A stretch of 64,000 nucleotides of DNA from Maribacter sedimenticola (lineage in GTDB: Bacteria; Bacteroidota; Bacteroidia; Flavobacteriales; Flavobacteriaceae): the NCBI RefSeq assembly GCF_900188415.1, contig NZ_FZNV01000003.1, forward strand, positions 310,001-374,000, in the 5' to 3' direction. The position numbers and the translations under genes were made by a program. Shown piece after piece: positions 1-64,000 of this stretch (the stretch's first letter is position 1; each line of letters opens with the position of its first letter). The notes under the pieces were generated by a model. That model ran no database searches, had not been told where the DNA came from, and saw only the letters and a program-made list of their open reading frames with translations.

Positions 1-30
1 CTTAATTTCTTTTGGAATACCAACGATCAT
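1..30 (-). CDS. AlaDH/PNT-family dehydrogenase, N-terminal fragment (probable alanine dehydrogenase)
   Basis: Only the first ten codons lie in the window; the gene runs off the left edge. Read on the minus strand from the ATG at 30-28 they give MIVGIPKEIK, the usual beginning of alanine dehydrogenase (NAD-dependent L-alanine to pyruvate plus ammonia). It also resembles the start of the related transhydrogenase alpha subunit. The spacer upstream holds a good TAnnTTTG box and several CCCCTA repeats. Ten residues are too few to separate the two families. Confidence 0.55.
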   Translation of the reverse strand, partial: MIVGIPKEIK

Positions 31-82
31 GATGTTATCATTTTATGTTATACCACAAAATTGAAACTAATTATACACATAT

Positions 83-90
83 CAAACATA
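83..90 (-). promoter_or_regulatory. -7 promoter box for the AlaDH-like gene
   Basis: On the minus strand this reads TATGTTTG, a full match to the Bacteroidota -7 consensus TAnnTTTG. It lies 52 bases upstream of the ATG at 30. I see no clear TTG at the usual -33 distance, so support comes from the -7 box and its position. Confidence 0.45.
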
Positions 91-97
91 AAATCGA

Positions 98-212
98 TAA
101 AATGTAGGGGTTATATGTTTAAATAAGTAATTATATTGAATATACCCCCTAAATTTTTAGGGGGTAAACTTAACTAAAATGAAATAAATTATGCTGAACC
201 CCCTATATTTTA
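98..212. repeat. Cluster of four CCCCTA-type repeats, two forming a perfect palindrome
   Basis: A motif close to CCCCCTAnATTTTA occurs four times. It is at 98-110 (minus, CCCCTACATTTTA), at 145-159 (plus), at 150-164 (minus) and at 199-212 (plus, CCCCCTATATTTTA). The middle two copies overlap as a 24-bp palindrome with 11-bp perfect arms at 143-153 and 156-166. No U-run follows on either strand, so it is unlikely to be a terminator. Its place just upstream of a promoter box for the gene at the left edge suggests regulator binding sites. Confidence 0.5.
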
Positions 213-371
213 AAAAATTCTGATGAATTGATGATAAGTATAAATGTAACTATTGTAACAAACCACAATCGTTAAACCCAATAAAATAAACGGCACTTTC
301 ACGGAATAACAACTCTACGCTTAACGTTATATGGGCCGTCTTTTTGTTTAGCGCAACTATGAAAAAAAACA
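213..371. other. Non-coding spacer, possible decayed repeat
   Basis: No gene is supported here. The segment contains ATTGTAACAAA near 254 and a weak ACGGC...GCCGT pairing between about 290 and 337. This vaguely recalls the TTGTTACAACAA-containing element near 26.25 kb. The likeness is slight and may be chance. Confidence 0.25.
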
Positions 372-457
372 AAAACGTCATTACGGGATTACGAAGCAAT
401 CTGCTAAATCCCAGTTGAGGACTTACTGACCACATCTTTTCGCCGTAATGACGTTTT
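372..457. repeat. Inverted-repeat extragenic element downstream of leuS
   Basis: A perfect 15-bp inverted repeat (AAAACGTCATTACGG at 372-386, complement at 443-457) encloses a 56-base loop. The left arm continues as GATTACGAAGCAATC. Together this resembles the CGTCATTGCGA...CGAAGCAATC family of interspersed palindromic repeats that I recall from many Bacteroidota genomes. It lies 12 bases beyond the leuS stop codon. It has no U-run and no coding content. Confidence 0.6.
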
Positions 458-468
458 ACAAATAAGTA

Positions 469-3450
469 TTACCCTACGATATTTACAATCTTACCGGGTA
501 TTACAATTACTTTCTTAGGTTCACGCCCTTGTAATTGCTGTTGTGTTTTTTCGTTGGCCATGACCGCTGCCTCAATTTCATCTTTGGACAAATCCAAGGA
601 AAGCTCCATGGTAAATTTCATTTTACCGTTAAACGAGATAGGATACTCCTTGCTACTTTCCTTTAAGTATTTTTCCTCGAATTTTGGAAAGGGTGCCGTT
701 GCAATGGACTCCGTATGGCCCAATTTACTCCAAAGTTCTTCTGCTATATGGGGAGCATAAGGTGATACCAATATGATCAATGCTTCTAACACTTCCTTAT
801 TTGCGCATTTTTGCGCAGACAGTTCATTAACGGCAATCATGAATGTAGATACTGAAGTGTTGAAGGAAAAGTTCTCAATATCTTCCTGAACCTTTTTAAT
901 GGTTTTATGCAAAGTCTTCAACGCCTCTTTTGAGGGTTCTTCCTGACCATTATCCTGTGAACCATCTATAAACGGCGCATATAACTTCCATAATTTTTTC
1001 AAGAAACCATGGGTACCTGTTATCCCTGCAGTATTCCAAGGTTTGGATTGTTCCAAAGGACCCAAGAACATTTCATACAAGCGTAGACTGTCTGCTCCAT
1101 ATTCTTCACATATGGCATCGGGGTTTACAACATTAAATTTGGATTTGGACATTTTTTCAACCTCACGACCTACTTTAAATGTACCGTCATCCTCAGTAAT
1201 AAATTCCGCATCCGCATATTCCTCTCTCCACTTTTTGAAACCATCAATATCCAATTCATCCGATGCGTTTACCAATGATACATCTGCGTGTATGGGGACA
1301 ACTTGATTTAACCTCAATTCCGCCTTTGCTAACTTATTATCAAAATAACCGTCAAGCCTATTTTTTAAATTTGCATTAAACTCATTTAACAATTCAGCCG
1401 AATTCCTTAATTGAGAAAACAAACTGAATGAAATATAAACCTGATTCATTTTCTGCTCATCAAAGCCTAAATCAGCACTTCTACCTTCAAAACCAAATGT
1501 TGTAGGCGACAATCGATGCACAAAAGCACTTGTCCCCGTAATCATACCTTGGTTGATCAGCTTTTTCGCGAACTCATCTTTGGGCACCAAACCTTTATCG
1601 AACATGAATTTTTGCCAGAAACGGCTATACAACAAATGCCCGGTTGCGTGCTCACTTCCTCCAATATACAAATCTACATCCTCCCAATAATCAATGGCTT
1701 TCTTTGAAAAAATCTCATCATTATTATTTGGGTCCATATACCTATTAAAGTATTGGGAACTACCTGCCCAACCCGGCATGGTATTCAACTCCAGCGGAAA
1801 AACTGTTGTATGATCAATCTTACTATTTGCCACTACCTTATTCGCTACGGTATCCCACGCCCAAACCTCGGCATTGCCCAAAGGCGGCTCTCCGGTTTCG
1901 GTGGGCAAGTACTTTTCAACTTCGGGCAACTCAATGGGCAGATGTTCTTTTGCAATCATCTGTGGCATACCATCTACATAATACACCGGGAAAGGTTCCC
2001 CCCAATATCTTTGGCGACTAAATACGGCATCGCGAAGCCTATAATTTACCTTGCCTTTTCCTTGACCTAATTTTTCCAATTCAAATATGGCACGCTTTAC
2101 CGCTTTCTTATAGGGCAAGCCGTTTAAAAAATCAGAATTGGCAATTATGGTTTTATCCTTATCCGCAAATGCTTCTTCAGAAATATCAATTCCTTCAAAA
2201 ATATTGGGAATTGGCAGGTTAAAATGTTTGGCAAAATCATAATCCCGTTGATCTCCACAAGGTACAGACATTACAGCACCGGTACCATAACCAGCCAATA
2301 CGTAATCCCCGATCCAGATCGGAATAGGCTCTTTTGTAAATGGATGCTCCGCATAGGCACCCGTAAATGCACCGGATATGGTTTTTACATCGGCCATACG
2401 GTCGCGCTCAGAACGTTTTGCCGTAGCTTCTATATATGCCTCTACCTCGTCCTTATACTCTGCTGTTGTAATTTTGCCCACCAATTCATGTTCCGGAGCC
2501 AAGGTCATAAAAGAAACTCCGAAAATAGTATCGGGTCTAGTCGTAAACACTTCTATGGTTTCATCGTGCCCATTGACGTTGAAAATTGCCGAAGCTCCTT
2601 CACTCCTGCCGATCCAATTGGTCTGGGAATCCTTTAACGGCTGTGGCCAATCTATGGTATCCAAACCATCTAACAACCGCTGGGCATAGGCAGAAATACG
2701 CATACTCCACTGGGTCATCTTTTTACGAACTACCGGGTGACCGCCACGTTCCGATACTCCGTTTACAATTTCGTCATTTGCCAATACCGTTCCCAATGCC
2801 GGACACCAGTTTACCTCGGTATCCGCCAAGTATGTCAACCTATATTTTAATAGTATTTCTTGCTTTTCCACCTCTGAAAAAGCGGTCCAATCTTCCGCTG
2901 AAAAAACAGCAATATCATCATCGCATACGGCATTTATATTGGCATTACCTTCTGTCTCCAATATAGCGATCAAGGTATCTATATCTTCTGCCTTATCCGT
3001 ATCCTTATTATACCAAGAATTAAAGATCTGGATAAAGATCCACTGGGTCCATTTATAATATTCAGGACTGGACGTACGCACCTCCCTGCTCCAATCAAAA
3101 GAAAAGCCCAACTGATCTAATTGCCTCCTATAGGTTTTAATGTTCGCCGCCGTAGTTATGGCAGGATGCTGCCCGGTCTGTATGGCATACTGCTCCGCTG
3201 GTAATCCAAAAGAATCATACCCTTGTGGGTGCAATACGTTAAAACCTTGATGCCTTTTATAACGTGCATAAATATCACTGGCTATATACCCCAATGGGTG
3301 TCCAACGTGCAGACCTGCACCTGATGGATAAGGGAACATATCCAACACATAGAATTTTTTCTTATCAGAATTGTTCTCCGCCCTAAAGGTTTGGTTTTCT
3401 GCCCAATATTTTTGCCACTTGGCCTCAATTTCGTTGAAATTGTATTGCAT
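469..3450 (-). CDS. leuS: Leucyl-tRNA synthetase
   Basis: Class I aminoacyl-tRNA synthetase that charges tRNA-Leu in the cytoplasm. The HIGH motif appears as HVGH at residues 48-51, and the KMSKS loop (EKMSKSKFN) is near residue 765. The CP1 editing region (TTRPDTIFG) lies between them, and the C-terminal anticodon-binding and tail region ends VIPGKIVNIVG. I chose the ATG at 3450 (MQYNFNEIEAKW, 993 residues) because it matches the usual LeuS N-terminus. An in-frame start 15 codons upstream adds only unconserved sequence. The protein is longer than the roughly 860 residues of E. coli LeuS, as I recall is usual in Bacteroidota. It is transcribed alone; no operon partner lies nearby. Confidence 0.97.
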   Translation of the reverse strand: MQYNFNEIEAKWQKYWAENQTFRAENNSDKKKFYVLDMFPYPSGAGLHVGHPLGYIASDIYARYKRHQGFNVLHPQGYDSFGLPAEQYAIQTGQHPAITTAANIKTYRRQLDQLGFSFDWSREVRTSSPEYYKWTQWIFIQIFNSWYNKDTDKAEDIDTLIAILETEGNANINAVCDDDIAVFSAEDWTAFSEVEKQEILLKYRLTYLADTEVNWCPALGTVLANDEIVNGVSERGGHPVVRKKMTQWSMRISAYAQRLLDGLDTIDWPQPLKDSQTNWIGRSEGASAIFNVNGHDETIEVFTTRPDTIFGVSFMTLAPEHELVGKITTAEYKDEVEAYIEATAKRSERDRMADVKTISGAFTGAYAEHPFTKEPIPIWIGDYVLAGYGTGAVMSVPCGDQRDYDFAKHFNLPIPNIFEGIDISEEAFADKDKTIIANSDFLNGLPYKKAVKRAIFELEKLGQGKGKVNYRLRDAVFSRQRYWGEPFPVYYVDGMPQMIAKEHLPIELPEVEKYLPTETGEPPLGNAEVWAWDTVANKVVANSKIDHTTVFPLELNTMPGWAGSSQYFNRYMDPNNNDEIFSKKAIDYWEDVDLYIGGSEHATGHLLYSRFWQKFMFDKGLVPKDEFAKKLINQGMITGTSAFVHRLSPTTFGFEGRSADLGFDEQKMNQVYISFSLFSQLRNSAELLNEFNANLKNRLDGYFDNKLAKAELRLNQVVPIHADVSLVNASDELDIDGFKKWREEYADAEFITEDDGTFKVGREVEKMSKSKFNVVNPDAICEEYGADSLRLYEMFLGPLEQSKPWNTAGITGTHGFLKKLWKLYAPFIDGSQDNGQEEPSKEALKTLHKTIKKVQEDIENFSFNTSVSTFMIAVNELSAQKCANKEVLEALIILVSPYAPHIAEELWSKLGHTESIATAPFPKFEEKYLKESSKEYPISFNGKMKFTMELSLDLSKDEIEAAVMANEKTQQQLQGREPKKVIVIPGKIVNIVG

Positions 3451-3476
3451 GATTTTAACTTCTTTGCTGTAAGTCG

Positions 3477-3484
3477 CAAAAATA
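3477..3484 (-). promoter_or_regulatory. -7 promoter box for leuS
   Basis: The minus strand reads TATTTTTG, matching TAnnTTTG, 26 bases upstream of the chosen leuS ATG. This supports the start at 3450, because the longer start at 3495 would lie upstream of the transcript start. No clear -33 TTG was found. Confidence 0.4.
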
Positions 3485-3563
3485 GGTGGAATCAACGAGA
3501 GTTAAAAAGATATTGGAAATAACAGTGCTCTCATGATTTCCAAACTAGGCTATGGCAGTGATG

Positions 3564-3571
3564 TAAATTTG
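3564..3571 (+). promoter_or_regulatory. -7 promoter box for the T9SS cargo gene
   Basis: TAAATTTG matches the TAnnTTTG consensus. It ends 13 bases before the GTG at 3585, leaving a 5-10 base leader. No clear -33 TTG is present. Confidence 0.35.
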
Positions 3572-3584
3572 GTATCTTAGGATC

Positions 3585-5462
3585 GTGAAAACAAAATGTC
3601 CCAAAATATTTTTTTCCTTCATAACGCTACTTTGCCTATCTAACACGGTACTCCAAGCACAACTAGGCTTTTGCGGAGGTAGCTCCGGAGACCCAATATT
3701 TACTGAGGATTTTGGATCCGGAACCACAGACGGACCGGCGCTTCCTGCAGGTACAACATCCTATAATTTTACCACGGGAACACCCAATGACGGAGATTAT
3801 ACCATATCTAGCACCACCAATTATTTTGATTGGATTTCCGTACAGGACCATACGCCGGGAGACACCAATGGAAAGTCATTCATTGTCAACGCAAGCTTCA
3901 CCGCCGGGGAGTTCTACCAAAGACAGGTCATGGGTCTATGCGAAAATACCACCTATGAATTTTCATCATGGCTTATCAATTTACAATCTATAGGAAGTTG
4001 TGAAGGCAATAGCATACCAGTTAACGTAAGATTTCAGATTTGGGATGAAACGGATACCAATTTATTGGCGCAGGGAGATACCGGAAGTATTACAGCAAAT
4101 TCCAATACGGAATGGCAACAATATGCCTTGGTTTTTACCACTGAACCCGGACAAACCTCGGTTATTCTTAAGATGAGGAACAATAGCAACGGAGGTTGTG
4201 GTAACGACCTGGCCATTGATGATATTGTCTTTAAATCTTGTGGGGACAACGTTACCGTAAGCACCAATTCCGCCGAAGAAAGTTTAACCATATGTGAAGA
4301 CCAAGGCAGCGTAACAAGTACCATTATTGCCACACCGGATAATTCTATTTTCTCTACCCATGCCTATCAATGGCAACAAAGTAACGATCAACAACTATGG
4401 TCGGATATCCCTAATGAAACCAGCAATACGTTGTCAACCCCACCCATAACGGAAACCACGTATTACAGGGTAAAAATTGCGGAAGATCCCATAAATGTCA
4501 ACAATGACCTTTGCAATATTGTGTCCAATGTATTTGATATTATAGTGCAAACTATACCCAATGCTCCTATTAGTAATGGGAATGTTACTATTTGCCAAGG
4601 TGAAACCGGTATTCTTACCGCCACTACCGTTAATGGATATACCGTGAACTGGTATGACCAGCCTACCGGTGGCTCCTTATTATTGGAGGACTCCATGAAT
4701 TTTGAAACAGAACTTGCAGGCACCTATTATGCCGAAGCCGTATCAACAACTATAACTTGTTCCTCAACTTCTAGAACGGCCATTTCATTAACCGTAAACC
4801 AACCTCCTAATGTACAGGATGAAACCGTTACTTTTTGCGAGGGAACCATGGCCATCTTAACCGCCAATATGGACAATGCCAACTATGAATGGAACACAGG
4901 GGCAACTACCCAGGAAATTACAACAGACACCCCAGGGATATATACGGTCCTAATAACTGACAGTAACGGTTGCTCCGCAACCAAAACGATTACCGCAGAA
5001 CAGATAGACCTGCCTATAATAAGCACTATTAGATCCAACGGACCATCTATTGAAATCACTATAGAAAATGAAGGAGAGTTTGAGTACTCCCTAGACGGAT
5101 TTAATTATCAAAACAGTCCGGTTTTTGAAGCTGTAAATGGGGGAAATTATACCATATATGTTAGGGATACATTTAACTGCGGAGTGGTTACAGCAAGTTT
5201 CGACCATTTGGTAATCCCTTCTTTTTTTACACCAAATGGAGATAACGTAAATGATGTATTTGAGCTTGAAGGAACAAATGCCTTCCCCAACCTAACCATA
5301 TCCATTTTTGACCGTTATGGCAAATTATTGAAATTCGCCAATTCCGATGCCGCTTATTGGGATGGGACTTTTCAAGGAAAACAAATGCCATCAGATGATT
5401 ATTGGTATAAGATCATTGCTGGAAGTATACAAATTGACGGACACTTTACACTGAAACGTTAA
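3585..5462 (+). CDS. Secreted Ig-like protein with T9SS type B C-terminal sorting domain
   Basis: Predicted exported cargo of the gliding-linked type IX secretion system. The GTG start gives an N-terminal signal peptide of about 25 residues ending near VLQAQ. An N-terminal beta-rich region with several cysteines follows. Next come two or three Ig-like CHU_C-type modules, each opening with a pattern such as VTICQGETG or VTFCEGTMA. The last 80 residues contain FFTPNGDNVND, FDRYGKLL, WDG and DGHFTLKR, the hallmarks of the gliding-motility-associated C-terminal domain (TIGR04131-like). Type B cargo is often retained at the surface or needs a PorP-like partner, and none is adjacent. The substrate is unknown; the N-terminal region could bind carbohydrate, but that is a guess. 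Confidence 0.85.
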   Translation: MKTKCPKIFFSFITLLCLSNTVLQAQLGFCGGSSGDPIFTEDFGSGTTDGPALPAGTTSYNFTTGTPNDGDYTISSTTNYFDWISVQDHTPGDTNGKSFIVNASFTAGEFYQRQVMGLCENTTYEFSSWLINLQSIGSCEGNSIPVNVRFQIWDETDTNLLAQGDTGSITANSNTEWQQYALVFTTEPGQTSVILKMRNNSNGGCGNDLAIDDIVFKSCGDNVTVSTNSAEESLTICEDQGSVTSTIIATPDNSIFSTHAYQWQQSNDQQLWSDIPNETSNTLSTPPITETTYYRVKIAEDPINVNNDLCNIVSNVFDIIVQTIPNAPISNGNVTICQGETGILTATTVNGYTVNWYDQPTGGSLLLEDSMNFETELAGTYYAEAVSTTITCSSTSRTAISLTVNQPPNVQDETVTFCEGTMAILTANMDNANYEWNTGATTQEITTDTPGIYTVLITDSNGCSATKTITAEQIDLPIISTIRSNGPSIEITIENEGEFEYSLDGFNYQNSPVFEAVNGGNYTIYVRDTFNCGVVTASFDHLVIPSFFTPNGDNVNDVFELEGTNAFPNLTISIFDRYGKLLKFANSDAAYWDGTFQGKQMPSDDYWYKIIAGSIQIDGHFTLKR

Positions 5463-5528
5463 CAGGTTGAAAATTTCAAGCTGCATTTAACTTTACTTTG
5501 CTATTTTTACTGCACTTTTAAGTGCTAT

Positions 5529-6407
5529 ATGGCGAACTCTTTTGAAAATTATCAACGACGTAAACTAATCTCATCATACTTTTCCGTAGTGCTAAGTATT
5601 GCTTTGGTACTGTTTTTATTAGGTATCTTGGGCCTTTTGGTATTAAATACCAAAAAATTGGCCGATCGCTCAAAGGAACAAATTACTATTTCCGTCTTCC
5701 TAAAAGAGAATACCAAGGAGATTGAAGTAGAACAACTTCAAAAAACCTTGGCCATGTCAGAATATACCAAATCGTCTACCTATGTCTCCAAGGAAGAGGC
5801 CGCAAAACAACATAGTGAAGATATTGGAGAGGATTTTGTGGACTATCTAGGATACAACCCTCTAAAAAATTCCATTGATGTAAAATTGAAAGCCGATTTC
5901 GTGACCGCAGAAAAAGTGGAGGAAATTGCTGCTACGCTTGCTGAAAAAAGTTTTGTGGACGAAGTCAGTTATGACCGTGTTTTGGTCAGTATGGTAGCTA
6001 AAAGTGTAGAGCAAATTGGTTTTTGGATCTTGGTAGCCAGTGCCATATTTACTTTTATTGCCGTACTATTGATCAACAGCTCCATAAGATTGTCCATCTA
6101 TTCCAAAAGGTTCATCATCAAGACCATGCAAATGGTAGGGGCCACAAAGACTTTTATCAGAAGACCTTTTATTTGGCAAAACATTAAACTGGGTATGATC
6201 GGCGCTGCAATTGCCTTATTGGCCATTGCCGGAGTCGTCTATTATTTAAATACCAATTTTCAGGATTTTGGGCTTTTTGACGAACCATACATTTTAATCA
6301 TCCTTTTTGTCAGTGTATTTCTTTTGGGTATCCTTATTTCGTTCATCAGCACGTATTTTGCGACCCAACGTTTCCTAAACCTTAGAACCGACGAATTATA
6401 TTATTAA
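5529..6407 (+). CDS. ftsX: Cell division protein FtsX
   Basis: Permease half of the FtsEX complex, which in other bacteria couples division to septal peptidoglycan hydrolases. At 292 residues it has the family layout: a cytoplasmic N-terminus (FENYQRRKLISSYFSVVLS), TM1 near 17-40, and a periplasmic domain of about 130 residues (ITISVFLKEN, FVDYLGYNPLKNSIDV). Three further membrane segments follow, with the MQMVGATKTFIRRPF motif after TM2. ftsE is not in the window. It heads a tight plus-strand group with the DUF3098 gene (9-base gap), uppP and truB, an order I recall from other flavobacteria. This suggests joint expression of division and envelope-precursor genes. Confidence 0.93.
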   Translation: MANSFENYQRRKLISSYFSVVLSIALVLFLLGILGLLVLNTKKLADRSKEQITISVFLKENTKEIEVEQLQKTLAMSEYTKSSTYVSKEEAAKQHSEDIGEDFVDYLGYNPLKNSIDVKLKADFVTAEKVEEIAATLAEKSFVDEVSYDRVLVSMVAKSVEQIGFWILVASAIFTFIAVLLINSSIRLSIYSKRFIIKTMQMVGATKTFIRRPFIWQNIKLGMIGAAIALLAIAGVVYYLNTNFQDFGLFDEPYILIILFVSVFLLGILISFISTYFATQRFLNLRTDELYY

Positions 6408-6416
6408 ATTTGCGCC

Positions 6417-6680
6417 ATGAGTAAAAAGAACAAAGTAGAACAACCGCCTAAACAGGAGTTTATCTTTCAAAAGAAGAATTACACGTTTATGTTCATAGGC
6501 ATTGCTTGTATCGCATTAGGTTTTATATTAATGAGCGGAGGAGGAAGTGACGACCCCAATGTATTCAATCCGGAAATATATAATTTTAGGAGAATTCGTT
6601 TGGCCCCTACTTTAGTGTTGATTGGCCTAGGCATTGAAATCTACGCAATCTTACTGAACCCACACAAAAAGAAAGCATAA
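6417..6680 (+). CDS. DUF3098 family small membrane protein
   Basis: An 87-residue protein with a short basic N-terminus (MSKKNKVEQPPKQEF), two membrane helices (about 24-42 and 62-80) and a conserved linker containing the VFNPEIYNFRRI segment, typical of DUF3098. Its function is not known. It sits between ftsX and uppP and directly abuts the uppP start, so it may work in envelope biogenesis or division. That is inferred from position only. Confidence 0.85.
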   Translation: MSKKNKVEQPPKQEFIFQKKNYTFMFIGIACIALGFILMSGGGSDDPNVFNPEIYNFRRIRLAPTLVLIGLGIEIYAILLNPHKKKA

Positions 6681-7478
6681 TTGGATACTTTAGATGCTAT
6701 ACTGCTCGGGATCATTCAAGGATTGACCGAGTTCTTACCCGTATCATCAAGCGGTCATTTGGAATTGGGCAAAGCAATACTTGGTGATAATTCCTTACAG
6801 GAAGAGAGTTTATTGTTCACCGTTGTCCTACATTTTGCAACTGCGCTTAGTACCATAGTTGTGTTCAGAAAGGATATTTGGGAAATTATAAGTGGATTGT
6901 TTCAATTTAAATGGAACGAAGAAAGTCAGTTTTCCGTAAAGATTATCATTTCCATGATACCGGCCGTCATTGTAGGCCTCTTTTTCGAGGAGCAACTAGA
7001 AGCATTTTTTGGCGGCAATATTAGATTTGTAGGCTTTATGTTGATCATAACCGCCGTATTACTTTATTTTGCAGATAAAGCCAAGGATACCCAAAAAAAA
7101 GTAAGTTTTGGAAACGCCTTTATTGTAGGCATATCTCAAGCAATTGCCATGCTACCGGGTATTTCAAGAAGTGGCGCTACAATTTCAACGTCCGTTCTAT
7201 TAGGGGTAGACAAATCCAAAGCGGCAAGATTTTCATTCTTGATGGTAGTTCCTCTAATTTTTGGCAAGATTGCCAAAGACCTAATGAGCGGGGATCTTAA
7301 CTTTACCGGAGAAAACAATGTTGCCATGGGTGCAGGGTTTATCGCCGCCTTTATAGCAGGTTTGGCCGCATGTACCTGGATGATCAAACTGGTACGTAAA
7401 AGCAAACTTTCCTATTTTGCCATCTACTGCCTTATCGTAGGATTAATTGCCGTGATTTACGGTTTTACCAACTCATAA
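6681..7478 (+). CDS. uppP: Undecaprenyl-diphosphate phosphatase
   Basis: Dephosphorylates undecaprenyl diphosphate to recycle the lipid carrier for peptidoglycan and polysaccharide synthesis. Loss or overexpression of this family affects bacitracin tolerance. The 265-residue, multi-helix protein has both family signatures: GLTEFLPVSSSGHL at the N-terminus, and PGISRSGATIS near residue 157. The start is a TTG immediately after the stop of the upstream DUF3098 gene, with no intervening base. It is well supported because the family N-terminus (DAILLGIIQGLTEF) begins right there. This arrangement implies translational coupling. Confidence 0.95.
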   Translation: MDTLDAILLGIIQGLTEFLPVSSSGHLELGKAILGDNSLQEESLLFTVVLHFATALSTIVVFRKDIWEIISGLFQFKWNEESQFSVKIIISMIPAVIVGLFFEEQLEAFFGGNIRFVGFMLIITAVLLYFADKAKDTQKKVSFGNAFIVGISQAIAMLPGISRSGATISTSVLLGVDKSKAARFSFLMVVPLIFGKIAKDLMSGDLNFTGENNVAMGAGFIAAFIAGLAACTWMIKLVRKSKLSYFAIYCLIVGLIAVIYGFTNS

Positions 7479-7507
7479 CACCCACCATAAACAAACCCAA
7501 AACCTAC

Positions 7508-8221
7508 ATGGAAAATTTAACGAAAGAAGATTTCCTAAACGGTAAGGTGTTATTGATCGATAAGCCTTTGGGATGGTCCTCTTTCCAGGCCGTAAATAAA
7601 TTAAAATGGGCCATTAGAAAAAAATTCAGTCTTAAGAAATTTAAAATTGGCCATGCCGGTACATTAGATCCATTGGCAACCGGACTTTTAATTATCTGCA
7701 CAGGTAAGTTCACCAAAAAAATTACCGAGTTTCAAGGTCAGGAAAAAGAATATACTGGCATTTTCACCCTAGGTGCTACAACACCTTCCTATGACTTGGA
7801 GACCGTTATTGATAACACTTACCCCACAGACCATATTTCACCGGCGTTGATTAAGGAGACCACCCACCAATTTATTGGGGAAATAGCGCAAGCACCCCCT
7901 GTATTCTCGGCATTAAAAAAGGATGGTAAGCGCCTGTATGAACTGGCTAGGGAGGGTAAGACCGTAGAAATTTCCAAACGTATTGTTACGATTAGGGAAT
8001 TTGAAATAACCAAAATTGATGACCTTAACGTTCATTTTAGAATTACATGTAGCAAAGGCACTTACATCCGTTCCATAGCCAATGATTTTGGCCTTGCACT
8101 AGGTTCAGGGGCACATTTATCTGCCCTAAGGAGAACCAAAATAGGTGATTTTAACGTAGATATAGCCCAAGACCCTATGATATTTGCCAATGTATTATTG
8201 GGCACCGAACATGGTTCTTGA
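7508..8221 (+). CDS. truB: tRNA pseudouridine(55) synthase TruB
   Basis: Makes pseudouridine 55 in the T-loop of tRNAs. The catalytic aspartate lies in GHAGTLDPLATGLL near residue 57. Other family motifs include KPLGWSSFQAV at the N-terminus and CSKGTYIRS near residue 180. At 237 residues it is the short form without a C-terminal PUA domain, as in many Bacteroidota. It is 29 bases downstream of uppP and probably in the same transcript. Confidence 0.94.
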   Translation: MENLTKEDFLNGKVLLIDKPLGWSSFQAVNKLKWAIRKKFSLKKFKIGHAGTLDPLATGLLIICTGKFTKKITEFQGQEKEYTGIFTLGATTPSYDLETVIDNTYPTDHISPALIKETTHQFIGEIAQAPPVFSALKKDGKRLYELAREGKTVEISKRIVTIREFEITKIDDLNVHFRITCSKGTYIRSIANDFGLALGSGAHLSALRRTKIGDFNVDIAQDPMIFANVLLGTEHGS

Positions 8222-8285
8222 ACGACTTTTAAGGATTAGGCATACGGGTTTTAAAATATTTTGGTATAATTGAGGTTATATTACC

Positions 8286-9014
8286 ATGAATTTAAACAGA
8301 CAACAACTATCATTGCTTATTACGTTTCTTAGCATGGCTATAGTGGTCCTGGTATTGTTCAGTATTCATTTAGGAGGCAAGGAAGAAAGGCATGATGACT
8401 ATGTTGTTGAAATGGTGATGGACGAGGAAATTTTTGAAAAATTACTGGAGGAAGAAGAAACCAAGGAAGAGCAGGCCAATATAGATCCAATTAAAAGTCA
8501 TTTGGCCTATAACGAAACGGCCAAACCTAGTTATGGTAATCCCGAGCCCTTAAAAACATTGGACGAAATTTTACAGGAGCGCAGTGAAATGGAAGAAAGC
8601 GCTACAACGGACAATGCAACTGACGATCAAGGTTATGCTGAACGAATAAAGGCTTTGGCCAAAAAAAGGGAAGAAAAACGACAACTTCTTGGTGAAAAGG
8701 AAGCCCAAAAAAAGGAATTTACCAATAACCTCGCCGCGCGTAGGACTTCCGTTTCCTATTCATTGCTTAACAGAACCAATTATAGGTTGCCTCCCCCAAT
8801 CTATACATGTATTGAAGGTGGTAAAGTAGTCATCAATATAGTGGTAAACGAATTGGGTTATGTTACGGATGCGGACTTTAACGAACGTAGTTCCGGCACC
8901 TCTAATGGTTGCCTTGTGGAAAATGCAATAGCCTATGCTTTAAAATCCCGTTTCAACTCATCTGATAAGAAATCTCAAAAAGGTTCTATTACCTATTTAT
9001 TTCAAGGGAAGTAA
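8286..9014 (+). CDS. Membrane-anchored TonB-C-like protein
   Basis: I do not recognise a named family, but the layout is clear. There is one N-terminal membrane helix (about 8-28), then a long charged linker rich in Glu and Lys (about 40-150, probably partly coiled coil). A compact C-terminal domain of about 75 residues contains two cysteines and a GKVVINIVVNELGYVTDADF segment, like the TonB C-terminal fold. It ends the ftsX-truB run. It lacks the proline-rich region of a classic TonB, so energy transduction to a receptor is possible but unproven. Its last 18 bases overlap the 3' end of the convergent thioredoxin-like gene. Confidence 0.65.
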   Translation: MNLNRQQLSLLITFLSMAIVVLVLFSIHLGGKEERHDDYVVEMVMDEEIFEKLLEEEETKEEQANIDPIKSHLAYNETAKPSYGNPEPLKTLDEILQERSEMEESATTDNATDDQGYAERIKALAKKREEKRQLLGEKEAQKKEFTNNLAARRTSVSYSLLNRTNYRLPPPIYTCIEGGKVVINIVVNELGYVTDADFNERSSGTSNGCLVENAIAYALKSRFNSSDKKSQKGSITYLFQGK

Positions 9015-9641
9015 CCTTAATAAATCCTCTAGAATACTCTGCCCTTTATCCTTATTATAAAATAGCTGTAGATCCTGCTTGAACTCGGGCGTAAGCTTGC
9101 CATGCGTACTCTTATACTTTTCTACCATTACCGTGGCCTTCATAGATCGTGGCCCCCATGTTGCCACTGGGACACCACTATTTTGATCAATAGCAACTAA
9201 TTTAGGAATAGACCTTGTTCCATTTGTCAAAAAACGGTCCATGATCGCCAAATTCTTATCACGTAAAATTATAGTCAACGAAACTTTAGGATTGATTTCC
9301 GTTATCTTATGCATTACCGGCAGTGCGGGGGAAGCATCTCCGCACCAACTTTCCGTCAATACTAACCAAGAAACAGGTTGAACTACAGATTTGATTTTGG
9401 CAATATCTTCATCACTGAACCTTAAGGTTTTGTCCCACCTCCTCATTCGGCTATCGTTCAACCGGGTATACTGCACAAAAGCTTCCGTTTGCTCGGGGCC
9501 CGTAGTAGCACCCTTTTTCGCCAAGCTGGCCACCAAGGCCCTGTATGCACCATACGTGTACCCGCTAACCAAACTTTTTTCAATTAAATCCTCTACGGCA
9601 AGCTCCATATTATCCTTGTTCAATACATTAATCGTAGACAT
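8997..9641 (-). CDS. Thioredoxin-fold family protein with a single active-site cysteine
   Basis: A 214-residue cytoplasmic protein. Its central domain (about 80-190) has the thioredoxin pattern WLVLTESWCGDASPALPV, followed by a cis-proline element (TRSIPKLVAID) and WGPRS. The usual CxxC is reduced to CGDA, so dithiol redox exchange is unlikely. A monothiol, chaperone or bacilliredoxin-like role would fit. It overlaps the convergent upstream gene by 18 bases and lies 23 bases downstream of the tolC-like stop on the opposite side. It could be read through from the exporter operon. Confidence 0.75.
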   Translation of the reverse strand: MSTINVLNKDNMELAVEDLIEKSLVSGYTYGAYRALVASLAKKGATTGPEQTEAFVQYTRLNDSRMRRWDKTLRFSDEDIAKIKSVVQPVSWLVLTESWCGDASPALPVMHKITEINPKVSLTIILRDKNLAIMDRFLTNGTRSIPKLVAIDQNSGVPVATWGPRSMKATVMVEKYKSTHGKLTPEFKQDLQLFYNKDKGQSILEDLLRLLPLK

Positions 9642-9664
9642 TAGTAGCCAACACCACCCAATAC

Positions 9665-11068
9665 TTACAAATTTTCCGGATTCACCGCCAAGCTATTGAA
9701 CAATTTGGCCTTTGCCGTAAAATATTTATTCTCTACTAGATTTTGTTTTAAGACGGCATCAATCAATTTTGTCTCTCTTGAATTAATCAAGAACAATGAA
9801 CTTTCACCAAAACTGAACTTACGTTCCTCCGCTGCCAAAAGTGCCTGATAACTTGCCACAATATCCTCTATTAAGCTGTTTTGTTTCTCAAAAGATTCCA
9901 GTTCATTATAGATAGCCACTATTTTGTTCTGTATTTGTACTTGGGCATTATCAAACTCAAACTGGGCATCCCTTAGTTTCAGTTTTGCCAATTTTAAATC
10001 TCCCCGCTCCTTTCTTAGGAACAAGGGAAGTTCAAAATTTAACCCGCCTTTATAATTCTGTGGCTCCAATGAATTTAGATAATTGGGCGTATCCGTAATA
10101 AATTTATATTCTACATCTATCCTAGGCAGCAGCTTATTGGTCTTTAACCGTTTATCCACGGTCAACCCATCTATTTTATAACCTAATGATTTTAACTTGG
10201 GATGATTCTCCAGCACAAAACTATCCAACGGTTTTCCTAAAATTTCCAATGCCTGATCTATTTCTACATCCAAGGAGAGATCTGGCAAGACATTTTCCTG
10301 AAGTTCCATGGGAATATTCTCTCCCATCCATAGAAAATTTGAGAGTTCCAGTCTGGCATTACGTAAAGTAACCTTAGCCTGTTCAAGTTCTAACGCCCTA
10401 TTCTGAACGGCAATTTTGGCCTCAACGGTGTCTATTGCGGCAATTTCGCCTGCCAATGCACTTTGATTGATGCCTTTTAGCCTAACCTTAGCATTATCCA
10501 AAAAATCATTGAACAACAAACTATTTCTATAGGCCTGAAGCCAGTTAAAATAGGCCAAGGAAGCATCATATAAGATTTGATTGACCAAAATATCCCTATC
10601 CGCTTTGGATTGTTCCCTAAAGAACTTTGCTTTTTTTAAGGTGGCCATTCTCTCATTGATCCAGGAACCACGGCCCAAGGACAAGGCTACCCCAGCGCTG
10701 TACAAACCATCTTCCGGCACATTACGTTCCGCATTAACGTATTCACCTGTATACTGTTCAAAATCTCCCTTGAGTTCTATACCGTACCATGTAGGCACCT
10801 TGAAAGTGGCATTTAGCAAATCATAATACTCCTTACCCTTGAACTCCTTTCCTGAATAATCGACCTCGATTTTTGGATCGAACCCACCTCTGGCCTTCAT
10901 TAAATTGGCCTGCCCAATATCCAAGGCCATATTTGCTTGTCTTGCTATAGGATGGTATTTTTTGACATAGCCTAAATACTCCCTGAAATTTAGCTGTAGG
11001 GAATCCACGTTTTGAGCATTTGCAAAACAACCGGCACAAAAACAAATTATAAGGATAAATAATCTCAT
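9665..11068 (-). CDS. TolC-family outer membrane efflux protein
   Basis: Outer-membrane channel component of the exporter operon. The chosen ATG at 11068 gives a signal peptide (MRLFILIICFCAGCFANAQ) and 467 residues; an in-frame upstream start would lie inside the hlyD gene. The body has two long helical repeats, with conserved AxxLPRIDVEYKF-type and SLFLINSRETKLIDA segments, typical of TolC/OEP proteins. The start is two bases after the hlyD stop, so translation is coupled. The substrate of the system is not evident. Confidence 0.9.
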   Translation of the reverse strand: MRLFILIICFCAGCFANAQNVDSLQLNFREYLGYVKKYHPIARQANMALDIGQANLMKARGGFDPKIEVDYSGKEFKGKEYYDLLNATFKVPTWYGIELKGDFEQYTGEYVNAERNVPEDGLYSAGVALSLGRGSWINERMATLKKAKFFREQSKADRDILVNQILYDASLAYFNWLQAYRNSLLFNDFLDNAKVRLKGINQSALAGEIAAIDTVEAKIAVQNRALELEQAKVTLRNARLELSNFLWMGENIPMELQENVLPDLSLDVEIDQALEILGKPLDSFVLENHPKLKSLGYKIDGLTVDKRLKTNKLLPRIDVEYKFITDTPNYLNSLEPQNYKGGLNFELPLFLRKERGDLKLAKLKLRDAQFEFDNAQVQIQNKIVAIYNELESFEKQNSLIEDIVASYQALLAAEERKFSFGESSLFLINSRETKLIDAVLKQNLVENKYFTAKAKLFNSLAVNPENL

Positions 11069-11070
11069 CT

Positions 11071-12423
11071 TTATTTTTTTACAGGTTTGTCCTGGGCACC
11101 ATTGGGCTGATAATAGTTTGGCGGGAAGCCATTTAACTGCCTCCATAGTTCATACCAAATTGGAACATCTTCCAATAAGGCAATGGTATTGGCTCCGGAA
11201 CCTACCCTAAGGGCGTTGGGCCAAGGTTGATCGCTCTTATCCGGTGATAACAGCACCCTATACTTTCCATTGGGGTTTATAAAGGTTTCTATAGCTACTA
11301 CCTCTCCGGCGTACGTACCGTAAGAGGCATTGGGCCAACCACTGAATACGATAGCGGGCCAACCATCAAATTGTATCCTTACTTTTTCTCCCAAATGAAT
11401 CAACGGCAGGTCAATGGGGTTTACAAATGTCTCTACGGCCATGTCATAATCTGCAGGCATAATGCCAACCAATGGTGCTCCTTCCTTAAATGCCTCACCA
11501 ATACCCGCTTTTATCACCTGGTTAATATATCCGTTCTGCGGGGCCCTTATATAACGCAGGTCATTTCTCATTTGGTAATTGGTAAAGTCATTTTCCAACT
11601 TACTAACCTGTGCCTCAGAGTCAAACTGATTGGACATGGCTGTATACTTATCACTTTGGGCCTTGGATATCTTATCGGTATAGGAGGCCTGTACCCTGTT
11701 AATCTCAACCTCTGCATTCAAAATTTCATTCTTAGCGGCCAGTAATTTGTTCTGTTGTGAAATTAGCTTTGCTTGGGTTTCCTGTAACTTCAGCCTTTTT
11801 TCCTCCACATCCGTAACCGCTTTCAACCCTTCGCTCTGTAATTGCTCCGTCCTTTCATATTGGCGTTCCGCAATCTTGATATTGGTTTTAGCGGCCTCAA
11901 ATTCTATACTATCGCTCTGTGCCTTTAACCTTGCCTGCAATAATTTGTTTTTGGCCTGCTCCAATTTTAACTTTCTTTCGTTATACAGGGCGGCAACCTG
12001 GTTGTCCAATGCCTTAACCTTATCCCCATAAGAAGTTACGGAAGACGCTTTGGACTTTAACTGTTGCCCGGTACGTTCCACCAAATCAGGATCAAAATAC
12101 TCCGATTTAATTTCAGATATAAAAAGTATAGTATCTCCCTTGCTTACATAATCTCCTTCCCTTACAAACCATTTTTCTATTCTGCCCGGTATAGGGGACT
12201 GTATGGTCTGCGGCCTTTGCCCAGGCTCTAAGGTGGTTAGATACCCTCTGGCATTAATGGTCTGTGTCCAAGGCAAGAACAGTACAATGATACCAATGAC
12301 CGCAAATGCGAACAAAAAACGATTAAAATGCTTGTAATGCCTATAATGAAAGACTTTTTGGGCAGATTTAAAATGGTCCAAAGAAACCTTTTTATTAAGT
12401 TTTTTATGAGATATATTCAACAT
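11071..12423 (-). CDS. HlyD-family membrane fusion protein
   Basis: Periplasmic adaptor linking the inner-membrane exporter to the TolC-like channel. It has a cytoplasmic N-terminus, one membrane helix (about 38-56), and a first half-lipoyl segment (IPGRIEKWFVREGDYVSKGD). A long coiled-coil hairpin covers about 115-290, followed by the second half-lipoyl segment (IRAPQNGYINQVIKAGIGE) and a beta-barrel region. The 450-residue length is normal. It lies 6 bases after the ABC gene and 2 bases before tolC. Confidence 0.92.
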   Translation of the reverse strand: MLNISHKKLNKKVSLDHFKSAQKVFHYRHYKHFNRFLFAFAVIGIIVLFLPWTQTINARGYLTTLEPGQRPQTIQSPIPGRIEKWFVREGDYVSKGDTILFISEIKSEYFDPDLVERTGQQLKSKASSVTSYGDKVKALDNQVAALYNERKLKLEQAKNKLLQARLKAQSDSIEFEAAKTNIKIAERQYERTEQLQSEGLKAVTDVEEKRLKLQETQAKLISQQNKLLAAKNEILNAEVEINRVQASYTDKISKAQSDKYTAMSNQFDSEAQVSKLENDFTNYQMRNDLRYIRAPQNGYINQVIKAGIGEAFKEGAPLVGIMPADYDMAVETFVNPIDLPLIHLGEKVRIQFDGWPAIVFSGWPNASYGTYAGEVVAIETFINPNGKYRVLLSPDKSDQPWPNALRVGSGANTIALLEDVPIWYELWRQLNGFPPNYYQPNGAQDKPVKK

Positions 12424-12429
12424 ATGTGC

Positions 12430-14097
12430 TTACAATTCGTTAATTATTTTTCCTTTTTCCATCGTAATTACACGAGAACATGTATTGATCCATTTATCAT
12501 TTTCACTGACCACCACCAATGCCCAACCATTGACAGGATCGCTTAAAAATTTCAAGATTTTATCAGCTTCATCAATATTGAATTGTTCCAAAGGATCTTT
12601 TAATAGCAATAGTTTGGGTTTTCTCACGATACTTCTTGCCAAAACTATTTTTTTGGATACCGTATGGGGTATCTGTTTGCCCTCAGGATAAATTATGGTA
12701 TTCAATCCTTTTGCCTGGCTCTTAACAAAATCGGTCAAGCCAACTTTGTCCAAAGCCCAATATACCTGCTCATTAGTGATATCCTTGTCCCCAAAAGTTA
12801 TGTTATTCAAAATGGTCCCTTCAAAAGGAGATTCTTCCAACAATGATTGGCCTAGCTTGGAGCGGTAATAATTTAAGTTCATACCCCTTAGGGAAACGCC
12901 GTTTACATACACTCCACCGCTATCCGGTTCTAAAATTCCTGCTATGATCCTCAACAACGTATTTTTTCCCGAACCGCTGTTACCCCGTAATAAGATGGTA
13001 CAATTTGGGGTAATGGTCAAGTTAAGGTTTGAAATGATTACCCGTTTGTCATGCGGAACACTATAGGTTATATCATTTAATTCTATGGTCAACGATTCAT
13101 CATCGGTAAAGGGTTTTTCACCATCTTGAGGCTCTAGCTCCTTATCTACCACCTGGCCCATTTTTTCCAAGGAGGTCAATAGGTCATAAAAAGTTTCCAG
13201 ACCCAAAATCAATTTTTCCACCGAGGTTATCACCAAAAGGATAATAATTTCCGCCGCTACAAATTGTCCAATATTCATTTCTTGGTTTAAAACCAAAAGC
13301 CCCCCGATCAATAAAAGTCCAGCCGTTACCAAGACTTTAAAACCGATCATCTGTATAAACTGGAGCACCAATATCCTAAAATGGCTTTCCCTAGCATTGA
13401 GATACCCCACAACCAAGGTATCATTCTTTTCCAATGCATGGGATGTTTTACCGGATAGCTTAAAACTAACAATACACCTTGCCACTTCCTGCAACCAATG
13501 CACTACCTGGTATTTGCTTTTTGACTCATCTAAACTTGTATCTAACCCTCTTTGTGCGGTAAACTTGAACACGATATAAATAAGCAGTAACAACAGCAAA
13601 CCATAGGCTATAAAAAATGGATGGTAAAAGGATAGTAGCAACAACCCAAAAACAATCTGCAGTAAGGCAGCCGGGAAATCTATTAAAACTTTGGACAACG
13701 ACTTTTGAATGGTCAACGTATCAAAAAACCTATTTGCCAATTCCGGTGGATAGTAGTTGTGCAGCTCACTCATTTTAATTTTGGGAAACCTATAGGCAAA
13801 TTCAAATGAAGAACGGGTGAAGATTTTTTGCTGTACATTTTCAATAATCCGTATCTGCATTAATTGCAATATACCTACGAACGCCACTCCAAGAGTTACC
13901 AATATTACCAGTACGATCCACGATGTACTCACCTGGGCACCTTGCAACAAGTTTATAATGGCCTGTATACCCAATGGCAAGGATAGGTTGACAATACCTG
14001 CAAATACGGCATAATAAAATACTTGGAATATATCTCGTTTGTCCAGTTTTAAAAGTCCTAGAAAACGCTGCCATGAGGTTAGAAGTTTCTTACTCAT
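12430..14097 (-). CDS. ABC half-exporter with a degenerate nucleotide-binding domain
   Basis: Inner-membrane component of the exporter operon, 555 residues. Residues 1-320 form an ABC-exporter transmembrane domain with about six helices; residues 340-555 form the ATP-binding domain. The fold markers remain, but the catalytic set is broken. Walker A is GNSGSGKNT, with Asn379 in place of Ser/Thr. The Q-loop position appears to be Leu420, and the LSGGQ signature is replaced by TVSKK (about 479-483). Walker B reads LLLLKDP, with Lys for Asp at 500 and Asp for Glu at 501. The switch His is Glu532. ATP hydrolysis therefore looks doubtful, yet the reading frame is intact and translationally overlaps the TetR gene by 8 bases. 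It may be a family-wide feature or may need a partner ATPase from elsewhere. Confidence 0.88.
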   Translation of the reverse strand: MSKKLLTSWQRFLGLLKLDKRDIFQVFYYAVFAGIVNLSLPLGIQAIINLLQGAQVSTSWIVLVILVTLGVAFVGILQLMQIRIIENVQQKIFTRSSFEFAYRFPKIKMSELHNYYPPELANRFFDTLTIQKSLSKVLIDFPAALLQIVFGLLLLSFYHPFFIAYGLLLLLLIYIVFKFTAQRGLDTSLDESKSKYQVVHWLQEVARCIVSFKLSGKTSHALEKNDTLVVGYLNARESHFRILVLQFIQMIGFKVLVTAGLLLIGGLLVLNQEMNIGQFVAAEIIILLVITSVEKLILGLETFYDLLTSLEKMGQVVDKELEPQDGEKPFTDDESLTIELNDITYSVPHDKRVIISNLNLTITPNCTILLRGNSGSGKNTLLRIIAGILEPDSGGVYVNGVSLRGMNLNYYRSKLGQSLLEESPFEGTILNNITFGDKDITNEQVYWALDKVGLTDFVKSQAKGLNTIIYPEGKQIPHTVSKKIVLARSIVRKPKLLLLKDPLEQFNIDEADKILKFLSDPVNGWALVVVSENDKWINTCSRVITMEKGKIINEL

Positions 14098-14776
14098 TTA
14101 TTGGTCTATTTAGTGTATTAAAAACTAGATGTGTCAGGTACTCGGCAATAGTTACCTTGTCGTTGCAATCTGTTAATGTAGAGAAATGGTCCTTTAAAAA
14201 ATGTTGATGTAAAGCACTTTCCAAAAGGGTGCTTGCCAAACTGGAAGGAAACTTATAAGAGTCGTTGACATCTTTGATCATTTCACCAATTCTACCCACC
14301 ATTCTTTTATATACTGTAAAATATCCTTCCTTATTCTCCTGATCTACCTCTTTGGTCAAATAGGATTTGGAATATTCATTGATCACTATTTCATTTAAAA
14401 CAACTTCGTTAATATGTGAAAAGGACGAATCCATTTTAACTTCACTGGTTAGAATATTTATTCCCTTTTGTAGCTTTTCCTTAGGATCTTGAATACTATG
14501 GGTAGCAAAGACCAAATGATACTCCATCCAACCCCAATACCATGACGTCAGGTATAACAACAGCTTATGTTTATTTTCAAAATAGCGGTATATAGAACTT
14601 TCATTGGATCCTATTTCCCTTCCCAATTTTTTAAATGTAAAGCTCTCCCATCCTAATTTGTTAATCATTAGTATGCTGTGCTCAATGATCTTTTTACCAA
14701 GCTCTGAAGATTCCGGATCCTTAACATATAACTTATCGTTAATCCTAATCTTGACTCCCTGTAATAATCTTTCCAT
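14090..14776 (-). CDS. TetR-family transcriptional regulator
   Basis: First gene of the four-gene exporter operon, 228 residues. The N-terminal helix-turn-helix covers about 30-75 (WESFTFKKLGREIGSNESSIYRYFENKHKLL), with the typical TetR YRYF-x-NK-x-LL ending. The remainder is a ligand-binding helical domain. It begins about 25 residues later than usual TetR proteins, so it has a short N-terminal extension. I chose the ATG at 14776; a TTG two codons upstream is possible. Its 3' end overlaps the ABC gene by 8 bases. Palindromes over its own promoter suggest autoregulation. Confidence 0.88.
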   Translation of the reverse strand: MERLLQGVKIRINDKLYVKDPESSELGKKIIEHSILMINKLGWESFTFKKLGREIGSNESSIYRYFENKHKLLLYLTSWYWGWMEYHLVFATHSIQDPKEKLQKGINILTSEVKMDSSFSHINEVVLNEIVINEYSKSYLTKEVDQENKEGYFTVYKRMVGRIGEMIKDVNDSYKFPSSLASTLLESALHQHFLKDHFSTLTDCNDKVTIAEYLTHLVFNTLNRPINE

Positions 14777-14798
14777 ATCCAAAAAAATAAAACAAACA

Positions 14799-14806
14799 CA
14801 AATTTA
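14799..14806 (-). promoter_or_regulatory. -7 promoter box for the TetR-exporter operon
   Basis: The minus strand reads TAAATTTG, a full match to TAnnTTTG, 22 bases before the ATG at 14776. A TTG lies 16 bases further upstream (14825-14823), slightly closer than the usual -33 spacing. The box overlaps the palindrome at 14805-14821. Confidence 0.5.
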
Positions 14807-14862
14807 ATAGTATTACTATTATCAAGTAATAGTTTTACAAATTTTAACGATAGTTTTGCTAT
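14805..14862. promoter_or_regulatory. Probable TetR operator region with two palindromes
   Basis: A 17-base perfect palindrome (TAATAGTA, central T, TACTATTA) spans 14805-14821, between and over the promoter elements. A second related site, ATAG-N5-CTAT, lies at 14850-14862. Both share the ATAG/CTAT half-sites. The size and placement fit operators of the TetR gene just downstream. Binding itself is inferred. Confidence 0.5.
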
Positions 14863-14979
14863 TCTGTTTAAGGAAATATTATTCGTAATAATTTTAAAGA
14901 TTTAACAAAAAAGGGCTACTTCTCCTAAACCTCAAAGAGTTAACTACATTTAAAGTATTTTTAAGGACAGTTATATTAT

Positions 14980-15546
14980 ATGGAAAAATTAAACAAATGC
15001 GGATGGTGTTTAGGTGATGATCTATACGAAGCTTATCATGATAATGAATGGGGATCACCAGTAAAGGACGATGCAACTTTATTTGAGTTCCTGGTGTTGG
15101 AAACTTTTCAAGCAGGCTTAAGTTGGATTACAATTTTACGCAAACGAGAAAATTTCAGAAAAGCTTTTGATAATTTTGATTACCAAAAAATTGCACGGTA
15201 TAAAGAAAAGAAAGTTTTGTCGTTAATGGAAAATGAAGGTATTATACGAAACCGATTAAAGATAAGGTCTACGGTAAGTAATGCAACCAGTTTCATTGCG
15301 ATCCAAAACGAATTTGGCAGTTTTAGTAATTATATTTGGGGGTTTGTAGACCATAGCCCTATAATAAACAATGTGCTTCATTATAAAGAGGCACCAGCCA
15401 ATACACCACTATCCGACAAAATTAGCAAAGATTTGAAAAAACGCGGTTTTAAATTTGTTGGCAGCACCGTTATATATGCCTTTATGCAGGCAACCGGAAT
15501 GGTGAACGATCATGAAATCAATTGTTTTAGATATCACCAAGTTTAA
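14980..15546 (+). CDS. tag: DNA-3-methyladenine glycosylase I
   Basis: Base-excision repair enzyme that removes 3-methyladenine from alkylated DNA. The 188-residue protein has the family N-terminus (CGWCLGDDLYEAYHDNEWG). Zinc-site residues Cys7, His20, His178 and Cys182 match the E. coli Tag ligands with a uniform +3 offset. The substrate-pocket Glu41 (LETFQAGLSW) is also present. It reads away from the exporter operon and is followed 6 bases later by a small secreted-protein gene. Confidence 0.96.
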   Translation: MEKLNKCGWCLGDDLYEAYHDNEWGSPVKDDATLFEFLVLETFQAGLSWITILRKRENFRKAFDNFDYQKIARYKEKKVLSLMENEGIIRNRLKIRSTVSNATSFIAIQNEFGSFSNYIWGFVDHSPIINNVLHYKEAPANTPLSDKISKDLKKRGFKFVGSTVIYAFMQATGMVNDHEINCFRYHQV

Positions 15547-15552
15547 CTCTTA

Positions 15553-16149
15553 ATGCAAATTCCTTTGAGCAGATCATTAGTCCTTATATTCGTCTTATTT
15601 ATTACTTGCTGTTCCGTACTTAGCGCTCAAGAGATATTTGAACGAGAATTTAGAATAATAAAAAGCCAATTTCCGGCACGTTCCCTTTCATTGATCCATC
15701 AACATGTGCAAGAAATTAAACGACTAAAGTTTTACCAGGAAATAGACAGTTCTATACCCGTTTATCTTGCAAAATTTAAAAAAGACAAACTTTGGTATGG
15801 CGTACAATTTCAAGAAAATGGTGATTTAGAGTTGATACAGATTAAGATAAAGCGTATGGATATCCCCAATGATTCATATTCCCAAATAGATTCATATTTA
15901 GACAATATGTTCTCCAAATACAAAATAAAAAGTATACAACAGCAATATCATTCAAATAACGAAGCTTTAGACGTAACTTTTAAAAACGCCTTTCAAAATC
16001 TACTATTACCTACGGTACACTATAAATTTATTGTTGCTGGCAAAAAGAATAAGCGCCACGATCAGTATGAATTGTTATTTGATGCAGATGGAAATTTAAG
16101 GCAAGAACGCATAGCATTACCGCAGAATTATGACCATGTCCTCTATTAA
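15553..16149 (+). CDS. Secreted hypothetical protein
   Basis: I do not recognise this family with certainty. It is a 198-residue protein with a signal peptide of about 26 residues (ending CCSVLSAQ). The mature domain has alternating beta strands and helices, with a repeated FKKDKLWYGVQF and YELLFDADGNLRQER pattern that recalls PepSY-like/BLIP-type folds. It is 6 bases behind tag and probably co-transcribed, although no functional link is evident. Confidence 0.6.
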   Translation: MQIPLSRSLVLIFVLFITCCSVLSAQEIFEREFRIIKSQFPARSLSLIHQHVQEIKRLKFYQEIDSSIPVYLAKFKKDKLWYGVQFQENGDLELIQIKIKRMDIPNDSYSQIDSYLDNMFSKYKIKSIQQQYHSNNEALDVTFKNAFQNLLLPTVHYKFIVAGKKNKRHDQYELLFDADGNLRQERIALPQNYDHVLY

Positions 16150-16162
16150 GGTATTACCATGA

Positions 16163-16813
16163 TTATTTCAACAACTCCATAAATTTTTCCCTGGGAATTT
16201 CCTGTGCACCCAAACTGGCCAAATGTGCAGTATATAATTGGCAATCTATGGCTTTATATCCTTTGGCATGTAAATCTTCCGCCAATTTGATAAAGGCAAA
16301 TTTGGATGCATTGGATGTTATACTGAACATACTCTCCCCACAAAAAATATGACCTAGATCAATACCGTACAGACCACCAACCAGTTCATTTTGCTCCCAC
16401 ACCTCATAGGATGTTGCATAGCCCTTTTCATGCATTGCACAGTAGGCCTTTTTCATATTTTGCGTTATCCAAGTACCATCTTGCCCTTCTCTTTCAATAC
16501 TAGAACAATGCTCCAAAACTTGTTGAAAACAGGTATTCTTGGTCAATCTAAAACGATTGTCCCTAAGTACCTTACGCATACTTTTGGAAATTTTTACTTT
16601 ATCCGGATACAAGACCATTCTAGGGTCGGGACTCCACCACAATATGGGCGATTCATCATTGAACCACGGAAATATTCCGTTTGTATAGGCCAATACCAAC
16701 CGCTCCACGGACAAATCACCACCAACGGCCAAAAGACCTTCGCTATTTGCAGTTTCAACAGGTGGAAATTCTAACCTATCCGTTAAATAGAACAATCTAT
16801 GTGGACTTTTCAC
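16163..16813 (-). CDS. aat: Leucyl/phenylalanyl-tRNA--protein transferase
   Basis: Adds Leu or Phe to proteins with N-terminal Arg or Lys, creating N-degrons for ClpS/ClpAP. The 216-residue protein has the signature FPPVETANSEGLLAVGGDL, then YTNGIFPWF and WWSPDPRMVL, and the GGLYGIDLGHIFCGESMFS core near residue 145. The start is a GTG, and the conserved N-terminus begins within a few residues of it. It is convergent with the preceding secreted-protein gene (13-base gap). Confidence 0.95.
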   Translation of the reverse strand: MKSPHRLFYLTDRLEFPPVETANSEGLLAVGGDLSVERLVLAYTNGIFPWFNDESPILWWSPDPRMVLYPDKVKISKSMRKVLRDNRFRLTKNTCFQQVLEHCSSIEREGQDGTWITQNMKKAYCAMHEKGYATSYEVWEQNELVGGLYGIDLGHIFCGESMFSITSNASKFAFIKLAEDLHAKGYKAIDCQLYTAHLASLGAQEIPREKFMELLK

Positions 16814-16841
16814 TTATCTGAAATTTATTGTCCTAAAATAA

Positions 16842-16874
16842 AAAACTTGCCCAACTTATAGCTGAACAAGTTTT
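16842..16874 (-). terminator. Terminator of the DUF3127 gene
   Basis: The inverted repeat AAAACTTG (16842-16849) / CAAGTTTT (16867-16874) has a 17-base interior that can pair further. On the minus strand it runs into TTTTTTATTTT, as expected for a Rho-independent terminator. Confidence 0.65.
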
Positions 16875-16904
16875 ATACTTAAACCATTTATAATAATTAC
16901 CTTT

Positions 16905-17279
16905 TTAAAAAGGTAGATCGTCATGGTCTTCTTCGTTTAAATTGTCTGCCGGCTCAAAAGCTTCCATTGGAGGTACCGGTGGCATTCCTTCTGGTTGGGA
17001 TTGTGATACGTTCTCTATTCTCCAACCCTGTATAGAATTGAAATATTTAACCTGGCCCTGAGGGTTGGTCCATTCCCTTCCCCTTAAATTAATACTGACC
17101 TTAACATCTTGTCCAACCGCATAGCTATTCAACATGTCACATTTATCCTGTACAAACTCAATCATTATATGTTGCGGGTACTGTTCATCCGTAGTGACGA
17201 CCAATTCTCTTTTTCTAAACCCATTATTACCAAATGTTTGGGTTTCTCCGATCAATTTTACTTTACCTTCTATTTCCAT
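16905..17279 (-). CDS. DUF3127 OB-fold protein with SSB-like C-terminal tail
   Basis: A 124-residue protein of the Bacteroidota-restricted DUF3127 family. Residues 1-85 look like a single OB-type beta barrel (GKVKLIGETQTF, RKRELVVTTDEQYPQHI, FNSIQGWRIENV). An acidic, proline-containing tail follows and ends DDLPF. The same five residues end the true SSB of this window (53066-53527), and that tip is the docking peptide for replication and repair proteins in bacteria. This suggests a role at single-stranded nucleic acid or in recruiting SSB partners, but no binding data are known to me. Confidence 0.85.
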   Translation of the reverse strand: MEIEGKVKLIGETQTFGNNGFRKRELVVTTDEQYPQHIMIEFVQDKCDMLNSYAVGQDVKVSINLRGREWTNPQGQVKYFNSIQGWRIENVSQSQPEGMPPVPPMEAFEPADNLNEEDHDDLPF

Positions 17280-17367
17280 GTTGAACTCTTTTTACAATAA
17301 AGTCCAAAAATACATAAAATGATGCGGTATTAAAACAAGCAAGGACAATAACAACACAACAATTATT

Positions 17368-17375
17368 TACATTTG
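17368..17375 (+). promoter_or_regulatory. -7 promoter box for the histidine kinase gene
   Basis: TACATTTG is a full match to TAnnTTTG. It overlaps a TTG at 17373 that could otherwise be taken as the start codon, which favours the ATG at 17406 as the real start. Confidence 0.5.
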
Positions 17376-17405
17376 GTGTTATCCTTAATATTAGAATACA
17401 CGTGG

Positions 17406-18554
17406 ATGAACTTTATTCCTAAAAACAAGATTTCCAACATTTTTCTATTGATAGGTTCTTTTGTAGTGGTGAGCCTTATCTTATGGAATACAAACAGTTT
17501 TTTTAAACAATTTAAAGAAGAGGAACGCTTAAAAATGGAAATTTGGGCCACTGCGCAATCAGAATTTCTACAATCTTCCGAAACCGTTGATCTAGGTAGT
17601 TTACATTTAAAGGTATTTCAAAACAACACCTCTACCCCAATGATCCTTATTAACAAGGATAAATCCATTAGGGTCAATAATTTCCCTCCATCAAAGGTTG
17701 ATGACTCCCTATATATTCAACGACAGTTAAACAAGTTCAAGAACGAGAACACCCCAATTTCAATAGACCAACAAGGCGAACATTTAGCTACTTTGTATTA
17801 CGGAAATTCTGAGGTACTCAACAAGTTAAAATTTTACCCTATTGCCCTTCTTTTAATCATATTTCTTTTTGCCGCCGTTATCTATTTTCTTTTCAAAACC
17901 AACAAGGCCGCGGAGCAAAATAAACTATGGGCAGGTATGGCCAAGGAAACTGCCCATCAAATAGGTACGCCCCTTTCATCATTGCTAGGATGGAACGAGC
18001 TATTGAAAACAGAAGACATTAACCCGAGTATCACCAAGGAAATAGACAAGGATATAGATCGGTTACAAACCATTACAGAACGCTTTTCACAAATAGGATC
18101 TTTACCTAAACTTGTTGAAAGTGATATTGTAAAGGAAACAAAGGATGCTTATGATTATTTAAAGAGAAGAAGCTCCAAACTCATTCATTTTAGCTTGCAG
18201 ACCAAAGTGGAAAAGTTACCCGTTATGCTCAATAGTTCCCTTTATAATTGGACCATAGAGAATTTAGTCAAGAACGGAATAGACGCTATGCGCGGCAAGG
18301 GCAGTATTGCCATAGAAATTGTCCCTGAAGGTAAATTTGTGAATATATTGATTGCCGATACCGGTCACGGTATTTCAAAAAGCAACTATAATAGTATCTT
18401 TACACCTGGTTTCACTTCTAAAAAAAGAGGATGGGGCCTTGGCCTTTCTTTGGTAAAACGTATTGTGGAAGAATATCATGATGGCAAAATAAAAGTATTG
18501 TCATCTGGCAAAGAAGGTACTATAATGCAAATATCGCTTAAAGTATTACATTGA
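17406..18554 (+). CDS. Sensor histidine kinase
   Basis: Membrane-bound two-component kinase, 382 residues from the ATG at 17406. TM1 is at about 8-28, a short periplasmic sensor region follows, and TM2 is at about 143-163. The dimerisation box reads MAKETAHQIGTPLSSLLG, with the phospho-acceptor His near 183. The ATPase domain has NLVKNGIDAM (N box), DTGHGIS (G1) and GWGLGLSLV (G2). The HQIGTP form of the H box is a variant I recall from Bacteroidota kinases. No response regulator is adjacent, so the partner is unknown. A small zinc-ribbon membrane protein follows after 3 bases. Confidence 0.9.
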   Translation: MNFIPKNKISNIFLLIGSFVVVSLILWNTNSFFKQFKEEERLKMEIWATAQSEFLQSSETVDLGSLHLKVFQNNTSTPMILINKDKSIRVNNFPPSKVDDSLYIQRQLNKFKNENTPISIDQQGEHLATLYYGNSEVLNKLKFYPIALLLIIFLFAAVIYFLFKTNKAAEQNKLWAGMAKETAHQIGTPLSSLLGWNELLKTEDINPSITKEIDKDIDRLQTITERFSQIGSLPKLVESDIVKETKDAYDYLKRRSSKLIHFSLQTKVEKLPVMLNSSLYNWTIENLVKNGIDAMRGKGSIAIEIVPEGKFVNILIADTGHGISKSNYNSIFTPGFTSKKRGWGLGLSLVKRIVEEYHDGKIKVLSSGKEGTIMQISLKVLH

Positions 18555-18557
18555 TCT

Positions 18558-18914
18558 ATGGCAAAGGAAAAACTGAACATCATAAAGGAGGCAAATCTTA
18601 ACAATAACTGTCCCGAGTGCTTCAACCAAGATTTGAACCTTACCTTTTTTCAAAAACACACCTATGGCCGTTTTTTTCATAAAATTACGGGAGAACTAAG
18701 TCACAAATTGGTATGCAATACCTGTAAGACCACTATTTACCCTATTAGTTGGACAGAGGATATTGAACGTATGTACAATTACTATCAAAAAACTGCTGTG
18801 CCTGCCAAAAAATCCTCTAAACCTACACTATTATTTTACAGTCTCTTTTTGGTTATCATAGCACTCATAGCAGGGGTAATCTATCTTTATATCACAGGCG
18901 CTATTCAACTTTAG
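18558..18914 (+). CDS. Zinc-ribbon membrane protein
   Basis: A 118-residue protein of unknown function. Two CxxC knuckles (CPEC near residue 19, CNTC near 54) probably bind one zinc ion, and a single C-terminal membrane helix lies at about 92-113. It is almost contiguous with the kinase gene (3-base gap), so it may be an accessory to that signalling system. Its last 14 bases overlap the convergent HIT gene. Confidence 0.7.
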   Translation: MAKEKLNIIKEANLNNNCPECFNQDLNLTFFQKHTYGRFFHKITGELSHKLVCNTCKTTIYPISWTEDIERMYNYYQKTAVPAKKSSKPTLLFYSLFLVIIALIAGVIYLYITGAIQL

Positions 18915-19293
18915 CACCTATGGCCTTGGCAAGATCTGTAAATTCCTTATCACTAAGAGATACCTTGTGCTGAAATGTAATATCCTTCATATTGTTCAAG
19001 GGAATTAAATGAACATGTACATGGGGAACCTCTAAACCTATTACGGACATACCCACTCTTTTGCACGCTACGGTTTGCTGCAATGCCTTGCCCACTTTCC
19101 TAGAAAAAGCCATTAGGCCTATATATGTCTCTTCATCCAAGTCCAAAATTTTATCCACCTCTTTTTTGGGTATGCAAAGCGTATGCCCTTTGGCATTAGG
19201 ATTAATGTCCAAAAAAGCTAAAAAATTTTCATCTTCGGCTACCTTAAAACATGGTATTTCACCATTGATGATCTTTGTGAAAATAGTTGGCAT
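18901..19293 (-). CDS. HIT family nucleotide-binding protein
   Basis: A 130-residue histidine-triad protein, likely an HINT/Fhit-type nucleotide phosphoramidase or hydrolase. It starts MPTIFTKIINGEIPC and contains the LAFLDINPNAKGHTLCIPK core. The catalytic triad sequence HVHVHLIPL is near residue 95. It is 75 bases downstream of greA on the same strand, with a strong terminator between, and overlaps the upstream zinc-ribbon gene tail-to-tail by 14 bases. Confidence 0.94.
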   Translation of the reverse strand: MPTIFTKIINGEIPCFKVAEDENFLAFLDINPNAKGHTLCIPKKEVDKILDLDEETYIGLMAFSRKVGKALQQTVACKRVGMSVIGLEVPHVHVHLIPLNNMKDITFQHKVSLSDKEFTDLAKAIGAKVE

Positions 19294-19314
19294 CTTTTTT
19301 TAATATTTAATTGC

Positions 19315-19347
19315 ACAAAAAAATCCTATCCAGAATGGGATAGGATT
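19315..19347 (-). terminator. greA terminator
   Basis: A perfect 10-bp stem (AATCCTATCC at 19322-19331, complement at 19338-19347) has a 6-base loop. On the minus strand it is followed by seven U, just downstream of the greA stop. Confidence 0.85.
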
Positions 19348-19368
19348 AAATATAACAAATTACAATTT

Positions 19369-19845
19369 CTATGTTCTAGAAATTTCAAGAATTTCAAATT
19401 TGATAGCTCCACTGGGCACAACAATTTCTGCAGTATCGCCTACTTTTTTTCCCAAAAGACCCTTACCGATAGGTGAACTTACCGAAATCTTGCCCGCTTT
19501 TAGGTCCGCTTCGCTTTCCGCCACCAGTTTATAGGTCATCTCCATTCCGTTATTTTGGTTTTTAAGTTTTACGGTAGACAGCACCAATACCTTAGAAGTA
19601 TCTAGTTGCGACTCGTCTATTAAACGTGCATTGGCTACCGTATTCTCCAATTTTGAGATTTTCATTTCCAAAAGTCCTTGGGCCTCTTTTGCCGCGTCAT
19701 ATTCTGCGTTCTCGGATAGGTCTCCCTTGTCCCTAGCCTCCGCAATAGCCTGAGATGCCTTTGGGCGTTCTACGTCCCTTAAATGGTTTAGTTCCGCTTT
19801 TAGCCTTTTTAACCCTTCGGCAGTATAATAAGATACGTTACTCAT
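19369..19845 (-). CDS. greA: Transcription elongation factor GreA
   Basis: Rescues backtracked RNA polymerase by stimulating cleavage of the nascent transcript. The 158-residue protein has the N-terminal coiled-coil (YTAEGLKRLKAELNHLRDVERP) with the acidic tip DKGDLSENAEYDAAKEAQ. The C-terminal FKBP-like domain contains SPIGKGLLGKKVGD. It is expressed alone, with its own promoter box, a structured leader and a terminator. Confidence 0.97.
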   Translation of the reverse strand: MSNVSYYTAEGLKRLKAELNHLRDVERPKASQAIAEARDKGDLSENAEYDAAKEAQGLLEMKISKLENTVANARLIDESQLDTSKVLVLSTVKLKNQNNGMEMTYKLVAESEADLKAGKISVSSPIGKGLLGKKVGDTAEIVVPSGAIKFEILEISRT

Positions 19846-19869
19846 AACATCCTCGTTTTATAAATAGAC

Positions 19870-19916
19870 AAATCCTCTGCAAATGCCTTTTATAACGGCT
19901 TTTTAAGAGAGGATTT
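19870..19916 (-). promoter_or_regulatory. Hairpin in the greA 5' leader
   Basis: An inverted repeat AAATCCTCT (19870-19878) / AGAGGATTT (19908-19916) encloses an inner GCC/GGC pairing. It begins just downstream of the greA -7 box, so it would form at the very 5' end of the greA transcript. It has no U-run. A role in mRNA stability or autoregulation is possible. Confidence 0.5.
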
Positions 19917-19920
19917 AACA

Positions 19921-19928
19921 CAAATATA
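19921..19928 (-). promoter_or_regulatory. -7 promoter box for greA
   Basis: The minus strand reads TATATTTG, a full TAnnTTTG match, 75 bases upstream of the greA ATG. A clear -33 TTG at the usual distance is missing. Confidence 0.45.
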
Positions 19929-19977
19929 CATATTTTTTACGCACATTTGCTGAAGTTTTTCAAAACAAAATTACACC

Positions 19978-20415
19978 ATGATCCGATATTTAAGTATTCT
20001 ATTTCTACTAATTTTTATCTCATGTAGTAATGATGGCACCAATAGAAATCCTTATTTATTGGAGGTAAGTTTTAGGTTCGATGCCAATTTGAACTTACCA
20101 GAATATAACCCACTAACAAATATTGGAACTGCTATACCTATATCAAGTAATTTGGCCGGAACAAGGGGTGTTTTTGTCATAAATACAGGTTTTGATCAGT
20201 TTAGGGCGTTTGAAGCCAGTTGTCCCAATCATGCACCAAATGATTGTTCTACCATGAGCTTAAACGGCCAAGTAGTTACGTGTTCCTGCGAAGACTATGA
20301 ATATAGTTTATTTACCGGTCAACTTTTAAACCGGCCGGAAGACGGAAAACGGTATTATGACTTGTTGGAATACCGCGCCTCTTTAACCGGGAATACCGTT
20401 GTGATCTCCAATTGA
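19978..20415 (+). CDS. Rieske-like lipoprotein with degenerate cluster ligands
   Basis: A 145-residue probable lipoprotein (lipobox LIFISCS, with the acylated Cys at 16). The C-terminal half resembles a Rieske [2Fe-2S] domain in layout: an acid-aromatic VFVINTGFDQFRAFEASCPNH box and a second TCSCEDYEYSLFTGQ box. In a true Rieske protein the boxes are CxH and CxxH. Here the first is CPNH and the second is CEDY, so one histidine is replaced by Tyr. Iron-sulfur binding is therefore doubtful. Its stop codon abuts the convergent TIM-barrel gene with no base between. Confidence 0.65.
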   Translation: MIRYLSILFLLIFISCSNDGTNRNPYLLEVSFRFDANLNLPEYNPLTNIGTAIPISSNLAGTRGVFVINTGFDQFRAFEASCPNHAPNDCSTMSLNGQVVTCSCEDYEYSLFTGQLLNRPEDGKRYYDLLEYRASLTGNTVVISN

Positions 20416-21081
20416 TTATTCCTCTAACCTATATTTTTCCATAATACCTTTGAACAATTCACCCGTACTGGGTGGGGTATAACTTATGGCATTGGCCCCT
20501 GCCTCTATGGCTTCCAATATTGTTTCATTGGTTTTACCTCCTGTTGCAATTATAGCCACATTGTTATCTATGTCCCGTATCTTTTTAATAATATCAACCG
20601 TATTGCCTGCCCCGGACACATTAAAAATATCTACTCCCGCTTTTATCCTACCTTGAATATCCTCTTTTCCGGATACCACGGTGACCGTAACTGGAATATC
20701 TATTTTCTCCTTCAATTTTGTTATTAGACTATTTGGCGTTGGTTTATTGAGTACTACTCCCAAAGCGCCTTGGAATTCTGCATGGATAGCCAACTCCAAA
20801 GAACGTACACCTGTGGTAATACCGCCACCCACACCACAGAAAATAGGTTTGTCCGCGGCCAAGATCAAAGCATTTGAAATTACGGGCTGTGGGGTAAAAG
20901 GATATACCGCTATTATAGCATTGGCATTCGTATTCCTTATAATGGCCACATCTGTACTAAAGAGGAATGATTTAATGGACTGTCCAAAAACCCGTATACC
21001 AGAGCATTGGGAAATGACTTCCGGAACAATAACAATATTGTTTCTTAGCTTACTTCCAAATACCGGAACATTACCCTCCAT
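20416..21081 (-). CDS. TIM-barrel phosphate-binding protein, function unknown
   Basis: A 221-residue cytoplasmic protein with alternating beta/alpha units. The C-terminal IIATGGKTNETILEAIEAGANAI segment matches the standard phosphate-binding site of TIM barrels of the FMN/phosphosugar type, and a CGVGGGITTG turn lies near residue 82. I recall similar proteins in Clostridia annotated only as hydrolase. It lies downstream of the thiamin-regulated receptor gene on the same strand, but 105 bases away and with its own -7 box. A shared role in thiamin metabolism is possible but weakly supported. Confidence 0.6.
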   Translation of the reverse strand: MEGNVPVFGSKLRNNIVIVPEVISQCSGIRVFGQSIKSFLFSTDVAIIRNTNANAIIAVYPFTPQPVISNALILAADKPIFCGVGGGITTGVRSLELAIHAEFQGALGVVLNKPTPNSLITKLKEKIDIPVTVTVVSGKEDIQGRIKAGVDIFNVSGAGNTVDIIKKIRDIDNNVAIIATGGKTNETILEAIEAGANAISYTPPSTGELFKGIMEKYRLEE

Positions 21082-21153
21082 AACCCCTGAATATTAGGGT
21101 CCTAAATTAGAGTATTCTTTCTTACCTAATTGATTTACATTAAATATTTAAGA

Positions 21154-21161
21154 CAAATTTA
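21154..21161 (-). promoter_or_regulatory. -7 promoter box for the TIM-barrel gene
   Basis: The minus strand reads TAAATTTG, a full match to the consensus, 72 bases upstream of the start at 21081 and 26 bases beyond the stop of the upstream receptor gene's 3' end. No clear -33 element was found. Confidence 0.4.
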
Positions 21162-21186
21162 CAATGCCGTTTTCTTCATAATATTC

Positions 21187-23361
21187 CTAGAAATTTATTG
21201 TGGCACCAAGAAGGAAATTAGTACCTGCTTGAGGATAATAACCTGCACCTTCTATGGTAGTTGTAGTGCCAGGAACGCTAAAAGTATCGTCATAGGTATA
21301 GAAATAACCATTAGACACGTATTTGGCATTGAATACATTATTGACCAAACCAGATAAAACAATACTTTTTAAGAATCCATTACATGTTATGGTATACTGT
21401 AAATTCAAATCGCTTTGCGAATAGGCATCCAATATAGAATTATCAGAATCTATGTTCCCCATATACTGCTTTCCTACATATTTGGACAAAAATGAAATGT
21501 TCAATTCATTGACCGGGTTATATGAAATAATATTTCCAAAAATGAAGTTAGGAGAAAAGGCAATGTTGGTCTTTCCAAGTTCTTGCAGTACTCCATCCCT
21601 TTCAAATACAAAATCTTGGTTCTTATTAGTACTTATTGCCACATTGGGTTTTACTAACAGTTTTTCCCCTAATCCTATATTGGCATCTATTTCTAGTCCT
21701 AAACGATAACTCTCCCCTACATTTTCACGTAATGGGGCGCCAACATCGTTTAACTCACCGGTCAAAACCAATTGGTCCCTGTAATTCATATAATAAACGT
21801 TAGTGTTGAATTGAACATCTGCGGATATATAACGCCACCCCAATTCAAAATCATTTAAACGTTCCGGTTTTGGATTTCCACTCTCATAATCATTTCTATT
21901 AGGCTCCCTATTGGCCACTGCATATGATAAATAAAAATTATTGTTCTTATTAAGATCAAAGATTATCCCTGCCTTTGGATTAAAAAAGTTGAAGGTATCG
22001 TCAACCAAACCGGTATCCTCACCATTAGCCTCATAACCAACAGTTCTATATTGCACATCTCCATATAGTGACCATTGCTCGTTTAATTGATAATTTGCCT
22101 TTGTATATAGATTAAAATCTGTTTTAGCGGAACTATCATCATAATAACGGTCTTGGTAATTACTATTACTGGCATATCTAGCCCAGATAACCTCCCCAAA
22201 ATGATCGCCTTCGTATTTATTTAGACCACCACCTATTATTAAATCTAACTTTTCTTTCTTGTAATTCGCAGAAAAAACCGTTCCATAGAAATCATTATCC
22301 AACCAACGTCTTCTTATGATATCCGTTTCGGTGATTTCCTCGCCATTGACGGTTATAGGCTCAAAACCATACGTTGCAAAATCATCATCTTCCTTATATT
22401 GTTCAAAGTAACCCCTACCCCTTGTATAGTGCAATGCTAAATTAGTACTCCACTCATTGGAAATCTGCTCGTTCCATAATAATTGCGCATGGTCTTGTTT
22501 GTAATTATCCACTTCATTATCATGAAATTGAGTGTTTCCGTTTTCATCGGTATATATACCTGAAGGGTTAAAGGTTCTATCTTCCTTTAAGGTTTCGGCA
22601 TCTATACCGTACCAAGCTTGGTACGTAATTTCATGACCACCAAAAAGCAGTGCTTTGACCAAGGTATTATCATCCTTATAGGCTCCCTGCAAAAAATAGG
22701 AGTCTAAATCTGATCTGGCCCTATCGATATAACCGTCCGAGTTAATTTTTGATAGTCGTCCTGAAATTTCAACCTGGTCATTCAACATACCTGTACTAAA
22801 CTTCAAGTTGTTCCTAAGTGTATTGTAGCTCCCGACAGATGTAGAGATTTGACCATAAGCTTCTTGAGAAAAGCCATCGGTCAATACATTTAAACTTGCC
22901 CCAAAAGCGCCGGCACCGTTGGTAGACGTACCAACACCACGCTGTAATTGCAAACTTTCCGTAGAAGAGGCAAAATCTGGCATATTAACCCAAAAGGTCC
23001 CTTGGGATTCTGCATCATTATAAGGAACGCCGTTAATGGTAACATTGACCCTGGTGGCATCACTACCCCTAACACGTATACCGGTATAACCTACACCGGC
23101 ACCTGCATCTGTGGTAGTAACCACTGAGGGTAAAAAATTCATTAGTACAGGAATATCCTGACCTAAATTCCTAGGTTTAATTTCTTCCTTGGTCAAATTT
23201 GAAAAAGTTACCGGAGACGATTTGGTTACCCTTAGGGCAGATACAAAGACCTCATCTAAAACAACCTTACTACCTTGTAAAGAATCTATTTCCTGCTCTT
23301 GAGCCAGTAAGCCCAAGTTAAAAGTAAAAAATGCGACAATTGTAAAAATAACTGGTTTCAT
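21187..23361 (-). CDS. TonB-dependent outer membrane receptor, probable thiamin receptor
   Basis: A 724-residue outer-membrane transporter energised by TonB-ExbBD. It has a signal peptide of about 20 residues (ending LGLLAQ), a short TonB-box region (DEVFVSALRVTKSSPVTFS) and a plug domain (about 50-165, with IRVRGSDATRVNVTINGVPYND). A 22-strand type barrel ends in the canonical C-terminal Phe (LLGATINF). It lacks an N-terminal carboxypeptidase-like domain and a SusD partner. Alone it would be called a siderophore or vitamin receptor. The TPP riboswitch in its leader makes thiamin or a thiamin precursor the likely substrate, as for the thiamin-regulated receptors proposed in other Bacteroidota. 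Confidence 0.9.
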   Translation of the reverse strand: MKPVIFTIVAFFTFNLGLLAQEQEIDSLQGSKVVLDEVFVSALRVTKSSPVTFSNLTKEEIKPRNLGQDIPVLMNFLPSVVTTTDAGAGVGYTGIRVRGSDATRVNVTINGVPYNDAESQGTFWVNMPDFASSTESLQLQRGVGTSTNGAGAFGASLNVLTDGFSQEAYGQISTSVGSYNTLRNNLKFSTGMLNDQVEISGRLSKINSDGYIDRARSDLDSYFLQGAYKDDNTLVKALLFGGHEITYQAWYGIDAETLKEDRTFNPSGIYTDENGNTQFHDNEVDNYKQDHAQLLWNEQISNEWSTNLALHYTRGRGYFEQYKEDDDFATYGFEPITVNGEEITETDIIRRRWLDNDFYGTVFSANYKKEKLDLIIGGGLNKYEGDHFGEVIWARYASNSNYQDRYYDDSSAKTDFNLYTKANYQLNEQWSLYGDVQYRTVGYEANGEDTGLVDDTFNFFNPKAGIIFDLNKNNNFYLSYAVANREPNRNDYESGNPKPERLNDFELGWRYISADVQFNTNVYYMNYRDQLVLTGELNDVGAPLRENVGESYRLGLEIDANIGLGEKLLVKPNVAISTNKNQDFVFERDGVLQELGKTNIAFSPNFIFGNIISYNPVNELNISFLSKYVGKQYMGNIDSDNSILDAYSQSDLNLQYTITCNGFLKSIVLSGLVNNVFNAKYVSNGYFYTYDDTFSVPGTTTTIEGAGYYPQAGTNFLLGATINF

Positions 23362-23462
23362 CCGTATATATTCTACGAATAAAAGGGGCTATTATTCTAA
23401 AGTTTCTATTGATTTTTGTTGTCTAAATTTTAGTTTTTGACAACGTTTGCACCTAATGGCGA

Positions 23463-23562
23463 TCATCGCCTCCCTTGGCAGCATTACCTGCCCAGGTTCT
23501 TTGGGTATAATCTCAGCTTTGGGCCAACATTTGTCAGCTTTGGGCACCCCTTTGAGATGGTA
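23463..23562 (-). ncRNA. TPP (thiamin pyrophosphate) riboswitch
   Basis: Read on the minus strand the leader contains the THI-box landmarks in order: AAGGGGTGCC, then GCTGAGATTATACCC, AAAGAACCTG, GGCAGGTAATGCTGCC and AAGGGAGGCGATG. These match the conserved pyrimidine- and pyrophosphate-binding cores. P1 can pair CATC (5' end) with GATG (3' end); the limits are approximate. The start lies about 100 bases upstream of the receptor ATG. Between them is a GTTGTC...GACAAC hairpin (about 23418-23444) without a U-run, so control may act at translation. The 66-codon open frame across this RNA is best explained as non-coding. Confidence 0.92.
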
Positions 23563-23570
23563 CAAATGTA
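23563..23570 (-). promoter_or_regulatory. -7 promoter box of the riboswitch-receptor transcript
   Basis: The minus strand reads TACATTTG, a full TAnnTTTG match. Transcription would start about 7 bases downstream, right at the first helix of the riboswitch, as expected for a riboswitch leader. Confidence 0.55.
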
Positions 23571-23690
23571 GTACCATAATTTCATCTCTCATAACATAAT
23601 CATGAAAAATAATGCCTTCATAATTAACACCAATTTAAAACTACGGAAGAGCGTTTAAACGTACATTCAAGGAGGATTTAATTTATTTAC

Positions 23691-26120
23691 ATGGACACCA
23701 AGAAAAATAATTTCACCGTAAAAATCACTTTAAGTTATTTATTGCTTGTCCTATTGGCTATTATAGCATCTTATTATATATATAATGAGGTCAACGCATA
23801 TATTGCTACTGAAACTACCACAGAAAAGGATAACAAACTCTTAAGGACCAACTCTTTTCTAGCCCAACTATATGAAGCAGAAAGCTTGTCAAAACTTGCC
23901 ATACAGACCAGAAGCAAATCTAACTTTACGGCATACCAAAACAAAATAGATTCCATATACACGGATATTGAGGCGCTTAAACTTTTGACCGAAAACACAT
24001 ATCAAAAAGGTCTATTGGATAGCCTACATTCATTGTTACGAAAAAAAGCAACCAACATCAATGCCCTTAGAACCCTAAAAATTAATGATCAAACGAGTTC
24101 AGCCATTGACTTCGCATTAAAGGAATTCGATAAACTTGAGGAATCCTTAGGAATTATAAAACCAGAAAGTTTGGCACCCAATATAGATGAACTATCCCCA
24201 AAAGCCCAAAGCGCCATTAAAAAAGTAGCGGATTATCTTAACGCCAATATACCACAGGAAGAAAATCCCCAATTAAAAGCTCAACGTATGGATAGTGTAC
24301 TTACTATTTCTAAAAATCTTCTAAAAGACGTTCAGCAGGAAAACAACAATACCGAAAATTCCTTGGCAATGCGCGAAAACTCCATTAATAAGACCGATAT
24401 GGAACTTACCCAGCAATTGCGAAGCATACTGTCTTCCTTTGAGCATGAAATTACTATGAACAGTTTGGCCAATTCCATTAAAAAGGAAACGTTATTGAAC
24501 AGAAGTATAAAATTGGCCGTTATTGCCGCGATACTAGGTTTTTTGGTGGTCGGGGTATTCATCTTTATCCTGAACCGCGATTTTTGGAAAGTGAACTTGC
24601 TAAGGGAAAAACTGGAGAAGGAAAAACAGCTTTCAGAATCCTTGTTAAAAAGTAGGGAACAACTTATAGCGACCGTAAGCCATGATCTAAGAACACCCCT
24701 TAATACCATTTCTGGGTATACCCAACTTATTGAAACATCTAAAACCATAGACAAAGAACATTTGAACCATATTAAATCTGCCACCGGATATGTAAACAAT
24801 CTTGTGAACGACCTATTGGATTTCTCACAATTGGAGGCCGGAAAAATGGTTGCCAAAAACAATACTTTTCTCGTGGACCAACTGCTGCGGGAAAGCGCTA
24901 CCAACATTGCTACACAATATTCTCAAAAAAACATTGATCTCATTCTCAATCTGGACACATCTTTAGCGAAACCAATAGTTTTAGATGATTTTAGGTTAAG
25001 GCAGATTCTATCTAACCTATTGGGAAATGCCTTCAAATTTACGGAACAGGGCAAAATAACCTTATCTGCTTTCATTAAACAGGTAAGAAATGAACCCGTA
25101 TTGTACATTATTATAGAAGATACGGGTATTGGGATATCCAAAGAACAGCAAAAGCTTATTTTTAAGGAATTTACACAGGCCGGCACTACTACCAATAAAA
25201 AACATGAAGGCTATGGATTGGGCCTTACCATTACCAAAAAACTTACGGAACTACTGAACGGAAAAATTATTTTGGAAAGTGAAATTGGGAGTGGCAGCAA
25301 GTTTACTTTAAAAATACCTACACAATTTGGTGTATTAAATACCGTACCACAATCTGGCAGCAATAAAAAGAAACGTATTAATAGTGCTCTAGTAATCGAT
25401 GATGACCCTTCATTTTTACAACTAATTGGAGAGATGATGAAATCCGCACACATTAACACCCGTTTATATACCAATTTTAATACATACGACACAGCCGTCA
25501 ATTTTCATTATGATGTTGTCTTGACCGATATTGAAATGCCCAACGCCACAGGTTATGATGTAGTCACTAAACTGCGATCACCATTATTTCCTAACCATAC
25601 CGACCAGCCCATTATTGCAATGACCGGAAGGAACGACCTAAGCGTTGAACATTTTAGGAATAAAGGATTTGATGAACTGTTGCGCAAACCATTCTCTAAA
25701 ACAGAATTGCTGCAAAAACTAAAGCTATTTGGCCCCATAACCTTTACAGAAAAAGTGAATACCACAGCTCCTATACAAACTAAGGTCAAAGAAGGTCCAT
25801 TTACCTTTGATACCCTAAAAATGTTCATTGGAAACGATGAAGCGGCGCTTAACGAAATTCTTTCAACTTTTTTAAAAGATACAGAAGAGAATGCTAAAAA
25901 TCTGACTGCTGCCGTTGACGCTTTGAATATTACTGAAATTAACAAAACGGCCCATAAAATGCTTCCTATGTTCCGCCAATTGAATGCCAAAAAAGTAGTA
26001 GATGTTCTAGAACAATTTGAGCGCTTAAAACGCAAGGAACTTACTGCTCAACAAATAAAGGAAAAACATCTTGCGGTAAAACAAAATATCAACGTTATTA
26101 TTAAGGCCATATCGGTTTAG
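23691..26120 (+). CDS. Hybrid sensor histidine kinase with receiver and HPt domains
   Basis: An 809-residue membrane phosphorelay protein. TM1 is at about 12-32, a helical periplasmic sensor of about 235 residues follows, and TM2 is at about 275-295. The HisKA domain has VSHDLRTPLNTISGY, with His near 330. The ATPase domain shows LLGNAFKF, EDTGIGIS and GYGLGLTI. The receiver begins VIDDDPSF (about 568) with phospho-Asp in LTDIEMP (about 612) and ends LRKPFSK. The C-terminal HPt domain has AHKMLP (His near 754). The phosphoryl group could pass to the sigma-54 response regulator at 28215-29585, separated here only by a cassette-like gene. Confidence 0.94.
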   Translation: MDTKKNNFTVKITLSYLLLVLLAIIASYYIYNEVNAYIATETTTEKDNKLLRTNSFLAQLYEAESLSKLAIQTRSKSNFTAYQNKIDSIYTDIEALKLLTENTYQKGLLDSLHSLLRKKATNINALRTLKINDQTSSAIDFALKEFDKLEESLGIIKPESLAPNIDELSPKAQSAIKKVADYLNANIPQEENPQLKAQRMDSVLTISKNLLKDVQQENNNTENSLAMRENSINKTDMELTQQLRSILSSFEHEITMNSLANSIKKETLLNRSIKLAVIAAILGFLVVGVFIFILNRDFWKVNLLREKLEKEKQLSESLLKSREQLIATVSHDLRTPLNTISGYTQLIETSKTIDKEHLNHIKSATGYVNNLVNDLLDFSQLEAGKMVAKNNTFLVDQLLRESATNIATQYSQKNIDLILNLDTSLAKPIVLDDFRLRQILSNLLGNAFKFTEQGKITLSAFIKQVRNEPVLYIIIEDTGIGISKEQQKLIFKEFTQAGTTTNKKHEGYGLGLTITKKLTELLNGKIILESEIGSGSKFTLKIPTQFGVLNTVPQSGSNKKKRINSALVIDDDPSFLQLIGEMMKSAHINTRLYTNFNTYDTAVNFHYDVVLTDIEMPNATGYDVVTKLRSPLFPNHTDQPIIAMTGRNDLSVEHFRNKGFDELLRKPFSKTELLQKLKLFGPITFTEKVNTTAPIQTKVKEGPFTFDTLKMFIGNDEAALNEILSTFLKDTEENAKNLTAAVDALNITEINKTAHKMLPMFRQLNAKKVVDVLEQFERLKRKELTAQQIKEKHLAVKQNINVIIKAISV

Positions 26121-26250
26121 CTAAGCGTAGTGCGGAGGCAATGAAACTTTTCGTTTCCGTCTGCGCACGAAGCTAAAACCATAAGATTTAACGACTTTAT
26201 AAATATATACAGCCCATTCGTTTCAGCCCTAAAGTCCGCATTACGTTTAG
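26121..26250. repeat. Long imperfect inverted repeat, left border of the cassette-like segment
   Basis: The outer arms are CTAAGCGTAGTGCGGA (26121-26136) and TCCGCATTACGTTTAG (26235-26250), pairing at 14 of 16 positions. Further in, GGC...GAAAC (26137-26146) pairs with GTTTCAGCC (26220-26228). The whole could fold as one long bulged hairpin, like recombination sites of gene cassettes. I could not find the exact RYYYAAC/GTTRRRY core of class-integron attC sites. It starts directly after the kinase stop codon. Confidence 0.5.
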
Positions 26251-26253
26251 GTT

Positions 26254-26265
26254 TTGTTACAACAA
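26254..26265. repeat. Flanking repeat TTGTTACAACAA, left copy
   Basis: A 12-base near-palindrome. Eleven of its bases (TGTTACAACAA) recur in inverted orientation at 28193-28203, on the other side of the esterase-family gene. Confidence 0.5.
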
Positions 26266-26273
26266 GTTGCAAC

Positions 26274-26331
26274 GGATTCGAGTAAGCACGTTCTGATTCA
26301 ATTCCGACTGAACAAACTTGCTCGGAAGTCC
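26274..26331. repeat. Imperfect hairpin next to the esterase-family gene
   Basis: Arms starting GGATTCGAGTAAG (26274) and ending CTTGCTCGGAAGTCC (26331) pair in four blocks (GGA, CGAG, AAG, GTTC) with small internal loops. It lies 30 bases beyond the stop of the esterase-family gene. It has no U-run on the minus strand, so it is more likely part of the cassette border than a simple terminator. Confidence 0.4.
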
Positions 26332-26360
26332 ATTCCGATTTCCTATTCTAAAGATAAAGG

Positions 26361-28091
26361 TCAATCCAAAAGTTTTGAGCCCGATGAGTTATTGATATAG
26401 AGTATCAAATCATAATCTCCGCTTATATCTGTCTCGTAAAATTCACTTTTCATCTTCATAGATCCTACTTGCCTAAAGTCCATTTTTTCCAAAAGCCATT
26501 TGGCATGCATTGGTTTTTCTTCTTTAATTCTACGGAGATCAATAATAAATATTGGAACATCAATAGATTCGAAAAATTTTTCAAAAGTACCATTATAAGG
26601 TACCTGCGCCTGATAAGTGGTTAGTCCATTTTCCCCCATTGCAGTATAGGTACCTCTACTAAATGCAAAACCTACCGCCACATAATCATTCGTCAAACTA
26701 TCGGATAGATAATTTCCCATGCCGTGCATCGTTCTCTGTACATGAGCATTATGTGCCCATATTGCTATTTTCGAATCTTGATTTTGGGATTTTATCCATA
26801 ATAGATTTTCTGCCATAAATTTATCCCATGAGAATACAGTTTTATCTATATATTGCTCAATGACCCTAATATTTTGGTATAGCCATGCCGTCCTATCCTT
26901 GGTAAGACCTAATTTTTCAATTACATTCCTCACATGTTCTAATTTTTCCACGATAGTATCTTTATCGTCTTGGGAAACAGCACCCATCCTTGAACCTTGA
27001 TGTTTTGCTGAAGTTTTATCCAATATCCGTTTAATGGACGTCAAATCTTCCAATATAGTATTATGATCTTTAAATGCTTTTTCCAACTCCTCTACCGATA
27101 AATTATAATATTGTATATCAAATCCCGTGAATTGAATTTTTTGTGTGGTAGCGTTGTGCAACTTCATCCATTTCACCATATTCAATACTTCCTGGGTGCT
27201 CCAAGTCCAAAAATGCATGCCTTTAATCAATTCCGTTGGGTTTCCCTTTCCATGCATAGTGTAGTCATTGAGCTTATATGCTTCAGGCATATTGGCCTCC
27301 ATGGAAAAAATTTCGAAATCTTTTTTCTCAGCTAAGTATCTGAGCAATCGATGCTTCATCTGGAATATTTCACTCGATCCATGGGTAACCTCTCCGAGCG
27401 CTACAACCTGGGCATCTCCTATTAGAGAACCGAAAACTTCAAGATCTACATCGGATTTCGTACTAGGGTCATAAGTTGATAATGGGTAAACATTTTTTTT
27501 TAGCCATGCCAGTTCGTCAGTTGTGAGTTCGGTTGATCTAGGTTGTAAATCGTTAAATGTTTTTCCGTCGATCAGAATTTTAAAATTATCAAACCAAGCT
27601 ACTCCGTTACCCAGCAATAAGCCCCCAAAGGTGATTTCTTTAGCCTTCTCGTCAACACTCATCATTAGCGAGACTTCCTGCCATTCATTCGTACCTTTTA
27701 AGCCATTGTTCTCCATATTATCAAATGCCAGAACCCCATCCTGTCCATCTACTTTCCACCAAAGACCGGCATATCCGTTATTTATTGATTCGGTTTTTAC
27801 ATGACCTCTAAGCTCTATCTTTCTGCCTATTGCATAAGCGACAGGAAAACTTGCGGTAAAAACTCCAGATTGATTTTCCTTAGGATTATTGCTTATTATT
27901 TTTAAACTTCTATTAGACTCATGTTTTTCGTTGCCATCCCATTTAAAAATATAACCAGAACTTGTAGTATACCACCACTTCTTTGGTGTTTCAGAGCCTC
28001 GCAATTCAAATTCAAATCCAAGATTAAGAAATTCTTGTGAAAATGATTTGCCGGTTAAACAAACAAAAATTAATAGAATTGTTGTTCTCAT
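26361..28091 (-). CDS. Secreted erythromycin-esterase-family protein with N-terminal beta domain
   Basis: A 576-residue exported protein: signal peptide (ending GKSFSQ), a beta-sandwich-like domain (about 20-175, resembling a carbohydrate-binding module, with YAGLWWKVDG and GNGVAWFDNF), then an EreA-like domain. The latter shows VVALGEVTHGSSEIFQMKHRLL and IAIWAHNAHVQRTMHGMG, containing the Glu/His residues characteristic of the family. The family includes macrolide esterases, but most members have unknown substrates, so a resistance role should not be assumed. The gene is flanked by inverted TGTTACAACAA repeats and interrupts a kinase/regulator pair, suggesting it arrived as a unit. Confidence 0.85.
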   Translation of the reverse strand: MRTTILLIFVCLTGKSFSQEFLNLGFEFELRGSETPKKWWYTTSSGYIFKWDGNEKHESNRSLKIISNNPKENQSGVFTASFPVAYAIGRKIELRGHVKTESINNGYAGLWWKVDGQDGVLAFDNMENNGLKGTNEWQEVSLMMSVDEKAKEITFGGLLLGNGVAWFDNFKILIDGKTFNDLQPRSTELTTDELAWLKKNVYPLSTYDPSTKSDVDLEVFGSLIGDAQVVALGEVTHGSSEIFQMKHRLLRYLAEKKDFEIFSMEANMPEAYKLNDYTMHGKGNPTELIKGMHFWTWSTQEVLNMVKWMKLHNATTQKIQFTGFDIQYYNLSVEELEKAFKDHNTILEDLTSIKRILDKTSAKHQGSRMGAVSQDDKDTIVEKLEHVRNVIEKLGLTKDRTAWLYQNIRVIEQYIDKTVFSWDKFMAENLLWIKSQNQDSKIAIWAHNAHVQRTMHGMGNYLSDSLTNDYVAVGFAFSRGTYTAMGENGLTTYQAQVPYNGTFEKFFESIDVPIFIIDLRRIKEEKPMHAKWLLEKMDFRQVGSMKMKSEFYETDISGDYDLILYINNSSGSKLLD

Positions 28092-28192
28092 AATCTATTA
28101 TTATAGTTAAAACCTATCGTTTATTAGAACTCCTAATTTTTAACAATCCAATTTTGAATTCAATTCACTTTCGGTTTCATTTTTGGAGCTAT

Positions 28193-28203
28193 TTGTTGTA
28201 ACA
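28193..28203. repeat. Flanking repeat TTGTTGTAACA, right copy
   Basis: Exact reverse complement of 26255-26265 (TGTTACAACAA). It lies 11 bases beyond the stop of the response regulator and about 100 bases upstream of the esterase-family start. Together the copies bracket that gene. Confidence 0.5.
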
Positions 28204-28214
28204 TTGCGCTTGGA

Positions 28215-29585
28215 TTAAAGCACATCCAAATCATAATAATTTATACGGTTGTACAATGTTTTTCGGGTAACCTGCAATAATTTGGCCGCCTTGGACTTGT
28301 TGTAATTTGTTTTTTTTAAGGCATTTATTATCTGTTCCTTTTCAAAATCTGCTTTTGATAATGCTCCAAAATCTTTGGGAACATCCTTTTTTTCAAGTAA
28401 CTCCGCAGGCAAAGTATGTATTTCTATTGTGTTTTCCGTTGATAATAATACGGCCCGTTGAATTACATTTTGCAATTCACGTATATTACCAGGCCAGGTG
28501 TATGTATTGAAAACATTCCAAACTTCAGGGGAAAAATCGGCCACTTGCTTGCCTAATTTTCCATTGAACTTTTCTAAAAAATAAGTTGCAAAAGCCTTTA
28601 AATCTCCATGTCTATCCTTAAGTGCGGGTATTTGCAAAGAAAATTCATTTAGCCTATGATATAGATCTTCCCTAAATGTACCCTTCTCTACCGCAGCCTT
28701 TAAATCTTCATTGGTGGCAGAGAGAATTCTAACATCTACATTAATTTCCTTGTTACTACCAATTCTTTTGATTTTACGCTCCTGCAAAGCCCTTAGCAAT
28801 TGCATTTGGTTTTCATAAGAAAGATTACCTACCTCATCTAAAAAGAGGGTTCCACCATTGGCCGCTTCAAAACTTCCTATTTTATCTGCTATGGCTCCTG
28901 TAAAACTACCCTTTAAATGACCAAAAAATTCACTGGATGCCAATTCCTTGGGTATGGCACCACAATCCAAAGCAACAAATGGCTGCTCTTTTCGCAAGCT
29001 TTTTTCATGAATGGCCTTGGCGGTCACCTCCTTACCTGTACCGCTTTCTCCAATGATGAGAACGGACATATCCGTTGGCGCTACCAACGAAATATATTCC
29101 TCCAGTTTCTGCGTAGCATCACTCACAAGTAATAGCCCTGTAGTTTTATCTGATGATACCCCTTGTTGTGCCCGTTGCACTTGTAATTCTTTTTCCTGAT
29201 TCTTATCAGTACTTTTTACTTTAGGTTCTAAAGGCTTGGCATGCAAAGCTCCATCGATAACGGCCAACATTTGATCCGGCGTAAAGGGTTTGGAGATATA
29301 GTCATAAGCACCCATTTTCATAGCCTTGACCGCAGAGGCCACTTCTGCATAACCGGTCATGACAATTATAGGTATCTTTCCCTGTAATGCCGATACCAAA
29401 TCCAAGCCATCATAATTGGGCAACCTAAGGTCAGTAATGACCAATTGTAAATTTCCTTCTTTTATTTTATTCTCGGCATCGGCACCTGTATGACTAACCA
29501 AAACCTCAAAATTGTTTCTGATCAAAAATTTTTGAAGCATTTGGGCAAAAGCAGCATCATCTTCAATTATAAGGATTCTGGCCAT
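28215..29585 (-). CDS. Sigma-54-dependent response regulator (NtrC family)
   Basis: A 456-residue transcription activator. The receiver domain covers 1-120, with the phospho-Asp at 52 (ITDLRLP) and SKPFTP near 100. The AAA+ domain has Walker A GESGTGKE (about 175), the sigma-54 contact loop GSFTGA (about 225, a variant of GAFTGA) and Walker B GGTLFLDEVG. A Fis-type helix-turn-helix ends the protein (NYNKSKAAKLLQVTRKTLYNRI). It is likely phosphorylated by the hybrid kinase at 23691-26120. Candidate targets are its own gene and the small secreted-protein genes upstream, which share a TGGCATA element. Confidence 0.95.
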   Translation of the reverse strand: MARILIIEDDAAFAQMLQKFLIRNNFEVLVSHTGADAENKIKEGNLQLVITDLRLPNYDGLDLVSALQGKIPIIVMTGYAEVASAVKAMKMGAYDYISKPFTPDQMLAVIDGALHAKPLEPKVKSTDKNQEKELQVQRAQQGVSSDKTTGLLLVSDATQKLEEYISLVAPTDMSVLIIGESGTGKEVTAKAIHEKSLRKEQPFVALDCGAIPKELASSEFFGHLKGSFTGAIADKIGSFEAANGGTLFLDEVGNLSYENQMQLLRALQERKIKRIGSNKEINVDVRILSATNEDLKAAVEKGTFREDLYHRLNEFSLQIPALKDRHGDLKAFATYFLEKFNGKLGKQVADFSPEVWNVFNTYTWPGNIRELQNVIQRAVLLSTENTIEIHTLPAELLEKKDVPKDFGALSKADFEKEQIINALKKTNYNKSKAAKLLQVTRKTLYNRINYYDLDVL

Positions 29586-29603
29586 AGTTGTTTACGTGTT
29601 CTA

Positions 29604-29633
29604 AAGTATCTACGTAAAAATACCATATGCCAG
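29604..29633 (-). promoter_or_regulatory. Putative sigma-54-like promoter of the response regulator
   Basis: On the minus strand CTGGCATATGGTATTTTTAC followed by GTAGATAC lies 20-50 bases upstream of the start. The TGGCATA matches a sigma-54 -24 element; the -12 GC is not conserved. The same TGGCATA plus GTA-x-GATA arrangement precedes two of the small secreted-protein genes. Confidence 0.3.
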
Positions 29634-29680
29634 CTATTTGTATTTTAAAATTATCTTAAACATTTTAATTCTATTTTCCA

Positions 29681-29718
29681 TAAAAAAAGGTAAGAGTAGT
29701 ATATGACCTACTCTTACC
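29681..29718 (-). terminator. Terminator of the first PepSY-like gene
   Basis: A perfect 11-bp stem (GGTAAGAGTAG at 29689-29699, complement at 29708-29718) is followed by seven U on the minus strand. Confidence 0.85.
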
Positions 29719-29768
29719 CGACCAAACCAACTTGTATATACAAGTTACACTTAAATTACACTTAAAAT

Positions 29769-30086
29769 TTACATGTCCAGCCAATTACCATCCTCATCTG
29801 CATATACTGTTCCTTGAGTACCATCCTCTAATGAAAGGACTAATTTATACTGCTTTTCCTCATTGGTAAATGCCTTATCCAAATTTGCCGTTGGAAAATT
29901 TGTGGAAATGGCATCCATTACGGCTTGGGGAACCTGTGAAACTGAAATTTCCGTGAAATCATTGGCCGTAACCATTATTTCCTTTACTTCATTATGTACG
30001 ATTCCTGATTGAGAAAATAAAGCATCTTGTGCATTTGCCGTAAATCCTCCTAAAGTTATTGCTCCTAATAAAAATAATGTCTTCAT
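29769..30086 (-). CDS. Small secreted PepSY-like protein, paralogue 1
   Basis: A 105-residue exported protein with a signal peptide of about 19 residues (ending GFTANAQ). The mature domain has a PepSY-like pattern: VPQAVMDAISTNFPTANLDKAF, then a KQYKLVLSLEDGTQGTVYADEDGNWLDM hairpin. Two paralogues lie upstream on the same strand (30699-31004 and 31156-31458). All three end in a GNW-x-(N/D)-(K/M) tail. Such proteins are probably periplasmic; the role is unknown. The gene has its own candidate promoter and terminator. Confidence 0.8.
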   Translation of the reverse strand: MKTLFLLGAITLGGFTANAQDALFSQSGIVHNEVKEIMVTANDFTEISVSQVPQAVMDAISTNFPTANLDKAFTNEEKQYKLVLSLEDGTQGTVYADEDGNWLDM

Positions 30087-30119
30087 CTTAATCTATTTTA
30101 AATTAATAATCATTCTGTT

Positions 30120-30149
30120 ATCTATACTTAAGTAATAAATATGCCAAAG
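30120..30149 (-). promoter_or_regulatory. Putative sigma-54-like promoter of paralogue 1
   Basis: The minus strand reads TTTGGCATATTTATTACTTA and then AGTATAGATAAC. TTGGCAT fits the -24 element; ten bases after GG there is AC rather than GC. The TAAGTAnnGATA part is repeated upstream of the two paralogues. Confidence 0.35.
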
Positions 30150-30291
30150 AATCATACACCATATAAAACACTAAAAATTAGGTGTTTATGGTTATGCATA
30201 GGTTTTATAAGTTGGGTAATATTGGTAAACCAAGTATAGAGTGGGTAAACTTTACACACCCTTAATGAAGAAATTGGAGAGACGTATACCT

Positions 30292-30325
30292 ATTAAAAAA
30301 AAAGGAGTTGCAAATGCAACTCCTT
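30292..30325 (-). terminator. Terminator with no recognised gene upstream
   Basis: A perfect 11-bp stem (AAGGAGTTGCA at 30302-30312, complement at 30315-30325) is followed by nine U on the minus strand. Paralogue 2 already has its own terminator at 30649-30677, so this one implies a separate short minus-strand transcript within 30326-30648. Confidence 0.8.
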
Positions 30326-30648
30326 AAAACCACCTATCAAACTTTACTTTTAAAATTTTAAATCAACTCCTTTATTAATTTTGCATCAAATCAAACAAGA
30401 CTTAGTCAACCTCGGGGAATATTTTAAAATTCAATTAATTCTGGTGGCACCTTCATAGTTAACGGTTAGTGTTTACGCGAAAGTGATTTTTTTAATTTTT
30501 ACCGTTCCCAACATATTTTTGAAATTACCGCTACTGTTAATATCGTAATCGCCATTGTTATCGAAATAAAAATTATAGTGACCATTTGTTCATAATTCTG
30601 CTACACTTATTTAGACACCACTTTTTTAAACAGGTCACATTTAAAATA
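30326..30648 (-). ncRNA. Possible small transcript between two terminators
   Basis: This gap between two strong minus-strand terminators holds no ordinary gene. It contains a leader-like stretch ATAAGTGTAGCAGAAT (about 30611-30596) similar to the leaders of the neighbouring paralogues, a 28-codon hydrophobic open frame (30499-30585) and a ten-codon frame MKVPPELIEF further on. It may be a small RNA, a small-protein mRNA or the remains of a fourth paralogue. Confidence 0.35.
30499..30585 (-). CDS. Possible 28-residue membrane peptide
   Basis: The frame from the ATG at 30585 encodes MVTIIFISITMAITILTV followed by AVISKICWER, a single hydrophobic helix with a short charged tail. A terminator lies about 170 bases downstream. 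Evidence for translation is limited to composition and context. AT-rich sequence can produce such frames by chance. Confidence 0.3.
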   Translation of the reverse strand: MVTIIFISITMAITILTVAVISKICWER

Positions 30649-30677
30649 AAAAAAACTGCAGATTGCAGTTTTTTTTT
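30649..30677 (-). terminator. Terminator of paralogue 2
   Basis: The stem AAAAAAACTGCA (30649-30660) / TGCAGTTTTTTT (30664-30675) has a 3-base loop and U-runs on both strands. It lies 25 bases beyond the stop of the second PepSY-like gene. Confidence 0.8.
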
Positions 30678-30698
30678 GATCTTAATGACCAAATAAGT

Positions 30699-31004
30699 TT
30701 ATTTTTTATTTATCCAATTGCCATATTGGTCAATATAAACAGTCCTTCTTGTACCGCTCTTCAAAACCATGACCAATTTAAATTCACCACTATTATTTTT
30801 ATAGGCGGCACCAAGTTTTGATGTTGGATATTGTTTTAAAATCTCCTCTATTACCTGAGGAGTAAGTTCACTTGACTTAATTTTGACATATTCATCAGTA
30901 TTATTGATGGCAATTTTATTATTTGCTATTTCAGAAACGTTCATGGCAGAAACATTACACATAATGCCTATTGCCATTAAAGAAAGTAACACACTCTTTT
31001 TCAT
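30699..31004 (-). CDS. Small secreted PepSY-like protein, paralogue 2
   Basis: A 101-residue exported protein from the ATG at 31004 (MKKSVLLSLMAIGIMCNVSA). An upstream in-frame ATG adds six residues and is less likely. The mature part follows the paralogue pattern: LTPQVIEEILKQYPTSKLGAAY, then GEFKLVMVLKSGTRRTVYIDQYGNWINKK. It is more basic than its two relatives, with Arg-Arg and Lys-Lys where the others have acidic residues. Function unknown. Confidence 0.8.
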   Translation of the reverse strand: MKKSVLLSLMAIGIMCNVSAMNVSEIANNKIAINNTDEYVKIKSSELTPQVIEEILKQYPTSKLGAAYKNNSGEFKLVMVLKSGTRRTVYIDQYGNWINKK

Positions 31005-31105
31005 CCTAAATATTTTAATCATTAAAAAATTTATCTCTCTACTTATCTACGGTCTAAATGTAGGAATGGATTACAGCTCTAGTTTTTTTACTTATTACAA
31101 CTAAT

Positions 31106-31127
31106 AAAAGCTGCCTAGGCAGCTTTT
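31106..31127 (-). terminator. Hairpin after paralogue 3
   Basis: A perfect 10-bp stem (AAAAGCTGCC at 31106-31115, complement at 31118-31127) has a 2-base loop. The minus-strand U-run is short (TTTTATT), so termination may be partial. Confidence 0.6.
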
Positions 31128-31155
31128 ACATAAACAACTAAATATTTGGGGGAAT

Positions 31156-31458
31156 TTACATATTCAACCAATTTCCATCTTCATCGGCAAATAATTCTAC
31201 CATGGTACCATCTTCATTGGTCACCTCTAACTTATATGTCTTGTTTTCATCTACATAAGCCTTATTTACGACTGCTCCCGCATAATCTTCTTCCAATGCT
31301 TGGATAACCGGAGATGGAACTTCTGATACCGCTATCTCCTGAAAATCCTGTTGCATAACTTCTTCCATGATACCATCATGAAAAATTATGGGTGTTGCCG
31401 CCGTTCCTATTGATATACTACCTATTGCCAATGCTGTGGCCAAAACTATTTTTCTCAT
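31156..31458 (-). CDS. Small secreted PepSY-like protein, paralogue 3
   Basis: A 100-residue exported protein from the ATG at 31458 (MRKIVLATALAIGSISIGTA). An upstream ATG eight codons earlier is in frame but would precede the signal peptide by an unusual margin. The core is VPSPVIQALEEDYAGAVVNKAY, then KTYKLEVTNEDGTMVELFADEDGNWLNM, closest to paralogue 1. The acidic ADEDGNW end is shared by 1 and 3. It has its own TGGCATA-type promoter candidate. Confidence 0.8.
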   Translation of the reverse strand: MRKIVLATALAIGSISIGTAATPIIFHDGIMEEVMQQDFQEIAVSEVPSPVIQALEEDYAGAVVNKAYVDENKTYKLEVTNEDGTMVELFADEDGNWLNM

Positions 31459-31487
31459 CTGTATTGCTTTTAAATTAAACATTCTTA

Positions 31488-31516
31488 CTATCCCTACTTA
31501 GAATAATTATGCCAAA
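31488..31516 (-). promoter_or_regulatory. Putative sigma-54-like promoter of paralogue 3
   Basis: The minus strand reads TTTTGGCATAATTATTC and then TAAGTAGGGATAG. It aligns with the element upstream of paralogue 1 (30120-30149) over the TTTGGCATA and TAAGTA-x-x-GATA blocks. The -12 dinucleotide is not the expected GC. Confidence 0.35.
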
Positions 31517-31612
31517 AAAGAACAAGACCAGATAAGTTGATTAATTAATTGATTATTAGATTGTTACCAAACAATAAATCAAAATCAATACTGTGTAAAA
31601 TTGTATCCAAAT

Positions 31613-31641
31613 AAAAAAGTGTGTAGAAACTACACACTTTT
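31613..31641 (-). terminator. Terminator of the DUF4301 operon
   Basis: A perfect 12-bp stem (AAAAGTGTGTAG at 31615-31626, complement at 31630-31641) has a 3-base loop and is followed on the minus strand by TTTAT. It lies just beyond the DUF4301 stop and ends the five-gene minus-strand operon. Confidence 0.85.
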
Positions 31642-31663
31642 CAAATTTCATTATAAGTTAGTG

Positions 31664-33202
31664 TTAAACCTGATGCGACTCCTTTAATAAATCTACAACA
31701 CTCTTAACAGGATTAAAGGTCACCAAAGGAACCTCAACAAAAATAGTATTCCAAAATGCCATTGCTCCGTTCCATAATCCTGGTAATTCCAAAGCTTTCA
31801 GCTCCTTACCGTCTTTGGTCTTCCCCGTAATAAAACCCTGTTTATCATCAACGAATTTGAGCAAATTATACTTTTCCCCTTTAAAATTTCTTACTCCGCA
31901 CACTAAATCCACAGGATTAAAATGTGTTGAGTTCCTCATAATATCCGCTTGTTGATTATCGTCCATATTTATCTGTGCGGATTCTATAATCTGTAATGAA
32001 ACTTCACCATTGGCATTGGTCACCCAAAAAGGCCCACCACCAGGTTCGCCCTCATTTTTAACCATACCGGCTATACGTATTGGCCTATTGATCTTGTCTC
32101 TCAATACTGCAATCTGTTCATTCATGGAAATTGTTGAAAAATCTTCATTGAACCTAACATTAAGTTCATCCCTTAAAAAAGAACTGATTTCCTCAATTTC
32201 ATTTTCCGTTAGTTGTCTTTCTTCTATTTGTTTGGCATATTCAAACGCCTTTTCCTGTACTTTCAATAGCGTTCCGGCCAAAACCTTTTTACTATCGGCC
32301 ACTTCTTTGGCATCTTTCATAACGGCTACATTATCTATGTTTTTAATAAAAATAATATCCGCATCCTGATCATTTAAATTTTCTATCAATGCACCATGAC
32401 CGCCCGGCCTAAAAAGTACCGTACCATCTGGATTTCTAAAAGGTTTGTTCTCCATATCAACGGCCAACGTATCCGTAGACGGTTTTTGAAATGAATAGTC
32501 AATCTCATATTGTAATCCGGTATCGTTAGATACTCTAGGACCTACTTTTGCAAACTCTTCCTTAAACATTTCCTCATGTTGGCCAGATACCGTAAAATGT
32601 AATTTTGCCTTACCATTAGCACCTGCATAAAGAGCGCCTTCCTTTAAATGTTCTTCAAAAGGAGTGGCCGTAGTACCGTTGTAATTATGAAAAGGCAATA
32701 AACCTTTAGGATAAAAACCATAATTCAATGCATTTTCACCTAAAAGCTCTGTTACAAAATGATAAACAACTTCACCTTCTGTTCCATTTTTATTGGGCAA
32801 TCTACTGATTACCAAATCATAAAAAGGCAAGCGTTCCATGCCTTCAGAAAAAATCTTGATATCCTTATCACCTGTTCTCCCCAGATAATCTTTAAGCGTT
32901 TCCTTAGCTGGATCGTAAACATCCAAAAAATTGAACAAAGCCTTGAACATTCTAGAAGCAGCCCCAGAAGCCGGTACAAATTTCAAAACCTCCAAATTGG
33001 TTAATTTGTGCTCGTATAACTTGATCAGCTCATTCTCTTCGGATGGGCTGAATTTTAAGATTCCATTTCCAATTATGGCCGCATTGCGAAGATTAACAAA
33101 GGGGATACCCTCTTTAAAGGTATTGATCTGTTCCATTACCTTTTCCTTGGCAATACCTTTTTCCTTTAATTGTTTTTCGTCGTTCTCTGTAAACTGTATC
33201 AT
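31664..33202 (-). CDS. DUF4301 family protein, nucleotidyltransferase-like
   Basis: A 512-residue cytoplasmic protein, last gene of the salvage-type operon. I recognise it as DUF4301, which has no known function. Three segments look like a UDP-sugar-pyrophosphorylase-type GT-A nucleotidyltransferase: PASGAASRMFKAL (77-89) at the usual nucleotide loop, RPGGHGALIENL (about 264-275) like the PPGHGD motif, and DIIFIKNIDNVAV like the sugar-binding NIDN strand. EGEPGGGPFWV near 400 also fits. The start codon overlaps the kinase stop (4 bases), implying coupled expression. What it transfers, if anything, is open. Confidence 0.8.
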   Translation of the reverse strand: MIQFTENDEKQLKEKGIAKEKVMEQINTFKEGIPFVNLRNAAIIGNGILKFSPSEENELIKLYEHKLTNLEVLKFVPASGAASRMFKALFNFLDVYDPAKETLKDYLGRTGDKDIKIFSEGMERLPFYDLVISRLPNKNGTEGEVVYHFVTELLGENALNYGFYPKGLLPFHNYNGTTATPFEEHLKEGALYAGANGKAKLHFTVSGQHEEMFKEEFAKVGPRVSNDTGLQYEIDYSFQKPSTDTLAVDMENKPFRNPDGTVLFRPGGHGALIENLNDQDADIIFIKNIDNVAVMKDAKEVADSKKVLAGTLLKVQEKAFEYAKQIEERQLTENEIEEISSFLRDELNVRFNEDFSTISMNEQIAVLRDKINRPIRIAGMVKNEGEPGGGPFWVTNANGEVSLQIIESAQINMDDNQQADIMRNSTHFNPVDLVCGVRNFKGEKYNLLKFVDDKQGFITGKTKDGKELKALELPGLWNGAMAFWNTIFVEVPLVTFNPVKSVVDLLKESHQV

Positions 33203-33762
33203 GTATTTAATAACTGGTCTATATGGTTAATGGCTTTTTCCAATCTGGTTTTCTTGTCACCCTTCAAGGTAATAAAATTTTTACCGTATTTTTCCAAGGT
33301 TTCCTTAAAATAGGAAAACATTTCTGCGCGTTCATTTGGTTTGTCCCGTAGATCGTCCGCCTCCCATGGTATATCAATATAGGTCAGCAGATACAGGTCA
33401 TAGGAATTCTCCAAGGCGTACTTTTCAAGGATAGGGTCACAATCACCAATATAATATGCCTCCGAATATACTTTTGTTTCCAAAAGATCAGTGTCGCAAA
33501 TCAAAATATTAGTTGCTTTTTTGGTCAGTTCGTTTTCCAGCCTCATTTGGCCTGCTGCTATAGGTAACAAATCATGAGGCTCACAGGTCTTGCGTTCATT
33601 GTTCCATTTATCCTGTAAATATTCCCTGGCATATTCCGGGACCCATACGGTATGGTAATGCCTGGCCAACTGCTCCGATAATGTTGTTTTTCCCGTAGAC
33701 TCGGGCCCAAAAAGAACAACCTTTAAGATATTGGACGGCTGCTGTTTATATTTTTCTTCCAT
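33199..33762 (-). CDS. NadR-type ATP-dependent kinase (ribosylnicotinamide kinase-like)
   Basis: A 187-residue P-loop kinase resembling the C-terminal domain of NadR, which phosphorylates nicotinamide riboside to NMN. Walker A is FGPESTGKTTL (about 18-28); VWVPEYAREYLQDKW and ICDTDLLETKVYSE follow in the usual order. There is no NadR N-terminal adenylyltransferase or DNA-binding domain. Its start lies 40 bases inside the 3' end of the pnuC-like gene, and its stop overlaps the DUF4301 start. Given the thiamin-binding-like gene in the operon, a thiamin kinase role is an alternative. Confidence 0.85.
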   Translation of the reverse strand: MEEKYKQQPSNILKVVLFGPESTGKTTLSEQLARHYHTVWVPEYAREYLQDKWNNERKTCEPHDLLPIAAGQMRLENELTKKATNILICDTDLLETKVYSEAYYIGDCDPILEKYALENSYDLYLLTYIDIPWEADDLRDKPNERAEMFSYFKETLEKYGKNFITLKGDKKTRLEKAINHIDQLLNT

Positions 33763-34355
33763 GCATTATAACCATATATGGCCAGTATTGTAAAGATTAA
33801 ATACTGAAAACTAGTGAATGTAAAACCTTTATAAAAATATAATGGTACGGATATTATATCTCCAATAATCCAATATATCCAATTTTCTACTTTTCTCTTT
33901 GCCATTAACCACATTCCCACAAAAAAGATTGCTGTTGTTATCGTATCTACATAAGCGGTCCAACTATTCCATTTATCAAAAACTTGATACACCATATAAA
34001 CAAATACAATGGTTGTCAGGAAAATAAGTAATGAGATTATATGCTCTCTTTTGGTAACGGTAGTAATAGGGGTAACATGGGTCTCATCTATCTTTCTAGT
34101 CCATATATACCAACCATATAAACTCATTATAAAGTAATAGACATTGATAAGCATATCTCCCAATAAGCCCCATTTTAATAATAAATAGACGAAAATTGAT
34201 GTGCTTAACAATCCGGTAGGATATACCCAAATGTTGTTTTGTTTGGAAAACCAAACTGACAGTAAGCCAAAAATTACGGCAGTGATTTCAAGTATTATAT
34301 CTATAGTGTCATACGTACTGTACTGCCCAAAAAAATAATCAAAAATGGGGCTCAT
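33723..34355 (-). CDS. PnuC-family vitamin transporter
   Basis: A 210-residue inner-membrane protein with about seven helices. The PnuC motifs are FSKQNNIWVYPTGLLST, INVYYFIMSLYGWYIW and an NWIYWIIGDIISVPLY segment near the C-terminus. The family moves nicotinamide riboside (PnuC), thiamin (PnuT) or riboflavin by facilitated diffusion, with trapping by a kinase. The following NadR-type kinase favours nicotinamide riboside; the preceding thiamin-binding-like gene favours thiamin. It overlaps both neighbours (17 and 40 bases). Confidence 0.9.
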   Translation of the reverse strand: MSPIFDYFFGQYSTYDTIDIILEITAVIFGLLSVWFSKQNNIWVYPTGLLSTSIFVYLLLKWGLLGDMLINVYYFIMSLYGWYIWTRKIDETHVTPITTVTKREHIISLLIFLTTIVFVYMVYQVFDKWNSWTAYVDTITTAIFFVGMWLMAKRKVENWIYWIIGDIISVPLYFYKGFTFTSFQYLIFTILAIYGYNAWKKNINSSRPIS

Positions 34356-34599
34356 AGTTACTTCTATCAGATTTTACAATTTTCATGAACAGAAGTCCAC
34401 GGTCCATTAAATTGAATGCAATTTTAATTTCTTGGTTCAATACTTCCATAACTTTATCATAAGATCCATAGACCTGTGTGCTCAGCGGGTTTTCCAAAAT
34501 GGTCAATCCAGATTGCCTTAACTTCTGTATGAATTGAATGATATGTTCCTCAAAATCGTCCTGTAGGGGTGAAAAAGTTAATTCTACTGAAATTTCCAT
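34339..34599 (-). CDS. Thiamin-binding-like protein (YkoF/MTH1187-type)
   Basis: An 86-residue protein with a ferredoxin-like pattern. The N-terminal strand MEISVELTFSPLQDDFEE, the segment LRQSGLTILENPLSTQVYGSYDKVM and the ending KIVKSDRSNYEPHF match the small cytoplasmic family related to YkoF, which binds thiamin or hydroxymethylpyrimidine. It overlaps the transporter gene by 17 bases. No THI-box is seen in its own upstream region. Confidence 0.75.
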   Translation of the reverse strand: MEISVELTFSPLQDDFEEHIIQFIQKLRQSGLTILENPLSTQVYGSYDKVMEVLNQEIKIAFNLMDRGLLFMKIVKSDRSNYEPHF

Positions 34600-34623
34600 A
34601 AAAATTTATTGAAAAATGATTAG

Positions 34624-35262
34624 TTATATTCTATTCTTTGCCGCATACACACAAGTGAAATTCTCAAATTCTAAAAAATGTATTTGATAATGAGAAAGGG
34701 TACCGTTGTAAATTATTTCAGCTGTTGTGCTACAATCTTCAAATAAAAAATCCTGTACATTTATATGCTGCAGAAAGCTTAATCCGCGTTCCCCATAAAT
34801 TTTATATAAGGATTCTTTAGCGCCCCAAACAATGGTAAGTTTCCTAATAATGGCAGCAGTATTTGCCAAGGTACGGTATTCCTCAAACGGGGTAAACTTA
34901 TGCGCAATGCGCAATATTTTATCTCGCTGCATCTCAATATCAATGCCAACCTCTAGCCTACTGCTAATAATAATTCCTGTAAAATTATGGGAATGGGTTA
35001 TAGAAATATACTTCCCATCTTTTAAATGTGGTTTACCATTATCATCATACACCAGATCAAAATCCGTATACCCATACTGGGCCAACAAGTGCCTAATACT
35101 TAAAAAGGCCCTTCTGTGCAAAGTTGATTTCATACCATTGAACCGTGATTGGCAATGTGGACTGAGCTCAACATTATCCCACAACATTTCCTCAGTTTCC
35201 TCAACCTTCCAAATGGCGAGGGAGGTATCATTATCAATTATTATTGTTTTGTAAAGCGGCAT
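34624..35262 (-). CDS. 4'-phosphopantetheinyl transferase superfamily protein
   Basis: Transfers the phosphopantetheine arm from CoA to carrier proteins. The 212-residue Sfp-like protein has a KPHLKDGKYISITHSHN box, the metal-binding GIDIEMQ and the catalytic WGAKESLYKIYGERGL. It is the first gene of the minus-strand operon and lies 24 bases upstream of the thiamin-binding-like gene. Its target carrier is not in the window; the host ACP is the likely one. It diverges from ahcY. Confidence 0.88.
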   Translation of the reverse strand: MPLYKTIIIDNDTSLAIWKVEETEEMLWDNVELSPHCQSRFNGMKSTLHRRAFLSIRHLLAQYGYTDFDLVYDDNGKPHLKDGKYISITHSHNFTGIIISSRLEVGIDIEMQRDKILRIAHKFTPFEEYRTLANTAAIIRKLTIVWGAKESLYKIYGERGLSFLQHINVQDFLFEDCSTTAEIIYNGTLSHYQIHFLEFENFTCVYAAKNRI

Positions 35263-35282
35263 GGGATTCTTAGGGTTATTCG

Positions 35283-35290
35283 TACCTTTG
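35283..35290 (+). promoter_or_regulatory. -7 promoter box for ahcY
   Basis: TACCTTTG matches TAnnTTTG and lies 55 bases before the ahcY ATG. No exact -33 TTG is present at the normal distance. Confidence 0.4.
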
Positions 35291-35345
35291 TGACTTCATA
35301 AAAATTGCTGATCACAGATAAACGAAAGTATAAAATAATATAGAT

Positions 35346-36662
35346 ATGAGCACGAAAACTATACCGTATGTGCCTTATAAGGTTAAGGATATTACACTTG
35401 CCGATTGGGGAAGGAAAGAAATTGAACTGGCAGAAGCTGAAATGCCGGGATTAATGTCGTTAAGAGAAGAGTACAAAAATGAACAACCTTTAAAGGGCGC
35501 GCGTATTGCCGGATGTCTTCATATGACCATACAGACAGCTGTGTTGATCGAAACATTGACCGCATTGGGCGCAGAGGTAACTTGGAGCTCATGTAATATA
35601 TTTTCTACCCAAGATCAGGCTGCTGCCGCAATTGCCGCAACCGGTGTACCTGTTTATGCCTGGAAGGGTATGAACGAAGAAGAGTTTGATTGGTGCATTG
35701 AACAAACCTTATTTTTTGGAGAGGACAGAAAACCGTTGAACATGATCCTTGATGATGGCGGCGACCTTACCAATATGGTGCTGGATAAATATCCCGAAAT
35801 GGCCGCAGGTATTAAAGGACTTTCAGAAGAAACTACTACAGGAGTACACCGTTTATATGAGCGTGTAAAAAATGGTACACTACCTATGCCCGCCATTAAT
35901 GTGAACGATTCTGTTACTAAATCAAAATTTGATAATAAATATGGGTGTAGGGAAAGTGCGGTAGATGCCATACGTAGGGCCACGGATACCATGTTAGCAG
36001 GTAAACGCGTAGTTGTTGCAGGATATGGAGATGTTGGCAAAGGTACGGCGGCTTCGTTCAAAGGTGCCGGATCTATAGTTACGGTTACCGAAATTGACCC
36101 AATTTGCGCCCTACAGGCTTGTATGGACGGATTTGAAGTCAAAAAATTGGAAACGGTAATAGGCAATGCGGATATCGTTATCACCACCACAGGTAATAAG
36201 GATATTATCAGAGCTGAGCATTTTGAAGCACTAAAGGATAAGGCCATTGTTTGTAACATAGGCCACTTTGACAATGAAATAGATATGGGCTGGTTAAACA
36301 AAAACCATGGCCACACCAAGGATGAAATCAAGCCACAGGTAGATAAATATACCATTAACGGCAAGGATGTAATTGTATTGGCAGAAGGAAGATTGGTAAA
36401 CTTAGGTTGTGCCACAGGACATCCTAGTTTTGTAATGAGCAATTCTTTTACCAACCAGACCTTGGCACAGATAGAGCTTTGGAAAAATAGCGATTCTTAT
36501 GAGAACAAGGTATATATGCTACCTAAACATTTAGATGAAAAGGTTGCCAAATTACACTTATCTCGCTTAGGGGCGGAACTTACCGAATTAAAGCAAGATC
36601 AAGCTGAATATATTGGGGTAACCGTAGAAGGTCCGTTTAAACCGGAATACTATAGATACTAA
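35346..36662 (+). CDS. ahcY: Adenosylhomocysteinase
   Basis: Splits S-adenosylhomocysteine into adenosine and homocysteine, clearing the product inhibitor of methyltransferases. The 438-residue protein has the N-terminal substrate domain ([36 protein letters not shown]) and NAD-binding [17 protein letters not shown] near residue 222. The C-terminal end KPEYYRY matches the family. It is monocistronic with its own promoter box and terminator. Confidence 0.98.
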
Positions 36663-36676
36663 TAAGTTCATTATAC

Positions 36677-36710
36677 AAAAAAGGTCCTGACGAAAATCAG
36701 GACCTTTTTT
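36677..36710. terminator. Bidirectional terminator between ahcY and the DUF3332 gene
   Basis: A perfect 13-bp stem (AAAAAGGTCCTGA at 36678-36690, complement at 36697-36709) has a 6-base loop and U-runs on both strands. It lies between two convergent genes. Confidence 0.88.
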
Positions 36711-36734
36711 ATTTGTTGACCACTATGTTATTTA

Positions 36735-37319
36735 TTAATTATTTGAAGCTAACATTCCTTCTAAATAATAACAATCTGTCTGTTCCTTTATTTGGGCCAA
36801 ACCTTCCTCTTTTGAACTTAACGGATTAATTTTTATTTCCTGTCCATTGGGCATATAAACAATATAAAATCCTTCTTCAAAGGAAGATAATTTAATAATT
36901 TCTCCATTTGGTCTTACCGCGTTCCAAGATTTTTCGCTTGGCTTATAAACCAAATCTATCTTTTTTCCTTTTTTAGGTCCCTCAACAACGGTAATCTGCA
37001 TTCTGTTTTTAGTAGCGGTCATTTCAAAAGTATTTCCGTCTCTTTCTACCATTTGCGTTTCTTGTTCTCCTTCTTTCATGGCAATTGGATTAGAACCGCT
37101 CCAAAATTCAATAACATTGAAAATTATGGTATCTCCCAAAAAGAACAGACCATAAACCGGTATTATATTTAGACCCCAAAATACAAGGTTGTTTACAAAT
37201 TTACTGTCAGACACTCCTTGGTTCCAATCCTTTAGATTATTAAAGGCACTAAAAGAACCTAGACAGCTAGAAAATAATAGCGTACTGGCCATTGCAACAC
37301 AGATAATTGATTTTTTCAT
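36735..37319 (-). CDS. DUF3332 family lipoprotein
   Basis: A 194-residue probable lipoprotein (lipobox LLFSSC, Cys at 19). A conserved DUF3332 core follows: FNNLKDWNQGVSDSKFVN and a hydrophobic NLVFWGLNIIPVYGLFFLGD segment (about 44-72), with a beta-rich C-terminal part. The family is widespread in Bacteroidota and of unknown function. The hydrophobic segment could be a second membrane contact. Confidence 0.85.
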   Translation of the reverse strand: MKKSIICVAMASTLLFSSCLGSFSAFNNLKDWNQGVSDSKFVNNLVFWGLNIIPVYGLFFLGDTIIFNVIEFWSGSNPIAMKEGEQETQMVERDGNTFEMTATKNRMQITVVEGPKKGKKIDLVYKPSEKSWNAVRPNGEIIKLSSFEEGFYIVYMPNGQEIKINPLSSKEEGLAQIKEQTDCYYLEGMLASNN

Positions 37320-37534
37320 AATTAAGATTGTTTAGAATTAACTATCAAATTAGATGATTTTAAATTGAAAACCTATGCTTGTTTACAAATTTTATTGCCT
37401 TTAATGCTCTTTGAAAGCTTTAAATGAATCAACAAAATCCCAATTATTTTGACTTTTATAAAATTACAGCTGGTTCAATATCCCATTTTATTATAAGGTG
37501 TAATTTTCCGTACTTCGTCATAAAATTGAACAAT

Positions 37535-38056
37535 ATGATCATATTTGTGGATATGGACGAGGTCATAGCGGATACCTACGGGGCGCACATTGAGCTTTAC
37601 AACCAAGAATTTAAAGGGGAATTGACTACAGAATTTTGTGCGGGCTCTGAAGTATGGCGCATGGTACCGGAAGCCCACCAAGAGAGTGTTAAAAAACATG
37701 CTACCAGACGTGGTTTTTTCAGAAACTTAAAACCTATACCAGGTAGCCAGGAAATACTTGCACAATTATCTAACAAACATGATGTCTATATAGCCTCGGC
37801 AGCTATGCAGTTTCCTAATTCATTAGAGGAAAAGAGCGATTGGCTAGATGAACATTTTCCTTTTATTCCATGGCAGAATAGAATTCTATGCGGACATAAG
37901 CATATTTTAAAGGGTGATGTCCTGATCGATGACAGAAATTACAATCTTGAAAAATTTAATGGGCGTGCGTTGCAATTTACCTCACCACATAATATCAATA
38001 CATCAGGATTTGAACGTGTAGACACCTGGTTTGAAATTGCAAATAAATTGATGTAA
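37535..38056 (+). CDS. 5'(3')-deoxyribonucleotidase-like HAD phosphatase
   Basis: A 173-residue HAD-superfamily enzyme of the dNT type, which dephosphorylates deoxynucleoside monophosphates. Motif I is FVDMDEVIADTYG (two catalytic Asp), motif II lies in VYIASAA and motif III/IV in DVLIDDRNYNL. I chose the ATG at 37535 because the conserved motif I begins three residues later. An upstream in-frame ATG adds 37 residues of unlikely sequence. It is convergent with the TonB-receptor gene. Confidence 0.85.
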   Translation: MIIFVDMDEVIADTYGAHIELYNQEFKGELTTEFCAGSEVWRMVPEAHQESVKKHATRRGFFRNLKPIPGSQEILAQLSNKHDVYIASAAMQFPNSLEEKSDWLDEHFPFIPWQNRILCGHKHILKGDVLIDDRNYNLEKFNGRALQFTSPHNINTSGFERVDTWFEIANKLM

Positions 38057-38076
38057 CACCATGTAAAAATGTTGCT

Positions 38077-38110
38077 AAAAAAACAGCGACCAAATAAATG
38101 GCCGCTGTTG
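38077..38110. terminator. Terminator between the nucleotidase and TonB-receptor genes
   Basis: The stem AACAGCGACCA (38082-38092) / TGGCCGCTGTT (38099-38109) has one mismatch. A run of seven U follows on the minus strand, so it mainly ends the receptor transcript; the plus-strand U-run is poor. Confidence 0.75.
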
Positions 38111-38135
38111 TATATATTACTTACTGTTATCAACA

Positions 38136-41018
38136 TTATTTTTTAAATAGGTCATATTTTAGGCCCACTGTAAAGCGCTGACCATAAAATTCCATTTGCT
38201 GCGTACGCTCCTTAACACCTTGAAAATATCGCAAAGGCTGATTGGTGACATTATTTAAGTCTGCATAAATACTTAGATTACCATTAATTTGATACGATGC
38301 GTTCATATCTATAAATAACTGGGTATCATAGTACCTGTCCTCAAAATTGTTCCCCCCAATTTCATCTATGTAACTATCCGAAAAATTGGCAGATAAACGT
38401 GCACTGAATTTTTTATCCGCATAGGCCAAAGAACCGTTGAACATATTGGGCGAGGTATTTGGCAAATCCAAATCGTTCCGCTCATCTCCATCCTCATTTC
38501 TAATACCCTCTGCAGAAGAAGATAAATAGGTATAATTTAAATAGATACTAAAATTTCTTGCAAAACCCGGGAGAAAATCCAATTGACGCTGAAAAGCAAG
38601 TTCCATACCAAATATGGTTGCACTGTCCCCATTTAAAGGTTGAAATACATCATACCCTTCCGTACCAGCACCTAAACTGTCATCTGGGGCCTCATAGATA
38701 AAAGTATAGATAAAATCATCTATATTTTTGTAAAATAAGCCACCGGATAGCAACCCAACACTTTGAAAATAATGCTCTGCCATGATATCAAAATTCATGG
38801 ATGTCGTAGGACTTAAATCGGCATTACCCAAAACCAACTCCTTATCTTCATTGATAACCTCTGCCCTTGGTATTAAATCTTGATAGTTTGGTCGTGCCAA
38901 GGTGTTTGTCCACGCAAACCGCAATATGGTATTATTCGTAAGATTGTATTTAAAATGTACTCCGGGCAGTATATTTGAATATGAGTTTTCGCCATTTACT
39001 TCTTCTACGACTATAGCTTCCTCAATACCCGCATCTTCGTCTTCTTCAATATAAATGACCCTATTACCCTTAGATTCTAAATTTGTGTTTTCTATACGCA
39101 ATCCGGCTAAGACGCTAAATTTTTCACTAAGTTTTTGATTGACCATTACATAACCGGCAAACACATCCTCATTAACGTTAAAATTAGCGGGTGCAAATTC
39201 ATCTACGATCAACTCACCATTGGCAGGAACTAAATTCAAAGCCCCCAACCAATCTTCACTTGCAAATGAACCTATTTGATATTGACTTCCGGCCAAAAAA
39301 TTAGGATCACTGTACTCCTTGACCGGCACATCTGCCAAGGTAGGAAAGTCATCCTCTAGGTCAAATTCATAAAAATTGTTTTCCCTTAACTTGGATTTGA
39401 ACCTGCCCCTTGCACCAAATTTTAACGTACCGTCCCCTTGACCAAAAATATCAAGCGGCAGCTGAAAATTAATAAATACGTTTACATCTTCTTCTTCGGT
39501 ATATTGGTTTTCTTCGGTAATCTCACTGTACTCAAAATTGGTTAAGGCGGCATCCTCGGCATTTGCCACTGAAAATCTTGGATATCTGGAATTCAATACA
39601 TCATTATTAACGATATATTCAGATTCAAACTCCGCGTAACGCTCATTAAGTCGTTCCTCACTGGCTTTGGCATAGGATGTCATCCAATCTACCTTGACAT
39701 TGCCCCAAAGATGATTTCCCCCCAAACTATAATTTTGCATTCTTTGGTCCTCTAAGCGTCGGTTTTTATTCCTTTTACTATCAATACCTCCTTTGGATTG
39801 TCTTTTCACCTCCACGGGAAAACTTGTGGGCATCCCGTCCGTAATTGTAAAATCTCCCAATTCAATATCTTCGGCATCTAAAATCTCATGTTCCAATCTA
39901 AAACGGTTTTCCCTATCGTCACGCCAATTGTACATGGTTTTTAAAAATACCGTATTATTTACATCAAACTTATAATCCAAGTTCGCGGAAAAGCTTCTTC
40001 TAATACGCTGTACTAAATATTCCCGTTGCTCATACACGTTTACGTAAGGAGCTACATTTACCTCTTCCAAAATTGGCTCCCCTTCATCATCCTCTACTCC
40101 TGTATTATATTCAAATTCATTGGTCCATTCCGCCTCAACGTTGTCCGATCCAAAATCATTATCGTTTCCAGATACTGCAAGCATCCATCCAAACTTATCG
40201 TTTTTACTACGGTCACCCAATAGCACGGAACCATTCAGAATTGGCTTGTCTGTTATAAAATTAATTCCTGACCCTAGAGTGGCAGAAAGTCTAAAGCCTT
40301 GTGGAGACGTTCTTGTAATAAGGTTTACGGAACCACCAAGGGCATCTGCATCCATATCTGGGGTAACGGCCTTACTAACTTCTATGGACTGGATCATATC
40401 TGCCGGAATTAAATCCATCTGTACGTTTCTATTATCCCCTTCGGCAGAGGGCACCCTACTTCCATTAAGGGTCACGGAATTTAGTTGAGGCGAAAGTCCA
40501 CGCACAATAACGTTTCTTGCCTCACCTTGATCTACCTGCATGGTTATTCCCGGTATTCTTTTAACGGCATCACCAATATTGGCATCAGGAAACTTGCCGA
40601 TCTGATCGGTAGATACCACATTGGTAATATTAAGATTTGTCCTTTGGGTATTCAAGGCTTTAGATTGGCCACTTAAGCCATAGGCAGAAACCTCAACACC
40701 ATCAAGCTCCATAGTTTTGGGCTCAATGGAAAAATTAACACTGATCGTGGTATTTTCCTCTACCGTAATTTCCCTGTAAAGTTCCGCATAACCTAAATAA
40801 GAGATTTCTATAGCGTATGTTCCTACCGGTACATCTACTATAGCGAACCTACCATCAAAATCCGTAATTGCCCCTTTGGAGAGTGAAGTAATAATTGCAT
40901 TTGCCCCGGGCAAATAAAGGCCGTTCTCATCTGTTACGGTACCCTGAACATTTCCTGATTGTGCCATGGCAATCATAGGCACAAGTAATACTAAGTAAAA
41001 AAATACAGCATTTTTCAT
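38136..41018 (-). CDS. TonB-dependent receptor with carboxypeptidase-like N-terminal domain
   Basis: A 960-residue outer-membrane transporter. After the signal peptide (ending MIAMAQ) comes a CarboxypepD_reg-like domain (about 22-105, GNVQGTVTDENGLYLPGANA). A plug domain follows with IGKFPDANIGDAVKRIPGITMQVDQG and VIVRGLSPQLNSVTLNGSRVPS, then a long beta barrel. The GKFPD-x-N plug pattern is typical of the TonB-Xanth-Caul group (TIGR01782), often linked to complex carbohydrate or peptide uptake. There is no SusD-like partner. Substrate not known. Confidence 0.93.
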   Translation of the reverse strand: MKNAVFFYLVLLVPMIAMAQSGNVQGTVTDENGLYLPGANAIITSLSKGAITDFDGRFAIVDVPVGTYAIEISYLGYAELYREITVEENTTISVNFSIEPKTMELDGVEVSAYGLSGQSKALNTQRTNLNITNVVSTDQIGKFPDANIGDAVKRIPGITMQVDQGEARNVIVRGLSPQLNSVTLNGSRVPSAEGDNRNVQMDLIPADMIQSIEVSKAVTPDMDADALGGSVNLITRTSPQGFRLSATLGSGINFITDKPILNGSVLLGDRSKNDKFGWMLAVSGNDNDFGSDNVEAEWTNEFEYNTGVEDDEGEPILEEVNVAPYVNVYEQREYLVQRIRRSFSANLDYKFDVNNTVFLKTMYNWRDDRENRFRLEHEILDAEDIELGDFTITDGMPTSFPVEVKRQSKGGIDSKRNKNRRLEDQRMQNYSLGGNHLWGNVKVDWMTSYAKASEERLNERYAEFESEYIVNNDVLNSRYPRFSVANAEDAALTNFEYSEITEENQYTEEEDVNVFINFQLPLDIFGQGDGTLKFGARGRFKSKLRENNFYEFDLEDDFPTLADVPVKEYSDPNFLAGSQYQIGSFASEDWLGALNLVPANGELIVDEFAPANFNVNEDVFAGYVMVNQKLSEKFSVLAGLRIENTNLESKGNRVIYIEEDEDAGIEEAIVVEEVNGENSYSNILPGVHFKYNLTNNTILRFAWTNTLARPNYQDLIPRAEVINEDKELVLGNADLSPTTSMNFDIMAEHYFQSVGLLSGGLFYKNIDDFIYTFIYEAPDDSLGAGTEGYDVFQPLNGDSATIFGMELAFQRQLDFLPGFARNFSIYLNYTYLSSSAEGIRNEDGDERNDLDLPNTSPNMFNGSLAYADKKFSARLSANFSDSYIDEIGGNNFEDRYYDTQLFIDMNASYQINGNLSIYADLNNVTNQPLRYFQGVKERTQQMEFYGQRFTVGLKYDLFKK

Positions 41019-41150
41019 TTTCTAAGTGGTTGTTATTTGGCCACAAAGAAATTAAAGTGCAAACAAAACAATGTTGTGTAAACCTTAAGGATATTTTAAG
41101 CTTATTTCAATTTACACGCCAGTTTACCATTACTTAACCCTTGCCTAACA

Positions 41151-41184
41151 AAAAACCCCTCTTCAATAAGAAGAGGGGTTTTTT
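41151..41184 (-). terminator. rplU-rpmA terminator
   Basis: The 14-bp stem AAAAACCCCTCTTC (41151-41164) / GAAGAGGGGTTTTT (41170-41183) has a 5-base loop and a U-run on the minus strand, 20 bases beyond the rpmA stop. Confidence 0.88.
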
Positions 41185-41203
41185 AACTTAATTTTTCTAA
41201 TGA

Positions 41204-41464
41204 TTAAGCTTCGAAAGGCTCAATGGAAACAAAAGATTTTCCACCTGCTTTTTTCGTAAACTTTACCAAACCATCTACACGTGCGTGTAATGTATGATCT
41301 TTTCCTGCGTAAACATTTTCACCAGGATTGTGTCTTGTTCCTCGCTGTCTAACAATAATGTTACCAGCAACAGCGGCCTGACCACCAAAAATCTTAACTC
41401 CTAATCGTTTCGATTCTGATTCCCTACCGTTTTTTGAACTACCTACACCTTTCTTATGTGCCAT
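41204..41464 (-). CDS. rpmA: 50S ribosomal protein L27
   Basis: An 86-residue large-subunit protein at the peptidyl-transferase centre. It begins [24 protein letters not shown] and contains [23 protein letters not shown], the unmistakable bL27 core. The N-terminus begins directly with the mature-type sequence; no cleavable extension as in Firmicutes is seen. It lies 37 bases after rplU in the usual order. Confidence 0.98.
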
Positions 41465-41501
41465 TGTCTAAGGTTTTAAATATTATACTAAAATGGTACG
41501 C

Positions 41502-42179
41502 TTACTTAGCGACACCACCATCTAATTCATCTTGCCATTTTTGTAACTCATCCCATTTACCGTCAGCAGCTAATTGTGCTTGCTTTGGCCAAGTATCAGT
41601 TACATGGTTTCCACGAACGTCAGCAATGATTTCAGAAATCTTGGCCGCGTCTGTTTTTGCCAACTCTGCAAAAGTCGAAATTCCTGCAGCGTTTAAGGTT
41701 TCGGCTATTTTTGGCCCAATACCTTCAATCTTTTTTAAATCATCACCCTTTGCCGTTGCCTTTTTTGCTTTTGGCTTGGATGCTACGGAAACATCTACTG
41801 GAGCTGCCTTACCATCAGTTTTCTTTGCCTTGGGCTCAGCTTTCTTGGTTTCGGTCTTCTTTGCTCCTTTTGAAATGATGGACTCAATAACAATCTCAGT
41901 CAAGGATTGACGATGTCCATTTTTCTTTTTGTAACCTTTACGTCTTTTCTTATGAAAAACGATTACCTTATCTCCTCTAAGGTGTTTAACGACTTTAGCC
42001 TCTACTGCGGCTCCGTCTATAGCCGGGGCGCCAACGGTAACATTCGATCCATCTGCCAAAAGAAGAACATTGTCAAAAGTAACCTTTTTCCCTTCTTCTG
42101 TCTGTAAACGGTGAACGTACACTTTTTGGTCTTTTGCAACTTTAAATTGCTGCCCTGCCATCTCTACAATTGCGTACAT
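41502..42179 (-). CDS. rplU: 50S ribosomal protein L21 with C-terminal helix-hairpin-helix extension
   Basis: Residues 1-102 are a complete bL21 (MYAIVEMAGQQFKVAKDQKVYVHRL; HKKRRKGYKKKNGHRQSLTEI). A Lys/Ala/Pro-rich linker (about 105-150) leads to a domain of about 75 residues with LKKIEGIGPKIAETLNAAGISTFAELA, a helix-hairpin-helix DNA/RNA-binding motif. Standard L21 is about 103 residues, so the protein is more than doubled. I recall such fusions from other flavobacteria. The linker and domain may contact rRNA or act outside the ribosome. Confidence 0.95.
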   Translation of the reverse strand: MYAIVEMAGQQFKVAKDQKVYVHRLQTEEGKKVTFDNVLLLADGSNVTVGAPAIDGAAVEAKVVKHLRGDKVIVFHKKRRKGYKKKNGHRQSLTEIVIESIISKGAKKTETKKAEPKAKKTDGKAAPVDVSVASKPKAKKATAKGDDLKKIEGIGPKIAETLNAAGISTFAELAKTDAAKISEIIADVRGNHVTDTWPKQAQLAADGKWDELQKWQDELDGGVAK

Positions 42180-42201
42180 ATTGTTAAATGTAAAAATTAA
42201 A

Positions 42202-42223
42202 CCTAATGGATTTTTTCCATAGG
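42202..42223 (-). promoter_or_regulatory. Hairpin in the rplU leader
   Basis: CCTAATGGA (42202-42210) can pair with TCCATAGG (42215-42223) with one bulge. It lies just downstream of the promoter in the 5' leader of the L21-L27 mRNA. Such leaders sometimes bind a ribosomal protein for feedback; this one is only a candidate. Confidence 0.35.
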
Positions 42224-42229
42224 CGGGTG

Positions 42230-42259
42230 CAAATATACTTCTTAATCGTGAATTTACAA
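42230..42259 (-). promoter_or_regulatory. rplU-rpmA promoter
   Basis: On the minus strand TTG (42259-42257), a 19-base spacer and TATATTTG (42237-42230) form a complete Bacteroidota housekeeping promoter (TTG-N19-TAnnTTTG). It is the clearest promoter in the window. Transcription would start about 45 bases upstream of the rplU ATG. Confidence 0.7.
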
Positions 42260-42266
42260 GTGTTTT

Positions 42267-42731
42267 TTAGGAATTTTGCACCTGTTTTATTTTTGTAGTG
42301 TTCGTAGCCTTAAACAGTTGCATATAGGCCAAGGTCAAAACCAAGCTTGTAGTAAAGCCCATAACCGCTACAACAAGAAAAACTATAGCCTCAAAACTGC
42401 GGTAAGTACTTGCCCATTTTGTAGATAATTCCTCTAAAAATCCTGGTTGTAATTCTGTGGAATACAACGCAAAAAATAAGGTGAATATGAATGTTGCCAC
42501 CCCACCGGTTACCAAACCGGCCACAAACCCTTCTCCATACGTAAAGTCCCTACCCTTTTGGACTTTATAATATTTTATGGCCTCATAAATGGCAAAACCG
42601 GTAATAACCACATTAAACAAACTGTAGAAAACATTGACATGGAGCCCAAGAAGAGACAAAATTAAAAAGTAAGCTATTAAACAACCACTTGCCGCAACTC
42701 CGAAACGAATAGGTAACGCATAATTTTTCAT
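42267..42731 (-). CDS. DUF4199 family membrane protein
   Basis: A 154-residue protein with four membrane helices (about 8-28, 34-52, 70-92, 118-140). The YEAIKYYKVQKGRDFTYGEGFVAGLVTGG segment is characteristic of DUF4199. Function unknown. It ends just upstream of the rplU promoter, and no terminator separates the two. Confidence 0.85.
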   Translation of the reverse strand: MKNYALPIRFGVAASGCLIAYFLILSLLGLHVNVFYSLFNVVITGFAIYEAIKYYKVQKGRDFTYGEGFVAGLVTGGVATFIFTLFFALYSTELQPGFLEELSTKWASTYRSFEAIVFLVVAVMGFTTSLVLTLAYMQLFKATNTTKIKQVQNS

Positions 42732-42910
42732 ACCTTAAAACCTTGATTATTAACTCCTTTAAGGTAATCAATAAACTTTAAATTTTTAAAAAATTGGTGT
42801 TAAAGAATTAACATTAATAAAAATTTACCTACAATTCTTTATTTTTAGTGTAACACTATTAATATTTTAACCACTAAACATATACAACCTTTATACTAAA
42901 CACTATTTAA

Positions 42911-44233
42911 ATGAAAAAACTATTACTCCGATCATCGGCGATCTTGTTATGTGGAATTACAACGTTTGCCCAAGAGGTAAATTATGAAGAATACGATCTG
43001 GACAACGGCCTCCACGTAATATTACATCAAGATAGAACCACACCTATTGTAACGACTTCTGTTATGTACCATGTTGGGGGCAAGGATAGAACTGAAGGAA
43101 GAACCGGCTTTGCTCATTTGTTTGAACACCTGTTGTTTGAAGGAACCAAGAATATTGAAAAAGGCAAATGGTTTGAAATCGTTTCCTCTAATGGCGGCAC
43201 CAATAACGCCAATACCACCCAAGACCGTACCTATTATTATGAAGTTTTTCCTTCCAACAACTTAAAATTAGGTCTTTGGTTAGAATCAGAACGGATGCTA
43301 CATCCCATTATAGACCAAAGCGGTATAGATACCCAAAAAGAGGTAGTCAAAGAAGAAAAAAGACTTAGCTATGACAACTCACCTTACGGACAGTTCTTAC
43401 CGGTTTTAGGAAAAAACCTATTTGATGTACACCCTTATAAAGATCCAAATATTGGTTATATGAAAGACTTGGATGCAGCAACATTGGATGATGTTCTTGT
43501 CTACAACCAAAAGTATTACGTACCTAACAATGCCGTTTTAGTGGTTGCTGGAGATATAGACCTTACCGAAACCAAAAAATTGGTCAAAGACTATTTTGGA
43601 CCAATACCAAAGGGTAACACTATCACTCGTAATTACCCAAAGGAAACCCCTATTACAACACAGAAAAAAGCAACTTTCAATGACCCCAATATTCAGATAC
43701 CGGCTGCCATGGTTGCATATAGAACCCCAGGATTCACAGAAAGGGATGCTTATGTACTGGATGTTATTTCCACATATTTAAGCGATGGGCCATCATCCAA
43801 ATTATATAAAAAAATGGTGGATGACCAAAAACAAGCCTTACAAGTTGGAGCATTTAATATTTCCCAAGAAGATTACGGTATGTACGTAGTCTTTGGGCTA
43901 CCTGTAGGAGAAACCACTCTAGAAGTTCTATATACCGAAATGGAGGAAGAAATTGAAAAAGTAAGGACAACATTGATTTCTGAAAAAGACTATCAAAAAA
44001 TCCAAAATAAATTTGAAAATCAATTTGTCAACTCCAATTCAAGTGTTGAGGGAATCGCGAATTCTTTGGCCAGATACTATTTGTTATACGGGGATACTTC
44101 TTTGATCAACAAGGAAATTGAAGTTTATAGATCAATTACCCGCGAAGAGATAAAGAATGTAGCCAGCAAATATTTAAACACCAACCAAAGACTTTTATTA
44201 GAATACCTACCTGAGGAAAACCCTGCAAACTAA
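42911..44233 (+). CDS. M16 zinc peptidase, catalytic subunit
   Basis: A 440-residue exported processing-type peptidase. The signal peptide ends near TTFAQ. The inverted zinc site HLFEH is at residues 69-73 (GFAHLFEHLLFEGT), with the third ligand in EVVKEEKRL near 150. Two M16 domains are present. It lies 4 bases before a second M16 gene that lacks the zinc site, the usual arrangement for a two-subunit M16B enzyme. It is likely periplasmic. Confidence 0.93.
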   Translation: MKKLLLRSSAILLCGITTFAQEVNYEEYDLDNGLHVILHQDRTTPIVTTSVMYHVGGKDRTEGRTGFAHLFEHLLFEGTKNIEKGKWFEIVSSNGGTNNANTTQDRTYYYEVFPSNNLKLGLWLESERMLHPIIDQSGIDTQKEVVKEEKRLSYDNSPYGQFLPVLGKNLFDVHPYKDPNIGYMKDLDAATLDDVLVYNQKYYVPNNAVLVVAGDIDLTETKKLVKDYFGPIPKGNTITRNYPKETPITTQKKATFNDPNIQIPAAMVAYRTPGFTERDAYVLDVISTYLSDGPSSKLYKKMVDDQKQALQVGAFNISQEDYGMYVVFGLPVGETTLEVLYTEMEEEIEKVRTTLISEKDYQKIQNKFENQFVNSNSSVEGIANSLARYYLLYGDTSLINKEIEVYRSITREEIKNVASKYLNTNQRLLLEYLPEENPAN

Positions 44234-44237
44234 CACA

Positions 44238-46313
44238 ATGATGAAAAGAATAACGATATTAATTGCGGCATTTTTTATAAGTATAGCCGCTCAAGCACAA
44301 GTAGACCGCACAGTAATGCCTAAGCCCGGGCCAGCTCCGGAAATTAACTTAAAGACTCCTACCAGTTTTAAACTGAACAACGGGTTAAAGGTAATGGTCG
44401 TGGAAAACCATAAACTACCCAGGGTCAGCATTCAACTAACTATAGACAACCCACCTATTTTGGAAGGAAATAAGGCGGGAGTAAGTAGTCTTACCGGGAG
44501 CCTTCTTGGTAACGGGTCTACCAATATTCCAAAAGATGAGTTTAACGAAGAGATAGATTTCTTAGGCGCCCGTTTAAATTTTGGTTCCCAAGGTGCATAT
44601 GCCAGTTCTCTTTCCAAATATTTTCCACGTATGATGGAACTGATGGCAGATGCCGCCATTAATCCTAATTTTACACAAGAAGAATTTGAAAAAGAAAAAA
44701 ATAAACTGATTACAGGCCTTAAGACCGAAGAGAAAGATGTATCGGCAATTGCCAACAGGGTGCAATTGGCATTGGCTTATGGCAAAGACCACCCTTACGG
44801 GGAAATAACATCCGAAGAAACGGTACAAAACATTTCCTTGACGGATGTAGAAGCATTTTACAGAGACTATTTTGTACCTGCCAATGCATACTTGATCATC
44901 ATTGGAGATATAACCATAGATCAGGTAAAACAATTGACCGAAGAATATTTTACTTCTTGGACAAAAGCCGTTCCTCCTTCATTTTCATATTCACAGCCCA
45001 TAAACGTTCCAAACACACAGATTAATTTTGTTGATTTGCCCAATGCCGTCCAATCTGAAATTACGGTACAGAATATCGTTAATCTAAAGATGAAAGACAG
45101 TGATTATTTAGCCGCCCTGGTAGCAAATCAAATTTTAGGAGGCGGTGCAGAAGGTCGTCTGTTCTTAAACTTAAGAGAAGATAAAGGGTATACTTATAGC
45201 TCCTCATCTGCCATTAGGAACAACAAATTTGTGCCTACGAGATTTACTGCGGGAGCAAGTGTGAGAAATATGGTGACAGATAGTGCCATTGTAGAATTAC
45301 TAAAGGAAATTAAACGCATTACCGTAGAACCTGTTAGTGAAAAAGAACTGAAAAATACAAAGGCCAAATATGCCGGTAGATTTGTTCTTGCACTTGAAAA
45401 TCCACAAACAGTTGCCCAATATGCCCTAAATATAGAAACCGAGGACTTGCCCAAGGATTTTTACAAGACCTATTTGGAAAGACTTGATAACATAAGTAGA
45501 GAAGAAGTGCAAATGGCCGCGCAAAAATTTTTCAACGTGGATAATGCCAGAATTGTGGTAGCAGGAAAAGGAAGCGAAATACTATCCAATTTGGAGCAAA
45601 TTGACCTTAATGGCAAAAAAATACCCGTTTTACACTATACCAAGAATGCAGAACGGACAGAAGCCCCTAACTACGAAAGCTCAGTTCCCGAAAACTTGAC
45701 CGCAAACGAGGTTATCAGTTCTTATATTACCGCTATTGGTGGCAAAGAAAAATTAGAGGATGTAGATACTTTTTTAATGACCGCTGCAGCTGAGATGCAA
45801 GGAATGCAACTAGACCTTGAGATTAAAAAAACAGTAGCCAACCAATTTATGCAAGATGTAAAGATGATGGGGAATTCAGTGAGCAAACAAGTATTGGACG
45901 GTGATACTGGCTATATGGTAAACCAAGGTCAACGAATGGAACTCTCCGGTGAAGAACTTCTGAAAATTAAAGCGGAATCCGCCCCATTTGTTGAACTCCA
46001 ATATTTGACCAATTCAGATATTTCTTTGGACGGAGCAGAAATGGTCGGTGACAAAAGTGCATTTAAAGTAAAAGTTTCCGATGATAAAACTATTTTCTAT
46101 GATGTAGAAACAGGCCTTAAACTACAAGAGGTAAATATTGCAGAAATGCAAGGTCAGCAAATACAGTCCACCTTTACCTATGAAGATTACAGGGAAGTGA
46201 ACGGAATATTGTTTCCTTTTAAACTTACACAGACCATGGGCCCACAATCTTTTGAATTTATAGTATCCGAAATCAAGGTTAACGAAGGTGTATCTGAAGA
46301 AGATTTTAAATAA
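44238..46313 (+). CDS. M16 peptidase-like subunit without zinc site, plus LolA-like domain
   Basis: A 691-residue exported protein (signal peptide ending SIAAQAQ). Residues 30-470 are two M16 domains, but the HxxEH position reads SLTGS. It keeps the REDKGYTYSSSSAIR element that supplies the Arg/Tyr pair of the non-catalytic subunit in M16B pairs. Residues about 480-691 add a beta-rich domain (GYMVNQGQRMELSGEEL, TFTYEDYREVNGILFPFKL) resembling outer-membrane lipoprotein sorting (LolA-like) proteins. It probably pairs with the upstream active subunit. Confidence 0.9.
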   Translation: MMKRITILIAAFFISIAAQAQVDRTVMPKPGPAPEINLKTPTSFKLNNGLKVMVVENHKLPRVSIQLTIDNPPILEGNKAGVSSLTGSLLGNGSTNIPKDEFNEEIDFLGARLNFGSQGAYASSLSKYFPRMMELMADAAINPNFTQEEFEKEKNKLITGLKTEEKDVSAIANRVQLALAYGKDHPYGEITSEETVQNISLTDVEAFYRDYFVPANAYLIIIGDITIDQVKQLTEEYFTSWTKAVPPSFSYSQPINVPNTQINFVDLPNAVQSEITVQNIVNLKMKDSDYLAALVANQILGGGAEGRLFLNLREDKGYTYSSSSAIRNNKFVPTRFTAGASVRNMVTDSAIVELLKEIKRITVEPVSEKELKNTKAKYAGRFVLALENPQTVAQYALNIETEDLPKDFYKTYLERLDNISREEVQMAAQKFFNVDNARIVVAGKGSEILSNLEQIDLNGKKIPVLHYTKNAERTEAPNYESSVPENLTANEVISSYITAIGGKEKLEDVDTFLMTAAAEMQGMQLDLEIKKTVANQFMQDVKMMGNSVSKQVLDGDTGYMVNQGQRMELSGEELLKIKAESAPFVELQYLTNSDISLDGAEMVGDKSAFKVKVSDDKTIFYDVETGLKLQEVNIAEMQGQQIQSTFTYEDYREVNGILFPFKLTQTMGPQSFEFIVSEIKVNEGVSEEDFK

Positions 46314-46330
46314 TTATTAATTGTATTCAT

Positions 46331-46361
46331 AAAAAAACCCGCTAAAAAGCGGGTTTTTTAT
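46331..46361. terminator. Bidirectional terminator after the M16 pair
   Basis: A perfect 12-bp stem (AAAAAACCCGCT at 46332-46343, complement at 46348-46359) has a 4-base loop and U-runs on both strands. It lies between two convergent transcription units. Confidence 0.9.
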
Positions 46362-46377
46362 TTTCTATATATTGAAA

Positions 46378-47121
46378 TTATCCAATTTTATGAACCTTTG
46401 CCTCTCCAATGATTATACCTTTGTCCACTTCTGGATCACCAATATAACTAACATTCGTCTCACCATAACAGGTTACTTTTAAACGTTCTGCTACATTTAC
46501 CCTAAAATTACTTTCACCATAGGCGGTAATCTTTGTTTCATCCGCATGCATTCCCAAAGTATTTACCTCACTTTCACCATAGGCCCTATATACCTGTCTA
46601 TTTATATTTCCCTTGCTAATTTCCAAATAGCTACTTCCATAGATTGCAACCGTAAACGCATCAAAATCCACGTCACTTAAATAAACCTTAGCTTCACCGT
46701 ATAAAGACATTTTAAAATCATTGGCTTTCAAAGGACCTTCGCTCCTTACTATTTCTTCTCCCCTAACCGATAAGTTCCTTAATTCCCTATAGGTAATCGT
46801 TGCAGTTACCATGGTGCCGTTATATAATGGTTTGCTACCTCTCCAATGGTCACTGGAAACACGTTCTGACTTGGTGACCACCTTTGCACCATCCAAATAA
46901 AGCCTTAACACATTACCTTCTACTTCAACATTTATTTTATCCATGGGAACTTTGGCATTATTGATAACAACACCTTCTTGATCACCTTCCACTAAGTTTA
47001 CCTCTATATGCGGACTTACAATTATTTTATTGAAAGATGTTACCGCAAATGAGCTGTCTTGTGCCCATAGACCACATACCACACCTATAATCATAAAAAC
47101 GGAAAGAATAATTTTTTTCAT
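46378..47121 (-). CDS. Exported GIN-domain (DUF2807) protein
   Basis: A 247-residue exported protein (signal peptide MKKIILSVFMIIGVVCGLWAQ). The remainder is a repetitive beta-helix-like GIN domain with recurring YGEAKVYLSD, YGESEVNTLG, YGESNFRV and YGETNVSYIG units, about one per 20 residues. The family is abundant in Bacteroidota, of unknown function and likely cell-envelope located. I chose the ATG at 47121; one three codons upstream is possible. Confidence 0.85.
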   Translation of the reverse strand: MKKIILSVFMIIGVVCGLWAQDSSFAVTSFNKIIVSPHIEVNLVEGDQEGVVINNAKVPMDKINVEVEGNVLRLYLDGAKVVTKSERVSSDHWRGSKPLYNGTMVTATITYRELRNLSVRGEEIVRSEGPLKANDFKMSLYGEAKVYLSDVDFDAFTVAIYGSSYLEISKGNINRQVYRAYGESEVNTLGMHADETKITAYGESNFRVNVAERLKVTCYGETNVSYIGDPEVDKGIIIGEAKVHKIG

Positions 47122-47205
47122 ATGTACCATACCTTATAAGTTATATTTTCAAAGTAAAGACAATCATTGTTTTAACTTGTTACAGTTGCTTCTACAATAA
47201 ACGCC

Positions 47206-48084
47206 TTAAACTTTCCTTTTTCGGTTTACCAACCACACCCCAAACAAGATAACCAATCCACCAAAAAGTTGGAAAATGCTTATTGACTCGCCATCCAACC
47301 ATCCCCATAATACTGCAACAAGTGGAATTAAATAAGTTACCGAAGCCGCAAATACCGGACTGGACAATTTTATAAGTTTGTTAAACATAATATTTGCCAG
47401 AGCCGTACCCAACAAGGCCAATATCAATACATACCATACTGCGTTATGCATTGCCCCATTTCCTGAAAACGTTACCAAAACATCAGTATACAACAGTACT
47501 GCAAGGGCTGGAAAAAAAGCGACCCCAAAACTTGCAGTAGTTACCGACAACGGACTTAAATGCGCCAAATGTTTTTTAATGATATTGATATTGAACGCGT
47601 AGCCCAATGCAGAGGCTATAATAAAAAAGGAATACCAATAATTTTGATCCGGATTAAAATCCATACCCGCTACAATTAATATTACAGTACCCAAAAGCCC
47701 AACAAAAACACCCCATATTTGCCATTGCTTAAATGCCAGACCAAATAATGTAATACCCACCAATGTTGTAAACAATGGAGCTACCGAATTTAAAATTGAC
47801 GTAACACCACTACTAATTTGCATTTGCGCAATTGCAAAGAAAAAAGGCGGAAAAAAAGAACTGCACAATCCTGCTATCCCAATATACTTCCAATCCTTAC
47901 CGGATAATGTCCTCAAAGATTTAAATCCCAACAAAAACAACAAGATTGATGCAAATACTATTCGTAATCCGCCAACTTGTAATGGGGTAAATCCAAGTAA
48001 GGATTTTTTAATTAAAATAAATGATGAACCCCAAATCAAAGCCAAAACAACGAGGTATAACCACTTTTGTTCAATATTTTTCAA
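47206..48084 (-). CDS. EamA/DMT-family transporter
   Basis: A 292-residue inner-membrane protein with ten predicted helices in two EamA repeats. The first repeat starts ALIWGSSFILIKKSLLGFTPLQVGGLR. The second shows a degenerate version around YAFNINIIKKHLAHLSPLSVTT. Family members export amino acids, nucleotides or metabolites; the substrate cannot be inferred from sequence. It is transcribed divergently from the HMA gene. Confidence 0.88.
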   Translation of the reverse strand: MKNIEQKWLYLVVLALIWGSSFILIKKSLLGFTPLQVGGLRIVFASILLFLLGFKSLRTLSGKDWKYIGIAGLCSSFFPPFFFAIAQMQISSGVTSILNSVAPLFTTLVGITLFGLAFKQWQIWGVFVGLLGTVILIVAGMDFNPDQNYWYSFFIIASALGYAFNINIIKKHLAHLSPLSVTTASFGVAFFPALAVLLYTDVLVTFSGNGAMHNAVWYVLILALLGTALANIMFNKLIKLSSPVFAASVTYLIPLVAVLWGWLDGESISIFQLFGGLVILFGVWLVNRKRKV

Positions 48085-48231
48085 AGTCTTTTATTTATGA
48101 CAAATGTGAGGTTTTTTACAGAAAGTTGATTTATCACTTCTTTTATTTATATGAACATGTTATCATTTTACATATTTGGTATCTTTACATTAGGTACATT
48201 TTTAGGAATTATTGGTACAAACATTCTGATT

Positions 48232-48585
48232 ATGGGTAATAAGCTATTTATATCGTTCTTTATTCTTTCTGCATTGTCGTTTAGTGATATTTCTGCACAA
48301 GAATCTACATCTAAAATTGTCATGCAGACCACTAACAATATTACCCATGCAACCATAGCCATAGATGGTATGGCTTGCCAAGAGGGCTGTGCAAATAAAA
48401 TAGGAGCTAATTTAAAAGAGGCCAAAGGCGTTCTTTCCGCAGACATTAGTTTTGAGAATAAAAATGGGATAATAGTTTTTGACCCAACAGTTATTGGTTT
48501 AGAGGAAATTGAACATATTATTACAAATACCAAGGTCAAAAATTACGTGTACACAATAAAATCAATTCAAATCAATAAAGAATAA
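48232..48585 (+). CDS. Exported heavy-metal-associated (HMA) domain protein
   Basis: A 117-residue protein with a signal peptide (MGNKLFISFFILSALSFSDISAQ) and one HMA domain. The metal loop reads GMACQEGCANKI, with CxxxC instead of the canonical CxxC. LKEAKGVLSADISFENKNGIIVFDP completes the ferredoxin-like fold. I chose the ATG at 48232; an upstream in-frame ATG adds 27 hydrophobic residues and would hide the signal peptide. It is followed 4 bases later by a lipoprotein gene, suggesting a small metal-handling unit. Confidence 0.78.
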   Translation: MGNKLFISFFILSALSFSDISAQESTSKIVMQTTNNITHATIAIDGMACQEGCANKIGANLKEAKGVLSADISFENKNGIIVFDPTVIGLEEIEHIITNTKVKNYVYTIKSIQINKE

Positions 48586-48589
48586 TTAC

Positions 48590-49042
48590 ATGAAAAATTT
48601 AGTCGTCATTTTAGCTCTATTAGGAATGTTCAGTGCCTTTTCTTGCAAAGAAACAAAGAGAGCAGAGGCAGATTCAAAGGAGAAGGTAAATCTAGAGGAG
48701 CCTACAAAAATGGAGCATGTAATGAAAATTCATGATGAGGTTATGCCCAAAATGGGCACTTTAGGAAAATTGGTTGGACAATTAAAACCACTAGCCGACT
48801 CTCTAGGAATTAATTCTGCAGAAGCCAAAGCCATGAAAGATCTTCAGGATGCCAATAAAGCCATGATGGATTGGATGCAAGGTTTTGGAAACCGTTTTGA
48901 TTCAGAAGAAATTATGAAAGGAAAGGAACTTTCCGATGAAAAAAAGAAATGGTTATTGGAAGAGGAAGAAAAAGTTATTCAAGTAAAGAACGATATCAAT
49001 ACCAGTATTAAAAAGGCCCAAGAACTTTTAAGCCAACAATAA
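48590..49042 (+). CDS. Helical lipoprotein, hypothetical
   Basis: A 150-residue probable lipoprotein (FSAFSC, Cys near 19). The mature part is charged and helical with clustered methionines (KMEHVMKIHDEVMPKMG) and a long C-terminal coiled-coil-like segment rich in Lys and Glu. I recall flavobacterial relatives labelled viral A-type inclusion protein, which says nothing about function. Pairing with the HMA protein and the His/Met cluster hint at copper or other metal handling. It is convergent with the next gene, 5 bases apart. Confidence 0.65.
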   Translation: MKNLVVILALLGMFSAFSCKETKRAEADSKEKVNLEEPTKMEHVMKIHDEVMPKMGTLGKLVGQLKPLADSLGINSAEAKAMKDLQDANKAMMDWMQGFGNRFDSEEIMKGKELSDEKKKWLLEEEEKVIQVKNDINTSIKKAQELLSQQ

Positions 49043-49047
49043 AAGCT

Positions 49048-50184
49048 TTAAAATTTTAACCACCATTGCTCATTATTGGTCAATGGTTTGTCCAAATATA
49101 TTGGCTGTCCTATTTTTGGAGCTATCATATCTACCCCTAATTCCTTGGCCTTTATTGAAACCCGCTCTATGGGTTCCGTCCAAGGATGCATAGCTAATTT
49201 AAATGCGCCCCAATGTATAGGCATCATACGTTTTGCCCTAACATCTATACTTGCCTGAGCGGTTTCTTCTGGCATCATATGAATTGCTTTCCATAGTTCA
49301 TTGTATTGACCACACTCCATCATTGCAAAATCAAACGGACCAAATTTATCTCCTATTTTCTGAAAATGGGAACCATAGCCACTATCTCCACTGAAGAATA
49401 TTTTTTCATTTCCAAGATTAATTACCCATGAACTCCATAAAGTATTTCCCCTATCTGATATGCCCCTTCCAGAAAAATGCTGAGCAGGTGTGCAAATAAA
49501 TTCCATTCCTAAATAATTGGTTGTATTCCACCAATCTAGCTCTACAATATCTTTTTGTTCTACCCCCCATTCTGTCAAATGTACTCCCAAACCCAAGGGG
49601 GTTATAAATTTGTTTACTTTGTCCTTTAATAGTAAAACCGACCCATAATCCAAGTGATCATAATGGTCATGAGAAAACACTACGGCATCTATGCTTGGCA
49701 ATTGGTCAATTTCTATTGGTAATTTTTTACTGAACCTAGAAGTGCCCAACATTGAGTTTGGTGCAGGCACTTCCCCGAACATGGGATCAATTAATATATT
49801 TTTGGTGGCACTTTGCAAAAGGAACGTTGAATGGCCAAACCAAATTAACCGTGTAGGACCAACGTAATCAGCAATTGCGACAGAATCTATAGCCTCTACG
49901 GAAATATTGTGTTCAGGTATGGTTTTGGGCAAAGGAAAAAAATAACCTTTTAATGATTTCATCATATCGCCAAAACCCAAATTGACATCCGCCCCGTTAG
50001 TATTAACAAATTTTCCGTCCTTATAATTAGGTGAAACCACGTAACGTTCCTTTTGTTCCTTAGTCATTTTACCCCCAAATTGTGGACTATTGGTTACAAA
50101 CAAAAATACGCTTAACACAATTAAACCTACAATCACTAAGATTACCAATGCCATTTTCTTAACTAATTTTTTTAGGTTTAACAT
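49048..50184 (-). CDS. Membrane-anchored MBL-fold metallo-hydrolase (UlaG/NAPE-PLD-like)
   Basis: A 378-residue protein with one N-terminal membrane helix (about 8-30). The metallo-beta-lactamase fold shows IWFGHSTFLLQ, the metal motif SHDHYDHLD, PAQHFSGRG and FSGDSGYGSHF, and ends with MPIHWGAF. This pattern is closest to NAPE-PLD/UlaG-type hydrolases. The substrate could be a phospholipid-like or lactone compound; I cannot say. Confidence 0.88.
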   Translation of the reverse strand: MLNLKKLVKKMALVILVIVGLIVLSVFLFVTNSPQFGGKMTKEQKERYVVSPNYKDGKFVNTNGADVNLGFGDMMKSLKGYFFPLPKTIPEHNISVEAIDSVAIADYVGPTRLIWFGHSTFLLQSATKNILIDPMFGEVPAPNSMLGTSRFSKKLPIEIDQLPSIDAVVFSHDHYDHLDYGSVLLLKDKVNKFITPLGLGVHLTEWGVEQKDIVELDWWNTTNYLGMEFICTPAQHFSGRGISDRGNTLWSSWVINLGNEKIFFSGDSGYGSHFQKIGDKFGPFDFAMMECGQYNELWKAIHMMPEETAQASIDVRAKRMMPIHWGAFKLAMHPWTEPIERVSIKAKELGVDMIAPKIGQPIYLDKPLTNNEQWWLKF

Positions 50185-50209
50185 ACATTTTATGGATGGT
50201 CTATAGCAA

Positions 50210-51160
50210 TTAAAAGGGTAATTTCTGTAAATCTACGTTACCGCCGGATATGATTATGCCCACTTTTTTATTTTTAAATACTTTGTAATTATTCTTTGAA
50301 TAGTTAATTGCGGCAGCTACGGCTACAGCACTGGAGGGTTCAATAATAAGCTTCATTCGTTCCCAAATCATTTGCATAGCCCTAACTATTTCTTCTTCAT
50401 CTACCCTTATGATACCTTCAACATTGTTTTGAATAATTGGAAAATTAATATTTCCTAAAGTTGTTTTTAATCCGTCTGCAATAGTATTTACACTGGTATT
50501 TCCCTCAATTTTTCCACTGATCAATGAGCGGTATGCATCATCTGCTTCAAAAGGTTCCCCTCCCAATACCCTGCATTTTGAACCAAAATATTTGACCGCC
50601 AACGAAGATCCGGCAATTAATCCCCCGCCTCCTACAGGACAGAACAAATATTCTAAATGGGGCTGTTCCCCTAGTAGTTCCATGGCGGCTGTACCTTGCC
50701 CTATTATAACATGCTCATCATTAGAAGGATGAATAAATGTAGCCCCGGTCTCATTTGCAATGTTGTTTGCCATTGCCTGTCTAGCCTCTACCGTAGGAGT
50801 ACATTCGTGAATTATTCCACCATATTCCCTTACACCAATTTTTTTAACCTCCGGTGCCGTACTGGGCATGACTATATGGGCTACAACACCTATACTTTGT
50901 GCTGCCAATGACAACGCCTGTGCAAAATTACCGGAAGAATGGGTTACCACTCCGTTTTTCTTTTGATCCTTGGATATTTGTAAAATGGCGTTGGTTGCAC
51001 CCCTCATTTTATAAGCACCGGCACGTTGAAAATTTTCACACTTAAAAAACAGATTGGCGCCTAATTCCTTATTTACCAACCGTGAAGTAAAAACCGGGGT
51101 GTTATGTATGTAGGGCTTTATTCGTGCATGACATTCCGATAATTGATTAGCTGTCACCAT
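50210..51160 (-). CDS. PLP-dependent threonine/serine dehydratase-family enzyme
   Basis: A 316-residue fold-type II PLP enzyme. The PLP lysine lies in AGAYKMRGA (Lys51), the phosphate-binding loop is PVGGGGLIAG, and SSGNFAQALSLAA is the substrate loop. It lacks the C-terminal ACT regulatory domain of biosynthetic IlvA, so it is likely a catabolic threonine/serine dehydratase or serine racemase. It is 10 bases upstream of gldD's stop side on the same strand, but no functional link is seen. Confidence 0.9.
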   Translation of the reverse strand: MVTANQLSECHARIKPYIHNTPVFTSRLVNKELGANLFFKCENFQRAGAYKMRGATNAILQISKDQKKNGVVTHSSGNFAQALSLAAQSIGVVAHIVMPSTAPEVKKIGVREYGGIIHECTPTVEARQAMANNIANETGATFIHPSNDEHVIIGQGTAAMELLGEQPHLEYLFCPVGGGGLIAGSSLAVKYFGSKCRVLGGEPFEADDAYRSLISGKIEGNTSVNTIADGLKTTLGNINFPIIQNNVEGIIRVDEEEIVRAMQMIWERMKLIIEPSSAVAVAAAINYSKNNYKVFKNKKVGIIISGGNVDLQKLPF

Positions 51161-51169
51161 ACCTACTTT

Positions 51170-51727
51170 TTAATGTTTCCATTCTAAGGTTTCAATTATA
51201 CCTCTTATATCATTTTGCAGATAGGCCGCTGCAGGGAGAATAGAATCATAGTTGGGCTTTGTGTAAAAATATACCGATCCCGTAAGAAAGTGCGACGTAC
51301 TGTCCGTAACGAAAAATTGTGACTGTGAAGCGGCATTGCCCTGCACTTCAAACAAAGCACCATACACCCTTTTGTTGGGATTAACATATGGTTGCTCTAC
51401 AATATTATCCGCTTTTGCGGCATGTTCATAGCTTAAACGTTTGGAATCATGGATCAATTTTTCCAAATTTCCATCAATCTTCATATAACTAAGGAATATT
51501 GCCCCCTTCATTTCTGGATATGAAATCGTAAAAGCCTTGTCATCATTAAGTTCCGCAATGGCTAGTTCATTATATTTAAAACTAAAATTCTCGGTTTCCA
51601 ATTCCGCCAATTTTCCCTGTGGATATTCCAGGCGCATTTTTGCCTTTGGCTTAGGAATGGGGTCATCTTGGCAACCGGCTACAAACAACAAGGATACTAT
51701 TAAACCTATCAATACACTATTCTTCAT
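51170..51727 (-). CDS. gldD: Gliding motility lipoprotein GldD
   Basis: A 185-residue lipoprotein (LLFVAGC, Cys at 19). In Flavobacterium johnsoniae, GldD is required for gliding and for assembly of the type IX secretion system. Conserved patches are RLEYPQGKLAELETENFSFKYN, IFLSYMKIDGNLEKLIHDS and TGSVYFYTKPNYDSILPA. It overlaps gldE by 11 bases and shares a minus-strand run with gldE, ssb and mutY. The last-named genes are not known to act in motility. Confidence 0.94.
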   Translation of the reverse strand: MKNSVLIGLIVSLLFVAGCQDDPIPKPKAKMRLEYPQGKLAELETENFSFKYNELAIAELNDDKAFTISYPEMKGAIFLSYMKIDGNLEKLIHDSKRLSYEHAAKADNIVEQPYVNPNKRVYGALFEVQGNAASQSQFFVTDSTSHFLTGSVYFYTKPNYDSILPAAAYLQNDIRGIIETLEWKH

Positions 51728-53045
51728 GAGGTAAAGTAACTTTTATCTGTTTCAGTCTTTTTTTATCCATAGCTTCAACAACAAAGGTATAAGCTTCAAA
51801 ATGTATTTTTTCTCCACGTTTGGGAAAACTTCCCGCTTTTTCCAATACAAAACCGGCAAGGGTTTCGGACTCGCCCTTGTTCTCTTCAAAAATTTCGGTG
51901 TCCTCTAGACGAATTACCCTGTAAAAATCCTTAAGTGGGGTTTTGCCTTCAAAAACATAATTGAAATCATCCAATTTGGAATAAATAAGATCTTCATCAT
52001 CAAATTCGTCACTTATATCTCCAACAATTTCCTCTATAATATCTTCCAAGGTTACCAGACCAGAGGTGCCGCCGTATTCATCAACCACAATGGCCAAATG
52101 ATTTTTCTTATCTTGAAATTCCGCCAAAAGATCATCTAACTTTTTATTTTCAGGAACAAAATATGGCTCCCTTATCAACGTCATCCAATTAAATGTCTTT
52201 CTATCAAGATATGGCAATAGGTCTTTTACATATAAAACCCCTTTGACCGTATCAATATTTTCACCAAAAACCGGAATCCTGGAATATCCGTTCTTTTTTA
52301 TCTCTCCCAAAACTTCTGGGAATTTCATTTGTTCGTTTAAGGCAAATATATCTATACGCGGCCTCATAACCTGCTTGGTATCCGTGTTGCCAAAGGTTAC
52401 GATACCTTCTAAAATCTTTTTCTCCTCTTTGGTTGTATCTCCCTGCGAGGTTAAATCCAAGGCTTGGGATAGATGATCCACACTCAAATTAGATTTTTGT
52501 TTTCCCAATTTATTGTATAAAAACAATGTTCCCGATCGCATAGGCAAGCTTAAAGGGGAAAAAACAAAATCCAAGACCCTTAATGGAAATGCCATAAAAT
52601 GGGAAAAGCTCATTCTATTTCTATTGGCATATACTTTGGGCAATATCTCCCCAAACATTAAAATAAGAAATGTTGCTACCACAACCTCTAATAGAAAACG
52701 GGCAGAAACAATACCAAACCATACTTTGGTTACATTGGCGAACAAGGTATCCCCAATTATGCTGAACAATAGGACCACCCCAATATTAATGGCATTATTG
52801 GCAATCAATATAGTGGCCAATAGTTTTTTGGGCCGCTCTAAAAGTTTTATAAGGATGGTACCCTTTGCCGTTTTTTTATCCTGTAATTCCTTTATTTCCG
52901 TAGAAGAAAGTCCAAACAAAGCCACCTCTGCACCAGAGATCAGTGCAGAACAGATAAGCAATATACATAGCACGACTATATTTATCGCAAATACACCGCT
53001 TACTACTAAAGATATCATTGCTAACGGTAAGGGGTCTGGGTCCAA
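51717..53045 (-). CDS. gldE: Gliding motility-associated protein GldE
   Basis: A 442-residue CNNM/CorC-like membrane protein. A DUF21 domain covers about 15-200 with four membrane segments (NIVVLCILLICSALISGAEVALFGLS). Two CBS domains follow (ITFGNTDTKQVMRPRIDIFAL; HLAIVVDEYGGTSGLVTLEDIIEEIVGDI), then a CorC_HlyC domain. It is named for linkage to gldD. The chosen TTG start gives MDPDPLPLAM; an ATG nine codons later is also possible. Confidence 0.92.
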   Translation of the reverse strand: MDPDPLPLAMISLVVSGVFAINIVVLCILLICSALISGAEVALFGLSSTEIKELQDKKTAKGTILIKLLERPKKLLATILIANNAINIGVVLLFSIIGDTLFANVTKVWFGIVSARFLLEVVVATFLILMFGEILPKVYANRNRMSFSHFMAFPLRVLDFVFSPLSLPMRSGTLFLYNKLGKQKSNLSVDHLSQALDLTSQGDTTKEEKKILEGIVTFGNTDTKQVMRPRIDIFALNEQMKFPEVLGEIKKNGYSRIPVFGENIDTVKGVLYVKDLLPYLDRKTFNWMTLIREPYFVPENKKLDDLLAEFQDKKNHLAIVVDEYGGTSGLVTLEDIIEEIVGDISDEFDDEDLIYSKLDDFNYVFEGKTPLKDFYRVIRLEDTEIFEENKGESETLAGFVLEKAGSFPKRGEKIHFEAYTFVVEAMDKKRLKQIKVTLPHEE

Positions 53046-53065
53046 TAGTTATTGTTTAATATTAA

Positions 53066-53527
53066 TTAGAATGGCAAATCGTCATCCGCCTCTTGACTTA
53101 AAGGCGCAGGTGATTTAGGGGGAGTCCTATCCTCTGTATTTGCCCTTTGCGGACTAGGAACAGACCCACCACCACTCTGCATACTTTCTTTCTTAGTGGT
53201 CAAAAATGTAAATTCCTGCACATGTACCTCTGTAGAATATCTGGTATTACCATCTTCTCCCTGCCATTGGCGATTTTTTAATCTGCCCTCCACATACACC
53301 TTATCTCCTTTGCTCAAATACTTTTCACATATTTCCGCAGCCTTGTTCCTTACCACACAATTATGCCAATCCGTATTGGTTACACGCTCACCCGTAGACT
53401 TATTGGTATATGTCTCATTAGTGGCTATAGGAAACCTACCTATACTACCGCCACCTTCAAAATAATGCATTTTCACCTCGTCTCCTAAATGCCCGATCAG
53501 CATTACCTTATTTAATGTCCCGCTCAT
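53066..53527 (-). CDS. ssb: Single-stranded DNA-binding protein
   Basis: A 153-residue SSB. Residues 1-108 form the OB fold (MSGTLNKVMLIGHLGDEVKMHYFEGGG; GDKVYVEGRLKNRQWQGEDGN). A Pro/Ser-rich linker and the conserved acidic tip EADDDLPF follow. It lies between mutY (upstream, 27-base gap) and gldE (20-base gap). The tail tip is the docking site for repair and replication proteins. Confidence 0.96.
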   Translation of the reverse strand: MSGTLNKVMLIGHLGDEVKMHYFEGGGSIGRFPIATNETYTNKSTGERVTNTDWHNCVVRNKAAEICEKYLSKGDKVYVEGRLKNRQWQGEDGNTRYSTEVHVQEFTFLTTKKESMQSGGGSVPSPQRANTEDRTPPKSPAPLSQEADDDLPF

Positions 53528-53554
53528 AGTATAAATGTATAAAAATCAAAAGTA

Positions 53555-54610
53555 CTAAAATTTAAATGCTTTCATAAAATCTGCAATTAAAACTGGTACC
53601 GGATATTGTTCAATATTTTGGACCTTTACCTTAAATGGGATATCTACCGTAGTATTCAATATCCAAAAAGAAGTATGTAAATTTTGATGGGAAAGCTTAT
53701 GCACGATCGGACGGTCATGATACGAAAGGATTTCTACCTTGCCTAAATCACCAAATATGTCATGGTACTTTGTGTGTATTTCTTGAAGATTCATATTAGC
53801 ACTGGTTTCCAATAAAGGAAACTCCCATAAATTTTGCCAAATGCCCTTCGCGTTTCTTTTTTGTAGACTGGTGAACACATCACCTTTTTCATCCTTATAT
53901 ATAGGTACTAAATAATTAAAATACCTATCGCGGACTTTAGCCTTTCTAATCTTGACCGGTAATTTACCTACAAGTCCTTTTTGCAGGGCTACACAACTTT
54001 CACTTAAAGGACAATGCAGGCATAGTGGCTTTTTAGGAGAGCATTGTATTGCACCAAATTCCATTATAGCTTGATTATAGTCCCTAATATGTTCAACATC
54101 CATGACCTTTTGGGCCAATGATTTAAAATATTGAATACCCTTACTACTATTAATGGGAATATCCACTCCAAAATAACGTGCCAGAACCCTGTAGACGTTA
54201 CCATCAACGACAGCTTTAGCCTCATTAAAACAAATAGAAGAGATTGCACTTGCGGTATAATCACCTACACCTTTTAATTTTAACAGTTCATTATAACTGT
54301 CCGGAAACACAGAATTATACTCATTGACAATTATTTTTGCGGTAGCATGTAAATTTCTTGCCCTGGAATAATACCCTAATCCCTGCCATAATTTAAGCAC
54401 TTCTTCTTCCTTAGCTTTGGCCATATCGTCTACCGTTGGAAAAGCTTCCAAAAACCTTAAATAATACGGTGTACCTTGGGCTACACGGGTTTGTTGCAAT
54501 ATGATTTCCGACAGCCATATCCTATAAGGATCTATGCTATTTCGCCAAGGCAAGGACCGTTTATTTTGTCCGTACCACTTTAAAATTTTACTCGAAAACG
54601 ACATACTCAT
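53555..54610 (-). CDS. mutY: Adenine DNA glycosylase MutY
   Basis: Removes A mispaired with 8-oxoguanine. The 351-residue protein has the catalytic Glu region (IILQQTRVAQGTPYYLRF), the helix-hairpin-helix LKGVGDYTASAISS with the catalytic Asp in AVVDGNVYRVL, and the [4Fe-4S] cluster set CSPKKPLCLHCPLSESC. A C-terminal NUDIX-like recognition domain contains WQNLWEFPLLE. The ATG at 54610 or the one two codons later may be used. Confidence 0.95.
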   Translation of the reverse strand: MSMSFSSKILKWYGQNKRSLPWRNSIDPYRIWLSEIILQQTRVAQGTPYYLRFLEAFPTVDDMAKAKEEEVLKLWQGLGYYSRARNLHATAKIIVNEYNSVFPDSYNELLKLKGVGDYTASAISSICFNEAKAVVDGNVYRVLARYFGVDIPINSSKGIQYFKSLAQKVMDVEHIRDYNQAIMEFGAIQCSPKKPLCLHCPLSESCVALQKGLVGKLPVKIRKAKVRDRYFNYLVPIYKDEKGDVFTSLQKRNAKGIWQNLWEFPLLETSANMNLQEIHTKYHDIFGDLGKVEILSYHDRPIVHKLSHQNLHTSFWILNTTVDIPFKVKVQNIEQYPVPVLIADFMKAFKF

Positions 54611-54685
54611 TAATGCTAAGGGATAAAAGTAGCAGTTTATCTACTTAAAATTAACCCATTAGAAAGAAAGATTGAATTTAATTTA

Positions 54686-54693
54686 TATATTTG
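54686..54693 (+). promoter_or_regulatory. -7 promoter box for the HU gene
   Basis: TATATTTG is a full match to TAnnTTTG, 38 bases before the HU ATG. A TTG lies only 11 bases upstream, too close for the usual -33 element. Confidence 0.4.
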
Positions 54694-54731
54694 CAACCCG
54701 AAAAAACATACAGAAAATCTAATATTGAAAG

Positions 54732-55022
54732 ATGACGAAAGCGGAAATTGTATCGAAAATCTCAGATAAACTGGGAATTGAAAAAGGAGATGTACAAGCT
54801 ACAGTTGAATCCTTTATGGAAGAGGTAAAGACATCATTGGAAAGTGGTGACAATGTTTACCTTAGAGGTTTTGGAAGTTTCATAATCAAAACCAGAGCCG
54901 AAAAGACCGGTAGAAATATTTCCAAGAATACAACTATTAAAATACCCGCCCATAACATTCCGGCATTTAAACCTGCCAAGGTTTTTGTTGAAGGAGTTAA
55001 GAGCAACGTACACGTAAAATAA
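54732..55022 (+). CDS. HU-family DNA-binding protein
   Basis: A 96-residue nucleoid protein of the HU/IHF family. Two N-terminal helices precede the beta arm (LRGFGSFIIKTRAEKTGRNISKNTTIKIPAHNIPAFKPAK), which includes the IPAFKP proline tip that bends DNA. The gene order HU, short basic protein, rng is one I recall from many Bacteroidota. The spacing of 22 bases to the next gene suggests co-transcription. Confidence 0.95.
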   Translation: MTKAEIVSKISDKLGIEKGDVQATVESFMEEVKTSLESGDNVYLRGFGSFIIKTRAEKTGRNISKNTTIKIPAHNIPAFKPAKVFVEGVKSNVHVK

Positions 55023-55044
55023 TTAATCTTAAAAAAAGAACTTT

Positions 55045-55134
55045 ATGCCAAGCGGTAAAAAAAGAAAGAGACATAAGGTAGCTACACACAAGCGCAAAAA
55101 GCGTAGAAGAGCTAACCGACACAAGAAAAAGTAG
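55045..55134 (+). CDS. 29-residue highly basic protein, probable ribosomal (AURKAIP1/COX24-like)
   Basis: The protein begins MPSGKKRKRHKVATHKRKKR and ends RRANRHKKK: 29 residues, about two thirds Lys, Arg or His. It matches the short Bacteroidota proteins that, as I recall, are annotated as AURKAIP1/COX24-domain proteins, related to mitochondrial small-subunit protein mS38. Composition and position between HU and rng argue for a ribosomal or rRNA-binding role. The terminator hairpin begins inside its last codons, so the gene ends tightly. Confidence 0.8.
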   Translation: MPSGKKRKRHKVATHKRKKRRRANRHKKK

Positions 55135-55152
55135 TTTTTTAACTACTTTTTC
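55126..55152 (+). terminator. Terminator overlapping the stop codon of the basic small protein
   Basis: A perfect 11-bp stem (AAAAAGTAGTT at 55126-55136, complement at 55141-55151) has a 4-base loop, followed by TCTTTTT. The TAG stop of the small gene lies in the left arm. Confidence 0.75.
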
Positions 55153-55281
55153 TTTTTACGTTCATTGACATAGAGATCCCTGTTTGGATCTCGGCAAATA
55201 CAAATTGTGTTTGCTTTTGGTATTGTTTAATCAGCTCGTTTCCTATACTATATATAGTGGAACGACTAAAAATATATTCAG

Positions 55282-56829
55282 GTGAATAGAGAATTAATCG
55301 TAAGATCTAGTTCCCAAGCCGTAGACTTTGCCTTGCTAAAGGACGGAAAACTCACTGAACTGCATAAAGAGGAAAACAGTAACGACTTTTCTGTAGGCGA
55401 TATTTTTCTTGCCAAAATCAGGAAGCCGGTTACAGGCCTAAACGCTGCCTTTGTGAACGTAGGATATGAAAAAGATGCATTTTTGCACTATCATGACCTT
55501 GGCCCACAGCTATCCTCCATGCTAAAGTTCATTAAACAAGTGAGTACCGGAAAACTAAAGGATTACTCCTTAAAAAACTTTCCGTTCGAAACCGATATTG
55601 ACAAGAACGGGGTAATAACCGATGTCATTAAAGCAAACCAATCCTTATTGGTGCAGATTGTAAAAGAACCTATATCTACTAAAGGACCAAGAATTAGCTC
55701 AGAGCTTTCAATAGCAGGACGTTATTTGGTCATGGTTCCTTTCTCGGAACGTGTTTCCGTTTCCCAAAAAATAGGAAGTAAAGAAGAGAAAGACCGGTTA
55801 AAAAGACTTGTTAAGAGTATTAAGCCAAAAGGATTTGGTGTAATAATCAGAACAGTTGCAGAAGGGCAAAAAGTTGCGGAACTTGACAAAGATCTAGAAA
55901 ACTTGCTGGCAAAATGGACAGCAATGTGTAAAAAATTATATCGTGCTCAAACACCTTCAAAAGTATTCGTAGAACTCAATAGGGCATCCTCTATATTAAG
56001 AGATGTTTTTAATGATAGTTTTACGGGTATACACGTAGATGACGCCACTCTTTATAATGAAATAAAAGAATATGTGGCCGAAATTGCTCCTGCAAAGGAG
56101 AGTATCGTAAAGCACTATGACTCCAATGTGCCAATTTTTGAAAAATTTGGTATCGAGAGACAAATTAAAACGTCTTTTGGACGTACCGCCACCATGAGCA
56201 AAGGAGCCTATTTAATTATAGAGCATACCGAAGCCCTACACGTGGTAGATGTAAACAGCGGCAATAGGTCCAATAAGGCCAAAAACCAAGAAGATACGGC
56301 CCTAGAGGTTAACTTATTGGCGGCTTCGGAAATTGCCAGGCAATTACGCCTTCGTGATATGGGAGGCATTATTGTAGTGGATTTTATCGATATGGTAAAA
56401 TCACAGCATAGAAAAAAGCTTTTTGAACATCTTAGGGATGAGATGAAAGATGATCGCGCCAAACACAAAATACTACCCCCAAGTAAATTTGGTTTGATTC
56501 AGATTACCCGACAAAGGGTACGACCTGAAATGAATATTAAAACAACCGAAGAGGATCCTAACCAAACCGGAAAAGAGGTGGAAGCACCTATTGTTTTAAT
56601 AGACAAAATTACTGTGGATCTTGAAAAACTCCTTAAAGGACCTGCAAAGGACAATAGTATAACACTAAATATACACCCCTTTATTGCAGCCTATATTACA
56701 AAAGGATTTCCTTCGTTAAGGACAAAATGGTTCTTGGAATACAAACGATGGATAAAAATTCAACCACGTGATGCGTATACGTATCTTGAATACCGTTTTA
56801 AGAACAAGGACGGTAAAACAATATATTAA
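55282..56829 (+). CDS. rng: Ribonuclease G/E family protein
   Basis: A 515-residue endoribonuclease for rRNA and mRNA processing. An S1-like domain lies near 37-120 (VGDIFLAKIRKPVTGLNAAFVNVGYEKDAFLHYHDL). Catalytic aspartates are in VVDVNSGNRS and GGIIVVDFIDM. The RNase G-type ending has no long acidic scaffold tail. The start is GTG; the conserved N-terminus begins right there. It ends with its own terminator. Confidence 0.94.
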   Translation: MNRELIVRSSSQAVDFALLKDGKLTELHKEENSNDFSVGDIFLAKIRKPVTGLNAAFVNVGYEKDAFLHYHDLGPQLSSMLKFIKQVSTGKLKDYSLKNFPFETDIDKNGVITDVIKANQSLLVQIVKEPISTKGPRISSELSIAGRYLVMVPFSERVSVSQKIGSKEEKDRLKRLVKSIKPKGFGVIIRTVAEGQKVAELDKDLENLLAKWTAMCKKLYRAQTPSKVFVELNRASSILRDVFNDSFTGIHVDDATLYNEIKEYVAEIAPAKESIVKHYDSNVPIFEKFGIERQIKTSFGRTATMSKGAYLIIEHTEALHVVDVNSGNRSNKAKNQEDTALEVNLLAASEIARQLRLRDMGGIIVVDFIDMVKSQHRKKLFEHLRDEMKDDRAKHKILPPSKFGLIQITRQRVRPEMNIKTTEEDPNQTGKEVEAPIVLIDKITVDLEKLLKGPAKDNSITLNIHPFIAAYITKGFPSLRTKWFLEYKRWIKIQPRDAYTYLEYRFKNKDGKTIY

Positions 56830-56830
56830 T

Positions 56831-56865
56831 AAAAAAGCGACTCTATAACAGAGTCGCTTTTTTTG
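56831..56865 (+). terminator. rng terminator
   Basis: A perfect 14-bp stem (AAAAAAGCGACTCT at 56831-56844, complement at 56850-56863) has a 5-base loop and a U-run, beginning two bases beyond the rng stop. Confidence 0.9.
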
Positions 56866-56870
56866 TTTAG

Positions 56871-56878
56871 TACATTTG
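56871..56878 (+). promoter_or_regulatory. -7 promoter box for recX
   Basis: TACATTTG matches TAnnTTTG and overlaps a TTG at 56876. That makes the ATG at 56885 the sensible start, with an almost leaderless mRNA. Confidence 0.45.
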
Positions 56879-56884
56879 AAAAAT

Positions 56885-57367
56885 ATGAACCAAAAGACCA
56901 AAGGCTACACTATTCAAGAAGCCACTAAAAAAATAGAAAGCTATTGCGCATACCAAGATCGCTGCCATAAGGAAGTGGTTTCCAAATTAAAGGAAATGGG
57001 TATGATACCTATTGCCATAGATACTATAATAGGGCAACTAATTGAAGATCGATTTTTAAATGAAGAACGATTTGCCAAAAGTTTTGCAAGAGGTAAATTC
57101 AACATTAAAAAATGGGGTAAAAACAGAATTGTAAGGGAATTAAAACAACGAAATATTTCCAAATACAATATTACCACGGCCCTGAAAGAAATTGACCCTA
57201 CTGCATATATGAAGGCATTGGACGAATTGGCCAAAAAAAGACTACTTCAAATTACCGATACGGATATGCAAAAGCGCAGAAAAAAACTGGCGGACTATTT
57301 ATTATACAGAGGTTGGGAAAGCCATTTGGTCTATGAAAAAGTTCAAGAGCTGGTCAACAAAATTTAA
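56885..57367 (+). CDS. recX: Regulatory protein RecX
   Basis: A 160-residue RecA modulator. It is all helical, with the repeated three-helix pattern: IESYCAYQDRCHKEVVSKLKEMG, FLNEERFAKSFARGKFNIKKWGKNRI and KKLADYLLYRGWESHLVYEKV. recA is not in the window. The last 4 bases overlap the convergent JmjC gene. Confidence 0.93.
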   Translation: MNQKTKGYTIQEATKKIESYCAYQDRCHKEVVSKLKEMGMIPIAIDTIIGQLIEDRFLNEERFAKSFARGKFNIKKWGKNRIVRELKQRNISKYNITTALKEIDPTAYMKALDELAKKRLLQITDTDMQKRRKKLADYLLYRGWESHLVYEKVQELVNKI

Positions 57368-58236
57368 TCCCTAACCAATTCACCTATTCTTTTATGTGTT
57401 CTAGATACGGCTTTTTCATTTTTTAAGTCTATCCAATCTTGCCCCTTTAATTTACGCATTAGAACATCATAGTAACGCATAATCAAGATATTGTAAGTGG
57501 CTTTGGCCAAATTTTTAGGATTACGGGCAATTGCCCTTAAACTCATGGAAAAGCCAGGTGTTTTATATTTCATATAATGCCAATAACCTTCTGGCATATA
57601 TAATACATCACCATGGGAAAGTGTAGCCTTAAAACCATTGGCTTGCTTTAACGCCGGCCACTTATCATAGTCCGGGTCCGAGAAATCTATGCTTTCATGG
57701 GTAATCAAGGAATGTGGTACTTTATACAATTTTTTCGTTTCGGACTGTGGAAAGAGTATCACCTCTTTTTCTCCATCAAAATGAAAATGAAAGATATTGG
57801 CCAAATCAATATCATAATGCATGAATGTATAAGAATCCCGGCCACCAAAAAACAACATTGGCAAACCTTTCATCAACTTTAAACCAAAATCCGGAAAACT
57901 ATAATCGTTCTGCAACGCAGGCACCTCCTTTAAAATATTCCAAAGAAATATTCTAAACCTAGTGGGTTCCTTTTTCAGCAAATCAACATAATCCGCCATT
58001 TTCATTTTGGCATGTGGTTCATTAAAACCATCCTTATGTTGTACCGGCCTATCATCATACAAGGGTACGGTAATTGAACCGGCTACTTCCTTCATGTAGT
58101 CAAGATTCCACTTACGAAAGGCAGGCCAATCCGTAATTGCATTTTCAAGAACTACAGGTTGCTGCGGTTTAAAATAATCGTTAATAAAAATGTCCTTGGT
58201 AATATTACTTACCCTTGGAATATCAGCTAACTTCAA
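57364..58236 (-). CDS. Cupin/JmjC-type Fe(II) oxygenase-like protein
   Basis: A 290-residue cytoplasmic protein of the cupin-8/JmjC group. The metal triad is visible: His140 and Asp142 in FMHYDIDLANIFHFH, and His220 in PEGYWHYMKY. Many relatives are protein or RNA hydroxylases using 2-oxoglutarate (for example ribosomal-protein hydroxylases). The substrate is not known. Its start follows bioB by 76 bases on the same strand, so it could be a distal part of the biotin transcript. Confidence 0.85.
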   Translation of the reverse strand: MKLADIPRVSNITKDIFINDYFKPQQPVVLENAITDWPAFRKWNLDYMKEVAGSITVPLYDDRPVQHKDGFNEPHAKMKMADYVDLLKKEPTRFRIFLWNILKEVPALQNDYSFPDFGLKLMKGLPMLFFGGRDSYTFMHYDIDLANIFHFHFDGEKEVILFPQSETKKLYKVPHSLITHESIDFSDPDYDKWPALKQANGFKATLSHGDVLYMPEGYWHYMKYKTPGFSMSLRAIARNPKNLAKATYNILIMRYYDVLMRKLKGQDWIDLKNEKAVSRTHKRIGELVRD

Positions 58237-58312
58237 TTACACATGGTTTTTAGGGAACCCAAAGGTAATTAACGATTAGAAAATAATTTCTTAAAAATGT
58301 ATTAATGTAGTA

Positions 58313-59407
58313 TTATTCAACAATTTTTGCCTTTTGCTTGGCATTTTCATTACGCTCTATGGTATGCCCGGGTCTTGACCACTTTGGCTTTTCGCCTAAA
58401 GGTTGTAGTTGTGAATCCGCAGCTTCCACAGTTTTGGGCTGGGCCACTTTGGTAAATGGTTTTTGAGGATTTAACCCCAACATTTTGAACATAGCCATGT
58501 CCTCATTTACATCTGGATTTGGGGTCGTCAACAATTTATCTCCCGCAAAAATGGAATTTGCACCCGCAAAAAAGCACATTGCCTGACCTTCCCTACTCAT
58601 TTCCGTGCGGCCTGCGGATAAACGTACTTGAGTCTCTGGCATTACAATCCTGGTAGTGGCCACCATTCTGATCATGTCCCAAATAGAAACCGGCTCTATA
58701 TCTTCCATAGGAGTACCCTCTACGGCAACCAAAGCATTAATGGGAACAGATTCCGGTTGCGGATTAAGCGAGGTCAAAGCGACCAACATACCTGCCCTAT
58801 CTTCCAATGCCTCTCCCATACCAATGATACCACCACTACAGACGGTAACATTACTTTTGCGCACATTTTCTATCGTATCCAAACGGTCCTCAAAAGCGCG
58901 CGTAGAAATAACATCTTTATAATAATCCTCTGAGGTATCCAAGTTGTGGTTATAGGCGTACAAACCTGCTTCTGCCAAACGTTTGGCCTGGTTTTCCGTT
59001 ATCATCCCCAGTGTACAGCATACTTCCATATCCAGCTTATTGATGGTACGCACCATTTCCAATACTTGCTCAAATTCCGGACCATCCTTTACATTTCTCC
59101 ATGCAGCCCCCATACAAACACGTGAACTACCAGATGCCTTTGCCCTTAACGCTTGAGCTTTTACCTGAGATACGGCCATAAGGTCGTTACCTTCTATATC
59201 CGTATGGTAACGTGCCGCTTGCGGACAGTACCCACAATCCTCCGGACAACCGCCCGTTTTAATTGAAAGTAGGGTTGAAACCTGCACCGTGTTGGGATCG
59301 TGATGTTGCCTGTGTACGGTTGCAGCCTCATATAGAAGCTCCATTAAAGGCTTATTATATATTGCTAAGATTTCGTCTTTTGTCCAATTATGTCTTGCGT
59401 CGCTCAT
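58313..59407 (-). CDS. bioB: Biotin synthase
   Basis: Radical-SAM enzyme that inserts sulfur into dethiobiotin. The 364-residue protein has the SAM cluster Cys54, Cys58 and Cys61 (GGCPEDCGYCPQAA), and the [2Fe-2S] region around CCTLGMITENQA and VCSGGIIGMGE. I chose the ATG at 59407 (MSDARHNWTKDEIL) because it fits the family N-terminus; one nine codons upstream is in frame. It is 103 bases downstream of the ketosynthase gene on the same strand. Confidence 0.97.
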   Translation of the reverse strand: MSDARHNWTKDEILAIYNKPLMELLYEAATVHRQHHDPNTVQVSTLLSIKTGGCPEDCGYCPQAARYHTDIEGNDLMAVSQVKAQALRAKASGSSRVCMGAAWRNVKDGPEFEQVLEMVRTINKLDMEVCCTLGMITENQAKRLAEAGLYAYNHNLDTSEDYYKDVISTRAFEDRLDTIENVRKSNVTVCSGGIIGMGEALEDRAGMLVALTSLNPQPESVPINALVAVEGTPMEDIEPVSIWDMIRMVATTRIVMPETQVRLSAGRTEMSREGQAMCFFAGANSIFAGDKLLTTPNPDVNEDMAMFKMLGLNPQKPFTKVAQPKTVEAADSQLQPLGEKPKWSRPGHTIERNENAKQKAKIVE

Positions 59408-59509
59408 ATCATCATAGGTTGTTACCAAGTTCAAAAATAACTGAATTTAAATTGAAAATATAATTGGTTGGTTTTAAAATGAAGACTACACTAGAGTCCT
59501 TTTCATAAC

Positions 59510-60703
59510 CTATTCATTTTTAGATACTAATATACTTACAGCATTACCACCAAAACCTACGGCATTGACCAAGACCCTTTTGATCTGCTTATTATTCACT
59601 TTGTTCTTAAAAAAAGGTGATGGTATAAATTTATTATGTTGAATCATTAAAATTGCCAACTCTAGGTTTAGCATACCAGAAGACGCAAACGTATGCCCAA
59701 ATTTCCACTTATTGGTCGTTAAAAGTGGCATTGTACTTCCAAACACCTGTTGCACCGCATTAAATTCAGACAAATCTCCTTTAATGGTGCCAGGTGCATG
59801 CATAACTATGACATCAATATCGGAAAGGGATAAGTTCCCCATGGCCATTTTCATCGATTTTTGAAAACATTCCGCATTTGCCGATATGGAGGTATTATGT
59901 TTTAAAATTTCAGTTGCATACCCAACCCCTTCTATTAGCGCAAGGGCATTGTTCACCGTACCGGTTTCCAAACATGCTACAGTGGCAGCTTCACCCAAAA
60001 TCATGGAATTGGTCTCCTTTTCAAGATATAAAGCCTGGCAGGGGTACTCCTTTCCAAGTTCATCTACCGGAGGCTCATGAACAGCCGTAGTTCTAGCATA
60101 AATTTTTAATGCTTTCATCTGGGCAATGGTAAAATTGGTCAATGGCGCTTCACTAGCTCCTACCAAAAATTTGTCCGCCATTCCGCTATTGAGCCATGCC
60201 ACCCCGTTCAATACGGAATGTAAGCCCGTGGAACAAGTAATGGAATGGGAGATATCCGGACCTGTGGCCCCAAGGTCATGTGATACCCATGATGATATAT
60301 TGCCCAACGTTGTTGTAGGTGAGCTTAAGGTTGACGTTACTCCCGTTTCCAAATATTCTTGATGGTATTCCTCAAAAAGTTTTGTAGCGCCCCTTGATGA
60401 GCCCATATTAACACCAAAAATTGAGGTATTTTTCCATCCTGCTTGATCAACTGCCTTTCTCGATGCTAAAATTGCAAAGAGAACACTATCGTCCAACTTT
60501 TTATATTTATTATCAGAAAACCTTAATTCATCTACTTTAAGCTTTGAGGCTTGGGACAATGGGGCTACCCATACTTGTTGTCCATTGTAATCCTTTAAAG
60601 AAAAATAATGATTGTCGCTTAAATAAGCCTTCCAGGTTTCATTCAATGTATCTCCCAAAGGTGAAAGGGAGGCAAGGGCCGTTATGGATATTTTTTCTTT
60701 CAA
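59510..60703 (-). CDS. Beta-ketoacyl-ACP synthase-like protein in the biotin locus
   Basis: A 397-residue KAS I/II-type thiolase-fold protein with an intact triad: Cys157 in ITCSTGLHS, His302 in VMHAPGTIKGD and His337 in WKFGHTFASSG, plus Lys334. It is short of the usual length and diverged at the N-terminus. It lies 9 bases downstream of bioA and upstream of bioB. The setting suggests it extends or supplies the pimeloyl chain for biotin, rather than acting in bulk fatty-acid synthesis. The exact step is unproven. Confidence 0.85.
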   Translation of the reverse strand: MKEKISITALASLSPLGDTLNETWKAYLSDNHYFSLKDYNGQQVWVAPLSQASKLKVDELRFSDNKYKKLDDSVLFAILASRKAVDQAGWKNTSIFGVNMGSSRGATKLFEEYHQEYLETGVTSTLSSPTTTLGNISSWVSHDLGATGPDISHSITCSTGLHSVLNGVAWLNSGMADKFLVGASEAPLTNFTIAQMKALKIYARTTAVHEPPVDELGKEYPCQALYLEKETNSMILGEAATVACLETGTVNNALALIEGVGYATEILKHNTSISANAECFQKSMKMAMGNLSLSDIDVIVMHAPGTIKGDLSEFNAVQQVFGSTMPLLTTNKWKFGHTFASSGMLNLELAILMIQHNKFIPSPFFKNKVNNKQIKRVLVNAVGFGGNAVSILVSKNE

Positions 60704-60712
60704 TATATTAAT

Positions 60713-61987
60713 CTAAAAAGTATCTAATGCCTTTTTAATGGCGGCATATATTTTTTGAAGTTGTATGTTGGTAATTACATAAGGGGGCAGTACATAAACG
60801 GTATTGCCCAATGGCCTAAGCAAAACGCCCCTGTTTAAGAAAAATTGATACAGCTCATCACGCAAGTTGCCATACCGTTCCATTTTCAGTTGTAGGTCTA
60901 TAGCCAAAATGACCCCCTTGACCCTTACCTCAGCTATCTTTTCATGGTTTTTAACTTCTGCAGCAAATACGTTGTGCTCCTTTTCTATATACTGCCTTCT
61001 TTCCTTAATTTCAGAAGAATTTAAAAGGCTAATTCCGGCTAAAGCCGCAGCACATCCAATAGGATGTGCGCTGAAAGTGTGCGCATGAAAAAAACCTTTG
61101 TGTACCTCATCACTTAAAAACCTATCATACAGCTTTTGTGAACAACTGGTAATACTTAAAGGGAACATACCTGCCGTAAGCGCTTTGCTCAGACAGATAA
61201 TATCTGGTTTGTTCACAAGGACTTCAGAAGCGAAATCCGTTCCCGTTTTCCCAAATCCTGTCATTATTTCATCGGCAATACACAGCACATCATGAGTTTG
61301 ACATAGTTGAATCAACTCATCAAGCCCTTGTACGGAATGAAATTTCATTCCTGCGGCACCTTGTACCAGCGGTTCAAATATAAAGGCCGCACAGCTGTTT
61401 TCACTTAAAATATTCGTCAATTGTTTTTTGACCAATTCCAGATTGTTTTCTTGCGGTACAGGAATGCGCACAACCTTTAATAGAAAATCTTCAAACGGTC
61501 CATTATACGAAGAAAGTCCAGAAGCACTCATTGCCCCAAAGGTATCTCCATGAAATCCGTCTTCAAATGCTATTAACGTATCTCTTTTTTTTCCATCATT
61601 ATGAAAATATTGAAACGCCATTTTTATGGCCGCATCAATTGCCGTAGAACCATTATCATTAAAAAAAAGTTTTGCTTGATTGTCAGGTAAAATATTGATA
61701 AGCTGTTCTGAAAGTTCAATAGCCGGTTCATGTGTTAAGCCACTGAACATTACAAAATCCAACTTTTGCATCTGTTTGGTCATTGCGGCAATTATCTGGT
61801 CATTGCCATGCCCATACATTGTGGTGTACCAAGATGCAATACCATCTATATATTCATTACCGTCCTCATCAAACAAAAGTGCCCCTTTTGCCTTTACAAT
61901 AGGTAATTGGGGCTTGTTTAACTTATGTTGAGTTAAAGGATGCCACAAATACTTTTTATCTCTAGTTGATAGATTTTCCACGGCCAT
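60713..61987 (-). CDS. bioA: Adenosylmethionine-8-amino-7-oxononanoate aminotransferase
   Basis: PLP aminotransferase making 7,8-diaminononanoate from KAPA, using SAM as amino donor. The 424-residue protein has LWHPLTQHK at the N-terminus, DGIASWYTTMYGHG, the PLP region DEIMTGFGKTG and the Schiff-base lysine in LSKALTAGMFPLSIT (about 272). The biotin-type N-terminal motif separates it from ornithine aminotransferases. It starts 63 bases from the divergent GT39-like gene. Confidence 0.96.
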   Translation of the reverse strand: MAVENLSTRDKKYLWHPLTQHKLNKPQLPIVKAKGALLFDEDGNEYIDGIASWYTTMYGHGNDQIIAAMTKQMQKLDFVMFSGLTHEPAIELSEQLINILPDNQAKLFFNDNGSTAIDAAIKMAFQYFHNDGKKRDTLIAFEDGFHGDTFGAMSASGLSSYNGPFEDFLLKVVRIPVPQENNLELVKKQLTNILSENSCAAFIFEPLVQGAAGMKFHSVQGLDELIQLCQTHDVLCIADEIMTGFGKTGTDFASEVLVNKPDIICLSKALTAGMFPLSITSCSQKLYDRFLSDEVHKGFFHAHTFSAHPIGCAAALAGISLLNSSEIKERRQYIEKEHNVFAAEVKNHEKIAEVRVKGVILAIDLQLKMERYGNLRDELYQFFLNRGVLLRPLGNTVYVLPPYVITNIQLQKIYAAIKKALDTF

Positions 61988-62050
61988 AAAATTTATAATT
62001 CCTCATTTTATCTATCTTGCAAAGATCGGGAAATAAACCGCAAATTTAAG

Positions 62051-63541
62051 ATGTCCTTGAAAAGAAACGAAAATGTATTTTATACCATTTCCAAATGGAA
62101 AAATTCAACCATTCTTTTATTCTTTTTTTGCATCACCTTTTTTATACGGTTCCCTTTTTTCTTCAGGGACTATATTGACAGGGACGAAAGTACGTTTATA
62201 TTACTTGGGCAATCTTGGGCCAACGGTTTTTTGCCCTATACCCAATTATGGGACTTAAAGCCCCCGTTAACCTTTGCTTTCTTTGCCTCCATAATCACCC
62301 TATTCGGCAAAAGCTTTATTGCCATTAGATTAGCAGGAGTGTTCACCGTTTTGATTACAGCATTCTTTACCTTTAAAATTGCACGTACCATATTGGCCAA
62401 AACATCATCTATAATTGTTGGCGTGGCCTGTATTGTATTGCTCAGCTTGTTTGGCAGTTTGCAAGGTGTAATGTCAGAACATATCTGCGTTGCTTTCTTT
62501 GTTCCCGCAATCTACCTAATACTGAAAAAAAAATCTGCGTTTGCCATCTTTTTTGCCGGACTGCTCATGGGAGTTACGGTAATGGTCAAACTGAATATGG
62601 CATTCCCCATATGCTTTATTGGCCTGTTCCTTTTGTACGAAGCATTGCTTACTAAAAAAAAGAAGGGTTTTTTAAAAGTCATTTTATTTGGTATAGGAAT
62701 ACTTACCGTGATTCTCGCTACCATAGTCCCTTATTATATAACCGGGCAAACCTTAGTATGGTGGAAATCAGTAATTCTGGCCCCTTTGGAATATACCGAG
62801 GCTAGAAGATACTCATTCCTTAAACTTGCTCCTATATTCGTTATTATAGGTTTGTTTCTCATCTATGCCTATAAAAACAAATACATTGATTTTAAAAACA
62901 GAACCAACCAGTTACTGCTGGTCTCTATTTTTGGGATATTGATATCGTTTATAAAAGGCGGAAGGATAAACGGCCATTACCTCATACAATTACACCCTCT
63001 ATTTCTAATCCTTTTGGGCATAGTGATTTCAAATATTTTATTACGTTATAAACCAAGAATACCGGTTTTCCTTGCATTTGTAGGAATGTTGATACCTGCA
63101 GAAAGTTATTTGGAATATATCAATGTCGCCAAAAACTATTATGAAAAAAATACACTTTATAATGGCGAGGGTTTCTCTGTACCACAATATATTACAGATC
63201 ACAATTTAGAGACCAAAAACATACTTTTTTTTGAATACCATATTGGTTATTGGAATTTAAATACGCTACCGCCCACCATTGCGGCTACACATCCCAGTAA
63301 TATTTGCAGGGATGAACTGTTCCCATTTTTCAACAACCCAAGAAAAATTGCTATTGAAGAATTACAATACATTATGGAGGTCATACGGCCCAAAACGGTA
63401 ATCACAAGAAAAGGCAAACGGATATTCGACAAGAAATTGATAGAAGTAAATACCTATATAGATGATTACCTTTCTACACATTATGTAAAACTGGCCGATG
63501 TTGAAAATGCAGAAGTATTACAACGACTAGAGCGACCTTAA
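62051..63541 (+). CDS. GT39-like membrane glycosyltransferase
   Basis: A 496-residue polytopic membrane protein with about eleven helices. The first periplasmic loop has FRDYIDRDESTFILLGQSWANGFLPYTQLWDLKPP, with the acidic DRDE motif and KPP typical of GT39/ArnT/PMT-like C-type glycosyltransferases using lipid-linked sugars. A soluble C-terminal part of about 110 residues follows. It lies on the opposite strand between bioA and bioD and overlaps the bioD 3' end by 15 bases. It is likely an envelope sugar or lipid-modification enzyme, unrelated to biotin. Confidence 0.85.
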   Translation: MSLKRNENVFYTISKWKNSTILLFFFCITFFIRFPFFFRDYIDRDESTFILLGQSWANGFLPYTQLWDLKPPLTFAFFASIITLFGKSFIAIRLAGVFTVLITAFFTFKIARTILAKTSSIIVGVACIVLLSLFGSLQGVMSEHICVAFFVPAIYLILKKKSAFAIFFAGLLMGVTVMVKLNMAFPICFIGLFLLYEALLTKKKKGFLKVILFGIGILTVILATIVPYYITGQTLVWWKSVILAPLEYTEARRYSFLKLAPIFVIIGLFLIYAYKNKYIDFKNRTNQLLLVSIFGILISFIKGGRINGHYLIQLHPLFLILLGIVISNILLRYKPRIPVFLAFVGMLIPAESYLEYINVAKNYYEKNTLYNGEGFSVPQYITDHNLETKNILFFEYHIGYWNLNTLPPTIAATHPSNICRDELFPFFNNPRKIAIEELQYIMEVIRPKTVITRKGKRIFDKKLIEVNTYIDDYLSTHYVKLADVENAEVLQRLERP

Positions 63542-64000
63542 TATACCCTCAAATTTATCGGCATATTTTTTAATCACTTCCTTGGTAAACTCCTTTTCCT
63601 CATCTATTCTACCGATCAAGGATACACCAGTTTTATGCAATATGATATTCTCGGTCTGCGGATTTGCTTCCCCACTGAACAGTACGGATACATCATAACC
63701 TTTATGTAAAAGCCAATTGATCGTCAATAAAGAATGATTAATACTGCCCAGATAATTTCTGGAAACTACTACCACCTTGTAGTCTGGCATAATAATATCA
63801 AACATGGTATCCTCATCATTTAAGGGCACCAATATTCCCCCAGACCCCTCAATGATCAAATTATTATCGGTTTCCGGTTCATTGATATGGAACCTATCTA
63901 TTCTAATACCTTCCAACTCTGCCGCGGCATGCGGACTCATAGCTGCCTTCAACTCATAGCTGCACGGATGAAACTTAGATTTTTCATTGGAAATCAACCT
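63527..64000 (-). CDS. bioD: Dethiobiotin synthetase, C-terminal part (runs off the window)
   Basis: About 157 codons lie in the window; the N-terminus, including the P-loop, is beyond position 64000. Visible are the Mg/ATP-domain segment IIEGSGGILVPLNDEDTMFDI (with the family EGxGG) and VVVVSRNYLGSINHSLLTINWL. The ending contains LIGRIDE. ATP-dependent carboxylation of DAPA to dethiobiotin completes the pathway with BioA and BioB. The last 15 bases overlap the convergent GT39-like gene. Confidence 0.9.
   Translation of the reverse strand, partial: RLISNEKSKFHPCSYELKAAMSPHAAAELEGIRIDRFHINEPETDNNLIIEGSGGILVPLNDEDTMFDIIMPDYKVVVVSRNYLGSINHSLLTINWLLHKGYDVSVLFSGEANPQTENIILHKTGVSLIGRIDEEKEFTKEVIKKYADKFEGILRSL

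Follow-up and report, generated by a model that had tools for sequence, protein, structure and literature searches.

We find that the segment lying between a hybrid histidine kinase gene and a sigma-54-dependent response regulator gene in the window (the whole 64,000-nt stretch of Maribacter sedimenticola DNA analysed here) is very probably one gene cassette of an integron-like system, sitting at a secondary site off any array. Integron cassettes, each made of a gene with a 3' attC site, are normally captured beside the integrase gene and strung in arrays. The system described here works like an integron. By the survey definition it falls outside the IntI integrons, since the domain that defines IntI was tested for and is absent. 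The argument draws on the following features; the three genes, identified from the ORF list and a domain search, lie where the first-pass annotation of this DNA had put them.

23691-26120, + strand: hybrid histidine kinase gene
26105-26112, + strand: left flank of the target site, GGCCATAT, which is kinase coding sequence
26113-28201, - strand: whole inserted cassette, 2,089 bp, with its predicted 5' end at 28201 and predicted 3' end at 26113
26113-26265, - strand: attC-like recombination site closing the cassette on its 3' side (R1 covariance model: 146.6 bits, E 2.7e-36, this site being one of the 19 copies used to build R1)
26121-26136, + strand: L' arm of the attC stem, CTAAGCGTAGTGCGGA, in bottom-strand reading (from the sequence and the covarying helix)
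26235-26250, + strand: L'' arm, TCCGCATTACGTTTAG, pairing with 26121-26136 and including two G.T pairs
26256-26265, + strand: R'' box, GTTACAACAA, the 11-mer described below minus its first base, pairing with the cassette's own start
26361-28091, - strand: gene for an erythromycin-esterase-family protein of 576 aa (PF05139, Erythro_esteras, E 6.4e-52)
28193-28202, - strand: predicted cassette start, G^TTACAACAA, the R' half that would complete attC in the circle, inside the second 11-mer
28202-28214, + strand: right flank of the target site, CATTGCGCTTGGA, ahead of the regulator stop
28215-29585, - strand: sigma-54-dependent response regulator gene, convergent with the kinase gene

The insertion is evident from relatives that lack it. 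At all 23 relatives' loci compared, one of them from a genome of the same genus (G075), the kinase and regulator genes adjoin and are convergent, with a separation of -26 to +165 nt (10 of the 23 show a 26-nt overlap), and there is therefore no room for a 2,089-bp insert. These loci comprise the 9 best of 80 named loci and 14 picked from other matches; they stand for about 21 distinct genomes, two pairs (L143/L053 and L146/L055) apparently coming from the same genomes, with identical kinase tails and contigs of equal length. The 2.1-kb insertion claimed in the first-pass annotation is thus real, and the esterase-family gene is not something that all relatives carry at this place. With model R1 at E <= 0.001, we found 0 attC matches in the 230 kb of these 23 loci, which, as a control, are core-gene loci and unmatched for variable regions. 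Comparison with the relatives confines the insert to the stretch from the final codons of the kinase to the regulator stop; nucleotide alignment of the window with 8 relatives' junctions did not place the gap to the base.

The protein encoded by the cassette has an N-terminal stretch that is signal-peptide-like by eye. It shares the Pfam family PF05139 with EreA and EreB, but its NCBIfam scores are far under the curated cut-offs (EreB 73.6/750, EreD 42.3/800 and EreA 35.6/750 bits), which leaves it as a predicted member of the family only and outside the EreA/B/D erythromycin resistance esterases. Among 299 genomes of the bacterial family, which named relatives indicate to be Flavobacteriaceae, esterase homologues at E 1e-60 were the cassette's own gene and one 48% relative (G612), and no attC match was found beside the latter at E <= 0.001.

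The attC-like site recurs elsewhere in the genome, mostly in arrays. A blast search with 26121-26345 against the own genome gave 44 matches at E <= 1, the array copies being 70-95% identical to the window copy over parts and aligning up to query position ~138-148 (26258-26268); model R1 gave 46 matches at E <= 0.1, the weakest at E 0.08 and one of them in the window. The repeats are thus not unique to this locus, and the repeated element, which had been drawn as 26121-26331, ends near 26265 instead. The R1 matches lie mostly in one-strand runs on contigs C8, C12 and C19, with neighbouring sites 0.6-1.5 kb apart in 18 of 27 pairs and with one or two ORFs between neighbours in the listed part of the array. 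This is the one-directional cassette array of integrons, in which each gene is followed by a 3' attC; the window copy is the sole R1 match in its stretch of the contig. On the gene strand, the site runs from AAC through a spacer of ~6 nt, CTAAACGTAATGCGGA, a long variable middle, TCCGCACTACGCTTAG and a spacer of ~7 nt to G^TT. Most R1 matches are ~186-209 nt long, the window copy is ~150 nt and a short subtype is ~125 nt; R1 was trained on the long subtype only. Integron attC sites are reported to span 57-142 nt (PMC2727003, in the sections available), a range that most R1 matches exceed and the ~125-nt subtype would fit. An Rfam search of the window returned 0 matches, phage records searched with one attC copy gave no match, and viral contigs scanned with an 18-base attC core gave 0 matches.

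The inverted repeat that had been noted after the kinase stop is genuine, with arms at 26121-26136 and 26235-26250, and RNA folding of 26118-26345 gave z = -3.3, with 1 of 200 shuffles equally good. Pairing in the L helix reaches 94.4% across 77 distinct sites, with both-side changes in 12 of 13 pairs, and the covariation of the whole structure was matched by 0 of 500 shuffles, figures to be read with a bias towards pairing, as the alignment was fitted to the R1 structure; one search covered 37 loci, and the 19 model-building sites match R1 by construction. Two L-helix positions are A.C on the gene strand, which is G.T on the bottom strand, in 67 of 78 and 72 of 78 sites, and position ten of the R stem shows the same pattern in 24 of 24 cassettes that match over all 9 letters. 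DNA folding found the bottom strand more stable in 17 of 20 sites, the other 3 not following. As computed from the sequences, the consensus L helix has no conserved bulge, and the A.C/G.T positions are conserved instead. Known attC sites rely on extrahelical bases for their bottom-strand preference (PMC2727003, in part), a preference that the bottom-strand folding here resembles. The covariation of the inverted arms would also fit double-stranded half-sites bound by one protein.

The ends of the cassette follow the integron pattern. Two exact inverted copies of the 11-mer TGTTACAACAA are present at 26255-26265 and 28193-28203, as the first-pass annotation had reported; with 1 mismatch allowed, the 11-mer has 3 matches in the window against 2.45 expected, and the pair alone is therefore weak evidence. 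It had been taken for a shared bracketing end and proved specific to the window cassette, like R'/R'' ends. An integron cassette begins with bases complementary to the R'' box of the attC that it carries. In our arrays, 27 neighbouring pairs gave a mean agreement with the own R'' of 4.41 of 8 variable positions versus 2.62 when mismatched, a value reached by 0 of 100,000 permutations; R' against R'' across attC as arranged in the array averaged 2.54 of 8 (35 sites). Searching for the own R'' after G^T within 3 kb upstream, we found it with at least 8 of 9 letters for 31 of 41 sites versus 129 of 1488 for foreign R'', and with 9 of 9 letters for 24 of 41 sites versus 36 of 1488 foreign trials. 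These end tests took in 43 of the 46 own-genome matches, leaving out a contig-edge fragment on C8, C12:135830 and C12:142612, and the AAC box is missing in 2 of the 43. In the window, the cassette start TTACAACAAA agrees with the own R'' read back, TTACAACAAG, in 9 of 9 letters after G, which puts the cassette start at 28201, and this predicted 5' end falls inside the stretch bracketed by the relatives. A recognisable start is absent in 10 of 41 sites, and 10 of the 27 neighbouring pairs agree in only 0-3 of 8 letters, both probably reflecting undetected sites in between. As in integrons, attC ends at G^TT and R' and R'' are complementary within the cassette.

One cassette of 729 bp is present twice in the genome (C12:115983 and C8:93), the copies being 99.0% identical inside and 27% and 34% identical outside. 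A duplicate in unrelated flanks argues that the cassette may have moved as a unit. In this pair, the one clean case, the 7-nt L'-R' spacer differs and the rest of attC is identical, a result unexpected under straightforward exchange at G^TT and compatible with a two-strand exchange.

By the cassette-end rule, the junctions in the window would fall at 26113 and 28201. The insert had been thought to start directly after the kinase stop; beginning instead at 26113, its first 8 bases are the end of the kinase gene including the stop TAG, and it would supply the last kinase codons (part of TCG, then GTT, then TAG). With 26113-28201 removed, the kinase frame continues ...KAISLRLD stop, a tail that by eye resembles those of relatives (e.g., ...LKERLA...); compared with relatives, the kinase C terminus is ~10 codons shorter. 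The target once rejoined reads CAATG^ATATGG on the - strand, and the regulator tail then has, by eye, 4 extra nt relative to the relatives, an empty site that is not letter-perfect. No direct target repeat was seen by eye at the junctions. At attG sites, cassettes are joined at G^WT. The window holds a single cassette outside an array, likewise joined at G^WT, with the exact base coming from the cassette-end rule.

No recombinase lies within the segment, as had been stated, but elsewhere on this contig a cassette array is headed by a tyrosine recombinase. Its gene (355 aa, C12:102478-103542, - strand) leads the C12 array in divergent orientation, ~233 kb from the window cassette, and the first detected cassette of that array starts ATGTG^TTAGCACAT, ~170 bp from the recombinase start, where an integron would have its attI. 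The own genome contains no TIGR02249 (IntI) match over the cut-off (the own recombinase scores 187.8 versus 265 bits), and 7 of 7 proteins scanned fell under this 265-bit cut-off. By alignment, 54-55 residues lie between two conserved motifs in 62 of 62 recombinases (60 loci and 2 own genes, two being short open frames) versus 96 in 10 of 10 canonical IntI, these 10 taken from the phylum, and 5 of 5 additional recombinases have 54. The own recombinase and all 66 measured relatives lack the ~42-residue domain that defines IntI, the additional domain around patch III. Six residues, R213, K241, H302, R305, H328 and Y337, which we take to be catalytic, are invariant in 26 of 26 aligned recombinases. 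The predicted structure (pLDDT 85.4, pTM 0.60) most resembles, among solved folds, that of IntI4 (2A3V, E 8.2e-16, TM 0.61 and 0.68); it includes an extra N-terminal part, which many members have and for which the short members leave no room. With the XerA_Arch model NF040815, the own array recombinase scores 207.2 bits, under the cut-off of 220, and its relatives score 230.2, 234.1 and 237.3 (over) and 214.2, 214.1 and 185.3 (under), so that 3 of 7 scanned proteins are over. In a tree of 60 recombinases of at least 265 aa, 10 IntI and 2 Xer, the domain-lacking group was split off by a single branch in 10% of bootstrap trees, and canonical IntI may have arisen inside or outside this group.

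Of 100 family genomes, 73 (the own genome among them) encode a relative of the recombinase at E <= 1e-30, and many of these genes lie near attC. We fetched the neighbourhoods of 60 of the 92 matches listed outside the own genome; 35 of the 60 hold R1 attC matches, 83 in total, with the nearest 0.7-9.3 kb from the gene, and without exception the 83 are directed away from it. Near recombinases like the own one (at least 59% identity), this holds for 5 of 5 attC, in a divergent layout; at the other recombinase loci, 73 attC lie downstream on the same strand and 5 are divergent, all 5 at one locus (L198). R1 attC was not found in 25 of the 60 loci, some of which are at contig ends, R1 representing one subtype.

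The same association extends beyond the family. R1 attC were detected at E 1e-6 in 67 of 100 family genomes, own included, and canonical IntI over the cut-off in 0 of these 100; the same model applied at the level of the phylum, as a positive control, found canonical IntI in 105 of 395 Bacteroidota genomes. At E 1e-8, R1 attC are present in 25 of the 395: the own genome, 13 of the family, 4 more from the class and 7 from elsewhere in the phylum. Four of these last 7, all from other families (G145, G191, G199 and G273), have on an attC contig a related recombinase with 54 residues between the motifs and without the domain, and the attC matches retrieved around it, 12 of 12, are directed away from it; for the other three, G250, G261 and G387, the matches listed showed no recombinase and attC together on a contig. 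The mobilizable plasmid pSMS7 of Arenibacter algicola carries a 266-aa recombinase without the domain, one cassette and one attC, which is 93% identical to an own-genome copy.

We propose that the window insertion would have arisen by recombination as follows, the reaction and the enzyme acting in it being putative and read from sequence. A tyrosine recombinase would bind the attC-like site, with a single strand as the likely substrate, probably as a bottom-strand hairpin whose L stem contains two G.T pairs and whose R stem contains a third. Strands would be exchanged between G^TT in the circular cassette and G^AT in the target, so that the 5' junction reads G^TT and the 3' junction G^AT, and the cassette would land between the G and the A of CAATG^ATATGG, a non-classical target at the very end of the kinase gene. 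A broader proposal, for and against which we see the balance as even, is that these arrays represent a second integron lineage, older than or independent of IntI, with a recombinase lacking the domain that reads extrahelical bases and an attC strand marked by three conserved G.T wobbles instead of bulges. Such integrons would be carried by chromosomes in two or more lineages within the phylum and by one mobilizable plasmid at least, and would escape surveys that look for IntI.

The same cassettes and recombinase could instead work by a double-stranded, XerCD-like two-strand exchange across the 7-nt spacer, which we consider possible if rather unlikely. The archaeal XerA model gives the own recombinase its highest score, the IntI domain is missing from it, and in the single clean duplicate the spacer does not go with the cassette, but a double-stranded site sits poorly with the strand asymmetry conserved in both stems (A.C/G.T at two L-stem positions and one R-stem position), with the better folding of the bottom strand and with R boxes that are not palindromic in the array. 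We think it improbable that the arrays are ordinary integron debris (CALINs) served by a canonical IntI in trans or in other hosts, with the array-adjoining recombinases as bystanders. CALINs are common (PMC9024848, in part), the 105 Bacteroidota genomes with canonical IntI include G191, G199 and G250, which also have R1-like attC, and the attC contigs of G250 are without a domain-lacking recombinase that we could find. Against this stand the absence of canonical IntI over the cut-off from the same 100 family genomes of which 67 have R1 attC, the domain-lacking recombinases at array heads with every attC pointing away from them, and G199 and G191, where attC share a contig with the domain-lacking recombinase and not with the IntI matches.

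Two further explanations appear very improbable to us, and to the same degree. Inverted repeats, many copies and insertion at a gene boundary would suit a MITE or another transposon with terminal inverted repeats, a reading near that of the first-pass annotation; yet the repeat is at the 3' end only, the copies mostly run in one direction in arrays, the ends are private to each cassette and no direct target repeat was seen by eye. Ordinary gene gain by homologous recombination, with the attC-like repeat as a passenger, could have split the kinase and regulator genes using homology provided by the element elsewhere in the genome, but the relatives' target has no attC and the segment ends as predicted for a cassette. 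The preferred reading, one cassette of an integron-like system, keeps part of what had been described as a mobile promoter-gene unit of an uncharacterised class: the unit is inserted and mobile-cassette-like, and the array-head recombinase is not canonical IntI, but the kind of cassette is integron-like and no support was found for the promoter. A local promoter-gene unit was rejected, the element being 3' of the gene, like attC.

If a widespread cassette system has an array-head recombinase without the IntI domain, that domain is dispensable for cassette capture, the descent of integrons from Xer-like enzymes becomes testable and cassette traffic has been under-counted in a large bacterial family; the window supplies a naturally occurring example in which a lone cassette, off any array, sits where a gene ends. 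In the portions of these sources at hand, the extra domain of IntI is said to be required for activity (Messier and Roy 2001 via PMC9668308; PMC8138268), surveys identify IntI by it (PMC9668308, PMC8138268) and they require an IntI-specific profile (PMC9024848, PMC9668308). The IntegronFinder survey gives, as far as its available text goes, one complete Bacteroidetes integron (Salinibacter ruber), beside Chlorobi and Ignavibacteriae, and an earlier Bacteroidetes record of integrase-only elements alone (PMC9024848). A survey keyed to IntI would class the arrays described here as CALIN at best; CALINs are attC clusters without an integron-integrase, whereas many of the present arrays (35 of 60 loci) are headed by a tyrosine recombinase. 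In the open-access PMC literature, with few subscription papers and no preprints, we did not find a domain-lacking recombinase tied to cassette arrays.

Integron cassettes have reportedly been seen inserted at attG sites, by Loot et al. in 2024. The window case has in common with such insertions the single cassette outside an array and the G^WT joining, and differs as a natural case in a genome without an IntI match over the cut-off. Among simple tyrosine recombinases, an 'integron-like' subgroup has been distinguished in which members near IntI but without the insertion were noticed, the insertion being called essential for integron function (Smyshlyaev et al. 2021, PMC8138268, in part); in the parts of that paper available, we did not find these members tied to cassette arrays or to flavobacteria. 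The best-scoring curated family of the own recombinase, the archaeal XerA type (NF040815, PDB 4A8E and 5HXY), is placed among chromosome-dimer resolvases (PMC8138268, in part), whereas the recombinase gene here goes with cassette arrays and the extra N-terminal part is present in many members. The chromosomal integrons (e.g., Vibrio IntI4, PDB 2A3V) share with the present system arrays, a 3' hairpin site, G^TT and a recombinase at the array head, together with R'/R'' complementarity beyond 7 nt, for which 9-11 are reported (PMC2727003, in part). They differ from it in the spacing of the two recombinase motifs (96 residues in IntI, 54-55 here), in the length of attC (57-142 nt versus ~186-209 nt for most R1 matches) and, to judge by our consensus, in the L stem, with conserved G.T pairs and no bulged base.

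One cassette of the M. sedimenticola genome (G000) is present in two places, and this pair, together with the other loci considered here, is located as follows.

G000 C12:115983-116711 (L031), cassette copy 1
G000 C8:93-821 (L021), cassette copy 2
G000 C11:948482-949279 (L037), second own-genome recombinase, of another type than the C12 array-head gene
G001 C13:56100-75800 (L198), recombinase locus
NZ_CP022516.1, 53010-64728 (L234), pSMS7 unit
G612 C178 (L233), relative of the window's esterase gene

The attC core is identical between the two copies, whereas the final 7-nt spacer preceding the crossover end G^TT is CCCAACC in one (C12) and CTAAAAC in the other (C8), as if the spacer had travelled with the neighbour and not with the cassette. 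At least two additional attC subtypes, ending in atacac...acg^ and ctatatatacttg^, seem to precede cassette starts in the C8, C12, and C19 arrays; our attC covariance model (R1) detects these badly or not at all.

Across 299 family genomes, the esterase gene has just one further close relative, at L233. Only 18 bp separate it from a preceding gene that by eye resembles a peptidase; because no attC match was found beside it, this relative is apparently not a cassette there. Adjoining the sigma-54 regulator in the window (29769-31482, minus strand), we noted by eye three small secreted-looking proteins of 105 to 108 aa, alike in make-up, which are possibly targets of that regulator.

The L037 recombinase lies at the extreme end of its contig, and the sequence beyond it falls outside that contig. 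At L198, where the recombinase gene is short (272 aa), all five neighbouring attC sites are divergent from it; among loci with low identity to the C12 gene, this is the sole one whose attC neighbours are divergent and not co-oriented. The mobilizable plasmid pSMS7 of Arenibacter algicola carries a minimal unit of recombinase, one cassette, and one attC; its cassette start and R'' (the attC end box pairing with it) show by eye an A/G difference at position 10, as in other cassettes. Finally, two genomes from other families of the phylum (G199 and G191) each hold both a canonical IntI and a domain-lacking recombinase with R1-like attC, on separate contigs.
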